This document shows, in pieces, positions 1-47,901 of a stretch of 47,901 bases of DNA (position 1 is its first letter; every line of letters starts with the position of its first letter). The stretch is taken from NCBI GenBank assembly GCA_013375495.1, contig JABXKC010000030.1, forward strand, positions 1 through 47,901, read 5' to 3'. The position numbers and the translations under genes were made by a program. A model generated the notes under the pieces. It searched no databases and was not told where the DNA came from. It saw only the letters and a list, made by a program, of their open reading frames with translations. Origin of the DNA: Promethearchaeota archaeon (GTDB lineage Archaea; Asgardarchaeota; Lokiarchaeia; Sigynarchaeales; SOKP01).

Positions 1-96
1 ATAGATTTTACAAAGACAATTATAGAATTTGGAGAATCAAAAATCCCTAAAAAACCTGGAATAATTGAATTGGAATATAATTGTAAAAAGAAATAA
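1..96 (+). CDS. C-terminal end of an unidentified protein (partial)
   Basis: An open frame runs from the window edge to a TAA stop at 94-96 and gives the last 31 residues of a protein whose start lies outside the window. The tail is lysine-rich and has no recognisable motif. It ends 15 bases before the next gene on the same strand, so the two may be co-transcribed. Function cannot be assigned. Confidence 0.5.
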   Translation: MDFTKTIIEFGESKIPKKPGIIELEYNCKKK

Positions 97-111
97 AAAG
101 AGAGAATTATT

Positions 112-1227
112 ATGACTGAATCAGAGTCTCAGAAACTTTTGCAAAATGAAGTAAAAACATTTGAAGATCTTGAAAATGAAATAATTAAAAGTAATAAATG
201 CTGTGCTTGTGGAGCTTGCATAGCATATTGCGAAAGTCAACATTTTAATGTTATTGAGATGAATAGATATATCCCTGGCTTTAAATCAGAAAAAAGTGTT
301 GATAATTGTACTAAATGTGGGGTTTGTTATTATATTTGCCCTCAAACTAAAGCATTATTAAAAGAATTAAATGAGACTTATTATATTGAAGATAATGTTG
401 GACATATAGCTAAAATTCTTGCAGCTAAAACAACAAACTCTGCATTAGAAAAAGTTGGACAAGATGGAGGGATAGTTTCAACAATTATAACATATTTATT
501 TGAAAGAGGTAAAATTGATGCAGCTATTGTTTCAGAATTTGACCAAAATTTTGAACCCGTTCCAAAAATTATATTTGATAAAGAAGATTTATTGAAATCA
601 GCAGGTACACGTTATTCTATTTCTTCTCAAATATTCCCTTTAAAAAATTTATATAGCATACCGCAAGAGATTCTTATGAAAAAGGAGATATTTGATATTA
701 ACCAGCTAAGAATAGCTTTTATTGGAACTCCGTGCCAATGTAGGGCTGTTAGTAAAATGAAATTTTTGCATGTTAAACCAGCTCACGTCATTAAATATGT
801 TATAGGTCTTTTCTGTTTTGAGAATTTTGTTTATACCCAATTGTATAATATTTTAAAGAGAGAAACCAACATTGATCCTACTAAAATCAAGAAAACATGG
901 ATAAAAAAGAATTTTTTTATCCAAACCAGAGATAATAAAGAATTTGAAATCGATATCAAAACTCTAGATCCCGCAGTTAGAGATAATTGCCATGAATGCG
1001 ATGAATTCACAGGAAGATTTACAGATATTAGTGTTGGAGCATCTGGAGCTCCAGAAGGATATTCAATGATACTAATTAGAACAGATATTGGTGAAAAAGT
1101 AATAAATAGTATGCTTTCAAAAGGTATAATTGAGCAATTTATTGTTCCATTAAACACTATTGAGTGGAAGAATAAGAAATTAGATTGGTATAATAAATTA
1201 ATTTCTATAAAACAAGAAATAAACTAA
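112..1227 (+). CDS. FrhB-like iron-sulfur flavoprotein (F420 hydrogenase/dehydrogenase beta subunit family)
   Basis: This 371-residue protein has the FrhB/FdhB-type architecture. An N-terminal double [4Fe-4S] ferredoxin region has Cys at 30, 33, 36, 40 and at 66, 69, 72, 76. The FrhB N and C domains follow, with a QDGGIVST segment near 117, GTPCQC at 205-210, GLFCFENF at 232-239 and a Cys pair at 293/296. In the family this subunit binds FAD and exchanges electrons between iron-sulfur partners and F420 or another soluble carrier. The carrier cannot be read from sequence. It is a diverged paralogue of the protein at 3535-4677 and converges on the hdrA operon, so both probably serve HdrA-type complexes. 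The ATG start follows an AGAGAGAA stretch. Family assignment is firm; the substrate is inferred. Confidence 0.88.
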   Translation: MTESESQKLLQNEVKTFEDLENEIIKSNKCCACGACIAYCESQHFNVIEMNRYIPGFKSEKSVDNCTKCGVCYYICPQTKALLKELNETYYIEDNVGHIAKILAAKTTNSALEKVGQDGGIVSTIITYLFERGKIDAAIVSEFDQNFEPVPKIIFDKEDLLKSAGTRYSISSQIFPLKNLYSIPQEILMKKEIFDINQLRIAFIGTPCQCRAVSKMKFLHVKPAHVIKYVIGLFCFENFVYTQLYNILKRETNIDPTKIKKTWIKKNFFIQTRDNKEFEIDIKTLDPAVRDNCHECDEFTGRFTDISVGASGAPEGYSMILIRTDIGEKVINSMLSKGIIEQFIVPLNTIEWKNKKLDWYNKLISIKQEIN

Positions 1228-1295
1228 TTAATTAACAAATCTTAAACAAGCCACTTTAGACATTTTTAATTTAAAAAAATTAAAACAAAAAAAGA

Positions 1296-1327
1296 TATCC
1301 ATTCAAATAAATTAATATGAATGGATA
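1296..1327. repeat. 10-bp inverted repeat between convergent genes
   Basis: TATCCATTCA at 1296-1305 is perfectly complementary to TGAATGGATA at 1318-1327, with a 12-base loop. It lies in the 205-base convergent gap between the upstream FrhB-like gene and hdrA, so both transcripts could form the hairpin. It could serve as a bidirectional 3'-end structure. Its arms contain ATTCA/TGAAT in the reverse order of the operator motif found elsewhere in the window, so it is not that operator. Confidence 0.45.
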
Positions 1328-1361
1328 AAATAAATTCAAATCATCTATTATTTTATATTTT

Positions 1362-1432
1362 TCTGAAAACCTATGCTATAGGTTAGTTACCTCTCAACTA
1401 TAATTTTTTTAAGAGGATCATTCGCTTTCAGA
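1362..1432 (-). promoter_or_regulatory. Candidate SECIS-like RNA structure in the hdrA 3' UTR
   Basis: The structure starts directly after the hdrA TAA stop on the minus strand. An outer stem pairs TCTGAAAG with TTTTCAGA. Inside it, CCTCTTAA pairs with TTGAGAGG (8 bp, one G-U pair) around an A-rich 11-base loop. An AATGAT sequence sits immediately 5' of that helix. A second small hairpin, CCTAT-AGC-ATAGG, follows. A UGA at the helix base and an A-rich apical loop recall the eukaryote-like SECIS elements reported for Lokiarchaeota. However, the 3' strand reads TAAC rather than the expected GA, so the kink-turn match is incomplete. Assignment rests mainly on the upstream gene needing UGA recoding. 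Confidence 0.5.
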
Positions 1433-3469
1433 TTAATTATGATTAGGTGCTAAAGCTTCAACTTTTTTCCAAATAAGTTCAATTGATTCAATATACTCCT
1501 CCTTGTATTCAAGGTCAGTACTACAAATCCCTTTAATTTCTTCAATAATTTGTTTATCACGATAATATTTAAGATCAATTGCACGAGCAGGACAAGAAGA
1601 AACACAAACACCACAACCTTTACACTTCATACCATCTACTTCAGCAATTGCATCTCCGTTGACTTTTATAGCGTTATAGTTACAGAGTTTTTCGCACCTA
1701 CGACAGCCCATACAGAGACTATCGTCAATTTCAACTATCATTAATTGTTGAATAATTGTGTCTTTCGAAAGCAACGTAGCAACCTTACTTGCGGCCGCCA
1801 AAGCTGTTGAGACTGAAGATGGTATGTTTTTTGGGCCGGAAGCGCATCCACATATATAAACGCCCATATTAGTTGTCTCCTGAGGTTTTAAACATCCATG
1901 TATCTCAGTTAAAAACCCATAATTGTCTTTACTCAAGCCTAATATTTCAATTAATTTTGCTGAACTTTTAGAAGGAACCATGCCGGTTGAAAGAACAACT
2001 AAATCAGCATTCAGTTTAACAATATGATTAGAGAGCGTATCAGAAGCTGTAAGTATTAATGTATTCGTTTTATGATCTTTTTGAATATCTCCTACCTTTC
2101 CCCTAATTGTTAAAACGCCCGCTTCTCTTACTTTTCTGTAGTATTCTTCGTTACCTTTATCCCATGTGCGCATATCGATATAAAATATAACAATTTCTAT
2201 ATCAGGATATTCCTGTTTTAACAGTTGAGCGTTTTTAAGAGCAACACTACAGCATACTACAGAACAATATGGATTTCCTTTTAACGATCTTGAACCTACA
2301 CATTGAATCATAGCAACTATTTTTGGCTTTTTTCCGTCAGATATTCTGTAAAGATGACCTCCTGTGGGCCCAATAGGGCTTAACATGCGTTCTAGCTCAA
2401 TTTGAGTTATTACATCAGGATAAATACCGTATTTATAATCGTTACGTTTCATAATCGGGTACTCTTCCCAACCGGTAGAGGCAATTACTGCCCCAACTTT
2501 AAAATCAAGATATTCTGGTTGTTGGTCAAACTCAATTGCTTCGGCAGGACAAATTCTCTGACAACTATTGCATTCAATACAGACATTCCTGTCTATTGTA
2601 GCGAGTTTAGGTACAGATTGTGGAAAAGGTATGTAAATTGCACCCCTTTCGCCAATTCCCCTGTTAAATTCGTTAGGTACTTTGATAGGACAATTTTCCG
2701 CACATAACCCGCAACCTGTACATTTTGATTCGTTCACATAGCGTGGATTCTTCTTCACCTTTATATTAAAATTCCCCGCAATACCACTAAATTCAACAAT
2801 TTCGCTATAGGTAAGTAAGGTTATATTGGGATGTTTCGATGTGCTTACCATAATTGGTGCTAAAACTCATATACCACAATCGTCTGTAGGGTAGATTCTG
2901 TCTAATTGTGCCATCTTTCCTCCAATCGTAGCTTCTTTTTCGACAAGATAAACAGGTGTACCTTGATTTGCTAAGTCTAAAGCAGCATTCATTCCTGCTA
3001 TCCCCGCACCGACTACTAAAGTAGCTTTCCTCACCGATATCTCCTTATAAGGCACTATTTCTAACTGGCGAGCTCGATTTATTCCTCCTATTACCATTCT
3101 TATCGCTTTTTCTGTGGCATTTTTTATATCGTTCTGGTGCACAAAGGAACATTGCTCGCGAATATTTACCATTTGAAAATAATAAGGGCTCAATTCAGCT
3201 TCGATCAACACAGCTCGGTAAGTAGATTCGTGGATTTTAGGAGTACATGCCGCAACAACGATTCGATTTAAATTTAACTCTAAAATATCATCTTTAATAA
3301 TATTCTGTCCTGGATCACTACAAGTGAAATTATTTACTCTCGCAATTTCTACATCTGGAAGCATCTCAACAATTTCTCTTACAATATCGCAATCAACACT
3401 ATTAGCAATATTAACTCCTCATCTGCAGATATAAACACCAATTCTAACATTGATCTGTAAATCAGACAT
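1433..3469 (-). CDS. hdrA: Heterodisulfide reductase subunit A, probable selenoprotein with two in-frame UGA codons
   Basis: Read through two UGA codons, this is a full-length 678-residue HdrA, the FAD- and iron-sulfur-containing core of electron-bifurcating heterodisulfide reductase complexes in the cytoplasm. The ATG at 3467-3469 has a perfect AGGTGA Shine-Dalgarno 5 bases upstream. UGA 1 is residue 17 in the N-terminal ICRxGVNIA motif, where HdrA has CxCG. UGA 2 is residue 201 in DDCGIxVLAP, where methanogen HdrA has CSMCILAP. The Rossmann motif GAGIAG is at 154-159. Ferredoxin Cys are at 250, 253, 256, 260 and 297, 300, 303, 307. The special cluster Cys are at 390, 402, 406, 407, and two more ferredoxin motifs lie at the C-terminus. 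There is no frame change at either UGA and similarity continues across both. It follows an frhB-like gene by 65 bases. Standard gene calling would split it in two. Confidence 0.92.
2867..2869 (-). other. UGA recoded as selenocysteine (Sec201 of HdrA)
   Basis: The codon is tca on the plus strand, UGA in the message. It falls in YPTDDCGI-U-VLAPIM, aligning with the second Cys of the HdrA motif FPTLDCSMCILAP. As I recall, this is the position (Cys197 in Methanothermococcus/Methanothermobacter numbering) that is Sec in selenium-using methanogens. The four cluster Cys downstream keep the same small numbering offset, which supports the alignment. Confidence 0.9.
3419..3421 (-). other. UGA recoded as selenocysteine (Sec17 of HdrA)
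   Basis: The UGA falls in GVYICR-U-GVNIA at the HdrA N-terminus, where homologues have GVYVCHCGVNIG. The ATG and its AGGTGA ribosome site lie upstream of it, and no start with a good ribosome site exists between this UGA and the conserved sequence that follows. Recoding is therefore the simplest reading. Confidence 0.85.
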
Positions 3470-3534
3470 TTAATTCACCTTTTAACGCATCACCATATAG
3501 GTTTTGGCATCAATACTAAAATTTATTTTAATTT

Positions 3535-4677
3535 TTAAACATTAGATTTAATTTCTTTTAAATTTCTTAATTTAGATTCCATGAATTTCTCTTTTCGCTC
3601 GATTTTTGAAATTGAATATTCCAAAAGAAGATTTTTAATGCGTTTTTCTGTTGGAGAATCGATTTCTGAGTTAATAAAAATTCCTTGTTTCAGAGCTTCT
3701 CCTATTAATTTATGCCCTTTTTTCGTTCTTGTGAATACTGTAGTGAATTTATCTGGAGAACCCAGACCTCCAAATGACACATCCGCATATATATTTGTAA
3801 AATCACTACACGCATTACAAGCTTCTCGCATATAGCCTATCAAATCCTCAAAAGGGATATGAACTAAAGACTCTTTGTTTTTATCTCCCTTTAGCTGTAT
3901 AATAAGGTCTTCTTTAATCTTAATTTTTTTGATATCCTCGAATTTAATGTTAAACTTTCTTTCAAACTGCTCCATTTTATGTTGGTCAAATTCGAAATTC
4001 TCGTAACAAAATAATCCTAAACAAAATTCTATGTTTTGTGAAGGAATAATGCCAAGATTCTGCATACACCTAATCGTATAAATTTGGCAGGGAGTTCCGA
4101 CCACTGCTAACTTTTTAAACTTTGTACTGCTTATCTTAGGAAGCGCACTTGTGTATGAGTGGTACCTTTGAACTTCTTCTAATTGCTGGGAAACCCCTAA
4201 TTTAAGCCCCGATGCACTAATTAAATCTTCTTTGTTTTTGGCAAGATAAGGCTCTCTCGAGAAAGGAGCTTTTGTTTTTGCCACAATGGCTCCGTCTATT
4301 AATTTCTCTTCAAACATGAAATTAAGTAGGGCGTTAACGACCCCCCCGTCAGTTCCATGACGCAAAAAGTCGAAATCTACTGATTGGCACGAATAGAGAT
4401 CAAAAATATTACCAAGGGGCATTGATGAATAATCTAATAAATTAAAGGTTCTATTGAGTTCGTCATCTAAAACATGAGTTTGTGGGCATAAATGATAACA
4501 AATTCCGCATTTAAGACAATTTTCTTTATTAATAAATACTGGAGGAGAATTCAGCTCCTTATACCCTATTACATCGTAATCCATTGAGTTACAAAAACTT
4601 ACACAACCTCCACATTGCTGACAAATTCCTTTGTTATGGACTTCTTCTATCAAATCCTCAAAACTTTTAACTTTCAT
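3535..4677 (-). CDS. FrhB-like iron-sulfur flavoprotein, upstream partner of HdrA
   Basis: This 380-residue FrhB/FdhB-type protein has a double ferredoxin region (Cys 19, 22, 25, 29 and 54, 57, 60, 64), a TDGGVV segment, GTPCQ, GLFCYENF and a CNAC pair before the C-terminal ADVSFGG motif. The family carries FAD and moves electrons to or from a soluble carrier such as F420. It is the first gene of a two-gene unit with hdrA, 65 bases apart on the minus strand, which suggests an HdrA-FrhB type complex. The ATG is preceded by GAGGTGTGAT, a close match to the anti-Shine-Dalgarno complement. It resembles the plus-strand gene at 112-1227 across its length. F420 as the carrier is inferred, not shown. 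Confidence 0.88.
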   Translation of the reverse strand: MKVKSFEDLIEEVHNKGICQQCGGCVSFCNSMDYDVIGYKELNSPPVFINKENCLKCGICYHLCPQTHVLDDELNRTFNLLDYSSMPLGNIFDLYSCQSVDFDFLRHGTDGGVVNALLNFMFEEKLIDGAIVAKTKAPFSREPYLAKNKEDLISASGLKLGVSQQLEEVQRYHSYTSALPKISSTKFKKLAVVGTPCQIYTIRCMQNLGIIPSQNIEFCLGLFCYENFEFDQHKMEQFERKFNIKFEDIKKIKIKEDLIIQLKGDKNKESLVHIPFEDLIGYMREACNACSDFTNIYADVSFGGLGSPDKFTTVFTRTKKGHKLIGEALKQGIFINSEIDSPTEKRIKNLLLEYSISKIERKEKFMESKLRNLKEIKSNV

Positions 4678-5430
4678 ATCACACCTCTATAATACTTTTT
4701 CATAAATCTATTTTCAATTTTAACTATATAATATACTAAATCAAACATATGGTAATCATCCCCGACAATCCATGTTTTTGAATACCGTGTTCTTGATCAT
4801 ATATCGACAATCAACTATTGATGTCCCCAATCTATATATAGTGAAAAAGTTTATAAGTTTTATCTTTCTGGTATTTTCAACCTATGATCTCAAACAATAA
4901 GTGATCATTCTCACCTATTTAAGGTATTTTTAGTAATAATACACTCACTCGTAATTAAAAAAAAGAAAAATATTGAATAATTATAATAATGTAGTTATCA
5001 CTAATATTTTAAAATCTGCTAGTGCAAAAAAAGAATTTCAATCTCATATGGATACTTTTTCAGTAATCGATACCAAATTTATTGCTTCTTAATTATTGAG
5101 ATTCAAACAATAAGATATAATGTTGTGTTCACGGAACTAGAAAAAAGATGATCACATTCAGCATTAGATATAATAGAGTTATACACTCTTTAAGGGATAA
5201 AAGATCACATACCAACATTCAGATTTTAATCAATTGATATAAAAGTAAGATATCTCTTTTTATTGTATGGAAAATCGTACTAATTTACCAGTAAAAAAGA
5301 AGAATTACCTCCAATATCGTTAAATTTACTAATATCTTTTTCATAAATCTTTATATTGATCAAAAAGTAAATAAATAATTATCTTAAAAGATCAATTTTG
5401 AAAAAAAAAAAGATAAAAAAGTGTAGAATA
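4678..5430. other. Long AT-rich intergenic region upstream of the solute-binding protein
   Basis: About 750 bases without a convincing gene separate two divergent genes. A strong archaeal TATA-like element (AGTTTATAAG, 4849-4858) points rightward, followed by a possible 39-codon frame with a TTG start (4973-5092) that I do not accept as a gene. A second TATA-like element, CTTTATATT at 5349-5357, is well placed for the solute-binding protein. The rest is low-complexity A/T with no tRNA, repeat array or long hairpin. Confidence 0.4.
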
Positions 5431-7878
5431 ATGAAAAACAAAAAATATAGTGTAGTGTTAATCATTTTATCGCTATTGCTAACGGTTTCGTTAATAAACA
5501 CAGATAGAAATGTAGATTCAAGGATATCTTATGATAAAATCCAAGCCTCGAGTAAACCGATGCAACAAGTACTTTTTAAGGTTGGTGTTGAACAGGGTCC
5601 TAATTATATCGATCCACACGACGCGTGGGATTATTCTTCCTTCACTGTTATAGAACAAGTTTGTGAAGGATTATTCGCCTACAACCTGAGCGATCCCGAC
5701 AATCCAATAATTCCTAACCTTGCGCTCTCGGGAACTTGGAATCTTGCGAGAACGGAGTATATGTGTATTCTTAGGGAAGGAGTTACGTTCCACGATGGAG
5801 CTGCTTTTAACGCAGAAGCAGTTATTTTCACGTGGAATCGATTGAATTGGGCCATAAACGCAACAGGAACCAATACAGATCAAATTTCTCAATTCGTCGA
5901 ACTTTACGAGTTTCCAAACGGGACTCCTATAGTATCGAGCATAACTAAGAATAACGATTATAACATAACCTTTGTCCTAAACGCGCCTTACGCACCGTTC
6001 GAAGCTTTATTATGCTTCCCTGGTTCTTTTATGTTGTCTCCCTCTTCAACGCCTCCAACGACTTATATTGATACCGCTACGGGAGATCTCGTTGGAACTG
6101 GTCCTTTTGTTTACGACAACTACACGACAAATGTGGAAGTTAATTTTCACGCTTTTGATAACTACTGGAAAGGAAAAGCGAATATAACCACAATGAGATT
6201 CCAAATAATTGCAGATGATATCGTTAGACATGGGGCGTTAGTAGCGGGTACTGTTCACTTTATAAGTGCTACTGAAGCTTCGTGGTATTCATCAATCAAG
6301 GCTTCTCCTGATCTTACGTTTCTAAATACCAGTACTACGGGCAACTCCATCTTCTATGTGGGGATGAATAACCTAGAGATAAATCGCACCATTAGGGAAG
6401 CAATATCTTACGCCATCGATTACGATTACATTCTAGACGAAATCCGTGAAGGTCACTCTGAAAGGTCGATGTCGCCGATTCCTAACGGAGTTTTATATGC
6501 CAACGATACATTTGATGTTCCCAGGTTAAACTTCACGCGTGCGAGATTAGTGATGCAGTCAATGGGATTTGGTACCGGATTTGATATTTATAACGATGCT
6601 GAATGGGTTACCCAGGAAAGTACAGCTCCGTTTCTTACGTATAATTATACATATTACGCTGATAGTTCGGTCCGCGAAAAAATGTCAGATCTTCTGCAAG
6701 ATAATATGACAAAAATTGGAATAAGAGTAACACCTGCCGATGTGGGCTATTTTAACTTCATATATAGACTCTTCGATCTGAATGGTTATCACAGAAATAA
6801 TTTTCAACTCTTCTGGAATGGGTGGGAAATGGATTATAACGATCCAAGCAATTTCATAAATACGTTATTTAGCAATAGCTCCAGCGGATATAATAATGTT
6901 CTCTATAATGGGTATACAGCAGCGAATAAAGCGGGAAGGAATCCTTTAGATGTGAACGAAAACGTACAACTTTTAATGGAAGCAGCACTTTCAGAAGTTG
7001 ATCCCGTGGCAAGAGAGGCTTTATATGACAGGATTCAAGAACTTCTCGTCGAAGAAGATTTTCCAGTTGCGTGGTGTATCGTTAATTATCTTTATTACGC
7101 GTATGACAAGCAATTAACTGGCTTTCAGCAAAGCGCTACAAACAAACTCTACTTTTATCCCTGTGAATGGATTAAATCAATCCCAGCCTTTCCGGGTTCC
7201 GTAAGCATATCTTCTGATGCTGATAATCCGGATACTGATGGAGATTTTAACGTTACATGGGTGCCTACAGATTACACGGATAACTGTTCTCTATATGTGT
7301 CTTCGAGTCTAATTACAGAAATTAATGGGGGTGTGACCCTTCTATTAGATGAAGTTTCGGAGATGAATTACGAAGCAAATGCGTATTCTAGCGGAACATA
7401 TTACTTTCTCGTAGTAGCGAAAAATGAAAATGGCAATTCAACATCAAGCAATCTATTGGTAAATGTAGATATACCGGACCCACCGTTACCGTTTACACTG
7501 TTCTCTGACTCTTCGAGTCCTGACGACGACGGAGATTTCAATCTTATTTGGACTCCTTCAACAAATGCCGACAATTATTCACTGTACTCCTATTCCAGTT
7601 TAATTACCGAAATTAACGGGAGTCTAACTTTAGTTCTGGACGAAGTTAACACATTATCTTACGACGCCCTTGACTACTCAGATGGAACATATTTCTTTGT
7701 TGTGGTCGCTAAAAACACAGACGGTACGACTATGTCGAATAATTTTGAAATGGTTGTTAATATAGAAGAACCAGAACCAGAGCCATGGATTCCTGGATTT
7801 GAAATGTGGACGATGTTCTTCACAGTTAGCTCAGTTGGTTTAATTTTGCTATTAAGAAAGAAGAAGAAAATTACCTAA
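5431..7878 (+). CDS. ABC transporter substrate-binding protein (family 5), anchored, with two FN3-like repeats
   Basis: This is a secreted, cell-surface oligopeptide/nickel-type solute-binding protein of about 815 residues. The ATG at 5431 is followed by a lysine patch and the hydrophobic signal YSVVLIILSLLLTVSL; an in-frame TTG at 5398 would add 11 lysine-rich residues. The SBP family 5 domain spans roughly 50-570 (YIDPHDAWDYSS near the start; FHDGAAFNAEAVIFTWNR is typical). Two tandem repeats of about 90 residues with a fibronectin-III-like look follow. The end is PWIPGFEMW, a hydrophobic helix and RKKKK, an archaeosortase-type sorting tail like those of lokiarchaeal surface proteins. No permease or ATPase genes lie nearby, so it either uses a transporter encoded elsewhere or acts alone. 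The ligand is unknown. Confidence 0.88.
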   Translation: MKNKKYSVVLIILSLLLTVSLINTDRNVDSRISYDKIQASSKPMQQVLFKVGVEQGPNYIDPHDAWDYSSFTVIEQVCEGLFAYNLSDPDNPIIPNLALSGTWNLARTEYMCILREGVTFHDGAAFNAEAVIFTWNRLNWAINATGTNTDQISQFVELYEFPNGTPIVSSITKNNDYNITFVLNAPYAPFEALLCFPGSFMLSPSSTPPTTYIDTATGDLVGTGPFVYDNYTTNVEVNFHAFDNYWKGKANITTMRFQIIADDIVRHGALVAGTVHFISATEASWYSSIKASPDLTFLNTSTTGNSIFYVGMNNLEINRTIREAISYAIDYDYILDEIREGHSERSMSPIPNGVLYANDTFDVPRLNFTRARLVMQSMGFGTGFDIYNDAEWVTQESTAPFLTYNYTYYADSSVREKMSDLLQDNMTKIGIRVTPADVGYFNFIYRLFDLNGYHRNNFQLFWNGWEMDYNDPSNFINTLFSNSSSGYNNVLYNGYTAANKAGRNPLDVNENVQLLMEAALSEVDPVAREALYDRIQELLVEEDFPVAWCIVNYLYYAYDKQLTGFQQSATNKLYFYPCEWIKSIPAFPGSVSISSDADNPDTDGDFNVTWVPTDYTDNCSLYVSSSLITEINGGVTLLLDEVSEMNYEANAYSSGTYYFLVVAKNENGNSTSSNLLVNVDIPDPPLPFTLFSDSSSPDDDGDFNLIWTPSTNADNYSLYSYSSLITEINGSLTLVLDEVNTLSYDALDYSDGTYFFVVVAKNTDGTTMSNNFEMVVNIEEPEPEPWIPGFEMWTMFFTVSSVGLILLLRKKKKIT
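7189..7767 (+). repeat. Tandem FN3-like domain duplication inside the solute-binding protein
   Basis: Two roughly 90-codon units (about 7189-7470 and 7488-7767) encode matching segments. Both contain DxDGDFN followed by a Trp, then SLY, SSLITEING, LLLDEV or LVLDEV, SGTYYFLVVAKN or DGTYFFVVVAKN. The similarity is clear at protein level and weaker at DNA level, so the duplication is not very recent. They probably form spacer domains that lift the binding domain from the membrane. Confidence 0.7.
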
Positions 7879-7885
7879 TTACCTA

Positions 7886-7910
7886 TTTTTTTATTATCAT
7901 TTTTTTTTTT
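7886..7910 (+). terminator. T-rich terminator after the solute-binding protein gene
   Basis: Two T tracts (seven and eleven or so T) lie within 35 bases of the stop codon, with no stem-loop. This is the oligo-T form of archaeal intrinsic termination. Confidence 0.55.
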
Positions 7911-8115
7911 AATATTATTACTTCGCATTCATAAAACCATTTATGGATACATTTCTAATTGTTAGAAGTATATAATGAGTTTGATTAGTCAAAAAAAAAT
8001 CAGAAATTAGCCAATAATGTTAAAAATCTGCATATCTTAGGTTAATCTATCAATCATAAGGACAACTGATGCCTAAAAAAGTTAAGATTAAAAATTCAGA
8101 TAGAGAAGAAGTACA

Positions 8116-8913
8116 ATGCCGTATTTTAATAATGATGGAATAAAAATCTATTATGAAATTGAAGGAGAAGGTCCACCTGTAGTAATGCTTCATGGTCTTA
8201 CAGGAAATATTGAAGAGAGTTGGAAACAAACAAATTGGATAGAAAAATTAAAAGATAAATATCGATTAATTCTTTTAGATTGCCGAGGTCATGGAAAAAG
8301 TGATAAACCCCATGATGGTTCTTATTATGGACAAAAGATGGTCGATGATGTTATTAAACTTTTGGAACACCTTTCTATTGATAAAGCTAATATTTTTGGT
8401 TACTCTATGGGCGCCAATATAACATTTCAATTATTAATGACTAAACCTGAGATTTTCATTTGTGCTATTCTTGGAGGATTTGTTCTAACCTTAAATGAGA
8501 AGGAAATATCAAAGGATATTAAACGTACAAAACAGATGGTCGAAGGATTTAGGGCAGAAAATATTGATCAAGTTAAAAAGCCCATAGCTCGTGTATTCCG
8601 TAAGTTCGCAGAATTAGGCGATAATGATTTACTTGCTTTAGCTGCTGAAAGGGCTGGCTCGCTTAAAGATTGGTTTGAAATTCTGGCAACACCTGCCCAA
8701 AGGAGAGAGGCTCTTAAAAAGATAAAAGCGCCTGTAATGACTGTTGTAGGTTCTACAGAGCTTCTTTTCGGAGACAAGACTTTAGTGGCTCAAGTAGTCC
8801 CTGATGCGTGTCACTTTCAAATCCAAGGGAAAGATCATTCGACAATGATATCAGATCCAAAATTTCACATGGTTGTCAAGGCGTTTCTGGATTTTGTTAA
8901 TCATAAGAAATAG
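8116..8913 (+). CDS. Alpha/beta hydrolase
   Basis: This is a 265-residue cytoplasmic protein with the alpha/beta-hydrolase fold. The oxyanion-loop motif LHGLTG is at 25-30, DCRGHGKSD at 55-63, the nucleophile elbow GYSMG has Ser97, and the catalytic His241 is in GKDHS. There is no signal peptide. The length and motif spacing fit simple esterase/lyase-type members of the family; the substrate cannot be predicted. The ATG follows GAAGAAGT. A 24-codon frame (8069-8143) overlaps its start in another frame and is probably chance. It converges with fwdA, leaving only 11 bases between the stop codons. Confidence 0.85.
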   Translation: MPYFNNDGIKIYYEIEGEGPPVVMLHGLTGNIEESWKQTNWIEKLKDKYRLILLDCRGHGKSDKPHDGSYYGQKMVDDVIKLLEHLSIDKANIFGYSMGANITFQLLMTKPEIFICAILGGFVLTLNEKEISKDIKRTKQMVEGFRAENIDQVKKPIARVFRKFAELGDNDLLALAAERAGSLKDWFEILATPAQRREALKKIKAPVMTVVGSTELLFGDKTLVAQVVPDACHFQIQGKDHSTMISDPKFHMVVKAFLDFVNHKK

Positions 8914-8924
8914 ATTAGATCGTT

Positions 8925-10589
8925 TTAAGAGATCTTTCTCAATGTTTCATTATTGATGGTTATATTGTAAGAATCGTAGAAATTGGAATAATATTTTTGG
9001 TAAAAAGCTTCTTTTTTTGCTAAAATAGATTTAGTGTCTTCTTTTTCTGGTTTACCAGAAGCCCAAAAGATTTTACCCGAATTATGTAGATTAATTTTAC
9101 TATGATCTTTTATTATTTCACCGGCTTTAATTACAAAATCGATATTAGCAAGAGAATGATTGAATTTCTCATACTCTTTTGAAATGTCAGTATCATTTAA
9201 ATTCAAATTTAGAATGTTGAGGTCTCCGTCAGCTCCTAAACCTAAGTTCCCTTTAATATCGCCAATACCAAGTGATTTGGCAGGGCTCGATCGAGCTAGA
9301 ATTGCAAATTCGTTAAATGTCAGTTCCTTATCATTACTATTGAGAGAATTATCCTTTAGAAAGCCAGTATCCATATCGTTCATAAATTTTTTGCGGGCAT
9401 CATTACTTATTAACCAACTGGCGATTTCGGGAAGGGTTCTAATATCGGCATAGTTTGGGTAGTTTACTGAAAGTTGTAGTTGCCACGGTGATATTTTTAA
9501 CGCTAATTCGATTGCGTTAGCCCACATTACGCAGTCATCTTTTATTTTTTTATTGAATTTTCTTAGGGTTGCAAACGAATCTCCTTCAGATTCTACTGAA
9601 GATCGAATGAGTCTATTAGGGTTTGTTATGTTAGTTAGCTTGTTTATAAGATGCCGATCGGAGGTAATCAAAGGATTTAGTGCGTCAAAACCTACAAATC
9701 CCAAATCCATGTCAAAATCTTGATTCTCGTTATAAAATTTAATCAACTCAGAGTTATCCCCGTCTATATTATAACTTGAACCATGCGCAAGATGAAATAT
9801 TTGAGATCGCTTTATTTCAAAATCATTTTTTGGATTGGGTTTTAACCCAAGAGATTTCACTTTATTCAAGGTTGCGAGTAAGTTTTCTTTAGAATGTTGG
9901 GACTCGTACCCTTCAATATGAGCGTGAATAGAATGAGGTAACCCTAAATGCTCTACAAATCTTGGAAGTTTTTCATACACGTCCATAGGAGTGAAGTTGA
10001 ATAACCTCCCTCTTTCTGATACGTTTTTTCTAACAACTTTCCAATTCCAATACTCTGCTTCGAAGGGGTTGTAGGCTTTCAAACCAAAACCTTTAACTTT
10101 CTCTAGAAGATTTGATAAGAAAACAGCACCTTCTTCAACCATTTTTTTTTGATACTCAAGTTCTAGAGCCCATAAATTGCTAGGATTTAATAAGAAAGCT
10201 TTATCTAATACGGGCAATCGTTGTAAGTCAAACATCGTTTGTTTCGCTAGTGATGGAAAAACATTTGCTTCAAGAATAAAAGTATATCCGTTTGAAATGT
10301 AATTTTTAGCAATAGTATTTAAAGCCAAGCCATTCCAAAGATTCTGAAAATCCTGGTTATCAGAGCCTAATAATCGAACCCAGTTAAGTTGTTGAGACGC
10401 TATGTGAGCGTGAATTTCTACTGCTGCTGGAACGACAGTTTTTCCCTTTGCGTCTATTTCTTTGATATCGTTGCTACTCGTGAATTTATCTACAATTTTA
10501 CCGTCTTCAATTAAAATGTCCTTTGGTTCGCCTTCAATTTTATTAAAGGGATCGAAAACAAAACCATTTTTTACAATAAGTTTGCTCAT
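8925..10589 (-). CDS. fwdA: Formylmethanofuran dehydrogenase subunit A (amidohydrolase subunit), altered metal motif
   Basis: FwdA (554 residues) is the subunit that condenses formate with methanofuran, or hydrolyses formyl-methanofuran in reverse, in the first step of the archaeal Wood-Ljungdahl pathway. Amidohydrolase features are visible: EIHAHI (His60, His62), GLKAYNPFE with Lys171 at the expected carboxylated-lysine position, IHAHIEG (His222, His224) and HLAHG (His266, His269). The conserved TDHPNGG motif that supplies the metal-binding/catalytic Asp appears here as VNYPNYA (Asn376, Tyr377). It is the last gene of a G-like/B/D/A operon and starts 1 base after fwdD ends. The family is certain. 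Whether it keeps the normal hydrolase chemistry is open. Confidence 0.9.
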   Translation of the reverse strand: MSKLIVKNGFVFDPFNKIEGEPKDILIEDGKIVDKFTSSNDIKEIDAKGKTVVPAAVEIHAHIASQQLNWVRLLGSDNQDFQNLWNGLALNTIAKNYISNGYTFILEANVFPSLAKQTMFDLQRLPVLDKAFLLNPSNLWALELEYQKKMVEEGAVFLSNLLEKVKGFGLKAYNPFEAEYWNWKVVRKNVSERGRLFNFTPMDVYEKLPRFVEHLGLPHSIHAHIEGYESQHSKENLLATLNKVKSLGLKPNPKNDFEIKRSQIFHLAHGSSYNIDGDNSELIKFYNENQDFDMDLGFVGFDALNPLITSDRHLINKLTNITNPNRLIRSSVESEGDSFATLRKFNKKIKDDCVMWANAIELALKISPWQLQLSVNYPNYADIRTLPEIASWLISNDARKKFMNDMDTGFLKDNSLNSNDKELTFNEFAILARSSPAKSLGIGDIKGNLGLGADGDLNILNLNLNDTDISKEYEKFNHSLANIDFVIKAGEIIKDHSKINLHNSGKIFWASGKPEKEDTKSILAKKEAFYQKYYSNFYDSYNITINNETLRKIS

Positions 10590-10590
10590 C

Positions 10591-10968
10591 TTATTTCTTC
10601 ACCACGAGTTTTTGCATAATTTCTTCAAATTTTGTTATCGGATCGCGCGTAGCCTCCACATCTACAAGGATATTTTTATAGAGAATATCATCATTTTGAA
10701 CCACAGACAACTGGTTTGACCATATAGAAACGGGCATAGCAACTGTGCCTTCCGGAATGTTTTCATCCTTCTCAACTCTAACTACTACATTTTTCCCTTT
10801 ATTTGATATTTTTAATTGTAAGCTTGAGACTAAATTTAGTTTTTCGAAATCTTGAGGATTAAGAAAACCAACGGCTACTTTCTCTTCTAAAGATTGTACC
10901 GTCCCAAACGCATGCTCTTTTGCTTGATCGTTGTCAATTTTTCTTATAGAATTTAATATAAATTCCAA
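10591..10968 (-). CDS. fwdD: Formylmethanofuran dehydrogenase subunit D
   Basis: This 125-residue protein matches FwdD, the molybdopterin-dinucleotide-binding domain that completes the FwdB catalytic subunit. Motifs include the N-terminal strand MEFILNSIRKI, GFLNPQDFEKL, and MPVSIWSNQL, which corresponds to the MPxSPWAN stretch in the family. It lies between fwdB and fwdA with 1-base gaps on each side, so translation is probably coupled. The C-terminal TRDPITKFEEIMQ is typical of archaeal FwdD. The cofactor would be a tungsten or molybdenum pterin; the sequence does not say which. Confidence 0.88.
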   Translation of the reverse strand: MEFILNSIRKIDNDQAKEHAFGTVQSLEEKVAVGFLNPQDFEKLNLVSSLQLKISNKGKNVVVRVEKDENIPEGTVAMPVSIWSNQLSVVQNDDILYKNILVDVEATRDPITKFEEIMQKLVVKK

Positions 10969-10969
10969 G

Positions 10970-12277
10970 CTATTTCAAACCTCCTTGATGTAATAATTCA
11001 TAAAGTTTAGAAAGTAATTTCTCGTCGGAAGGAAGGTTATTTGGAGCATTTATTATCTTTTGAAACTCAATAGGCACGTGATCAAGGCGATACGCCATTC
11101 CCCCGCTTTCGATTCCCGTTATAGATGTGGGCAATACTACTTCAGCTATGTGAGAAGTAGCTGTGCTATGATTATCTATGAGTATTAGTGGTTTTTTTAC
11201 CATTTTAGAGCTTAATGATTGGGGCAAATGAGCGATAGGATCAGTTCCAACGATTATTGAACTATCGAAGTCGTCTTTTTTGATTTTAGAGATTATCGTA
11301 TCTTCTGTATTGATTACTTGATTGTTCTTAAACTCTATCTTACCAAAAGCTCCATAACCCGAAAGCGCTACGTGGTCGAATCCTGCCATGTTAAAATGAC
11401 CTCCCATCAAAAGCAGCGAAATCCGTCCTTTTACCTGTCTTTCGTTTATCATTTGAATTAATTCTAGTAATTCTTCTACTAGATCGTAATCAGGATGGGG
11501 TTGAATAACTCCTTGACCAAGAATTATTACTCCGTTTTCAGCACCAGTAAGATGGAGTAATAGGCGCTTAAGATCGCTTTGGTCTAACCCTGCAACACCT
11601 TTAGATGGAATACTATTTGCAGAACAACATTCCTCTTTTAATATGCGAATAAGATCAATGTCCTTATTTGGTTCTATAATCAAAGGGAGGTCTCTGACGC
11701 CCATTACTCTAAAGGATGCCGATTTTATAGGGTCGATAATTACTAATGTTTTAATTTCTCTTCCTGTCATACGAAATTTGCCTCGAGAAAAGAGAACTTT
11801 ATTTAATAAGCGAGGAATCGTCTCTGCTGGATTAGCACCCCATAAAATAATTAAATCTCCTTTATTAATAATTTCTGTAATCGTTGTCAGGTTTATACCT
11901 AAGTTTTTTGCTTTTTTTAAGAACTTTCCTTGACAGATTGAAGCGTTTGAATCGATGAATCCATTAATTTCTTGTGCTAATTTCATTCCAGCTTCTTGAG
12001 CTTCACAGGTTACATTCGAAAAACCATATAATAGTGGATTAGAAGAGTTTTTAATGATCTCTATAGCTTTTTTGTAAGCTTCGTCCCAAGATACTTGCTT
12101 TAATTCTCCATCTTTTCTAATCATTGGGTTAGTAATTCTATTTTTAGCGCTTACCTGATCAAACCGTTCTTTTCCTTTTAAACAAGCACCAATAACTTCA
12201 GTTACAAACAAACCGTCGCTTTTAACAATAATATCGTCACATAATAGCGAACAACCCGAACAAGTAAACCTTTTCAT
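10970..12277 (-). CDS. fwdB: Formylmethanofuran dehydrogenase subunit B (molybdopterin/tungstopterin catalytic subunit)
   Basis: FwdB (435 residues) reduces CO2 to formate at a pterin-bound W or Mo site. The N-terminal [4Fe-4S] motif uses Cys6, Cys9, Cys13 and Cys32 (TCSGCSLLCDD). The active-site ligand is Cys115 in NASICQGK, a plain UGC/UGU Cys and not UGA, so this is not the selenium form seen in some methanogens. ILWGANPAET and the C-terminal VLPTS-ESGGMAYRLDHVPI are diagnostic. It lies 35 bases after the ferredoxin-like gene and directly before fwdD. No fwdC homologue is present in the window, so the complex must take FwdC from another locus or lack it. Confidence 0.92.
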   Translation of the reverse strand: MKRFTCSGCSLLCDDIIVKSDGLFVTEVIGACLKGKERFDQVSAKNRITNPMIRKDGELKQVSWDEAYKKAIEIIKNSSNPLLYGFSNVTCEAQEAGMKLAQEINGFIDSNASICQGKFLKKAKNLGINLTTITEIINKGDLIILWGANPAETIPRLLNKVLFSRGKFRMTGREIKTLVIIDPIKSASFRVMGVRDLPLIIEPNKDIDLIRILKEECCSANSIPSKGVAGLDQSDLKRLLLHLTGAENGVIILGQGVIQPHPDYDLVEELLELIQMINERQVKGRISLLLMGGHFNMAGFDHVALSGYGAFGKIEFKNNQVINTEDTIISKIKKDDFDSSIIVGTDPIAHLPQSLSSKMVKKPLILIDNHSTATSHIAEVVLPTSITGIESGGMAYRLDHVPIEFQKIINAPNNLPSDEKLLSKLYELLHQGGLK

Positions 12278-12312
12278 AACGAATTCCTCAATAAATTTTC
12301 ATATTTCAAAAA

Positions 12313-12780
12313 TTAAACATATTCAATTTTAACGGCCTCGCGAGGGCAGTAAGTTTCACAAACGCGACACTCCCTCTCTCTTCCCCCCGCTTCCAACCTT
12401 CTGCAGTGTTCAATTTTTAACAATTCACATTTTCCTCCTATAACCTGAAAAAGTTGGTGTTCCTCAGGAGGATATTCTGGTGCTTTACCACTTAAACTAG
12501 ATGGACAATATCGTGCATTTACAGGGCAAACTGTAACACAAATACCACAACCATCGCAGAGATCCTCGTCTATGTTTATTTTTAGCTCCTTTTGTTGCCC
12601 CTCCTCCGAACCAAGAATCTCTTTTAATGCATCGTATTGTTTTTTATACTTTGGCTCTAAAAGCGGAGGGCAATCGTCAATTTTAACTTTGCCCTTTAAT
12701 AAATCCAAACTAAACGCCATGCATGTGGGTTTCCCGCACTTCTTACAATTAGTTTTCGGTAAAAATTTGTATAATTCCAT
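12313..12780 (-). CDS. Polyferredoxin-like Fwd partner (4Fe-4S domain fused to dicluster ferredoxin)
   Basis: This 155-residue iron-sulfur protein probably delivers electrons to FwdB. An N-terminal domain, LPKTNCKKCGKPTCMAF followed by Cys38, is the CxxCxxxxC type four-cysteine cluster domain known from CODH/ACS gamma subunits. A ferredoxin unit, LCDGCGICVTVCP, follows, and a second Cys set, CRVCETYCP, with Cys in the linker completes it. It is the first gene of the fwd operon and resembles FwdG-type ferredoxins, but with the extra N-terminal domain. The domain combination suggests fusion of two electron-transfer modules. The role is inferred from position. Confidence 0.75.
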   Translation of the reverse strand: MELYKFLPKTNCKKCGKPTCMAFSLDLLKGKVKIDDCPPLLEPKYKKQYDALKEILGSEEGQQKELKINIDEDLCDGCGICVTVCPVNARYCPSSLSGKAPEYPPEEHQLFQVIGGKCELLKIEHCRRLEAGGRERECRVCETYCPREAVKIEYV

Positions 12781-12915
12781 AAAGTTTTGAACTGGTAAGT
12801 TGATTCACCTTAGAATTATTAATAATTTAGAGTTCTACGTGTGATTAATGTTTAGAACTTTATTAATTTCTTTAGATTATTGAATATAAATTATTTAGCT
12901 CCTAAAGATTCAAAT

Positions 12916-12924
12916 GCTTATAAG
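12916..12924 (+). promoter_or_regulatory. TATA box for the MttB-family gene
   Basis: GCTTATAAG, preceded by an A-rich BRE-like stretch, lies about 83 bases before the ATG at 13007. This places transcription start near 12945 and leaves a leader of about 60 bases. It is the only good rightward TATA element in the 226-base gap to the divergent fwd operon. Confidence 0.5.
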
Positions 12925-13006
12925 TATTAAAGTTGAAAACTAATAGTGTTTATATTAACTGGAATTTGTTTTAACCATCCAACAAAATATTGAAATTGAG
13001 TATAGA

Positions 13007-14434
13007 ATGCAAGTTAAAATACTTGAAGATCATCAAATTGAGAAAATTCATCTAAAAACGCTTGAGATTCTTGAAAAAACGGGCGTTAATGTTCCCCACG
13101 AAGAAATCTTATCAAAATTTTTAAGTTACGGTGCAATTGTAGACACTACAAATAATCTCGTAAAAATTCCATCTGATTTAGTCATGGAGCTCCTCTCTCA
13201 AGCCGGAAAAGCCTTCACTATGTACGGTCGTGATCTCTCTAAAAAAGCCGAATTCGGGGCAGGGAAGCGAAATTATAATTCTTCAGCGGGTCAAGCGTTC
13301 TGGATTGACAAAGTTGGGGATCCACGCAGGCATACAACTCTTGAGGATGTTCAGAAGGCTACAAGACTCGGTGATGCTTTAGAACAAATAACAATACCCG
13401 GAGCCATGGCAGATCCGCTTGAAATCCCTCTCGAATGGCGTTGTATCCAGGTAGCTTTAGAAATGTTGAAAAACACTGATAAACCGATCGCTTTTTGGTT
13501 TAACGACAGGCGATCTGCGAAATATCTTATGGATCTACTTGTAGCTCTTAGAGGGGATGAGAAAAACGCTCAGAAATACCCGTTATTCTACCCTCTTTTT
13601 GAGCCTATAAGTCCCTTAAGCTTTCCTTTCAACGGGATTGACTTACTTTTTGAGACGGCTCGACTTAATTTGCCTGTACACATCGGCCCGATGGCTCAAA
13701 TGGGCGTTTCTGCGCCCGCTACAGTTGCTGGGACTTTGGCTCAAGAAAACGCTGAAATTTTGGCTGCTATTTGCATTACTCAGCTTATCCGCGAGGGAAT
13801 GCCCGTGTGTTACGGTGGAATTTGTCACGCTTTTGATATGAAGACCGCACAAATTATCTTTGGAGGTCCTGAACAGGCAATATTTTCGATCGCGATGAGT
13901 CAGATAGGAAAATTTTACGGATTTCCGGTTTACATTAACGCTGGACTGACGGATTCTAAAAAACCAGATGCTCAAGCTGGGCTTGAGAGTGGAATTACGT
14001 TATCGTTAGGAATTGCTTCTGGAGCGGATATATTTGGGCACATGGGTATCTGTGGAATGGATCAAGGCACATCCCTGGACATGCTGATCATGCAATCAGA
14101 GATTATTTCGTACTTAGAAAGTGCTAATAGAGAAATCAACTTCGACGATGATACTTTTGCTACAGATCTCATTAGCGATGTTGGACCTAAAGGAACCTTT
14201 TTGAACAAACTACACACGGTTAAAAACATAAGAAAGGAGTTATGGTTTCCCACTCTCTTGGATCGGAGAAATTACGACAATTGGTTAAAATCGGATTCTC
14301 CTGGCATGGAAAAGCGGTGTCACAATCGCAAAGAAGAGCTTCTTGCGCAACACGAAACAACGCCTTTAGATGTTGACGTGAAAAAAGAGCTTGAAAAATT
14401 AGTTGATGTTGCTAAAAAAAATCTTTCCAAATAA
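13007..14434 (+). CDS. MttB-family corrinoid methyltransferase, non-pyrrolysine type
   Basis: This 475-residue member of the trimethylamine methyltransferase superfamily transfers a methyl group from a quaternary or methylated amine to a corrinoid protein. The N-terminal DHQIEKIHLKTLEILEKTGV, central GPMAQMGVSAPATVAGTLAQ and C-terminal GASGADIFGHMG-type segments are characteristic. True trimethylamine methyltransferase has pyrrolysine encoded by an in-frame UAG; this gene is continuous with no amber codon. It therefore belongs with the non-Pyl group, some of whose members demethylate glycine betaine, carnitine or proline betaine. No corrinoid protein or reactivase gene is next to it. It is followed within about 50 bases by a PIG-L deacetylase and then a GPH transporter, perhaps one uptake-and-use unit. 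The substrate is unknown. Confidence 0.85.
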   Translation: MQVKILEDHQIEKIHLKTLEILEKTGVNVPHEEILSKFLSYGAIVDTTNNLVKIPSDLVMELLSQAGKAFTMYGRDLSKKAEFGAGKRNYNSSAGQAFWIDKVGDPRRHTTLEDVQKATRLGDALEQITIPGAMADPLEIPLEWRCIQVALEMLKNTDKPIAFWFNDRRSAKYLMDLLVALRGDEKNAQKYPLFYPLFEPISPLSFPFNGIDLLFETARLNLPVHIGPMAQMGVSAPATVAGTLAQENAEILAAICITQLIREGMPVCYGGICHAFDMKTAQIIFGGPEQAIFSIAMSQIGKFYGFPVYINAGLTDSKKPDAQAGLESGITLSLGIASGADIFGHMGICGMDQGTSLDMLIMQSEIISYLESANREINFDDDTFATDLISDVGPKGTFLNKLHTVKNIRKELWFPTLLDRRNYDNWLKSDSPGMEKRCHNRKEELLAQHETTPLDVDVKKELEKLVDVAKKNLSK

Positions 14435-14484
14435 CCTTTTAAGAGGATTTTAAATTATAATTAAGATAGGTGATTATAATAGAA

Positions 14485-15312
14485 TTGGATAAATTGAATA
14501 TTTTGGCGATTTTTGCCCATCCTGACGATCTCTCTATATTTTGCAACGGAACACTCGCAAGGTGGGCGTTAGAAGGGCACAATATATACGCTTTATGTTG
14601 TACGAGCGGTGAAGTGGGAACTTTAAGGAGAGATTTAACCAAAGTACAAGTTGCCGCCATTCGGGAAAAAGAATTAAAAACTGCGAACGAACTTATTGGA
14701 GTAAAAGAAACGATAATTCTTGATTATCCCGATGCTGGGTTTATTAACGGCGCTGAGCTCCGCAAGAAACTCGTATATTTTGTCAGGAAGTTAAAAGCCG
14801 ATCGCGTGATAACCTTTGATCCGTGGGTTTCTTATGAAGTTCATCCCGATCATTTAGTAGTAGGAAGAATGGCGGCAGAAGCAGCGGCATTTGCGGCGTT
14901 TCCATTACTCTACACCGATCACTTTAAAGATGGAGTGGAACCCTATGAGTGTTCAGAAGTTTGGTTTATGGGTCTCCTGGGACACAAACCTAATTATTTT
15001 GTAGATATAAGCTCGACTTTAGAAAAAAAAATAGAAGCCGCGTTAAATTTTGAAGCCACTCTCGAGCTTTTAGCAAATTTATTTGCCCCAAACATCGATC
15101 CTGCTAACGTGTCTCCAAGCGAACTGAAAAAGCTCTCTAAATATGCAGCAAGACTATTTCGCGCTATGGCATTAGCAATAGGAAATAAAGTGGATTTAAA
15201 AGCGGCTGAAGCCTTCTTTGTTCAAAAAACCCTTCCGGGACATTTTGATAACTTCCAGCAGTTAACCTCTGAAATGCTAGGAAATCCTTCTGAACAGCCA
15301 AAAATTTATTAG
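14485..15312 (+). CDS. PIG-L/LmbE-family deacetylase
   Basis: This is a zinc-dependent N-acetyl hydrolase of the PIG-L family. The metal-binding motif AHPDD lies near the N-terminus and the second motif, VHPDH, follows in the middle. The family usually has AHPDDE; here the next residue is Leu, so the usual Glu is missing. A perfect AGGTGA ribosome site at 14468-14473 favours the TTG at 14485 (275 residues). A GTG at 14470 lies inside that ribosome site and would add five residues. The gene is downstream of the MttB-family gene by about 50 bases, which suggests shared transcription. Substrates in the family range from N-acetylglucosaminyl lipids to acylated thiols; none can be chosen here. Confidence 0.8.
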   Translation: MDKLNILAIFAHPDDLSIFCNGTLARWALEGHNIYALCCTSGEVGTLRRDLTKVQVAAIREKELKTANELIGVKETIILDYPDAGFINGAELRKKLVYFVRKLKADRVITFDPWVSYEVHPDHLVVGRMAAEAAAFAAFPLLYTDHFKDGVEPYECSEVWFMGLLGHKPNYFVDISSTLEKKIEAALNFEATLELLANLFAPNIDPANVSPSELKKLSKYAARLFRAMALAIGNKVDLKAAEAFFVQKTLPGHFDNFQQLTSEMLGNPSEQPKIY

Positions 15313-15384
15313 CTCGCTGGAAAATTATTCTCTTTTTTTCCATTTAAACTGTTTTTGACTTATCTGTCAAATTATCCATAAATG

Positions 15385-15392
15385 TTTATATA
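15385..15392 (+). promoter_or_regulatory. TATA box for the GPH-family transporter gene
   Basis: TTTATATA within AAATGTTTATATAAAAG lies about 94-101 bases upstream of the ATG at 15486. This is a near-consensus archaeal TATA box, suggesting that the transporter has its own promoter even though it follows the PIG-L gene on the same strand. Confidence 0.55.
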
Positions 15393-15485
15393 AAAGCTTG
15401 TTAAAGTATATTCTAGTCTGAAATATAATTAGAAAATCGTATAATAAATTTCGGAATTTAATTAATAAAAAAAAGTGATTTATGA

Positions 15486-16898
15486 ATGAATGAAACTACA
15501 GAACAATTAGATTATAAAGAACCTTCAATACTTAATACTATTTCCTACGGAGCATCTGGTTTTTGGTACACATTAGCGTATGCTATATTTGATGTATTTC
15601 TATTATACTTCTACGAAACTGTTATTGGATTAGATATTGTTTACATTTTCTCCGCGATGGTTATCTTTACAATCTGGGACGCAGTAAATGATCCGTTGAT
15701 TGGTTTTCTGACAGATCGAATTACGAAATATACGAGAAAGATAGGAAAGCGATTTATCTGGATAATTATTGGTATAATTCCTGCTAATTTCGTCCTTGCT
15801 CTCGTTTACATGCCACCCGGAGGAGACGCAGCTGTAAATCCGTTGCCTTTCTTTTTCTGGATAATATTTACAACCTGTTTATTCGATAGTCTTACAACCC
15901 TTTGTTTTGTTAATGTAGACGCTCTTTTTTTTGACAAATTTCTTACAGATAAAGCTCGTAGAAAGGCTAGAGGTTGGGGAACTCCTCTTTCAATATTAGC
16001 ACTACCAGTTGCGAATATAGTCCCTCCAATAATTCTGGGTCTTTTTGGTGGTATAGACGTTCAAGCCGCTTACATTCCAATGGTATGGCTGATGATTGCT
16101 ACAATAGCACCGATTTCTTTACTATTCCTTCCTGGAATGCGGGAGAATAAGCAAACGATCGAGAGATATTATATAAGTAAGGAAAAACCTGAAGGTTTTA
16201 TTAGCGCTTTAAAATCGAGCTTAAAGCAGAAAAGCTTTATCTACTACATAATTTTGGCCTTCGGATTTCAAGTAGTAATCGGGTGTTTAACAGCCTCTAT
16301 ACCTTACGCTGTCGATTATGTGTTGCCAGAAGTACCGTTTCCAGCTTTTATCAACCAGATAATTTTGTTCGCAGCATTTTTGCAGGCTGCAGTTATTTCG
16401 GTTCCCATCTGGATATGGTTAGCGAAAAGAGTAAAAAATAATAAGAAAATGGCTTTGATTGGGGGGATTGTGCTAACTATTGGGACGCTTTTAACTGCAT
16501 TCTATATAAATATCTTTGATTCGATAATATACCAAACAATTTTAGGCTTTACAATGGGCAATTTCTGGGCTTTGATGACAATCTATTTCTCAGATGTTAT
16601 GGACGAGAGAATAATAATTACAAAATCTCCAAGTAGGGGCGCGACGATAGGCATTTCAAAATTCTTCTCTCGATTATCTCGAGCTGCAATTTACGCTATA
16701 TTTACGTTTGTGCACCTTCTCACTGGCTTCGACGAGACAAATATTATCCCTTCGGCGCAAATAGGTATCCGGTTACATATGAGCGTTATCCCGGCAATAG
16801 TTCTACTAATCTGTACGATTATATATTGGAAGTTCTACCCCATAACGCCAGATGTGTGGATGGAAAACAAGAAAAAGCTCAAAGAACTTGGATTTTAA
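15486..16898 (+). CDS. GPH-family (MFS) sugar/cation symporter
   Basis: This 470-residue membrane protein has about twelve hydrophobic segments. The glycoside-pentoside-hexuronide:cation symporter signature is visible: NTISYGASGFWYTLAYAIFD at the N-terminus and WDAVNDPLIGFLTDR around 60-75. A charged loop, GKRFIWIIIG, follows. The family imports sugars, glycosides or other small solutes with a cation. Its C-terminus, IYWKFYPIT-x-ENKKKLKEL, closely matches the orphan fragment at 47700-47879, so another copy existed or exists in this genome. The start is the ATG at 15486 with AGTGAT 7-12 bases upstream. It is probably linked to the MttB/PIG-L pair by function, but the cargo is unknown. Confidence 0.88.
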   Translation: MNETTEQLDYKEPSILNTISYGASGFWYTLAYAIFDVFLLYFYETVIGLDIVYIFSAMVIFTIWDAVNDPLIGFLTDRITKYTRKIGKRFIWIIIGIIPANFVLALVYMPPGGDAAVNPLPFFFWIIFTTCLFDSLTTLCFVNVDALFFDKFLTDKARRKARGWGTPLSILALPVANIVPPIILGLFGGIDVQAAYIPMVWLMIATIAPISLLFLPGMRENKQTIERYYISKEKPEGFISALKSSLKQKSFIYYIILAFGFQVVIGCLTASIPYAVDYVLPEVPFPAFINQIILFAAFLQAAVISVPIWIWLAKRVKNNKKMALIGGIVLTIGTLLTAFYINIFDSIIYQTILGFTMGNFWALMTIYFSDVMDERIIITKSPSRGATIGISKFFSRLSRAAIYAIFTFVHLLTGFDETNIIPSAQIGIRLHMSVIPAIVLLICTIIYWKFYPITPDVWMENKKKLKELGF

Positions 16899-16921
16899 AT
16901 TTAAATTATTAATTTAATTTC

Positions 16922-16931
16922 TTTTTTTTTT
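16922..16931. terminator. T-tract between convergent genes
   Basis: A run of ten T follows the GPH transporter stop by 23 bases and lies just before the 3' end of the leftward MinD-type gene. It suits termination of the rightward transcript; no stem-loop is evident. Confidence 0.5.
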
Positions 16932-16937
16932 AATTTC

Positions 16938-17861
16938 TCATAATTCCAAGAGAATGTGGGTTAATTTTGTGTATATTTTATTTATTGCTTGGCTTGCAAC
17001 TGATTCTGGGGCATAATCTACGACAGGTTCTGCGTAAGACATCGCTTCTGGGATAGATAAATCGAAGTTAATTCTACCTAAGAGCTCATAATTTGATTTT
17101 TTAATGTAACTGTTTAATTGTTTTTGAGAGGCGCTTTTTAAATCTGCCTTATTGATCACAATCCCGAAAGGAATGTTAAATTGGTTAACCATTTCAATTG
17201 CTCGTTCTAAGTCGTGCAATCCCGAAGGTGTTGGTTCTGTTATTGCAATAACATAGTCTAACCCCGATACAGTAGCAATTACGGGGCAACCTATTCCCGG
17301 AGGGCCATCAATTAAGATAAAGTTCGCATCGTCGAACTCTTTTAGCTCTGTAGAGCGTTCTTTAACTTCTGAAACTAATAATCCGGAGGTAGTACTGCCC
17401 AACTTAGTTTTACCGTAAATTAAAGGAAATCCGATATCCGCCTTATAAGTTATAATTTCTCCGCTTTTCACCGGATTAATTTCAAATGCATCTTCCGGGC
17501 ATAAAACTTTACACGCTCCACACCCTTCACACGCTAAGTAGTCGATAATGGGAACGTTGTTGCTCTCGTCCCAATTTAACGCACTAAATTCGCAAAAATG
17601 GTCGTCATAACATTGCTTACATTGCACGCACTTTTCTTCTAAAAATCGCGCTTTCTTTGTAGTAAATGTGTCTTGGGTTAGAACGTCTTCCTTTGATTTA
17701 GGGGGTAGTATCAAAGCTAAGTTAGGCGCGTCAACATCGCAATCAAGTATAATTAGATTAACTTCTTCATCTTTATGTGCAATGCTAGCAAGCGAAGCTA
17801 CGAGCGAAGTTTTTCCCACCCCTCCTTTTCCACTTATGACAGCAATTTTTTTTCTATTCAC
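16938..17861 (-). CDS. MinD-type P-loop ATPase with inserted ferredoxin domain (second of a pair)
   Basis: This 307-residue ATPase has the deviant Walker A GKGGVGKTS at its N-terminus, LDCDVDAPN, and Walker B/switch DGPPGIGCP. A two-cluster ferredoxin domain is inserted around 70-120 (CVQCKQCYDDHFC and CEGCGACKVLCP). Proteins of this type occur in pairs in anaerobes, often with NifX-like proteins, and belong to the ORP complex gene set of sulfate reducers. They may couple ATP hydrolysis to assembly or transfer of a metal cluster. Its start overlaps the stop of the upstream paralogue by 4 bases, implying translational coupling. The exact client is unknown. Confidence 0.88.
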   Translation of the reverse strand: MNRKKIAVISGKGGVGKTSLVASLASIAHKDEEVNLIILDCDVDAPNLALILPPKSKEDVLTQDTFTTKKARFLEEKCVQCKQCYDDHFCEFSALNWDESNNVPIIDYLACEGCGACKVLCPEDAFEINPVKSGEIITYKADIGFPLIYGKTKLGSTTSGLLVSEVKERSTELKEFDDANFILIDGPPGIGCPVIATVSGLDYVIAITEPTPSGLHDLERAIEMVNQFNIPFGIVINKADLKSASQKQLNSYIKKSNYELLGRINFDLSIPEAMSYAEPVVDYAPESVASQAINKIYTKLTHILLEL

Positions 17862-18775
17862 CTTGGAAGTTCACTCCATTTAATTAAATTCTTAAAAATT
17901 ATTTCAAATGATTTGTAGCCAGCTCTATCCCTATTAAATTTGCTTCTTTCTTCCATTAACGGAACACCTTGACAATACGAACTCACAATTTCTTCGTCTA
18001 AAGGAATGTCACCCAAAATTTCTATACCATTTTCTTCTAAATCTTTTATAAATTTCTCTTTATAACCCAACAGCGATGATCTATTCACAATAGCCTTATA
18101 TTCTTTCTTCAATAATTCAATCAATTCTATAATTCTCAATAAATCAAGCTTTCCGAATCTCGTGGGTTCTGTAACTGGTATGACAAGATCTGCGCTATTA
18201 ATTAATGCTTCTACGTCGCAATGAGCTCCCGGTGCGGTGTCCAATATAACGATATCGTATTTCTCTGGCTCTGCCTTCATAATGTTTTCTAAATTATCAA
18301 TCAATTTGTTTACTATTACGGCTGAACGCGCTTCGGATGGTATTAATTCCCCTAGAAAAAGATTTATACCAAATGCGGAGGCTGTGTAAGTATGTCCAAT
18401 GACTTTTAGGTCGGGTTCAATGGCGTTAGTCGGACAGATCTTGTAGCATAATTTGCATCCTGAACAGACCGTCGATATCGGAATTGGATAGGAATCTTTG
18501 ATGTATAATAGTGCGTGGGATTCACAATTTTCTGCGCACATCCCACACTTAGTACATTTATCTTCAACGATTTTGGGTAAAAAATATAGAACTTCTCTTT
18601 TATTCTTAAGCTTTGCGTTTAATAATAAGAAAGTATTAGGATTTTCAACGTCTCCGTCGATAAGAAGTACTTTATACCCCTGATTCTTAAACATTGTGGC
18701 CAAATTCACAGCAACAAGCGTTTTACCCGTCCCACCCTTGCCACCTGTAACGCAAATAATCTTAGGTTTGAGCAT
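17858..18775 (-). CDS. MinD-type P-loop ATPase with inserted ferredoxin domain (first of a pair)
   Basis: This 305-residue paralogue of the downstream gene has Walker A GGKGGTGKT at 11-19, DGDVENPN and LDTAPGAHCD. Its ferredoxin insert has Cys sets KCTKCGMCAENC and CSGCKLCYKICP. It sits between a NifX-like gene (53 bases upstream) and the second ATPase (4-base overlap), forming a three-gene minus-strand operon headed by a TGAAT-N4-ATTCA palindrome at 19318. The paired ATPases probably form a heterodimer that handles an iron-sulfur or molybdenum-containing cluster; that role comes from bacterial ORP genes and is inference here. Confidence 0.88.
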   Translation of the reverse strand: MLKPKIICVTGGKGGTGKTLVAVNLATMFKNQGYKVLLIDGDVENPNTFLLLNAKLKNKREVLYFLPKIVEDKCTKCGMCAENCESHALLYIKDSYPIPISTVCSGCKLCYKICPTNAIEPDLKVIGHTYTASAFGINLFLGELIPSEARSAVIVNKLIDNLENIMKAEPEKYDIVILDTAPGAHCDVEALINSADLVIPVTEPTRFGKLDLLRIIELIELLKKEYKAIVNRSSLLGYKEKFIKDLEENGIEILGDIPLDEEIVSSYCQGVPLMEERSKFNRDRAGYKSFEIIFKNLIKWSELPR

Positions 18776-18828
18776 TATTGGTAGTGGTTTTTATTGATTA
18801 AGTTATCCATATTAATTTTGCTCAACTA

Positions 18829-19257
18829 CTATTGTCTTCCTCGACCACCGCCTCGACCACCGCCCATACCGCCACCCATACCTGCGTGAGCAGCAACATT
18901 TGAAGATGTAAGAACTTGCAATTTACCACTTAAACGCAAACCTATTAGTTCTTTCACAGTTAAACTTCCACCTTGAGATTGATAAATTTTAATATTTAAG
19001 GCACTTAGAGAATTCATCGCGTTAGGTCCTAAATTGCCTACTATGACCTCTGTGGCTCCGTTATTACCGATAATTTGAGCCGATTGAATTCCCGCACCAC
19101 CCATAGCACCTTGCGCATCATTTACAACGGATTTAACTTCTACTATTTCGTTATTCTCAATCGTAACAAATGTAAAGGTGTTGCATCTTCCAAATCGATC
19201 ATTCATAACCTCATTCAAGCCTTTATTTCCAAAGGTAGGAATACCAACTATTACCAT
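18829..19257 (-). CDS. NifX/NafY-family protein with Gly/Arg/Met-rich tail
   Basis: This 142-residue protein belongs to the dinitrogenase iron-molybdenum cofactor biosynthesis domain family, an RNase H-like fold that binds metal-sulfur clusters. Conserved parts are VGIPTFGNKGLNEVMNDRFGRC at the start, the EVIVGNLGPNAM turn and YQSQGG before the last helix. The C-terminus from about 124 is a low-complexity HAGMGGGMGGGRGGGRGRQ-like tail, which may bind metal or nucleic acid. It has a strong AAGGTGAT ribosome site. It leads the operon with the two MinD-type ATPases. Absence of nif genes here suggests a cluster other than FeMo-co, as in the ORP system. Confidence 0.85.
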   Translation of the reverse strand: MVIVGIPTFGNKGLNEVMNDRFGRCNTFTFVTIENNEIVEVKSVVNDAQGAMGGAGIQSAQIIGNNGATEVIVGNLGPNAMNSLSALNIKIYQSQGGSLTVKELIGLRLSGKLQVLTSSNVAAHAGMGGGMGGGRGGGRGRQ

Positions 19258-19317
19258 TTTTTAAATATCACCTTTTAAAGTATGATTAAACTAATTTTTG
19301 TTAGAATTTAAGATTTA

Positions 19318-19331
19318 TGAATGATTATTCA
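19318..19331. promoter_or_regulatory. Palindromic operator TGAAT-GATT-ATTCA
   Basis: The palindrome lies 61 bases before the start of the leftward NifX-MinD operon and about 160 bases before the rightward NifX-like gene, in their shared divergent promoter region. The same TGAAT-N4-ATTCA pattern recurs at five other promoters in this window. Confidence 0.6.
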
Positions 19332-19492
19332 GATCAGATTATAATTTTTTAAATCATCATTCATGAAATTAGGATTAAAAGTTGCTATGATAATATTTTA
19401 AACTTTTAGTTAATTATTCAAATTTATAACATTAAATTTGTTAAATATAAAACTAATTACCCTTAAGATTTTAGTAGAGAGGTTATCCTTAA

Positions 19493-19879
19493 ATGGAGAT
19501 AATAGCAATCCCGAGTTATAGAGATGGTGGTTTAAATGAAATAGTCCACCCTAAATTTGGAAGGTGCGACAGTTTCACTTTTATTACATTAGATAACGAT
19601 GAAATAACACAAGTTAAAGTAATCGAAAACTCTGCGGCTGATGAAAGTCATGGTTCTGGAACTCTCGCAGCTAAAATTGTTAATAATAATGACGCTAAAA
19701 AGCTGATTGTTAGCAAGTTGGGGCCAAATGCTTCTATGGCACTAAATTCATTAAAGATTAAAACATTCCAAGCGCCTGAAAAAAAAATACTCGTGAAAGA
19801 TTTATTAGATCTTTACTTAAAAGGAAAAATAAAGATAACTCCATCTGAGGATCTCATAATTGGCAAAAATTTGGAGTAA
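19493..19879 (+). CDS. NifX/NafY-family protein
   Basis: This 128-residue protein of the same cluster-binding family opens with IAIPSYRDGGLNEIVHPKFGRCDSFTFITLD, has KLIVSKLGPNASMALNSL in the middle and ends in a helix without the low-complexity tail of its divergent neighbour. It is most like the 18829-19257 protein, so the pair probably arose by duplication around a shared promoter. It stands alone on the plus strand between that promoter and the mrp gene. It is probably a carrier or storage protein for a metal-sulfur cluster; the cluster type is not deducible. Confidence 0.82.
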   Translation: MEIIAIPSYRDGGLNEIVHPKFGRCDSFTFITLDNDEITQVKVIENSAADESHGSGTLAAKIVNNNDAKKLIVSKLGPNASMALNSLKIKTFQAPEKKILVKDLLDLYLKGKIKITPSEDLIIGKNLE

Positions 19880-19970
19880 ATTGTATTTTTGTGATAAATC
19901 CGTCCTTTTCTCTTAGAAAACATTGTTGAATCGTAGTTTTCAACATTTATTAATAAAATTTTTATGTTAT

Positions 19971-19984
19971 TGAATATTCATTCA
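19971..19984. promoter_or_regulatory. Palindromic operator TGAAT-ATTC-ATTCA
   Basis: A perfect TGAAT-N4-ATTCA palindrome lies in the 279-base gap upstream of the mrp-type ATPase gene, 175 bases before its start. The rest of this gap has only A/T-rich sequence. Confidence 0.55.
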
Positions 19985-20158
19985 TAAAATGATTTTAATA
20001 TTATAATTATCCTTTGAGCAAATTTATTGAAACATAATTGAAAGTATGTAAGAATTTTCAAAATATTAGCGATAAATTAAAGGAGATAATCGTATCTTTA
20101 AAATTATTAGCATAAATAAAAAAAAATAGCAAATAACAATTGAAAAAGTGAATGAATT

Positions 20159-21031
20159 ATGGGAGAAGATGAAATACCTGATATAGATTTAAAAGAGACT
20201 GTGAACCAAGGCAAGCAAGAGGCATTGGACCAGCAAATGGTGAATATTCGTAATAATATGGCTAAAATAAAACATAAAATTGTGGTCATATCAGGGAAGG
20301 GAGGTGTTGGTAAAACAACTGTAGCGGTAAACCTCGCAATGAGTTTAGCAAGCGTAGGTTTACGAGTGGGGATACTAGATGTAGACATAACAGGGCCGAA
20401 TGTTAATAAGATGTTAGGTATTGACACTAATGTCAGGCCTCGAGTTGACCCAGAAGAAAAGAAGTTCTACCCCGTCGATGGGCCCTTAAACACGAAAGTC
20501 GTTAGTATGGCTTTTTTATTAGAAGATAGTGATACTCCAGTAATTTGGCGAGGTCCAATGAAAATGTCCGCTGTTCGACAATTTTTGGGAGAAGCAAAGT
20601 GGGGCGATCTTGATTACTTGATCTGTGATTTACCTCCGGGCACTTCTGACGAAACTCTTGATATATTGCAATTAATTCCAGATGAGAATGTAGTTGTTGT
20701 ATCCACACCGCAAGAAGTAGCGCTTATGGACGCTCGAAAGACAATTGTAATGGCAAAAACAATGGAAAGACATGTCATGGGGATAATTGAAAATATGTCT
20801 GGATTTAAATGTCCTAACTGCAGTGAGTATATTGATCTTTACCCTCCTGGCGGCGCAGAAAAGGCTTCCAAAGATTTTAATATTAAATTTTTAGGAAAAA
20901 TTCCCTTTGAGATCGAAGTTAGTCAACAAGGAGATCGGGGTTTACCATTTATATTGAAATACCCCGAAAGCGAAAGTACTAAGGCATTTAGAGTAGCTGT
21001 GTCTAAAATAAGAGAAGAATTAGAGAAATAA
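20159..21031 (+). CDS. mrp: Mrp/NBP35-type iron-sulfur cluster carrier ATPase
   Basis: This 290-residue P-loop ATPase of the Mrp/ApbC/NBP35 family binds and delivers [4Fe-4S] clusters to apoproteins in the cytoplasm. Visible motifs are ISGKGGVGKTTVA near 45-57, DVDITGPN, WRGPMK, DLPPGTSDE and the cluster-binding KCPNCSEY (CxxC). The about 40-residue N-terminal extension is charged and carries no ferredoxin domain, unlike the MinD-type pair. ATG 20159 follows GTGAATGA. The TGAAT-N4-ATTCA site upstream suggests co-regulation with the NifX-like genes. The family and role are well supported. Confidence 0.92.
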   Translation: MGEDEIPDIDLKETVNQGKQEALDQQMVNIRNNMAKIKHKIVVISGKGGVGKTTVAVNLAMSLASVGLRVGILDVDITGPNVNKMLGIDTNVRPRVDPEEKKFYPVDGPLNTKVVSMAFLLEDSDTPVIWRGPMKMSAVRQFLGEAKWGDLDYLICDLPPGTSDETLDILQLIPDENVVVVSTPQEVALMDARKTIVMAKTMERHVMGIIENMSGFKCPNCSEYIDLYPPGGAEKASKDFNIKFLGKIPFEIEVSQQGDRGLPFILKYPESESTKAFRVAVSKIREELEK

Positions 21032-21059
21032 TTTTTTATTAATTTTTTATTTTGATTTT
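21032..21059. terminator. T-rich bidirectional 3' region
   Basis: Three T tracts (TTTTTT, TTTTTT, TTTTTT) lie within the 28 bases separating the convergent mrp and NifX-like genes. They fit oligo-T termination of mrp. Confidence 0.45.
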
Positions 21060-21443
21060 TTATTGGCAGTTATGATCTGAGTGATCGCTACCTGCACATA
21101 TAGGTTCATTTAAGGCTTGCAATTTACCTTGTAAAAATAGTTGGATATTCTCAGACAGAGTTCCCTTTACCCCTTTGAATAATCCAATTCCATATTGAGT
21201 AAACCCTGCATATGGTCTGCCGCCAATACCTCCTACTATCATGTCTGTCACACTTCTTTCTTTCATATTCATAACTGGCTCCATACAACCTGTATGCCCA
21301 TTATTTTGCAAAGAAAATAGTTTTTTCAAGTTTTTATCTTCGTCAATTTCGATTCCAACGAAATAATTACAATGACCAAAATGATCTGATATTGTATCGG
21401 ATAGTTCTGGTCCATTAGAAGGAATTCCTATAACTTTATTCAT
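21060..21443 (-). CDS. NifX/NafY-family protein with Cys/His tail
   Basis: This 127-residue member of the iron-molybdenum cofactor biosynthesis domain family has IGIPSNGPELSDTISDHFGHCNYF at the start, a central GHTGCMEPVMNM and DMIVGGIGGRPYAGF. The C-terminal CAGSDHSDHNCQ carries two Cys and two His that could bind metal. The MIVGGIG-RxxxGFxQYGI stretch also occurs in the 26141-26548 protein, so these two form one subgroup and the 18829/19493 pair another. The ribosome site is AAAGGAAAT. A perfect TGAAT-N4-ATTCA palindrome lies 33-46 bases upstream. Confidence 0.82.
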   Translation of the reverse strand: MNKVIGIPSNGPELSDTISDHFGHCNYFVGIEIDEDKNLKKLFSLQNNGHTGCMEPVMNMKERSVTDMIVGGIGGRPYAGFTQYGIGLFKGVKGTLSENIQLFLQGKLQALNEPICAGSDHSDHNCQ

Positions 21444-21475
21444 TTAAATTTCCTTTAATAATATTATTTTTTAAT

Positions 21476-21489
21476 TGAATGAACATTCA
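21476..21489. promoter_or_regulatory. Palindromic operator TGAAT-GAAC-ATTCA
   Basis: A perfect copy of the window's recurrent palindrome lies 33 bases upstream of the leftward NifX-like gene, close enough to its start to cover the promoter or transcription start. Confidence 0.6.
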
Positions 21490-21727
21490 TAAGAAAATAA
21501 ATTTAACGGTTATAAAAAATCAATCGCTTATGTAAACAAAAAAAAAGACTATACAAAAACCGACAAAAAAATGAATTTCCTTGAAATCCTATGAAATGTG
21601 GGAGTATATATCACCATAATATATAGTCTGATAAATAATAAAAGAATTTAAACAAATAATATTATAATGTTATTACTCAAATGGAGAAATGAAAATCTTC
21701 ATAATAATTGGTTAAAGGTAATTTAAA

Positions 21728-22219
21728 ATTAACTTAGCTAAAAATTCAGAAGTTTCAAAACTTTTAAAAGGGATTGTCATTTGTAAGGAAACTGGTATAT
21801 ATTTATTAGATCTCATTTTAGATTCTGAAATTAATCCTATGTTGCTGTCTTCTTTTGTAGGGGCGCTATCACTATTTGGAACGGAAAATATGGGAAAGAT
21901 TGAAGAAATTACAATAAAAGGTTTATCCATTCAGATGATAATTGTGAACAAATTCGACTTGGTTTTAATTGCGATAATGGACAAAGATTTCGTTAAAGAA
22001 GATATTAGGAACGAAGCAGTAAAAGCACTTGACATGTTTTATTCCCTTTATCAAAACGAAATTGTCGATTGTACCGATGTTTCCCAATTTGAATCGTTTA
22101 AAAAAGTCCTATACGACCAAATTGTTGAGTATTTCAACCGAACTAATGGTGCAAATAAAAAAGCAAAAATACGCGACTTCGGGTTTTTCACTGAAGCAAT
22201 TGCACAAACGAAAAACTAA
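21728..22219 (+). CDS. Longin/roadblock-like domain protein, probable non-canonical start
   Basis: Homology-like secondary structure begins well before the first ATG (21839). The segment LKGIVICKETGIYLLDLIL (from about 21767) is the expected first beta-hairpin, followed by FVGALSLFGTENMGKIEEITIKG and IQMIIVNKFDLVLIAIMDKD, the pattern of Asgard longin/roadblock-like regulators of small GTPases. The frame is open from 21722, just after TAA codons at 21713 and 21719, but has no ATG, GTG or TTG before 21839. AAAGGTAAT at 21714-21722 could serve an AUU start at 21728, giving 163 residues. A shorter protein from 21839 (126 residues) would lack half the fold. A truncated or recently damaged gene is the alternative. 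Confidence 0.6.
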   Translation: MNLAKNSEVSKLLKGIVICKETGIYLLDLILDSEINPMLLSSFVGALSLFGTENMGKIEEITIKGLSIQMIIVNKFDLVLIAIMDKDFVKEDIRNEAVKALDMFYSLYQNEIVDCTDVSQFESFKKVLYDQIVEYFNRTNGANKKAKIRDFGFFTEAIAQTKN

Positions 22220-22251
22220 TATTTTACAACTTTTTTTAACTTTAACTAACT

Positions 22252-23136
22252 TTAAAAATCCGCAGTTTTTCTCTTAAAAATTATATTTCCTTCTTTAACG
22301 GAGAATAAACGCTCCATTAAGGAGCATTTTGCTTTTAATAAATAAAAGACTTCTTTATCAGGTATTTCCATACCGTATAAACTTTCGAAATTACCTTGAC
22401 CTTTTGATAATATCACGCCATCCTTTAGAAAAAAGTACTTCTTGAACTCATTTGTGGTTGTTGGAAGGTCAATACCTGGCGTACCACTTGCTTCTATAAC
22501 TTGGATCAAATCGGTTAGACCAACGAATTTAGCGTCTTCTATGGTTGCGTCGTTGATAATTGGGGCTGATCTAACCGAACATATGATTTCTAGTTCTGGA
22601 AAAGTATCAACTAAAGTTTCTACCAAGAGTTTATCAAACACGATCTCCCCCGCGTTATCTAATAAAATTAGTAAATGGCTAACTTCTTGAAGTGTTTGTT
22701 TGAATTTCTCGTAATCGTTTATTGCTAAATTTTCTGCTGTAAAGTTTTTAATATCTCTGATAAAATCGATTTCATGATTGGTGCCAAAATCAATCGTATT
22801 TCCAAGGGCGGCAATTACAATTGCCTGAAATAAAGGATCTTCAGCGTTATTAACAATTTTTATCGCCTCATTGTAGAATTGTAAAGCTAATTGATTGTAT
22901 TCTTTTTTAATTGAAGCGTATGGATCTATTACTCCTAAAGCTTCAGCAACAAGGTTGTATGCTACTTTACCGATAATCGGAGATGCTTTTTTTTCCAAAT
23001 CAAAACCTATGAGGTATTCCATTAACTTCTTCTGAGTGTCTAATATTATTTCACGGGATATATCCGGTTTCAACAATTGAAAGGCTCTTAACACTTGATT
23101 AAAAAGACATGGTATACATTCGGGTTCTAAGATCAT
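22252..23136 (-). CDS. ARMT1-like/DUF89 family protein (damage-control phosphatase family)
   Basis: This 294-residue protein matches the archaeal DUF89 family. It has an N-terminal CIPCLFNQ Cys pair, a helical domain with ALGNTIDFG around 120-128, and the metal-site motif LLDNAGEIVFDKLL near 160-173, followed by a Rossmann-like part. DUF89 members are metal-dependent phosphatases thought to remove damaged or overflow phosphometabolites; eukaryotic relatives include ARMT1. It is transcribed divergently from the MFS transporter gene, with separate TATA-like elements between them. The substrate is unknown. Confidence 0.85.
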   Translation of the reverse strand: MILEPECIPCLFNQVLRAFQLLKPDISREIILDTQKKLMEYLIGFDLEKKASPIIGKVAYNLVAEALGVIDPYASIKKEYNQLALQFYNEAIKIVNNAEDPLFQAIVIAALGNTIDFGTNHEIDFIRDIKNFTAENLAINDYEKFKQTLQEVSHLLILLDNAGEIVFDKLLVETLVDTFPELEIICSVRSAPIINDATIEDAKFVGLTDLIQVIEASGTPGIDLPTTTNEFKKYFFLKDGVILSKGQGNFESLYGMEIPDKEVFYLLKAKCSLMERLFSVKEGNIIFKRKTADF

Positions 23137-23180
23137 TTCTCTATATCCTTTAAGTCTAATGATAAGAAAAAATTTAGAGA

Positions 23181-23226
23181 AATTATAAATTCTTTTAATT
23201 ATTGTAAAAAAAAAGAATTTTATAAA
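23181..23226. promoter_or_regulatory. Divergent promoter region with two TATA-like elements
   Basis: ATTTATAATT read leftward (23181-23190) is placed 45-54 bases before the ARMT1-like gene. ATTTTATAAA (23217-23226) read rightward is about 60 bases before the MFS gene start at 23286. Both fit archaeal TATA spacing. Confidence 0.45.
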
Positions 23227-23285
23227 ACAAAAGAAAATTATTGTATATTATTATTATAATCTAAATTAAAAAATATGTGAAAAAA

Positions 23286-24584
23286 ATGTCTGAAACTAAA
23301 CGTAAATTTGATGCAAAGCACACATTTCTTATAGGTCTAGCATTTTTTAGCTCTGCCATTGCTTGGGATATGTATGATAGTCAAGTAAGTCTAAGTCTTT
23401 ATAATTATTTAGCAGGATTAGGTCTTACTGGTCTTTTACTAGGCTTAGATAACTTGGTAGGCGTAATAGTTCAACCAATAATGGGCAGCGTTTCCGATAA
23501 TACCCGTACAAAGTTTGGGAGAAGGATACCTTATATATTAATAGGAATTCCGTTAGGTGCTTTTTTTTTTGCTCTGATTCCATTTGAAACTTCTCTAATA
23601 AGCTTACTTATATTCATGTTCCTTTTTATAGTTTCTATGTCTATGTGGCGATCTCAAGCAGTTGCGCTTATGCCAGATTTTGTGCATCCCGAAAACAGAA
23701 GTAAGGGAAATTCCATTATTAATATAATGGGCGGTCTTGGATTAGTTGGTTCAACTCTAATAAGTTATACAATTGTAGATTTTAGTTTACAGTTAGCATT
23801 TATAGTTGTATCTGCCATAATGCTCATATCGTTAGTTGTTCTGTTTTTTACCGTGAAAGAAAAAGACGCCTACGCTTATCAAGCACTGTTAGCAGAAGAG
23901 AAAGTCGCTGGAGAAAAAATTAAAGTTAAAAAGGAAAAGATTAGCATAATTTCAAGTTTTAAAGATATCATAAAGGAAGAGGATAAAAGCACTTTATTTG
24001 TTTTACTTGCAATATTTTGTACTATGTCAGCGTATTACGGATTAATGGGATTATTTGCGGTCTATGCCCAAAACACTCTTTCAATGACTAGAGGTGAAGC
24101 TGGTGGTATTAAACTTTTTGCGGGATTAACATTTTTGCTAGCTGCTTTTCCGTTATCAGTTTTAGCCGAAAAATTTGGAAGGAAGTTATTCATAAAAATC
24201 GGATTAGTAATATTTATTATCGGGGCTTTAGTTGGCTTTATAATTCCAACAACAACAATGACAATAGTCGCTCTTATTCTATTAGGTGTAGGTTACGCTT
24301 GTATTATTGTTAATACGATAGTCATTGTGTGGGCTATGGCGCCTTCAGAGAAGAAAATTGGTACCTATACTGGAGTATACTATGCTTTCAGTTTTCTAGC
24401 AGCAATTGTTGCACCAGGTATTTTTGAAGGATTTGCTATCTTATTTACATGGAACGCTTTCTTTTTAATTGGAGCTCTCATTTTAGTAATTGCTTTAGTT
24501 TTAATGTTTTTAGTAAAAAGAGAATCTGCCGACCTTACGGAAGAACAAAAAATTGCAAAACAAAAAGCAATCCAAGAATTATAA
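23286..24584 (+). CDS. MFS transporter (SLC45/GPH-like)
   Basis: This is a 432-residue integral membrane protein with about twelve helices. The N-half carries LDNLVGVIVQPIMGSVSDNTRTKFGRRIPYILIG, typical of the SLC45/sugar-symporter branch of the major facilitator superfamily, and the C-half has the companion motif LAEKFGRKLFIKIG. A lysine-rich loop around 200-225 joins the halves. GTG 23277 lies within a TGTGA ribosome-like stretch, so ATG 23286 is the better start. A run of ten T follows the stop. It is only distantly similar to the transporter at 15486-16898. The substrate, probably a sugar or related solute, is inferred. Confidence 0.87.
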   Translation: MSETKRKFDAKHTFLIGLAFFSSAIAWDMYDSQVSLSLYNYLAGLGLTGLLLGLDNLVGVIVQPIMGSVSDNTRTKFGRRIPYILIGIPLGAFFFALIPFETSLISLLIFMFLFIVSMSMWRSQAVALMPDFVHPENRSKGNSIINIMGGLGLVGSTLISYTIVDFSLQLAFIVVSAIMLISLVVLFFTVKEKDAYAYQALLAEEKVAGEKIKVKKEKISIISSFKDIIKEEDKSTLFVLLAIFCTMSAYYGLMGLFAVYAQNTLSMTRGEAGGIKLFAGLTFLLAAFPLSVLAEKFGRKLFIKIGLVIFIIGALVGFIIPTTTMTIVALILLGVGYACIIVNTIVIVWAMAPSEKKIGTYTGVYYAFSFLAAIVAPGIFEGFAILFTWNAFFLIGALILVIALVLMFLVKRESADLTEEQKIAKQKAIQEL

Positions 24585-24590
24585 AATTCT

Positions 24591-24600
24591 TTTTTTTTTT
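24591..24600 (+). terminator. T-tract terminator after the MFS transporter
   Basis: Ten consecutive T begin 6 bases after the transporter stop codon. There is no stem-loop; this is the archaeal oligo-T pattern. Confidence 0.55.
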
Positions 24601-24703
24601 AATTTAAAAGAAATTATCTAAATACTTTTGCCTTATAGTGAGCTAAATGGTTATTTAGATTTTAGTTTCCAGTCACTTAATTATTTAATAAAAAAAAAGT
24701 AGA

Positions 24704-24856
24704 TTATAATTCTATTATTACATTAATTGATTTTATTTCATCAGGAATGCCTTTTGCTGCTTTTAAATACGCCATTATTAAATTCTTTAGCATTTCTTCC
24801 ATAAAATCGTTTAAAGGAACTTTTTCATCGTTTACTTTTAAATTCACATCTGACAT
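24704..24856 (-). CDS. Small archaeal protein, 50 residues
   Basis: An ATG-to-TAA frame encodes 50 residues beginning MSDVNLKVNDEKVPLNDFMEE and ending SINVIIEL. It has strand-helix-strand organisation: a beta strand, an amphipathic helix with NLIMAYLKAAKGI, and a final beta strand. Similar short proteins with a KVN-x-xxVPLN-F start are, as I recall, scattered in archaeal genomes without known function. The coding pattern (regular hydrophobic spacing, acidic and lysine balance) supports it as real. It lies 45 bases after the DtxR-type regulator on the same strand and may be co-transcribed. Confidence 0.65.
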   Translation of the reverse strand: MSDVNLKVNDEKVPLNDFMEEMLKNLIMAYLKAAKGIPDEIKSINVIIEL

Positions 24857-24901
24857 GATTTTTATGTGCTTATTAAAAGATTTAAATTTTGACTTTATTT
24901 T

Positions 24902-25297
24902 TTAAATACTTTCTTGAATTTCTTTAAGAAAAAAGTTTTCTAAAGCATCTGATATCTCTGACGTTATAATATGTTCTATTTTGCAACAGAGTTCGTCGAG
25001 CTCAAATGCATTTTCCACCCCTAAAATGTCCTCAAAGAAGTGCTTCAATTGGTTATATTTATTGATAGTTACTAACGCGACTTCTTTACCTTTCGCAGTT
25101 AATCTTACTGATTTCCTAGGATACCAATGAATGTAGTAATTCTCTTTTAGTTTATATAACATATTTGTTACTGAAGATGGTTTTACTTTGAGAAAATTAG
25201 AAATCTCTGAATTTGAGACCCACCCACCTCTATGTGTCTTGGATATGGTATAAATTGCTTTAAGATAATCTTCATGTGTTTCTTTAATTTGTATCAT
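24902..25297 (-). CDS. DtxR/MntR-family metal-dependent transcriptional regulator
   Basis: This 131-residue regulator has the DtxR organisation: an N-terminal winged helix (THEDYLKAIYTISKT; VSNSEISNFLKVKPSSVTNMLYKLKENYYIHW, with the recognition helix around 33-46), then RKSVRLTAKGKEVA and a dimerisation domain with metal-type residues ELCCKIEHIIT. DtxR proteins bind palindromic operators when loaded with Fe or Mn. It is short and lacks the SH3-like third domain, like MntR. A perfect TGAAT-N4-ATTCA palindrome occurs about 500 bases away upstream of the DUF5320-like gene and at five further promoters in the window. It is the most plausible repressor for that set; this is inference. Confidence 0.87.
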   Translation of the reverse strand: MIQIKETHEDYLKAIYTISKTHRGGWVSNSEISNFLKVKPSSVTNMLYKLKENYYIHWYPRKSVRLTAKGKEVALVTINKYNQLKHFFEDILGVENAFELDELCCKIEHIITSEISDALENFFLKEIQESI

Positions 25298-25360
25298 CAC
25301 ATTAAGAGTTAAATGTTTTAGATTTCTAAATTTTAAAATTTATAAAAAAATGAAAAAAAA

Positions 25361-25747
25361 TTATTCTTTTTTTTCTAAATTTTCAATGCTTTTGGATATG
25401 TCTTCGAGTGCGGAACTAATTCCTTTAAGTTCGGACTCTAAGTAATTTTTTTCTTGTTTTAGCATTGCTAATTTATCCACTGGTTCTAAAGGAATTCTTG
25501 AAGTATAAACTGGAGCCGAGTAGATATAAGGAGTCGGAGGAGGATATATAGGCTCTCTGTAAGCCCATCCTCTTCCATATCCTCTTCTCCTTCCATACTC
25601 CCATGCAATACCGCGTCCTCTTCCTCTTCCATAACCATATCCCGGGCCAGAAGCACTCCCTGGGGCATCATATCCCGCACAATATCCTAAACCCCTTCCA
25701 GTTCTTGTTCCAAGACCTCTAGGACCAGTTCTATCTCCACCAGGCAT
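25361..25747 (-). CDS. DUF5320-like Gly/Arg/Tyr-rich protein
   Basis: This 128-residue protein opens with MPGGDRTGPRGLGTRTGRGLGYC, the signature of the DUF5320 family that often accompanies NifX-like and MinD/ferredoxin ATPase genes in anaerobes. A Gly/Arg/Tyr-rich segment to about residue 62 and a Pro/Tyr region follow, and the last 40 residues form a coiled coil (KLAMLKQEKNYLESELKGI). There is no catalytic motif. Two tandem copies of the palindromic operator lie 46-72 bases upstream, one perfect. It probably assembles with the metal-cluster proteins; molecular role unknown. Confidence 0.85.
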   Translation of the reverse strand: MPGGDRTGPRGLGTRTGRGLGYCAGYDAPGSASGPGYGYGRGRGRGIAWEYGRRRGYGRGWAYREPIYPPPTPYIYSAPVYTSRIPLEPVDKLAMLKQEKNYLESELKGISSALEDISKSIENLEKKE

Positions 25748-25792
25748 TGTTTTATGATCATCTCGTTATTTTTATTATTTTTTTTTGATAAT

Positions 25793-25819
25793 TGAATGGT
25801 GATTCTGAATAATCATTCA
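25793..25819. promoter_or_regulatory. Double palindromic operator upstream of the DUF5320-like gene
   Basis: A perfect TGAAT-AATC-ATTCA (25806-25819) is abutted by an imperfect copy, TGAAT-GGTG-ATTCT (25793-25806), the two sharing one base. Tandem sites suggest cooperative binding by two dimers. They lie before the leftward gene at 25747. Confidence 0.6.
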
Positions 25820-25877
25820 TATTATTCTATATAACAAATATTTAACACCATATTTAAGTATTTCGACACTAAATTAT

Positions 25878-25916
25878 ATGTGAATTATAAATGAAAGAAT
25901 AAAAAACTATTCACAT
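25878..25916. repeat. 8-bp inverted repeat in the divergent promoter region
   Basis: ATGTGAAT (25878-25885) and ATTCACAT (25909-25916) are perfectly complementary across a 23-base spacer. They sit in the 390-base gap between the DUF5320-like gene and the rightward NifX-like gene. They could be paired half-sites for another regulator; otherwise nothing more than A/T-rich sequence is seen there. Confidence 0.35.
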
Positions 25917-26093
25917 TTCTTAAAGCTTAAATTATAAGGGCAAAAATTGCTCGAAAAAGCAATAAGCCTCAACATATTCTCTGATTTAAATTATTAAATT
26001 AGCTCTAACTAAAGTTAATGAATCTAAACTTAGCATTTCTAATTGTATGATTAATATCATCTATCTTGGTTCTCTCGAAAATTTTATATATTC

Positions 26094-26107
26094 TGAATAA
26101 TTATTCT
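26094..26107. promoter_or_regulatory. Palindromic operator (one mismatch) TGAAT-AATT-ATTCT
   Basis: This copy of the recurrent palindrome differs at the last base. It lies 34-47 bases upstream of the NifX-like start at TTG 26141. It falls inside the longer open frame starting at 26066, which argues that the longer frame is not the real gene. Confidence 0.5.
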
Positions 26108-26140
26108 CTAAATGTAATAATAAAAAAAGTGATTAAAAAG

Positions 26141-26548
26141 TTGAAAATTGCCATATGTACAGAAATGGGAAGTATTTCGCAGCATTTTGGTCGAGCTCCA
26201 GAATTTACTTTTGTAACAATTGAAAATAATAAAGTGGTTGATAAGAGAGTGTTACCTAATCCCGGGCACGAAATAGGGAGTATCCCAAGATTTATCAAGG
26301 ATCAAGGTGCAGAATGCATGATAGTGGGTGGAATTGGTCATAGAGCAATAGGTTTTTTTAGCCAATACGGAATCGAAGTTATTAGAGGTATTGTTGGTAA
26401 CATTGACGATGTTATTGCTAAAGTTATAGAAGGGACATTAGAGGGCGGGGAAAACATTTGTTCTCCTGGTGGAGGTAAGGGTTATGGTGTAGAAAAAATC
26501 CACACTGAAGCCGATGATAATTACGATCACGATCATCATCACCATTAA
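26141..26548 (+). CDS. NifX/NafY-family protein with His-rich tail
   Basis: This 135-residue cluster-binding domain protein has KIAICTEMGSISQHFGRAPEFTFVTIEN at the start, then the GGIGHRAIGFFSQYGI motif shared with the 21060-21443 protein. The C-terminus, DDNYDHDHHHH, is a metal-chelating tail. GTGAT at 26129-26133 is a ribosome site for TTG 26141; the frame could be opened from 26066, but that would run through the promoter/operator. It is followed by a NifU-like gene (82 bases) and a radical SAM gene, likely one unit. Metal-cluster carriage is the family role. Confidence 0.82.
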   Translation: MKIAICTEMGSISQHFGRAPEFTFVTIENNKVVDKRVLPNPGHEIGSIPRFIKDQGAECMIVGGIGHRAIGFFSQYGIEVIRGIVGNIDDVIAKVIEGTLEGGENICSPGGGKGYGVEKIHTEADDNYDHDHHHH

Positions 26549-26630
26549 CACTAACCGAAATGAAAAAATTTGGACAAATAATTTTAGAAGCACCTAATTA
26601 AAATCAAAAATTGTAGTAAAAATTGTACAA

Positions 26631-27080
26631 ATGCATAAAGATAAGTTTGATTTATATGTAGAAAATCTTCAAAAGATCATTTATGAAGAAGAAATTAAAG
26701 CATATAACGAACGTATCGTTGAATTATATCACGATCCTAAGAACTGGGGGAAACCTCCTGACGAAGAGATTACAATTTCTAAAACTTACGAGGGTCCCTG
26801 TGGCGACACAATGTCTTTCTTCTTAAAAATAGAAAATAATATCATAAAGAAAGCCAATTTTCTTACTGACGGTTGTGGAGCTTCAGTAGCAGTAGGATGT
26901 CAAACTACTCTTCTAATTGAAAATAAATCGTTAGATGTCGCAGAAAAATTAACACAAGAAGATGTTGAGGCTGCATTAAACGGTTTACCGGACGGTCACA
27001 AACATTGTGCCGAATTAGCGATAACAACATTAAAGAGAGCGATAGACGATTATTACATACTAGTAAGTTTAAAAAAATAA
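26631..27080 (+). CDS. NifU/IscU-type iron-sulfur cluster scaffold
   Basis: This 149-residue scaffold assembles [2Fe-2S]/[4Fe-4S] clusters. The three canonical Cys are in GPCGDT, DGCGASVA and KHCAELAI, with the neighbouring Asp of CGD present. The N-terminal about 45 residues form a longer helix-rich extension than in bacterial IscU, including HDPKNWGKP (the family's HxxNPxNxG-like motif). No cysteine desulfurase gene is adjacent. It follows a NifX-like gene and precedes a radical SAM gene, consistent with cofactor assembly. Confidence 0.88.
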   Translation: MHKDKFDLYVENLQKIIYEEEIKAYNERIVELYHDPKNWGKPPDEEITISKTYEGPCGDTMSFFLKIENNIIKKANFLTDGCGASVAVGCQTTLLIENKSLDVAEKLTQEDVEAALNGLPDGHKHCAELAITTLKRAIDDYYILVSLKK

Positions 27081-27144
27081 AAAAATAACATCAAGAAATT
27101 CTGGATTTGCTTACAAAATTGTGTTTCTTTTATAAAAAGAGAAA

Positions 27145-28077
27145 ATGAAATATGTATATGGACCTGTTCCTAGTAGACGCTTAGGAAGGTCGTTAGGGGT
27201 TGACCCAATTCCTTCAAAAACATGTGACTATCAATGTATTTATTGCCAATTGGGAAAAACGACTAATTTAACTAATGAGAGAAAAGATTTTTATTCCAAA
27301 GAAGAAATTTATAAAGAGTTGGAAGAAAGTATTCACCAAAATGCAGGAAAATTTGATTACATAACATTTGTAGGGAGCGGTGAACCTACATTATGCAAAA
27401 GTTTAGGAAAACTGATTTTAAAAGCAAAAGAATTATCTAAAAAACCGATTTGTGTAATCACTAATGGTAGTTTATTATACCAAGCTGATGTAAAGAGCGA
27501 TCTTATCTTTTCCGATGTTGTTTTACCTACTTTAGATGCGGGAGATGAAAAATTATTCATTAAAATAAATCGTCCTCATCCATCAATAAAGTATGAAAAA
27601 ATTATTCAAGGATATATCGATTTTAGGAAAGAATTTAACGGTAAATTTTGGATAGAAGTAATGTTAATGAAGGGAATTAACGATTCTAAAGAACAACTAT
27701 TAAAAATAAAAAATAAATTAGATTTAATTAATCCCGATAGAATTGACATTAATGTTCCAATAAGACCTCCTACTGAAAGTTGGGTACAAATTCCCGATCA
27801 GAACATAATACCAATTTTAGACGAAGTTTTTGGAGGTTATAATAATATAAATTTTCCGGAGCAAGGAAAATTTAGTGTTTTTAATTCTAACTTTGAAATA
27901 GAATTAAAGAACTTACTTGAAAGACATCCAATGAGACAAGAACAAATTATTGAAACATTTAGTTCACAGAAGGTTAATGAGCAAGATTTATTACTTCAAT
28001 TGAATACTCTAGCATCGCAAAATAAGATTAAAAAAGTAATGTATAACAACCAGACCTTTTGGAAATTAACAAATTGA
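27145..28077 (+). CDS. Radical SAM protein (COG0731-like)
   Basis: This 310-residue radical SAM enzyme opens with YVYGPVPSRRLGRSLGVDPIP and carries the cluster motif CDYQCIYCQ (CxxxCxxC) near 28-36. SGEPTL and a TNGSLL motif follow in the SAM-binding strands. The C-terminal about 60 residues resemble a small winged-helix domain (ERHPMRQEQIIETF). The N-terminal signature marks a widespread archaeal/bacterial group annotated only as Fe-S oxidoreductases. It is 64 bases after the NifU-like gene and probably in the same unit. Substrate unknown; a modification or cofactor role is inferred from context. Confidence 0.82.
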   Translation: MKYVYGPVPSRRLGRSLGVDPIPSKTCDYQCIYCQLGKTTNLTNERKDFYSKEEIYKELEESIHQNAGKFDYITFVGSGEPTLCKSLGKLILKAKELSKKPICVITNGSLLYQADVKSDLIFSDVVLPTLDAGDEKLFIKINRPHPSIKYEKIIQGYIDFRKEFNGKFWIEVMLMKGINDSKEQLLKIKNKLDLINPDRIDINVPIRPPTESWVQIPDQNIIPILDEVFGGYNNINFPEQGKFSVFNSNFEIELKNLLERHPMRQEQIIETFSSQKVNEQDLLLQLNTLASQNKIKKVMYNNQTFWKLTN

Positions 28078-28168
28078 TCGATAACCTAATTAGTAGCTAT
28101 GCCAATTTCTTTCAATGAATTAAATGTAAAATCAAAAAAAAAAAGGAAAGTAATTAAACTTTAAATTT

Positions 28169-29071
28169 TTATAAACCTAATATTTTGGCAGCATTAGTTC
28201 CTAATATTGCCGTTTTTTCTTCTTCAGTAAACTCAGTAATGCCCATAAGCTTTAATGGAGGTGGGATTTTTAACTTTTTAATCCCTTTTACCCAATCTGT
28301 TTGTGATAATATATGAGTAAAAAGAGGCCAATCTGAACCGAATAAGATTTTTTCGATTCCACACGTCATTTTAGCTTGATATAGACTTTGTACGAATGCT
28401 GGCGGAGAAAATTTTAAAACTGGTTCCCATGCAGATATGTCGATATAAACATTAGGGTTCTTTCCAGCTACTGCTAAAGCCTGGTTCGTGAAAGGATCTC
28501 CCATATGGGCCATTATGAAGGTAATATCTGGAAAATCTACCGCTATTGTGTCGACATAGATAGGCTGGCAATGTTTAAGATATGTATATTGCGGACCACA
28601 TCCCGTGTGAACAAGAATTGGCACGTTTAATTCTTCAACTCGCTTATAAAAAGGATAAAATGCTTTATCATCAGGATAAAACCCAGTTAAAGTCCAGAAT
28701 TTTACCCCTCCAAACCCTAATTCCTCAACACATCTCTCCAATTCCATAATCGCCTCTTTTCCTCTCCTAGGATCAATACCAGCAAAACCAATGAATTTAT
28801 CCGGATAGGTTTCAAGAATATTCGCAACGTAATTATTATAATCTTTATATGACAATGTGCTTCTGAATGTAAGGTGCCCATCTAACGCTAATAACACCGT
28901 TTTATCAATTCCCGCTTCATCCATTTCCTGCAATAGTCTCTCAACATTACCATCAGAAATGTATTTTGGATCGGGGCACTTAAGTTTTTTAATTACTCCA
29001 TCTATTACTTTGGCAAAATCACTATTAATTATACTTTCATCCCAAATATGACAATGTGCATCGATTATCAT
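28169..29071 (-). CDS. Amidohydrolase-family TIM-barrel protein (COG2159 type)
   Basis: This 300-residue TIM-barrel metal-dependent hydrolase has MIIDAHCHIW at the N-terminus (HxH metal ligands), GFAGIDPRRG, GVKFWTLTGFYPDD, LVHTGCGP, FIMAHMGDP and the late GSDWPLF motif with the conserved Asp. The pattern fits the amidohydrolase-2 group that includes decarboxylases such as ACMSD. It lacks a signal peptide. It is followed by an A-run (T-run in its message) at 28135-28145. The substrate is unknown. Confidence 0.85.
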   Translation of the reverse strand: MIIDAHCHIWDESIINSDFAKVIDGVIKKLKCPDPKYISDGNVERLLQEMDEAGIDKTVLLALDGHLTFRSTLSYKDYNNYVANILETYPDKFIGFAGIDPRRGKEAIMELERCVEELGFGGVKFWTLTGFYPDDKAFYPFYKRVEELNVPILVHTGCGPQYTYLKHCQPIYVDTIAVDFPDITFIMAHMGDPFTNQALAVAGKNPNVYIDISAWEPVLKFSPPAFVQSLYQAKMTCGIEKILFGSDWPLFTHILSQTDWVKGIKKLKIPPPLKLMGITEFTEEEKTAILGTNAAKILGL

Positions 29072-29259
29072 TTTTGTATCCCTAGATTCCGCTTATTTTT
29101 TTTTTTTGTAAATTAAAAAATCAAAATATAATAAGGAAATATATTTCTATTCTTTTTTAACAATTTCCTAAAAGTTGGAAATTTATTTCTGAGGTGGTTT
29201 AACAAGTAATTCTGCGAGTGCTCGTTTCGCTTGAGATCTCAAAATGTTAATTTATAGAT

Positions 29260-31659
29260 CTAAAAATTGTTTTCTAATCTATCTATAATATCGTTTTGAA
29301 TTGGAAGTCCCAAATCAACGAAAGTAGCGTTATAGCCCCCAACTTTAACAATTAAATCAGTGTAATTCTCGGGATGAATCTGCGCGTCCTTTAAAGTCTC
29401 AGTTGAAACCACATTCGGCTGAATCTGCATCCCACCTTTTTCAAAATAGGTCTTTAACAAGTGATAAAACTTTTCGATATTTTCTTGAGTTTCTAAGTTT
29501 TGAGGATGTAATCGTACATTAACAGCTACTCCATTCATAGCATGTTCGTAATTTAATTTTGCGATTGAATTGAGTGTTGCGGTGATTCCTTTTTTTTCAA
29601 CTCTATTGACGGGAGATAGACTATTTGAAATAGGTCTTCCTGCTTTTCTACCATCAGCAGTAGGTCGAGTTAACATCCCTTCCATAACGTGGATGCCCAT
29701 TGAATAAGCTCCGGCATTATAGTTTCCTCCTCTTAAAGGTTGATACTTGCTTACTTCTTTCGTAAATAAATCCCATAATTCATTAGCAAAAGAGTCAATC
29801 TCAGTAGCATCGTTTCCCCACTTTTCGTAATTATTAATTAATTTTTGGCGATAAACTTCATTCTCTTCAAAGTTTGAGTTAAGAATCTCTATAAAATCGG
29901 GTAAACTCATGAATTTTTCTTCGTATACGGATTTTTTAATGTTATACATAGAATCGACTAAAGTAGCAAATCCATATGCAGTTATAGAAGAAAAGTTATA
30001 TTTAGCGCCCCCACAAACGTAATCCTTTCCGCTTTCCAAGCATCCTTCAAGTGTAGCAGAGACAAACGGGTGTTGAAAATAGTTCATGACTTCTCTATCT
30101 CCTACTTCGGCGATTTTAACACATTTTTCAATGTTAAATTTGAGTTGACGAGTAAACGCGTCGTAAAATTGATCGTATGTAGCAAAATCTTCCGGAATTC
30201 CAGTCTCTAATCCGTCAGTACTTTCAGAAAAGTTGCTATAGCCATTATTCAAGATTAATTCCAGCACACCGGGTAAATTCATAAACATTCGACCTGTAGC
30301 TGAAAAACTGTTTCCTTGCCCTGTGGGTTCTACACATCCGATTATGACATAATGACGCGCATCTTCTAGAGAATAACCTGTATCGTGAAGAGCCGGAACG
30401 ATAATTTCGTCGTTATAAAACGCAATACCTGAAGTGTGCTTAAAAACTTTAATCGCATCCTCGAAAAATTGTTTAGGGGTGTTATTATGAATTCGTACAG
30501 AAAGATCAGTTGTAAACAATTTCACATTCTTATACGCTTCAAGAAAAAGAAAAGATAATTCGTTAGTTGCGTCGTTACCTCCCGAATCCACCCCTCCTAT
30601 TGTAATAGTCTGTGTGTTCTGACCGAGAGCGTTGGCTACTAAAGTAAAATCGTTAGGTAATATCGTTACATTCCAGGTTAGTTTAAGGTTTAATTCTTCG
30701 ATTAATTCTAACGCATTTTCTCTGTCAATCATACCGTTTTCAAGATCCTTCACATAGTAAGCCCATAGAATCTGATCTAAGCGACCAAGAGCTACAACGC
30801 TCCGCTGATAAGTGATGTTTATGATATTCTGAGTAAACCATATGAATTGAACTGCTTCGTAAAATGTATCTGGAACCGATTTAGTAAATTTATTCATCAT
30901 ATCTCCGATATCTTTAAGCTCTCTTTTTCGTTGTTCATCTCTTTCAATTTCTGCCATTTCAAGAGAAAGAATTGAAAAACGAAGTAAAAAATCTATAGCT
31001 GCTCTATAATAGATTTTAACAGCCTCGTAGAAATTATATTTGACTTGAAATTCTTTATCAGATTTATCTAACTTGGATTGATACGCTTCAGTTTCTTCGA
31101 TTATACCACTATACCCAAGATTTAACAGTTTTTCATAACCGGCACATAAATGACCTTCCGTTGTTCCAACTTGAACGGAAACATTTGGAGCTAACGAAGG
31201 TATTTGACCTTCTCCCCTGATAAGGTTTGCTTTTAATAATTTCTTATTAATTCGACTGTCTATTAGTGATTTTCCTTTCCAAAAAGGAATAATGTCGAGT
31301 AACTCGTTGATGTCATTTTCTTCGATAATAAACGGTTGAACTTTTCTTCTTCGCAGTTTCTTATAGGTCGTTCTTTTCTCTAAGATGTTATCGTAGCAAT
31401 GTAGATCAAGGTTGAGTTTTTCGCCTAAATTTTTACTAGTTTCGTTTCCTACCAGTAATTCGTCGTTTCTAATAAAGATAGTCATATTTTCCAGCGTGTG
31501 TGCTATAGCTTTTGCTTTTTTAATGATCTCGGGATCGTCTGGAAATTGTTTATATATTTCAGTGAAGTATCTCATACGCTCAATACACAATTCGTACTTA
31601 CTTGATAGCATATCACTTTTGAGATTAAATATCCGGTTGGAAGAGGTTTCAACAGTCAA
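29260..31659 (-). CDS. Glycyl-radical enzyme (dehydratase/lyase type)
   Basis: This 799-residue enzyme belongs to the pyruvate formate-lyase-like glycyl-radical family. The radical Gly lies in VKVGGYNATFVDLG near the C-terminus. The thiyl Cys with its companion Glu is in IGCVEPTGQG, the GCVEP form found in dehydratases and C-N lyases (glycerol or diol dehydratase, choline lyase, HPA decarboxylase) and not the CC pair of pyruvate formate-lyase. N-terminal ERMRYFTEIYKQFPDDPEIIKKAKA and ELLVGNE are typical. The TTG at 31659 is used here; ATG 31611 is the alternative. No activating enzyme is adjacent; the nearest candidate is the radical SAM gene at 39382. The substrate is not deducible from sequence alone. 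Confidence 0.88.
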   Translation of the reverse strand: MTVETSSNRIFNLKSDMLSSKYELCIERMRYFTEIYKQFPDDPEIIKKAKAIAHTLENMTIFIRNDELLVGNETSKNLGEKLNLDLHCYDNILEKRTTYKKLRRRKVQPFIIEENDINELLDIIPFWKGKSLIDSRINKKLLKANLIRGEGQIPSLAPNVSVQVGTTEGHLCAGYEKLLNLGYSGIIEETEAYQSKLDKSDKEFQVKYNFYEAVKIYYRAAIDFLLRFSILSLEMAEIERDEQRKRELKDIGDMMNKFTKSVPDTFYEAVQFIWFTQNIINITYQRSVVALGRLDQILWAYYVKDLENGMIDRENALELIEELNLKLTWNVTILPNDFTLVANALGQNTQTITIGGVDSGGNDATNELSFLFLEAYKNVKLFTTDLSVRIHNNTPKQFFEDAIKVFKHTSGIAFYNDEIIVPALHDTGYSLEDARHYVIIGCVEPTGQGNSFSATGRMFMNLPGVLELILNNGYSNFSESTDGLETGIPEDFATYDQFYDAFTRQLKFNIEKCVKIAEVGDREVMNYFQHPFVSATLEGCLESGKDYVCGGAKYNFSSITAYGFATLVDSMYNIKKSVYEEKFMSLPDFIEILNSNFEENEVYRQKLINNYEKWGNDATEIDSFANELWDLFTKEVSKYQPLRGGNYNAGAYSMGIHVMEGMLTRPTADGRKAGRPISNSLSPVNRVEKKGITATLNSIAKLNYEHAMNGVAVNVRLHPQNLETQENIEKFYHLLKTYFEKGGMQIQPNVVSTETLKDAQIHPENYTDLIVKVGGYNATFVDLGLPIQNDIIDRLENNF

Positions 31660-31790
31660 AATCTTCTCTGAAATTTATAATTTTTAAGTATAAGTAATGT
31701 AAATTATTAATCAACAATCTAATAAGTAGTTTAAAATTTTAAAAAATAAGTACTATAGTTTATGTAAATTTTGTTTTCTAATTGTTCGAA

Positions 31791-32588
31791 ATGAACGCTA
31801 CATTAAATCCTAATACCATTTACCGGAAAATACTCCAAAATGAGATTAAGACGATAGAGGGTATTGAATATCTCATTTCGATCATAGAAAAATCTGATAA
31901 AACTAGTGCAAGGTTACAAAGTTTAGAAATTCTTTACAAACTAAAGGCTCATGACAGTATTGTTTTTAAATCCTTAGAGACTTGTATTATTTCCGACGAA
32001 AATGAAGAGATTAGAATAATTTCCGCTCAAATTGTAATAGAATTTTATCTACAAGATGGAAAAGAATGCTTGCAATGGGCTCTATTAAACGATAAATCGT
32101 CACTATTTCTTAAATCTCTCGGTAAGCTGTTAAGTGATCCCAAAAAAGACCAGTACGAGACTCTCTACTCAGTATATCTTCAGAGATTAGAGAAAATCGC
32201 CGAAAAGCTTGAAATAGTTTCCGAGGAAGTTCCTTTCCTATTGGATTTAGAACTTAATATTGACAATTATAATAGTTTTAATTGGAGTTCAAACAGTAAG
32301 CTAATATATGATGATGATGTAATGTTTAGAATTCAAGACCAGCACATTTTAGAATTAAGTATATCTCTGAGAAATCAATTACCTTCTTCAATTATGTTAT
32401 TGAAGAATTTAAAAATCTTGGACCTAAGCTGTAATAATTTAACAGATTTACCAAATTCGTTAAGTGATCTTACAAAGCTTGAAAGTCTTGATTTAAGTTG
32501 GAATGACTTTAAAATAATCCCAACTGTCTTGAACGAGTTAAAATCGATTGAGAAGATTAATATTCAAAATAATCTCATTCATATATGA
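31791..32588 (+). CDS. Leucine-rich repeat protein
   Basis: This protein of about 265 residues has two parts. The N-half is helical, with HEAT-like character (RLQSLEILYKLKAHDSIV; IRIISAQIVIEFYL). The C-terminal about 90 residues form three to four leucine-rich repeats with LKILDLSCNNLTDLPNSLSDLTKLESLDLSWNDF-type periodicity. ATG 31791 is preferred over the TTG at 31782. There is no signal peptide or membrane segment. LRR proteins of this kind are common in Asgard genomes and are thought to mediate protein contacts. It has no evident operon partner. Confidence 0.75.
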   Translation: MNATLNPNTIYRKILQNEIKTIEGIEYLISIIEKSDKTSARLQSLEILYKLKAHDSIVFKSLETCIISDENEEIRIISAQIVIEFYLQDGKECLQWALLNDKSSLFLKSLGKLLSDPKKDQYETLYSVYLQRLEKIAEKLEIVSEEVPFLLDLELNIDNYNSFNWSSNSKLIYDDDVMFRIQDQHILELSISLRNQLPSSIMLLKNLKILDLSCNNLTDLPNSLSDLTKLESLDLSWNDFKIIPTVLNELKSIEKINIQNNLIHI

Positions 32589-32593
32589 CCTGA

Positions 32594-32755
32594 TTTAAAT
32601 ATTCAAAAAATCTGAATATTGAAGCAGGAGTAATTCTTACCATTAGCGATTATTTGATTGAAGAAAGTTGGGAACTCCATTTTCACCTAACTGAAGAACA
32701 TCTGCATACTTTATTTATGCTCGCTAAAGAGATCTTAAATTCTCTAATACTCTAA
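32594..32755 (+). pseudogene. Orphan coding fragment, 53 codons without a start
   Basis: An open frame bounded by TGA (32591) and TAA (32753) encodes a protein-like sequence including ILTISDYLIEESWELHFHLTEE and ending FMLAKEILNSLIL. Composition and heptad-like spacing look coding, but there is no ATG or GTG, and a TTG occurs only a third of the way in. It is probably the 3' remnant of a lost gene downstream of the LRR gene. I do not recognise the family. Confidence 0.4.
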
Positions 32756-32852
32756 GATTTCTAAATTCTTAAACCCATTATTTAAAAATATAATTAACTT
32801 ATTTATGATAGTAGGTTTGGATAACATTATAGAAATCTAATAGTTGATAAGA

Positions 32853-34592
32853 ATGAGCGATCAGGAAGGAAATAGAGATAATCCATATTCATTTGATGAT
32901 TATGTTTTTATGAAAAGCAGCTTCAATTTTTATCGAGATGATGAATTTTTTCAAGCATTAGTCAAGAAATATATTCCCTCTAATGAATTTGAAGGTGTTG
33001 ACTCAGAATTGCGAGAACTTTCAGACATCGTTTCATACCGATTTAAAGCTCTTGCTGAGGAAGCTAACAAGCTCGAAAATCGAATGAAATGTACCATTAT
33101 TCAACATTACGATGCGTATAACCATCGTATTGATAAAATAAAAAGATGCACAGAAACAGAAACATTAGAGCGAGAAATTTTTGATCTCGGATTATTTGAT
33201 CCTAAACGAAATAGTCCTTGGAGTAAATTCGTCAAAATGTTTTTGCTTTACCAAATTGGCGAAGCTGGAGTAATGTGTCCTATAGCTTGTACCCACGGTG
33301 CTGTAGAATTACTTCAAAAATATGAAAATGATCTTGAGTCAGAAGCATATAAAATTTTAACATCACTTCGGGATGGTATTGGAGGATACGGACTAGGTTC
33401 GCAATACGTAAGTGAAATTCAAGGTGGTAGTGATGTTCCTGTTAATCTTGTTGAAGCTGTTTTCGAAGAAAAAGAGGGTTCTGATGGTGTTTCAAATTGT
33501 TGGCGTTTATATGGACAAAAATATTTTTGCTCAGCAATGCAAGCAGATTATGCCATAGTGACCGCTAAACCTAAAAATGTCCCATCATCGACTAGAGTTG
33601 CTGCTTTTGCGGTCCCAGCGTGGCTTCCTGGAAACAAAGAGCGGGAAATTAGAAATTCGTTTACAATTGATAGATTAAAACAAAAACTTGGAACTGCTGA
33701 ATTGCCTACGGCTGAAATTACGTACAATGGTGCTGTAGCTTATCCCGTCGGACCTCTAGAGAAAGGTCTAGCAGATATAGTAGGTATTGTTCTTTCTTTA
33801 TCAAGACTTCATGTTGCTTTTGGCATGGCAGCAGGTTTGTTAAGAGTAGCACGAGAGGCGATATTATATTCTCAATTTAGAACTGCATTTGGTGTTCCTG
33901 TCTCTTCTTTTCCTCTCATGATTAACCAAATTAACGATATTAACCACAATGTAATGAGGACAGCAGCAGGAGCGTTTAAAGTTTACTCAGAATACATCCA
34001 TTTTAACGAAGAACTCATTAGCGGGATAAGAGAATTACAAAAAATTGATGACCTTGAGGAACGAAAAAGGCGTTTTAGATTAAGAGAGCTTATAATGCTG
34101 CAAAAGATAGTTGTAGCTGAAGATGCGCCGGCTATAATTAGGAAAGCCATCTCGTTTTTTGGTGGACATGGAATCATGGAAGATTTTATTGATTTTCCTC
34201 GTTTGCATCGAGATTCTCTAATAATGGAATTATGGGAAGGCCCTCGAAATGTTTTACTTACCCAAATTCATCGCGATTTTCAAAGGGTTGCTGAATGGTA
34301 CACCGCTAATGATTTTATTAAAGATCTACTTGAAGGGGTGGATCAAAAAACCATCAGATTTTTAAGCACTGAATTTTCAAGAATAATTTCGCACGATTCG
34401 CTATTGAGAAATGATACAGAAACATTAGTGATTTGTCGAGATTGGGAAAAATTGTCGAACGATCTCTTCCATATTTATCAAGATCAAGCTCTTATCGAAT
34501 TAAATTACAAAGGAAAACCACTCAGATTCTCAAAGTTGCTGCGTAAATTTAAAAAGAAACCGGAAGAGAAAGAGATTTTAATGGCACTTTAG
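32853..34592 (+). CDS. Acyl-CoA dehydrogenase family protein
   Basis: This 579-residue FAD enzyme of the acyl-CoA dehydrogenase family oxidises acyl-CoA thioesters. The domains are in normal order: an N-terminal helical region with a long charged start, a central beta part with GSQYVSEIQGGSDVPVN and WRLYGQKYFCSAMQADY, and a C-terminal helical domain with FFGGHGIMEDF and IMELWEGPRNVLL. About 180 residues longer than short-chain dehydrogenases, it resembles the larger AidB-like group. ATG 32853 follows TTGATAAG; a TTG at 32844 is a poorer start. It leads a rightward block with two crotonase paralogues, suggesting a beta-oxidation-like pathway. No electron-transfer flavoprotein genes are in the window. 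Confidence 0.88.
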   Translation: MSDQEGNRDNPYSFDDYVFMKSSFNFYRDDEFFQALVKKYIPSNEFEGVDSELRELSDIVSYRFKALAEEANKLENRMKCTIIQHYDAYNHRIDKIKRCTETETLEREIFDLGLFDPKRNSPWSKFVKMFLLYQIGEAGVMCPIACTHGAVELLQKYENDLESEAYKILTSLRDGIGGYGLGSQYVSEIQGGSDVPVNLVEAVFEEKEGSDGVSNCWRLYGQKYFCSAMQADYAIVTAKPKNVPSSTRVAAFAVPAWLPGNKEREIRNSFTIDRLKQKLGTAELPTAEITYNGAVAYPVGPLEKGLADIVGIVLSLSRLHVAFGMAAGLLRVAREAILYSQFRTAFGVPVSSFPLMINQINDINHNVMRTAAGAFKVYSEYIHFNEELISGIRELQKIDDLEERKRRFRLRELIMLQKIVVAEDAPAIIRKAISFFGGHGIMEDFIDFPRLHRDSLIMELWEGPRNVLLTQIHRDFQRVAEWYTANDFIKDLLEGVDQKTIRFLSTEFSRIISHDSLLRNDTETLVICRDWEKLSNDLFHIYQDQALIELNYKGKPLRFSKLLRKFKKKPEEKEILMAL

Positions 34593-34704
34593 GTATCTTT
34601 GGGAGAACTAATATTTCAATTTATCTGTGTACTGATTATAGAGTAGTCTTAAATTATAAATTCAAATGTGGTTTTATTAAATTAGTAGAAAAATTGTGAT
34701 AAAT

Positions 34705-35559
34705 GTGAATTTTGAGACTATTAAATTTGAATTACAAGAAAACGGAATTGGAATACTAACGCTTAATCGTTCAGATAAACTGAATGCTATGTCCTTTCAA
34801 ATGATTAAAGATTTACACGCTTTATTTGACTCTTTAATGGTAAATTTAGATTGTCGTGTTGTTATATTAAGAGCAGAAGGGAGAGCGTTCTGTGCTGGCT
34901 TGGATTTGAAAGAATCGACGATTTTACAATCTAAAAAAAAGCCACCAGAATTGAAGGAAAAGTTTCATTTTCTCAACGCTCCCGATAAAGATATTATAAA
35001 AGCAAAATTATATGCTCAATGGCATACCAGTAATATCATCGTGAAGATGCGAAAGATCAGTCAACCAATTATCGCTTTAGTTCAGGGTGCAGCATCTGGA
35101 GCTGGTTTTGCTTTTGTTTTAGCAGCAGATATTAGAATTGCTAGCACTAAAGCGAGGTTTAATAACGCATTTATCAATGTTGGTTTTTCTGGCTCAGACT
35201 TAGGATCTAGTTATCACCTTCCTAGACTTATTGGATTGTCAAGAGCGGCCGAGATTTTATATACGGGAAGATTTGTTGACGCATATGAAGCTGAAAAGAT
35301 TGGATTAGTTTTAAGTGTAGTTGAAGAAGCAAAATTACTAGAAACAGGTATTGAATTGGCAGTAAATATGTTACACAAAAGTCCCCTAGGGTTGCGCATG
35401 ACTAAACAAGCACTCAATTTGTCTCTTGATTCTCCAAGTCTGGAAACGATCCTCCAGTTAGAGAATCGTGGACAAATGCTTTGTTCTGCTTCAGACGACA
35501 TTATGGAAGGAATCCAATCCTTTTTCGAAAAACGGGAGCCAAAATATCCCTTGAGTTGA
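34705..35559 (+). CDS. Enoyl-CoA hydratase/isomerase family protein (crotonase paralogue 1)
   Basis: This 284-residue crotonase-fold protein has LNRSDKLNAMS near the start, the oxyanion-hole motifs RAEGRAFCAGLDL and VQGAASGAGFAF, and the late LPRLIGLSRAAEILYTGR. The second catalytic Glu (equivalent to Glu164 of rat hydratase) is kept in RAAEILYTGR. The first (Glu144 in PEI) is replaced by Phe in NAFINVGFSGSD, so it may act as an isomerase or specialised hydratase. The GTG at 34705 follows the GTGAT ribosome site; the GTG at 34696 is part of that site. It is a tandem paralogue of the next gene. Confidence 0.87.
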   Translation: MNFETIKFELQENGIGILTLNRSDKLNAMSFQMIKDLHALFDSLMVNLDCRVVILRAEGRAFCAGLDLKESTILQSKKKPPELKEKFHFLNAPDKDIIKAKLYAQWHTSNIIVKMRKISQPIIALVQGAASGAGFAFVLAADIRIASTKARFNNAFINVGFSGSDLGSSYHLPRLIGLSRAAEILYTGRFVDAYEAEKIGLVLSVVEEAKLLETGIELAVNMLHKSPLGLRMTKQALNLSLDSPSLETILQLENRGQMLCSASDDIMEGIQSFFEKREPKYPLS

Positions 35560-35601
35560 GAATTACAATATAAAATATCAAATAAAAAACAAGTGAATGA
35601 A

Positions 35602-36447
35602 ATGAATTTTGAGACAATTAAATTTGAGCTGAAAGATAATGGGATTGGAATTTTATCCCTAAATCGTCCTAATAAATTAAATGCAATAAACTTCCAGATG
35701 GAACAGGAATTACACGAGGTGTTGGACCACCTTATGATGAACTTAGACTGTCGTGTTTTAATTTTAAGGGCTGAGGGAAGAGCTTTCTGTGCAGGTACTG
35801 ATTTGCAGGAAGGATTAATTCTAAATACGAAAAAATTTCCTGAAGGATACGAGAAATATTATTTTCTTGATGTTTCAGAACCGATTAAAAAAAAAATGTA
35901 CCATCAATGGCGCATTAGTTCAATCTTCGTAAAAATGCGTAAGATAAGCCAACCGATTATTGCACTAGTTCAAGGTGCGGCTGCTGGGGGAGGTTTTGGT
36001 TTTGCTATGGCCTCGGATTTTCGAATCGTAGCCTCTGATGTTAATTTTATAAACGCTTCGATCAATATTGGTTTATCTGGAGCAGATGTAGGCGGGAGTT
36101 ATTTTCTTCCTCGATTAATAGGATCAGCAAGAGCTTCTGAGATAATGTATAGCGGAAGATCCGTAGGAGCTGAAGAAGCTGTGAAGATAGGATTAGCACT
36201 AAGATATGTTGAGTCTAAAAATCTGTTAGAATCTGCGAGAGAACTAGCTGATGAACTCCTAAAGAAAAGTCCCTTAGGTTTACGAATGACAAAACAAGCC
36301 CTTAATTTAACTCTCGATTCTCCGAGTTTAGAGACCATATGTCAATTAGAAAATTCCAGCATAGTTCTCACATTTAGTTCGAAAGATGCGAATGAAGCTT
36401 CTAGTGCTTTTTTTGGGAAGAAAGATCCTAAATACCCTTTACGCTAA
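35602..36447 (+). CDS. Enoyl-CoA hydratase/isomerase family protein (crotonase paralogue 2)
   Basis: This 281-residue protein is strongly similar to the preceding gene throughout, including NFETIKFEL at the start, RAEGRAFCAGTDL, VQGAAAGGGFGF and LPRLIGSARASEIMYSGR. The same pattern holds: the first catalytic Glu is replaced (INASINIGLSGAD) and the second is kept. The two genes are 42 bases apart and clearly arose by tandem duplication. ATG 35602 aligns exactly with the preferred start of paralogue 1 and has GTGAATGA upstream. Different substrate chain lengths or a heteromer are plausible outcomes; neither is shown. Confidence 0.87.
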   Translation: MNFETIKFELKDNGIGILSLNRPNKLNAINFQMEQELHEVLDHLMMNLDCRVLILRAEGRAFCAGTDLQEGLILNTKKFPEGYEKYYFLDVSEPIKKKMYHQWRISSIFVKMRKISQPIIALVQGAAAGGGFGFAMASDFRIVASDVNFINASINIGLSGADVGGSYFLPRLIGSARASEIMYSGRSVGAEEAVKIGLALRYVESKNLLESARELADELLKKSPLGLRMTKQALNLTLDSPSLETICQLENSSIVLTFSSKDANEASSAFFGKKDPKYPLR

Positions 36448-36510
36448 AAAAGTCCCATCTTTGAAAGAAAAAACAAAAAGTAAAAAAAAAAACAAAGAAT
36501 TGCTTAGATA

Positions 36511-37011
36511 CTAATCTCTAATTTGTAATTTGGGATTAATTGATGAAGCTCCATTGAAGTTGGTAATAACTGGACAATGACTAAAGACTTTTTCCATCAT
36601 TTCTTCTACTTTTTCTTTTGGGGCGTCTGCTTTAATTCTAACTACAGGTTCAAGCTTATCGTAACCTGGAAGCATTTTGTCGTCAAGTCCAAATATAGCT
36701 GCGAGATTTATGTGGCCTCTTGAATTCACAGTTAATGATTCGATTTTTATATCCATTATCAGTGCCCAAAATCTTGTAACTGCAATAATACAAGCACCAA
36801 TGGAGCCTAAAATGGCTAATAATGGAGACGCTCCTTGATCTGTACCATCTAAAACTAAAGGGGCATCAATTAAAATTTCATGGTTTGAAGCTCCCATGGT
36901 AACTTTACATTGCATCCCTTCTGATAGCATTTCACAAGCTACATTGAAATTTTTCTCCCCTTTTGTAACGTCTTCTTTTATCGCTTCATATGTTTCTTTA
37001 AAACTTGGCAT
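36511..37011 (-). CDS. OsmC-family protein
   Basis: This 166-residue OsmC/Ohr-type protein is a thiol peroxidase-like fold. The two conserved Cys are in GSIGACIIA and HCPVITNF. The family detoxifies peroxides or acts on thiols; the longer Cys spacing here fits the OsmC rather than the Ohr branch. ATG 37011 is preceded by AGTGAT; the GTG in that site opens a frame three codons earlier that is probably not used. A perfect TGAAT-N4-ATTCA palindrome is 32-45 bases upstream, tying it to the NifX/Mrp/DUF5320 set. It is followed by an A-run (36481-36491) that would be a T-run in its message. Confidence 0.85.
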   Translation of the reverse strand: MPSFKETYEAIKEDVTKGEKNFNVACEMLSEGMQCKVTMGASNHEILIDAPLVLDGTDQGASPLLAILGSIGACIIAVTRFWALIMDIKIESLTVNSRGHINLAAIFGLDDKMLPGYDKLEPVVRIKADAPKEKVEEMMEKVFSHCPVITNFNGASSINPKLQIRD

Positions 37012-37042
37012 TTTTATCACTTTTTGATATTTTCTTTTATTA

Positions 37043-37056
37043 TGAATGAGTATTCA
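37043..37056. promoter_or_regulatory. Palindromic operator TGAAT-GAGT-ATTCA
   Basis: A perfect copy of the recurrent palindrome, with flanking extension to TATGAAT-GAGT-ATTCATA, lies directly upstream of the leftward OsmC gene. It is about 11 kb from the nearest other copy, which argues against a local repeat. Confidence 0.6.
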
Positions 37057-37229
37057 TAATTTGTTACTATAAAACATAGAATATAGTATTACATATAAAT
37101 TTCTCTAATTAGAGGTAAAACTACTAGTAAATCTTTTTTCTATCTATTTTAAATTAAAAGAGTTACCTTTATCATTAGTCTTATCATTTGTATCCTTAAA
37201 ACACATTAGCTAATTAGTGGTAGATAAAA

Positions 37230-37745
37230 TTGGAAGCTAAGACAGTTTCGCAATCCAGGGTTGAAATTGCTCAGGTGATGATGCCAGAGCACGCAAATCC
37301 CGCGGGTAATGTGCATGGGGGAAATTTATTAAAGCTTGTTGATCAAGCTGGTGCTATTGTAGCCGCTAGACACACCCATTCCAATGTTGTAACGGCTTCA
37401 GTTGAAAGATTTGATTTTATATCTCCTGCTTACATCGGAAACCTCGTTTTTATTAAGGCATCATTAAACTACGTCTCTCGAACATCAATGGAAGTAGGAG
37501 TAAGAGTAGAAGCAGAGTGTCTTAGAACCGGAACCCACACTCATATTGGCTCTGCTTATCTCACTTATGTTGCTCTAGACAAGAACGATAAGCCTAGCGA
37601 AGTCCCAGGATTGATTCCGGAAAATGAGGGTGAAAGAAGACGGTATGAAGAAGCAAAAAAGAGGAGAGAAATAAGGTTACAGCTCTCCAAACCTCATCGT
37701 CATCGTCAACAAGCGTGTATAATTAGACCGGAAAAATTAAAATAA
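37230..37745 (+). CDS. Hotdog-fold acyl-CoA thioesterase
   Basis: This 171-residue thioesterase resembles YciA/ACOT-type enzymes that hydrolyse acyl-CoA in the cytoplasm. The hotdog motif MMPEHANPAGNVHGGNLLKLVDQAGAIVAARH carries the Asn, His and Asp used in the family (NVHGG and D in KLVDQAG). VTASVERFDFISPA and VGVRVEAE follow. The C-terminal about 45 residues are charged and Arg-rich (EGERRRYEEAKKRREIRL). The TTG at 37230 is the only sensible start. It stands near the acyl-CoA block and may recycle CoA from it. Confidence 0.87.
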   Translation: MEAKTVSQSRVEIAQVMMPEHANPAGNVHGGNLLKLVDQAGAIVAARHTHSNVVTASVERFDFISPAYIGNLVFIKASLNYVSRTSMEVGVRVEAECLRTGTHTHIGSAYLTYVALDKNDKPSEVPGLIPENEGERRRYEEAKKRREIRLQLSKPHRHRQQACIIRPEKLK

Positions 37746-37834
37746 AATTACATCTTTTTCTGGATTAAATCGATATTAAGTTTTCAAAATATAACTTTTT
37801 ATTAGGCGAAGTATAAAATTATTTATATTTTGGT

Positions 37835-37840
37835 AGGTGA
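37835..37840 (+). promoter_or_regulatory. Ribosome binding site AGGTGA that decides the permease start
   Basis: AGGTGA(TT) matches the archaeal anti-Shine-Dalgarno complement. It lies 5 bases before TTG 37846, while the GTG at 37837 lies inside it. TTG 37846 is therefore the real start. Confidence 0.7.
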
Positions 37841-37845
37841 TTATA

Positions 37846-39177
37846 TTGGAAGAAGTCAAGAAAAGACCTGAACTAAAGAGGAGGATATCTTTATTTGGCG
37901 TTACCGTCTATGGAGTTGGAAATGTCCTAGGCGCGGGCATCTATGCCTTAATTGGGGAGGTTGTAGGAATTACGGGAAACTTATCGTGGTTGGCGTTTAT
38001 ATTAGCTTCAGTTACTGGAGCGTTAACTGGGTTTTCATACGCTGAACTTTCTGCCATGTTCCCTAAAAGTGCTGCTGAGTTTGTGTATACGGAAAAAGCC
38101 TTCAAAATTCGACTCTTATCGTTTCTGCTTGGATGGATAATTATTTTTTCAGGAATACTCTCAGCAGCTACGGTCGCGTTAGGTTTTGCGGGTTATTTAG
38201 CCGAATTAATTGGATTCTCTCCGATTTTTCTTGTGATAATTTTTGCTGTTATACTCATAGTAATTGTAAGTTTGATTAATTTCGTTGGGATAAGGGCATC
38301 TACTTGGACAAATATTATTTTTACGTTAATTGAGGCTTCGGGTCTCATCTTAATAATTATAATCGGGATACCGTTATTAGGCACGGGCACGGTCAACTAT
38401 TTTGTTCTACCTATAGGAGGTTCGTTTGGCGCAATCTTTTCAGCGGTCGCTTTAATATTTTTTGCGTATATAGGGTTCGAGGACATCGCAAATGTCGCTG
38501 AAGAGGTTAAAGAACCATCTAGAAACCTTCCTCGAGCTATAATCTATTCGATAATTATTACCACTGTTTTGTATTGTTTGACTGCGCTATCAGTGGTTAG
38601 TATTTTACCATATAGTGTGATTGCGTCCTCTTCAGCACCATTAAGCGATGTTGCTTCAGAGATATTAGGTCCTGTTGGAGGAATTATTATGTCGTTTATA
38701 GCTCTCTTTGCCACAGCCAATACCGTTTTGATAATGATGATTGTTACCTCAAGAATGATGTACGGTATGGCACGAGACAAAGCGTTACCAGAAGGATTAA
38801 GCAAAGTATCACCTAAATTTAGAACACCTGTTCTAGCTGTTTTAGTTACGATGATTTTAACCATAATTCCACTGTTCCTTGGGGATATAAAAACTGTCGC
38901 AGACGCAACCGTTTTTGGCGTATTAATTAATTTTTTCCTGGTGAACCTAAGCCTAATAGTATTGCGTAAGAAAAAACCTGAACTTGAGCGACCCTTTAAG
39001 TTAAAACCAAACATTGGTTGGTTGCCAATAGTTGCTCTGTTAGGATGTATTGTCTGTTTCGGTCTACTTTTTACCTATGATTTATTGACTATTATCATCC
39101 AGGCAATTATAGTCTTATGTGGGATAGTAGTTTTCTACGCAATGAAATCAAAAATAGAGACTAGTGCCAGAAAGTAA
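37846..39177 (+). CDS. Amino acid permease (APC superfamily)
   Basis: This 443-residue membrane protein has about twelve hydrophobic helices. The N-terminal GVGNVLGAGIYALIGEVVG is the APC-type unwound helix 1 (GxGIx). GFSYAELSAMFPKSAAEFVYTEKAF and FFAYIGFEDIANVAEEVKEPSRNLPRAI are typical of the APC amino acid-polyamine-organocation group. The protein imports amino acids or amines; the substrate is unknown. It stands alone, with a T-rich 3' end and a small leftward gene convergent to it. Confidence 0.87.
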   Translation: MEEVKKRPELKRRISLFGVTVYGVGNVLGAGIYALIGEVVGITGNLSWLAFILASVTGALTGFSYAELSAMFPKSAAEFVYTEKAFKIRLLSFLLGWIIIFSGILSAATVALGFAGYLAELIGFSPIFLVIIFAVILIVIVSLINFVGIRASTWTNIIFTLIEASGLILIIIIGIPLLGTGTVNYFVLPIGGSFGAIFSAVALIFFAYIGFEDIANVAEEVKEPSRNLPRAIIYSIIITTVLYCLTALSVVSILPYSVIASSSAPLSDVASEILGPVGGIIMSFIALFATANTVLIMMIVTSRMMYGMARDKALPEGLSKVSPKFRTPVLAVLVTMILTIIPLFLGDIKTVADATVFGVLINFFLVNLSLIVLRKKKPELERPFKLKPNIGWLPIVALLGCIVCFGLLFTYDLLTIIIQAIIVLCGIVVFYAMKSKIETSARK

Positions 39178-39201
39178 TTCATAGGTTTTTAATTTAAGAA
39201 A

Positions 39202-39369
39202 TTAACTATATTTTTCTTTCCATTTTTTTTGTCTTTCCTCAGCATTTCCTTTCATTTTGCAGGTTTTGTGAACTTGGTCCTGTATTTCCCATTGTTTTTC
39301 TAGTTCATCTTCGATGTTATCTTCCATCCTTTTGTTTTCTTTGTTAGATTCTTTCTTCTTTTCATTCAT
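39202..39369 (-). CDS. Small charged protein, 55 residues
   Basis: The ATG at 39367-39369 to the TAA at 39202-39204 encodes 55 residues, rich in Lys and Glu, with one Cys (KTCKMKGNAEERQKKWKEKY). Its start is 12 bases after the stop of the radical SAM gene and has AAGGGTTATC upstream, a near Shine-Dalgarno match. This makes it the likely last gene of the PfkB/radical SAM operon. The sequence is helical and probably partly disordered. No family recognised. Confidence 0.55.
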   Translation of the reverse strand: MNEKKKESNKENKRMEDNIEDELEKQWEIQDQVHKTCKMKGNAEERQKKWKEKYS

Positions 39370-39381
39370 TTATGATAACCC

Positions 39382-40140
39382 TTAATCGTCAAGATACTCG
39401 TATAACTTATTTATAATACTATAACCAATAATTTCGTCTCTTAAATAGATTTGGAACGGTAATTCCATATTTCTGTAAGGCTTTAGAATATTGAGTAGCG
39501 TAATGTGCTCTGGTTTTTGAAATTTTTGTTTATGTTCTTCTCCAACGCCTTCGGAATATTGATATTGTTGAAGGACAAAACTACCTCGGAACCGATTTTT
39601 TCTTAGGAATAAAATAATCTTATCAACATCGTTTGGTTTCATCAAATTTTCCGCATAAGTTGTTCTAATTTCAAAATCAACATTCTTATAATTATTAACA
39701 ATGGTAAATGTTTCAATAATAAGATTTGAATCGACCTGGGTTCCTGTAATCTTTGCTAACCTTTTATTGTTGAATGGACCTTTCAGATCTAAAGCGATTC
39801 TATTGATATACGGTAATAATTTAGTTATATCTTCCGGATTTGTTCCATTTGTGTCAATACTGAGATATTTTCCAACACTCATTATTTCTTTACATAGTTC
39901 AAGTAAATCTTTTTGGAGAGTAGGTTCTCCTCCAGAAATACTCACACCACTGACTAGCATGTTACTTTTTATTTGCTCTATTAATTCAGGAACATCAATA
40001 TCTCGCCCTACACCTTCATGTAGTAAGTATTTATTGTGACAAAATCCACAGCTTAAGTTACACCCAACAGTGAAAATAACCATGGTTGACTTATTAGGGA
40101 TGTCTTTTGTTGATATATCTATAATTCCACCGACTCTCAT
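39382..40140 (-). CDS. Radical SAM activating enzyme, NrdG-like
   Basis: This 252-residue radical SAM protein has the glycyl-radical-enzyme activase pattern: FTVGCNLSCGFCHN (CxxxCxxC) near 28-41, GVSISGGEPTLQ, then SIDTNG. It lacks the double ferredoxin insert of most dehydratase-type activases, so it matches the short archaeal NrdG type that activates anaerobic ribonucleotide reductase. No nrdD gene is in the window. It could instead serve the glycyl-radical enzyme at 29260-31659, 8 kb away, but the missing insert argues against this. It follows the PfkB gene by 61 bases and probably shares its transcript. Confidence 0.8.
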   Translation of the reverse strand: MRVGGIIDISTKDIPNKSTMVIFTVGCNLSCGFCHNKYLLHEGVGRDIDVPELIEQIKSNMLVSGVSISGGEPTLQKDLLELCKEIMSVGKYLSIDTNGTNPEDITKLLPYINRIALDLKGPFNNKRLAKITGTQVDSNLIIETFTIVNNYKNVDFEIRTTYAENLMKPNDVDKIILFLRKNRFRGSFVLQQYQYSEGVGEEHKQKFQKPEHITLLNILKPYRNMELPFQIYLRDEIIGYSIINKLYEYLDD

Positions 40141-40201
40141 AGAAAAAGATTACTTTTATGTTTTAATAAACTCCAATATTGCTTGATATATTCTTAAAAG
40201 T

Positions 40202-41101
40202 TTAAACATATTCTTCCCTTATTAATTTTTCAACCGCACTTAATGGTAATGAAAACGGTTCGATTGATTCCATTTTAAGCGATGTTAAGGCCGCAGAGAA
40301 TCTTAAGGAATCTTCAGGGCTTTTGGTTATTCTCGATCCCAAATAACTAATAAAAGCAGTATCTCCTCTTCCTGTCCTTCCAATGTTAGCCTTATTTTTC
40401 CAAGGAAAAAAGTACGAGTCGTCTTTTAAACTTAAGATTATTCCGCTTTCGTGGGTAATGAGAACTTCTTTTGGACCTAAATTATTTAGTTGTTTTCCTG
40501 CTTTTGGTAAAGAAGTGAGATTTGTGAGGGCTTTTGCTTCAGTTTCGTCAATTTTTAAATAATCTATTTTAGAAATAATTTCAACTTTCTCTTTTTCAGT
40601 TAAGTCAAAATATTGAATTTTACTATTTTTCAAACCTCTAATGAACCCTTGGATGTCAAGCCCTAAATTACCGTCATATCTCTCATTCAAATATTCTAAT
40701 AGTTCTAAATCGATTTCACCAGCAAGAATCGGTCCTATTACAAAAAATTTTGTTTTGATTTCAGGGATCTCCGTCTTATTGAACGCGCCTGCAAAGCCTA
40801 AGGGCTCGTAAGTTCTAAATTCCATATTTCGTGAGGAGTAAATGTTTTTAAGTCCAGAAGTTTCTTTAGAGGGATAAGCAAAGTATTTGATATTATTTTT
40901 CTCAAACGAATCCAAAATTGGGAAATCTTCTTTCTTTAACCGTGTAATGATCGCTAATTGCAATCCCATTCGACTCCCGGCTAAACTACCGTAATATACG
41001 GCACCTCCTAGTACACTTTTACTTACCCCGTCGATTTCTATGATATCTTTTGCAATATGCCCAATTATTACAATATCTGACTCAAATATTACTTTAACCA
41101 T
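40202..41101 (-). CDS. PfkB-family carbohydrate/nucleoside kinase
   Basis: This 299-residue sugar kinase of the ribokinase/PfkB family has GGAVYYGSLAGSRMG near 32-46 for substrate binding. It has the anion-hole/catalytic motif GRTGRGDTAFISYL with the Asp base in the C-terminal half. EEK-x-NIGRTGRGD placement is typical. The family phosphorylates sugars or nucleosides with ATP; no member-specific residues identify the substrate. The ATG at 41101 is preceded by a TATA-like ACTTTATAAAGT at about 41151-41162. The NrdG-like gene follows. Confidence 0.84.
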   Translation of the reverse strand: MVKVIFESDIVIIGHIAKDIIEIDGVSKSVLGGAVYYGSLAGSRMGLQLAIITRLKKEDFPILDSFEKNNIKYFAYPSKETSGLKNIYSSRNMEFRTYEPLGFAGAFNKTEIPEIKTKFFVIGPILAGEIDLELLEYLNERYDGNLGLDIQGFIRGLKNSKIQYFDLTEKEKVEIISKIDYLKIDETEAKALTNLTSLPKAGKQLNNLGPKEVLITHESGIILSLKDDSYFFPWKNKANIGRTGRGDTAFISYLGSRITKSPEDSLRFSAALTSLKMESIEPFSLPLSAVEKLIREEYV

Positions 41102-41211
41102 AATGAATGGGTTTAAAATGAAATATATGTTTAAGAAATTATCTTTTTTACTTTATAAAGTTAGGAATTTGTTTATATGCGATTAAAAAAAAATAAAATA
41201 GAAATTCAAAT

Positions 41212-41757
41212 CTAATTTTTTTTATGTCTCTTATATTTGTAATTCCTTGATACTAAATAGATAGCTAAAGAAATTCCAATCATTAAAGGTATTGACCCTA
41301 GAATGAAATAGTGAGATGAATAGCTTGCTTGAATTGCGCCATATATTTCTAAATTTGTTTCAGCAGTTATAAGAATATGTATATAACCAATAAAAGGTTG
41401 ATTATGATAAAGGGTTTTATAGACTCCACTAATATTCTGTTCCTCATAACATGGGAGATATCCTCCTTGTTCATCAATCCAAGCTTCGAAATCGTTATCG
41501 TTAAGTACTAATATTGTAAAAGAACTGTTAACTGCCCCTAGACTAATAATCAGTTTTTGATTATTTGAAAACATTGGATACTTATAGTGTATCGAATATG
41601 TTACACCTTCTACTATTCCAAATTGTCCTAAATTCTCAATTACTAATGTATTTGGGAACGGGATACTTATAATTGAAATACCCAGAAATGAGAAAATTAT
41701 CCCTATTATTATTATGATTTTAAAATTCTGTTTTTGTTTAGAATCCTTCTCATTCAT
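41212..41757 (-). CDS. Two-helix membrane protein with extracellular domain
   Basis: This protein of about 181 residues has one hydrophobic segment near its N-terminus (IIIIIGIIFSFLGISIISI), an about 115-residue region outside the membrane and a second hydrophobic segment (YFILGSIPLMIGISLAIYLV). It ends in a basic tail, YKYKRHKK. ATG 41757 is preferred to the TTG at 41766. The extracellular part carries two Asn-rich turns but no recognisable domain. Function unknown. Small bitopic or hairpin membrane proteins like this are common in Asgard archaea. Confidence 0.6.
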   Translation of the reverse strand: MNEKDSKQKQNFKIIIIIGIIFSFLGISIISIPFPNTLVIENLGQFGIVEGVTYSIHYKYPMFSNNQKLIISLGAVNSSFTILVLNDNDFEAWIDEQGGYLPCYEEQNISGVYKTLYHNQPFIGYIHILITAETNLEIYGAIQASYSSHYFILGSIPLMIGISLAIYLVSRNYKYKRHKKN

Positions 41758-41880
41758 ATGAAACAATTACCCTCTTTTATTGTAATCAATATAAAAAGAA
41801 GAATTAATCTTATTTAAATAAAGAGGTCAAATTCGATAAAAAGAAATAATGATAAAATTTAATTAAAATTACTCGTAAAT

Positions 41881-42084
41881 TTATAGTGGATATTCTTTTG
41901 AACTGTTTAGCACACTGTCTAAAATTCTCTCCTCAATTATATATATACTTGGAGCGTCTTTTATATAACAATTCCAATCGTAACTTTTTCGGTCATCCTC
42001 AAACACTACTCCATGACCTATCGTAATCTGATCACAATCGTGGTATAGAGCGTGCATTTTACCGCATTTTTCACATTTTATCAC
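41881..42084 (-). CDS. Small zinc-ribbon-like protein
   Basis: The frame can be opened at TTG 42132 (83 residues), but AGGTGAT at about 42097-42103 lies inside that longer frame. A TATA-like element at 42158-42165 would start transcription near 42132. A GTG start at 42084 (67 residues) or 42096 is therefore more likely. The protein begins IKCEKCGKMHALYHDC, a CxxC-HxxxxHxC-type metal site, and the rest is acidic with YDWNCYI. Function unknown; probably a zinc-binding small protein. Confidence 0.55.
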   Translation of the reverse strand: MIKCEKCGKMHALYHDCDQITIGHGVVFEDDRKSYDWNCYIKDAPSIYIIEERILDSVLNSSKEYPL

Positions 42085-42157
42085 TTTTTTTTTCACATCA
42101 CCTTTTTTTTGTGAGTGGGAAAAATATCCCAATTACTATCAAAATATAAAAAAAGCT

Positions 42158-42165
42158 TTATAAAT
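42158..42165 (-). promoter_or_regulatory. TATA box for the zinc-ribbon gene
   Basis: Read leftward the sequence is AATTTATAAAGC. Transcription would begin near 42132, just at the TTG of the longer frame and upstream of the internal ribosome site. The remaining gap to 42400 is A/T-rich and has no other feature I can support. Confidence 0.5.
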
Positions 42166-42400
42166 TTTACGATCTTTTTCATTTTTTTTGTGTTTTTTCT
42201 GCAAAAGTTATTTGAAACTTAATTTAAAATGAACATTTTCCAACCTATGGGAAAAATAATGGTACAAAAATACAAAATTTCAATGCAAAATCACTGTTAA
42301 ATGAACAGAGTTCAGATAAAATCGGTTAAAACGACAATAATAGAGTAAATGTTTTTAAATCGAATTATAAAAAAAAAAAGAAATTTTAGATTTAGTGTAT

Positions 42401-42703
42401 TTAACCTAAACCGATTATTGGTAATGCTTCTTTGGCTTCCATTAATCTTTCAATTCTGTATTCAAAGCCATCTAGATCAAAATATATTGCCAACCTCTTA
42501 TTGATCGCTTGTTCAGCTTTTAATATTTTAGCATCTTCTACTTCATACAAAGCATACCCTTTTAACTTACCGTCAGGCACAGAGAATGCATGAACGACCT
42601 TCAACCAGTCTGGTGATTTCATTTTAGTGAGTTCAAGAAACTTCTTCCCAAATTCTTTTGCTACCTTAGGTGGATATTTAATAGTAGCTAAAAAGTACAC
42701 CAT
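42401..42703 (-). CDS. Small conserved-looking protein with ferredoxin-like fold (dimeric alpha/beta)
   Basis: This 100-residue soluble protein begins MVYFLATIKYPPKVAKEFGKKF and has VVHAFSVPDGKLKGYALYEVED then RLAIYFDLDGFEYRIERLM. The strand-helix-strand alternation suggests a dimeric alpha/beta-barrel domain. A strong GAGGTGAAAT ribosome site precedes the ATG. An A-run (T-run in its message) follows at about 42370-42381. It is divergent from the small membrane protein gene. No enzyme motif is visible and the function is unknown. Confidence 0.6.
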   Translation of the reverse strand: MVYFLATIKYPPKVAKEFGKKFLELTKMKSPDWLKVVHAFSVPDGKLKGYALYEVEDAKILKAEQAINKRLAIYFDLDGFEYRIERLMEAKEALPIIGLG

Positions 42704-42880
42704 TCAGATTTCACCTCAATTTAAAATTCCATTTTTGATAATATTTTTTAAATCAATATTCATAAAAATGTCAATGATATCAATACTCAATCTGTATATA
42801 AAGTCTAAAGAAAAAGTTGAAATTTATATTAGAATATAGTAAAAATTTCTTAATTTTTTTGAGGTTTATCTAGCAGAAAA

Positions 42881-42889
42881 TTTTATAAA
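42881..42889 (+). promoter_or_regulatory. TATA box for the four-helix membrane protein gene
   Basis: TTTTATAAA, preceded by AGAAAA (BRE-like), is 77-85 bases upstream of the ATG at 42966. It is the only good rightward promoter in this 262-base gap. Confidence 0.5.
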
Positions 42890-42965
42890 TTAATTAGATA
42901 ATCTTACATTTGGACAGTATTGTCTATACATTTTTGGCGAAATTAATCGATATGAGTGGAAAAAA

Positions 42966-43412
42966 ATGGAACAAAATAAAATATTTAATATTGGTACAAT
43001 TTTACTTCTTGCTACGGTTGTAGTTTTGCTATTATATGGTATTCTCTATGTAGTTACTGGAAGTCCAGCTATTACTGGAGCTTTAGCTTATGTCGGAAAG
43101 ACTGAAGCGGAGATAAATGCTTTTGATCCCGAATTGATGATTATACTTAGCTATGAGCTAAGGGTAGTAGGAATTGCATACATGAACCTTGGAATTGCAT
43201 ATATATTTATAATTAACTTTGGTTTTCGAAAAAAAGAGAAGTGGGCTTGGATAGCTACCCTAATAGCATTTGGTGGTTTTGGTGTACCACTGGTACTCAC
43301 GAGCATTAGTGTAATGGGTATAGATATCGATATAATAATCTTAATCATTGTTCTGATTATTCAGATAGTAGGAGAGATTATAACCTATAAAAGTTTTTTC
43401 GGAGCCAAATAA
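42966..43412 (+). CDS. Four-helix integral membrane protein
   Basis: This 148-residue protein has four hydrophobic segments (about 8-30, 60-85, 96-116 and 121-143) separated by short loops. The second loop contains FGFRKKEKWAW, a positively charged turn. There is no signal peptide cleavage motif or catalytic residue pattern. The ATG follows a good TATA box and GAGTGGAAAA leader. The T-run at 43462-43473 may end its transcript. Function unknown. Confidence 0.65.
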   Translation: MEQNKIFNIGTILLLATVVVLLLYGILYVVTGSPAITGALAYVGKTEAEINAFDPELMIILSYELRVVGIAYMNLGIAYIFIINFGFRKKEKWAWIATLIAFGGFGVPLVLTSISVMGIDIDIIILIIVLIIQIVGEIITYKSFFGAK

Positions 43413-43555
43413 AGAAATTATAGTAGATATTCCTTCTAAAATTTATCAAAATTCTAAATTTCTTTTTTTTTTTGAATTGGTAATTTGTAAAATTCCTGAA
43501 AGGTAAATTCAGAGTCTGATTTCAATGAAAATTCCATTGAAAAAAAAATCTAGGA

Positions 43556-43645
43556 TTACTTCAATTTTTTGCCCATTATGATTACTACAACTGATAAAGT
43601 GCCAAGTAGAATGAAGATTTTATATCCTGGAATTCCTCCTCCATT
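43556..43645 (-). pseudogene. Sorting-tail fragment of a surface protein, broken by an in-frame stop
   Basis: The minus-strand frame encodes NGGGIPGYKIFILLGTLSVV then VIIMGKKLK and a stop, the GIPGY-helix-Lys tail of lokiarchaeal surface proteins. The codon directly before it is TAA (43646-43648). Upstream in the same frame, CQDNFTLMKCPISV still looks coding. It is therefore the decayed 3' end of a secreted protein gene. The 399-base gap between 43412 and 43812 otherwise holds only A/T-rich sequence and a T-run at 43462-43473. Confidence 0.6.
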
Positions 43646-43811
43646 TTAAACTGAAATAGGACATTTCATTAATGTAAAGTTATCTTGACATTTTGAAAAG
43701 AAAAAGGATATTTTTAAAAGAACTTCATTCAATTTGGAACAAGTTTTGATCCCCAATGCCTTGAGTTATTAAAATTTCGTACTCTTGTTTAAACAAAAAA
43801 GTTGATTTGGA

Positions 43812-45887
43812 CTAAAGATCCTCTGCTTTATTAGAGGGGGATACAAGTATATTACAAATTTGTTTAGCTCTTACTTGAGCTCTGGTAAATGCTCTAGTTG
43901 CTTTTGCCCAGTTATATAGCGCATCATTTCCTGTGGAATTTTCCACAATATTCTCTAATGTACATCCTTTATTAAATTCGTCAAGAGCACGCTCTTTTAA
44001 TTTAGTTAGTGGATAATTTTGATTTCCTACATTCTCCAATTTTTCAGTTGCTTTAGTTATCCATTCTTTAGCTTTCAGTCTTGCATATTTAGCGACTTCT
44101 TTTGGAGAAGAGGCCAATTTAATTTCCCAAAAGGTATTTGTCTCGTTGTAAATAGGACTGCCATGCGTGGGATGCATAGGAGTTAATCCCCTCGCTGCAG
44201 TTCCAATACATAGTTGGTATAACCCTTCGTTTCCGTTGTCTGGTTTCGTAACAGCTACAAGAGCGTTAGAAGCGTGTCCTATTGATATTTTACCCCACTT
44301 ACCTGTTTTAAAATAATTACGAGAAACTTTTTTCCAAGACCCCTCAGGGATTGTTCCAGAGTTTCGATACATCATTTTGATATAATTTAGGTCGATATGT
44401 CCTAATGCGCTAGTTATCATGTTAAATGCATACCGATTTCTACAGCAGCTATTTTGATAAGCAAATTTAAGGGCCTTAATGACTCTAACTTCTTTTTTCC
44501 CTCGCTTGAACGGTTGGAAAAATCCGAAGGTTTTTGGGTGCCAACCACCATGTTCATCCCATAACCATTCGTCTTTTTCCTTCCACATCCAGGGAGCTTG
44601 ATTGGCATTGGGGTGAATTGCACCATTATTGGCGTAAAGAAAATCTTTTTCTCCCATCAATCCGGCCTCTCTAATGAGAATCGGATCCCTTCGACTTTCA
44701 ATAACATACGCATAATTACTATCGGCATAAAAACCCCCAACGCATGCATAATCACTATTACCAATATCTCCTACAGGATAACTCATTTCTAATTGTTGTG
44801 CCTCTTTCGCACTATTTGCAAACCTTAATACGTGCAAAACCGAGACCGCACGGCGAAGTCCATAACCCCAAAATTCCATAGGTTCAATAAGCTTAGGTCC
44901 TCCCCCATGATGTACGTATACGAGTCCTTTATTATTCATTCCTGGATGACCAAACATATAACAATTTCCAATAAGAGGAACTTCTCCTGTTGCCCCGAAC
45001 GGCGTGTAGATAAAATCATTTCCAGTCTTAGGAAAGGCGATGATTGAAACGGTGTGAGTAGCGTCATGATCTCCTGACGAGCCAGTTATTAATTTGCCAT
45101 CTGGGGTAGCTTGTTTCCACGCTGCAACTCCAGAACATGCAAGTGAAGGTAATCGCAACAATCCTTCCCCTAATCCAAAGTAATATTTAGCAGGAGGAAT
45201 ATGTCCCGTCCAGATATCTAATACATCTTCATATGACATTGTAACACCCGCCGCAGAAGCCCCAGCAGCCCATCCTCTACATAGTTCTAATATCTCTGGA
45301 GCGTAAGTGGCAATCTCTTTTTCCCATTTCTGGAGAATTATCCGTTCATCATCGGTAAATTTAACTTGAGCCTTTTTTTCTAAAATCCATGGCCCAAAAA
45401 TTTGAAGTAGTTGTTGAGCGTATTGGTATCCCATCTCATAATCTGTGCCTTGAAGAATAATAATGGGATTGATTTCAGGGATTAATGGAACATCATCAGC
45501 GAACATAATTTCAGTATTTTTAGAGGTAAAAGTGCTTTTTTCAATCTCGAGTGGAGAATTATCATTTAAACGAAGCAAAGACAGCAATTTATTCCCCTGT
45601 TTTTTACTCTTCTTAAACCCTTCAAAAACAATTTTCCAATCTTTCTTTAAGTTAGTTCTGTTAGCATTTTCAGCACGCCATTTAGCTTTAAAAAAGCTAA
45701 CCATCAGATGATTAAATTCATCAATTCTTTGGGCGTAAATTGGATCAGAATAACTTAACTTACTGAGTTCAGTTGTAATAAGGGTCAAAATAGGTTTTAT
45801 CTTTCTGCTTTGCAAAAAGGCTTTTATATAATTCCTATTTTTCCATAAAACGCGTAATTTCTCAAATTTATTCTTTGAACTTTTCAT
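43812..45887 (-). CDS. C45-family autoproteolytic acyltransferase/hydrolase (Ntn fold)
   Basis: This protein of about 691 residues belongs to the acyl-CoA:6-aminopenicillanic-acid acyltransferase/C45 group. Family hallmarks are GTDYEMGYQYAQQL, the nucleophile Cys251 in LPSLACSGVAAW (precursor cleavage before this Cys is usual in the group), ITGSSGDHDAT, GHPGMNNKGLVYVHHGGG and YAYVIESRRDPI. The start is taken as ATG 45887, with a GTGA ribosome-like site 8 bases upstream. Opening the frame to 45962 would add 25 residues through a duplicated sequence. The N-terminal about 140 residues before the domain are helical and basic. It may be an acylase or amidase acting on N-acyl compounds. Confidence 0.8.
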   Translation of the reverse strand: MKSSKNKFEKLRVLWKNRNYIKAFLQSRKIKPILTLITTELSKLSYSDPIYAQRIDEFNHLMVSFFKAKWRAENANRTNLKKDWKIVFEGFKKSKKQGNKLLSLLRLNDNSPLEIEKSTFTSKNTEIMFADDVPLIPEINPIIILQGTDYEMGYQYAQQLLQIFGPWILEKKAQVKFTDDERIILQKWEKEIATYAPEILELCRGWAAGASAAGVTMSYEDVLDIWTGHIPPAKYYFGLGEGLLRLPSLACSGVAAWKQATPDGKLITGSSGDHDATHTVSIIAFPKTGNDFIYTPFGATGEVPLIGNCYMFGHPGMNNKGLVYVHHGGGPKLIEPMEFWGYGLRRAVSVLHVLRFANSAKEAQQLEMSYPVGDIGNSDYACVGGFYADSNYAYVIESRRDPILIREAGLMGEKDFLYANNGAIHPNANQAPWMWKEKDEWLWDEHGGWHPKTFGFFQPFKRGKKEVRVIKALKFAYQNSCCRNRYAFNMITSALGHIDLNYIKMMYRNSGTIPEGSWKKVSRNYFKTGKWGKISIGHASNALVAVTKPDNGNEGLYQLCIGTAARGLTPMHPTHGSPIYNETNTFWEIKLASSPKEVAKYARLKAKEWITKATEKLENVGNQNYPLTKLKERALDEFNKGCTLENIVENSTGNDALYNWAKATRAFTRAQVRAKQICNILVSPSNKAEDL

Positions 45888-45895
45888 TTTTGATC

Positions 45896-45976
45896 TTTCA
45901 CAAGATTTAAAATTTAAAAATCTAAGTAATAAGAAGATAAAATTCTTTATAAAGTTTTTCACAAGATTTAAAATTT
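45896..45976. repeat. 20-bp perfect direct repeat at the divergent promoter
   Basis: TTTCACAAGATTTAAAATTT occurs at 45896-45915 and again at 45957-45976, 61 bases apart. Each copy read leftward contains CTTGTGAAA, a ribosome-site-like element, and the right-hand copy overlaps the upstream start of the C45 gene's open frame. This looks like a local duplication of a leader, or paired binding sites for the adjacent regulators. Confidence 0.65.
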
Positions 45977-46016
45977 GAAAAAACTTATAAAGAAATATTT
46001 TTTATGTAATATAGAG

Positions 46017-46532
46017 ATGGGAGTCAATAACGAAGTGGATCATATCTTTAGAGGAAAAATTAAGAATTATGAAGAGCAATTAATCGATTTTTTCGTGGAC
46101 ATAGGAGAGAGTAAACGACAGACCAGAACAATTTCTATTATCTCTGGATATTTAATGATACACGGAAGATTAACCCAAGAACAATTAAAAGAATTAACAG
46201 GGTTTTCATTAGCAAGTATCTCTATCAATTTAAACGCATTAATTAGTCTGGGTTTAGTAGACAAACAACTGATAAAAGGAACGCATAAATTTATCTATGC
46301 TTTCACAGAAGATTACCTTCAAATTGTTGAAGCTAAAAGCATCATGACTCTTGATGTAGTTGAGAGTTTATCAAAATTTATAGAACAAATAAATAAAGAT
46401 TTGGAAAACCGTAAAAATGAAGATGGGTACGAGTTGTTTTCAATACGCCTGCAGGAATTATTAGATTTTCTAAATCAAATCAAAAAGTTAGCATTAATGA
46501 TTAAAGAATTTAAAATTAAGGAAAGTATTTAG
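46017..46532 (+). CDS. GbsR/MarR-like transcriptional regulator 1
   Basis: This 171-residue winged-helix protein contains SGYLMIHGRLTQEQLKELTGFSLASISINLNALISLGLVDKQ, the DNA-binding domain (about 45-90) of the GbsR/MarR-like group. A long C-terminal helical region, probably for dimerisation, follows. The TTG at 45975 is in frame but sits inside the 20-bp repeat; ATG 46017 is better. It is divergent from the C45 gene and 20 bases upstream of a paralogue, so it may control that promoter. The effector is unknown. Confidence 0.78.
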   Translation: MGVNNEVDHIFRGKIKNYEEQLIDFFVDIGESKRQTRTISIISGYLMIHGRLTQEQLKELTGFSLASISINLNALISLGLVDKQLIKGTHKFIYAFTEDYLQIVEAKSIMTLDVVESLSKFIEQINKDLENRKNEDGYELFSIRLQELLDFLNQIKKLALMIKEFKIKESI

Positions 46533-46552
46533 CAAAAAACATTTGCAAAACT

Positions 46553-47065
46553 ATGATTGAGGAAGAACAAGCCACATTTTCGCCTGCAATTAAAAAAGCA
46601 GAGGATGATATTATAGATAAGCTCGTGCGATCTCCACTATTCTCCGAGCAAAAACACATTACATCGATAATTATATGTTATTTCTTTACCAGAAAATACC
46701 TCACTCAACAAAATCTTAAACATCTCACGGGATTTTCTGCTGGTATGATTTCTAGGGTGTTAAATAAGCTTATAAAAAGGGGAACGATAAGAATCTTTAC
46801 CAAAACTTCTACGGGGAAAATAATATATTCGATGGATTCTATTCAAGCTTCATTTATTACAATCATCATAAACTCCGTGAAATCTAGGTTACGATGGGAA
46901 GACATATTAAAAAAAATCAATACCGAATTACAAGAAAGAAAAAAATCTTTAGGAAAACAGAATGGATATGCTCAAATTAAAAAAGTAGTTGATTTTTATT
47001 TATCATCGATGCCCTTTTATAAAAAATTGTTGAATTATTGGGAGCGAGCCAAACTTACACTTTAG
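46553..47065 (+). CDS. GbsR/MarR-like transcriptional regulator 2
   Basis: This 170-residue paralogue of the preceding gene shows the same fold pattern: ICYFFTRKYLTQQNLKHLTGFSAGMISRVLNKLIKRGTIRIF for the winged helix, then a helical tail. The genes are 20 bases apart and likely co-transcribed, so the proteins could act as a heterodimer. The ATG at 46553 overlaps the leader region of the first gene. It ends 13 bases before the truncated 3-hydroxyacyl-CoA dehydrogenase frame, which suggests that a deletion or rearrangement joined them. Confidence 0.78.
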   Translation: MIEEEQATFSPAIKKAEDDIIDKLVRSPLFSEQKHITSIIICYFFTRKYLTQQNLKHLTGFSAGMISRVLNKLIKRGTIRIFTKTSTGKIIYSMDSIQASFITIIINSVKSRLRWEDILKKINTELQERKKSLGKQNGYAQIKKVVDFYLSSMPFYKKLLNYWERAKLTL

Positions 47066-47078
47066 AAATTAATATTAA

Positions 47079-47693
47079 ATGATGTTTAATACAGTTTTCT
47101 TATTAGTTGGTCTAACTAGATTTCCAAAACATACGATATTTACTACAAATACATCCTTGCTTCTACCATCGTGGTTAGCTAAAAGCACAGGACGTCCTGA
47201 AAGATTTTTAGCCCTTCACTTCAATACTCCTGTATATATTACTAAAACTGCAGATATCATGGGACACCCTGGCACGGCAAAAGAAATTCTTGATTTGACA
47301 ATTGAATTTAGCAGGAAAATTGGAATGCTACCAATCATTCTTGATAAGGAGCATTCGGGTTATATAACTAATTCACTATTAGTGGAATTGAGAATGAAAG
47401 CACTTGAATTAGTAGTAAATGGAGTTGCTACTCCTCGGGAAATAGATAAATCTTGGATGAGCACTATGAATATGGGAATTGGAATCTTTGGGATTATAGA
47501 TAGTATAGGTTTAGATGTAGGATTTGAGTTACTAGAACAATATGTCCTAAAATCGGGGGATAAACAAGCAAAAGCAATATATGAGTATCTTAAAACTAAT
47601 TTCATTGATAAAGGGCATCTTGGGATGAAGACTGGTCAAGGTTTTTACAAATACCCTAATCCAGAATATGAGAATCCAGATTTTTTAAAGTAG
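47079..47693 (+). pseudogene. 3-hydroxyacyl-CoA dehydrogenase lacking its NAD-binding N-terminus
   Basis: The frame encodes 204 residues. From about residue 20 it matches 3-hydroxyacyl-CoA dehydrogenase: FTTNTSLLLPSWLAKSTGRPERFLALHFNTPVY is the conserved SNTSSLPI-to-HFFNP region, then IDKSWMSTMNMGIG for the C-domain and GMKTGQGFYKYP near the end. The first about 90 residues, carrying the GxGxMG NAD site, are absent, and the start has unrelated sequence. The catalytic His of the HFF region is present (LHFNTPV), although NP is changed to TP. This is most likely a decayed gene and not a functional short form. Confidence 0.65.
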
Positions 47694-47699
47694 GATATA

Positions 47700-47879
47700 T
47701 TGTCTAGTTCTACGGGAGTTATTCCCACACAATTAGCGAGAATCGGTTTAAATTTACAGATATCCATGATTCCAGCGACTATTTTATTAATTGCATCTCT
47801 CATCTATCTTAAATTTAATACGATAACAAAAGAGGTTGCAATCGAAAACAGGAAGAAATTACTTGAAATGGACTTATAG
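47700..47879 (+). pseudogene. C-terminal fragment of a GPH-family transporter
   Basis: In the same frame as the preceding remnant and directly after its TAG stop, 60 codons encode a hydrophobic helix (ISMIPATILLIASLIYLKF) and the tail ITKEVAIENRKKLLEM. It closely resembles the C-terminus of the transporter at 15486-16898 (VIPAIVLLICTIIYWKF; MENKKKLKEL). The rest of the transporter is missing. The TTG at 47700 is probably not a real start. Confidence 0.65.
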
Positions 47880-47901
47880 CTTTATACCTTATTTATTAAC
47901 T

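Follow-up and report, generated by a model that had tools for sequence, protein, structure and literature searches.

Lokiarchaeal HdrA with two conserved in-frame UGA codons, predicted to encode selenocysteine ligands of one iron-sulfur cluster

Electron bifurcation holds a central place in the energy economy of many anaerobes, and selenocysteine (Sec)-containing forms of the bifurcating protein HdrA have already been published for the Methanococcales and Methanopyrales as well as for Asgard archaea (PMC11227280; PMC11097638; PMC9723677). The Sec motif listed for HdrA is CxxU (PMC9312934). Archaeal selenoprotein genes are described as having one or two Sec codons with a single SECIS element (PMC9499178), and two to three Sec residues are ascribed to a small subset of families, with FrhD/VhuD named for multiple Sec, in a 2026 review (PMC13188914). 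The hdrA gene described here resembles the multi-Sec VhuD/FrhD proteins and the multi-Sec selenoproteins of Lokiarchaeota in that several UGA codons likewise appear to be served by one SECIS element. Mariotti et al. reportedly stated in a 2016 abstract that three of the five Loki selenoprotein families have multiple Sec residues. With the Sec-HdrA proteins of methanogens and Asgard archaea, our HdrA shares the family, a predicted Sec at the CxxU site (here residue 201) and a SECIS-like element in the 3' UTR. It differs from them by an additional predicted Sec in an N-terminal CxU motif (residue 17) and by the absence of an adjacent frhD or mvhD gene, and its sister genes reach three to five Sec codons. 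PDB entry 9sfi_A has an X at the equivalent of residue 201 and a cysteine at the equivalent of residue 17, whereas the HdrABC-MvhAGD complex 5odc, which according to its PDB title is from Methanothermococcus thermolithotrophicus, has cysteines at both sites; unlike that system, our locus places FrhB-like genes next to hdrA, and the 650 nt downstream of hdrA contain no mvhD. Another point of comparison is HdrA2 of Methanosarcina acetivorans, for which we know of no Sec. F420H2-dependent bifurcation is documented for the HdrA2B2C2 complex of this organism, and HdrA2 has a fused MvhD domain, which our HdrA lacks (PMC5296606). In the passages of open-licence PMC papers covered by our searches, we found no HdrA with four or five Sec residues and none with several Sec ligands of the N-terminal cluster. 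As Sec-HdrA in Loki is itself already known, the new content is the cluster-ligand reading and the graded Sec series set out below.

The analysed stretch of DNA, referred to here as the window, is 47,901 nucleotides long and carries at positions 1433..3469 of the minus strand a single hdrA frame with two conserved in-frame UGA codons. The frame starts at 3469, ends with TAA at 1433-1435 and comprises 678 codons, including the two Sec-UGA codons; TGA at codons 17 and 201 are the only internal stops. Codon 17 (3419..3421, minus strand), assigned as the first Sec from frame reading and conservation, lies in an N-terminal CxUG motif, and codon 201 (2867..2869, minus strand), the predicted second Sec, in a PTDDCxxU motif. 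The first-pass annotation had placed two in-frame UGAs at these residues, on cysteine positions of HdrA, and both the frame and the codons of homologues bear this out. Sequence homology to HdrA spans almost the full length (9sfi_A, 8.9e-216; 5odc_A, 1.8e-207; residues 8/9-650/648). The protein has the HdrA cysteine pattern of the N-domain and of the inserted and C-terminal ferredoxin domains, four Fer4 stretches and the FAD motif, with GAGIAG in the FAD region. The best NCBIfam match is NF040770 (HdrA2), with 819 bits against a curated cut-off of 1100, and NF041778 (608/1400) and NF041891 (610/1300) are likewise missed, so that the window protein is a divergent HdrA of none of these named types.

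Calling ORFs with table 11 splits hdrA into ORFs of 165 and 472 amino acids. The same split appears in the protein database, where most of the next-ranked matches are fragments of about 470 amino acids beginning just past site 201, as the first-pass annotation had predicted for standard annotation. The top matches (P0002-P0021) are full length or nearly so, and all 20 show tryptophan at both UGA sites, evidently since TGA was translated with another code. A Sec reading would account for the split or mistranslated HdrA entries that databases contain for these organisms. Taken at face value, the tryptophan-containing entries would favour UGA having been reassigned to a sense codon throughout the genome. 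Such a reassignment is scarcely credible, as 5 of the 42 main ORFs picked in the window end with TGA, and as 367 of 369 UGAs in HdrA fall on cysteine columns among the matches listed. Read-through frames of at least 150 amino acids with at least 60 amino acids on each side of a TGA are rare in the window, where only hdrA and a tandem enoyl-CoA hydratase pair qualify, which makes the hdrA frame more than a chance occurrence.

To follow the two codons through relatives, we used the window protein as query in a scan of species-representative genomes, without selection for UGA, which returned 40 loci. Both sites were TGA in 28 of 28 Asgard loci covering them and TGT or TGC in 11 of 11 bacterial homologues; L028, a fragment spanning neither UGA site, stands outside these counts. 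More distant HdrA paralogues within some of these loci have cysteine codons. A census drawn from a search of 227 Asgard genomes comprised 150 HdrA places among the matches listed (one of them represented by L026). In these rows, site 17 was TGA in 134, TGT or TGC in 14 and not covered in 2, and site 201 was TGA in 138 and TGT or TGC in 12. Across covered rows among the matches listed, sites 17, 50, 75, 201, 300 and 303 had only TGA, TGT or TGC, and each of the 26 Cys/Sec columns examined held cysteine or Sec throughout. The 12 rows free of UGA among the matches listed were 44-47% identical to the window protein. UGA thus swaps solely with UGC and UGU at both sites, the exchange that the first-pass annotation had proposed to look for, and no sense codon other than cysteine was found at either site in the covered rows of the matches listed. 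In other words, in-frame UGAs align with cysteines of homologues within conserved flanks, a pattern expected of a selenoprotein gene. The two UGAs of the census off the cysteine columns are at codons 112 (L053, the same gene as L016) and 164 (L119), opposite Q112 and L164 of the query; they may represent a sequencing error, a mutation or a true extra event. HdrA paralogues without internal stops coexist in genomes that also carry UGA-HdrA, a coexistence for which a need for selenium does not account.

Both long segments of the gene seem to be under selection as protein. Compared with L001, which is 94% identical, dN/dS was 0.10 between the two UGAs and 0.12 past the second, and values for both segments against five relatives ranged from 0.05 to 0.14; for four of the five, dS exceeds 1 and the figures are rough. 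Ahead of the first UGA, 15 codons are too few for such a judgement; on both sides of site 201, the ratios show purifying selection at the sequence level. That the gene is a pseudogene, the product of sequencing errors or two separate genes, as the two ORFs from standard ORF calling might suggest, has a negligible chance of being correct in view of this selection and of the presence of the same two codons in many assemblies.

Directly 3' of the hdrA stop, at 1358..1432 on the minus strand, lies a SECIS-like element of three helices and 21 pairs, in which the AUGA core and A-rich apical loop are accompanied by an outer stem and a further small hairpin. Its predicted fold has an energy of -19.1 kcal/mol (z -4.04). 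In an alignment of 15 orphan-hdrA 3' UTRs including the window, from which the structure was also derived, 8 of the 21 pairs show two-sided changes. None of 500 shuffles matched the observed covariation on four of five measures, and slid versions were far worse; on the fifth measure, which counts further pair types, 194 of 500 shuffles reached the observed value. ATGA is invariant in 15 of 15 rows, the loop is rich in A, and so is the 3' side of the core. The element has the AUGA_[G/A]A core and the unpaired A-run in the apical loop of Asgard eSECIS-like elements, with the third helix as an extra, and it agrees with the AUGA_AA cores that PMC11227280 gives for some of the Loki hdrA/frhD genes. 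The Rfam SECIS families gave no match, and a search with Rfam over positions 1000-4000 at E up to 10 returned only an unrelated CRISPR repeat model. One of the orphan loci, L012, has no TAA before the element (near 12025-12060); its hdrA frame enters the element and, past site 201, meets no in-frame stop before the UGA of the AUGA core.

A covariance model, R1, built from the 15 orphan hdrA loci, recognises a SECIS-like element with compensatory changes in the window mRNA as its single strong match there (E 7.8e-19, with the window being part of the training set). R1 matches 33 of 40 other chosen hdrA loci, the two weakest at E 0.06-0.09 and two of the loci (L027 and L110) being the same gene, and gives none in L026, L120, L121, L124, L126, L127 and L130. 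In 33 of the 33 matched loci, R1 begins no more than 15 nt from the stop codon of the ORF that follows hdrA, 409-521 nt past the hdrA stop, and this ORF reads as mvhD with one to three UGAs, a few of which may fall outside the true mvhD. Over 16 whole genomes, 81 matches were obtained with E up to 0.001, and 47 of these have a UGA-HdrA match upstream on the same strand at a distance of 82-493 nt; 24 of 71 UGA-HdrA places taken from these genomes are without an R1 match, at G001:C281 because the contig ends. Behind the genes with five Sec codons, one SECIS element follows five hdrA and two mvhD UGAs, a hint that numerous distant UGAs can be served by a single archaeal SECIS.

The Sec machinery, which the first-pass annotation had proposed to look for in the genome, was searched for in relatives. 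SepSecS scored above its cut-off in 130 of the 227 Asgard genomes overall and in 72 of the 78 with a census UGA-HdrA among the matches listed, and the remaining six (G080, G082, G149, G150, G152 and G159) gave weak, partial or no matches. The hypergeometric value for this co-occurrence, 3e-16, is descriptive because it covers listed places only and ignores shared ancestry. A selD gene above cut-off was present in 15 of 16 genomes, and the best copy in each of the 15 has one TGA; PSTK-like matches (TIGR03574) were full length in 16 of 16 genomes, all below the curated cut-off. Of 14 genomes, 4 had a tRNA-Sec above the gathering score; sub-cut-off matches to this model are uninformative because 14 of 14 control genomes also match, 5 of them over the cut-off. 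In three of the 4 genomes, G003, G005 and G006, tRNA-Sec adjoins SepSecS (75-82 nt). The nearest relative, G001, has SepSecS and selD above their cut-offs, a PSTK match below and no tRNA-Sec that we could find; no tRNA genes were found in the window. A suppressor or near-cognate tRNA could in principle insert cysteine or another amino acid at the UGAs without selenium, and the occurrence of cysteine forms in relatives would be compatible with this. Such decoding is very unlikely, given the covarying SECIS-like element placed behind UGA genes and the SepSecS, selD and tRNA-Sec of relatives.

What could two selenocysteines do in one HdrA? In the gap-free alignment, residue 201 of the window protein corresponds to residue 197 of 5odc_A. 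Cys197 is described as a cross-protomer ligand of the N-terminal iron-sulfur cluster, which the HdrA N-domain binds via its own cysteines together with Cys197 (PMC9012536), and Sec in heterodisulfide reductases is said to ligate iron-sulfur clusters (PMC9499178). The N-domain has four invariant cysteine positions, 15, 17, 50 and 75, as against three ligand places beside Cys197. Among the matches listed, Sec occurs at 17 (134 rows), 50 (30), 75 (52) and 201 (138), less often at 303 (8), 300 (4) and 619 (1), and at none of 198, 390, 402, 406 and 407. Position 15 is cysteine in 148 of the 148 covered rows among the matches listed and Sec in none. The distribution of Sec, frequent at 17, 50, 75 and 201 and never at 15, is most simply that of four ligands of one cluster; by this pattern, 17, 50 and 75 would be N-domain ligands and C15 the non-ligand. 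With U201 at the place of Cys197 and Sec17 at that of an N-domain cysteine, Sec17 and Sec201 probably ligate one shared cluster.

The first-pass annotation had instead read C15 and U17 as a redox pair. Here, too, both UGAs would encode Sec, with C15/U17 forming a selenylsulfide between thiol and selenol and U17 being no cluster ligand. CxU is a possible redox motif, and the invariant C15 would suit such a pair, yet the N-domain is reported to bind a cluster via its cysteines and Cys197 (PMC9012536), and the spread of Sec to the apparent ligand set 50, 75 and 201, sparing 15 among the matches listed, is not what a redox pair would predict. We regard the pair as improbable, if less so than the alternatives that dispense with selenium. 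The two-Sec HdrA of that annotation is supported by the UGA/UGC exchange, the SECIS-like element and the Sec machinery of relatives, and neither of the refuting findings that it had named turned up in the relatives searched; its redox pair is not supported.

We therefore favour, with a probability of roughly 0.78, the reading that the window gene encodes a flavin-based electron-bifurcating HdrA with two Sec residues, both predicted to be ligands of one cluster. The SECIS element would recruit SelB and the Sec-tRNA, and the UGAs about 2.0 and 1.4 kb upstream would then be decoded as Sec. As judged from the alignment to the solved enzyme, Sec201 would cross the HdrA dimer to ligate the N-terminal [4Fe-4S] cluster of the partner, for which Sec17 would be an N-domain ligand, resulting in one cluster with two selenolate ligands. 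The N-terminal cluster belongs to the low-potential branch, the path reported to lead from the bifurcating FAD into the inserted ferredoxin domain, and selenium may tune the potential or stability of this cluster.

The sister proteins extend this picture. Among the matches listed, the census patterns are 17+201 (76 rows), 17+50+75+201 (28), 17+75+201 (17), 17+201+303 (6), 17+75+201+300 (4), 17+50+75+201+303 (2), 17+75+201+619 (1), 201 alone (4, of which 2 lack coverage of site 17) and no Sec (12). Sister HdrAs thus have up to five Sec codons, and genome G001 alone has HdrAs with two, three and four. On a quick LG+G4 tree of 111 rows, which came with long-branch warnings and from which 4 fragments or repeats and 15 duplicates were left out, the minimum numbers of Cys/Sec changes at sites 17, 50, 75, 201, 300 and 303 are 3, 7, 4, 1, 1 and 4, figures that hold for that tree only; one change each at 17 and 201 represents the split from the bacterial outgroup. 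The repeated changes indicate that Sec and cysteine interchange repeatedly. In sister HdrAs with the pattern 17+50+75+201, all four ligands are plausibly Sec. By the usual CxxCxxCxxxC rule, sites 300 and 303 are expected to provide ligands for a single cluster in the inserted ferredoxin domain, which comes next on the same branch. A wider proposal, to which we give somewhat less than an even chance, is that Loki HdrAs have progressively exchanged thiolates for selenolates as ligands of one cross-dimer [4Fe-4S] cluster, two here and three or four in sisters, leading to a cluster held entirely by Sec; that a further Sec (300 or 303) was placed on the next cluster of the low-potential branch; and that one SECIS serves as many as seven UGAs in hdrA and mvhD together. 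If selenium is indeed targeted to one cluster of the low-potential branch, these proteins would offer a natural series of one to five Sec residues for probing the effect of selenium on an iron-sulfur cluster.

The genes around hdrA hint at a likely electron partner. On the quick tree, the window HdrA groups in a set of 18 rows, all with the pattern 17+201, which is nested among hdrA-mvhD loci. An mvhD motif is present in 108 census loci among the matches listed, whereas it was found neither in the window nor in any of the 15 clade census loci with 650 nt downstream. Seven UGA-HdrA loci that are more distant and have full flanks (L120, L121, L123-L127) likewise lack the motif, as do 12 Cys-type loci, several of which have short flanks. 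As read from these sequences, the simplest history would be that mvhD was lost from the lineage of the window and the SECIS element retained. An hdrA without mvhD or frhD is an exception to the statement in PMC11227280 that hdrA and frhD always occur side by side.

An frhB-like gene (3535..4677, minus strand; PF04422/PF04432) encoding an F420-binding protein with a ferredoxin-type domain lies 65 nt upstream of hdrA and is a candidate operon partner. A second frhB-like gene (112..1227, plus strand) is convergent with hdrA, a neighbour kept in 7 of 19 loci examined. Of 19 orphan-type loci examined, 16 have an frhB-like gene in the vicinity of hdrA; it is upstream and on the same strand in L002, L003, L004, L014, L038 and the window, and divergent or convergent in the others. 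The three loci of the 19 in which none was found near hdrA are L001 (the closest relative), L008 and L012, partly because contigs end. From this synteny, we infer that FrhB (F420) is the likely electron partner and may feed electrons to the window HdrA. A Pfam scan of 30 window proteins revealed neither HdrB nor HdrC. A formylmethanofuran dehydrogenase-like cluster (FwdA, FwdD, a FwdB-like and an FeS protein; 8925..12780, minus strand) is associated with hdrA by position only, and an Fwd-like cluster is also near hdrA in L001, L002 and L038. The window also encodes a glycyl-radical (pyruvate formate lyase-like) enzyme at 29260-31659 and a homologue of MTTB-type trimethylamine methyltransferases at 13007-14434, the latter in a frame of 475 amino acids without internal stops.

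The R1 search touched on other possible selenoproteins. Upstream of R1 matches in L210 (G004) and L213 (G125), a read-through protein of about 180 amino acids contains a UU dipeptide from adjacent UGAs, followed by a similar tail, RLD.G.FK...YGK.NE.FAHYF, and a SECIS-like match; it is none of the seven selenoprotein families that PMC11227280 names for Asgard archaea and is a possible new double-Sec protein. In L196-L201, L203-L206 and L211, an R1 match is immediately preceded by small read-through ORFs that contain a hydrophobic stretch and, near the C-terminus, ..GGU.. or a similar motif. They possibly represent a new family of small membrane selenoproteins in Lokiarchaeia, although their likeness past the UGA is short and termination there is possible. 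Upstream of the R1 matches in L202 and L208 lie other small hydrophobic ORFs, with '..VAUGR..' or '..YLAUGRL..'.
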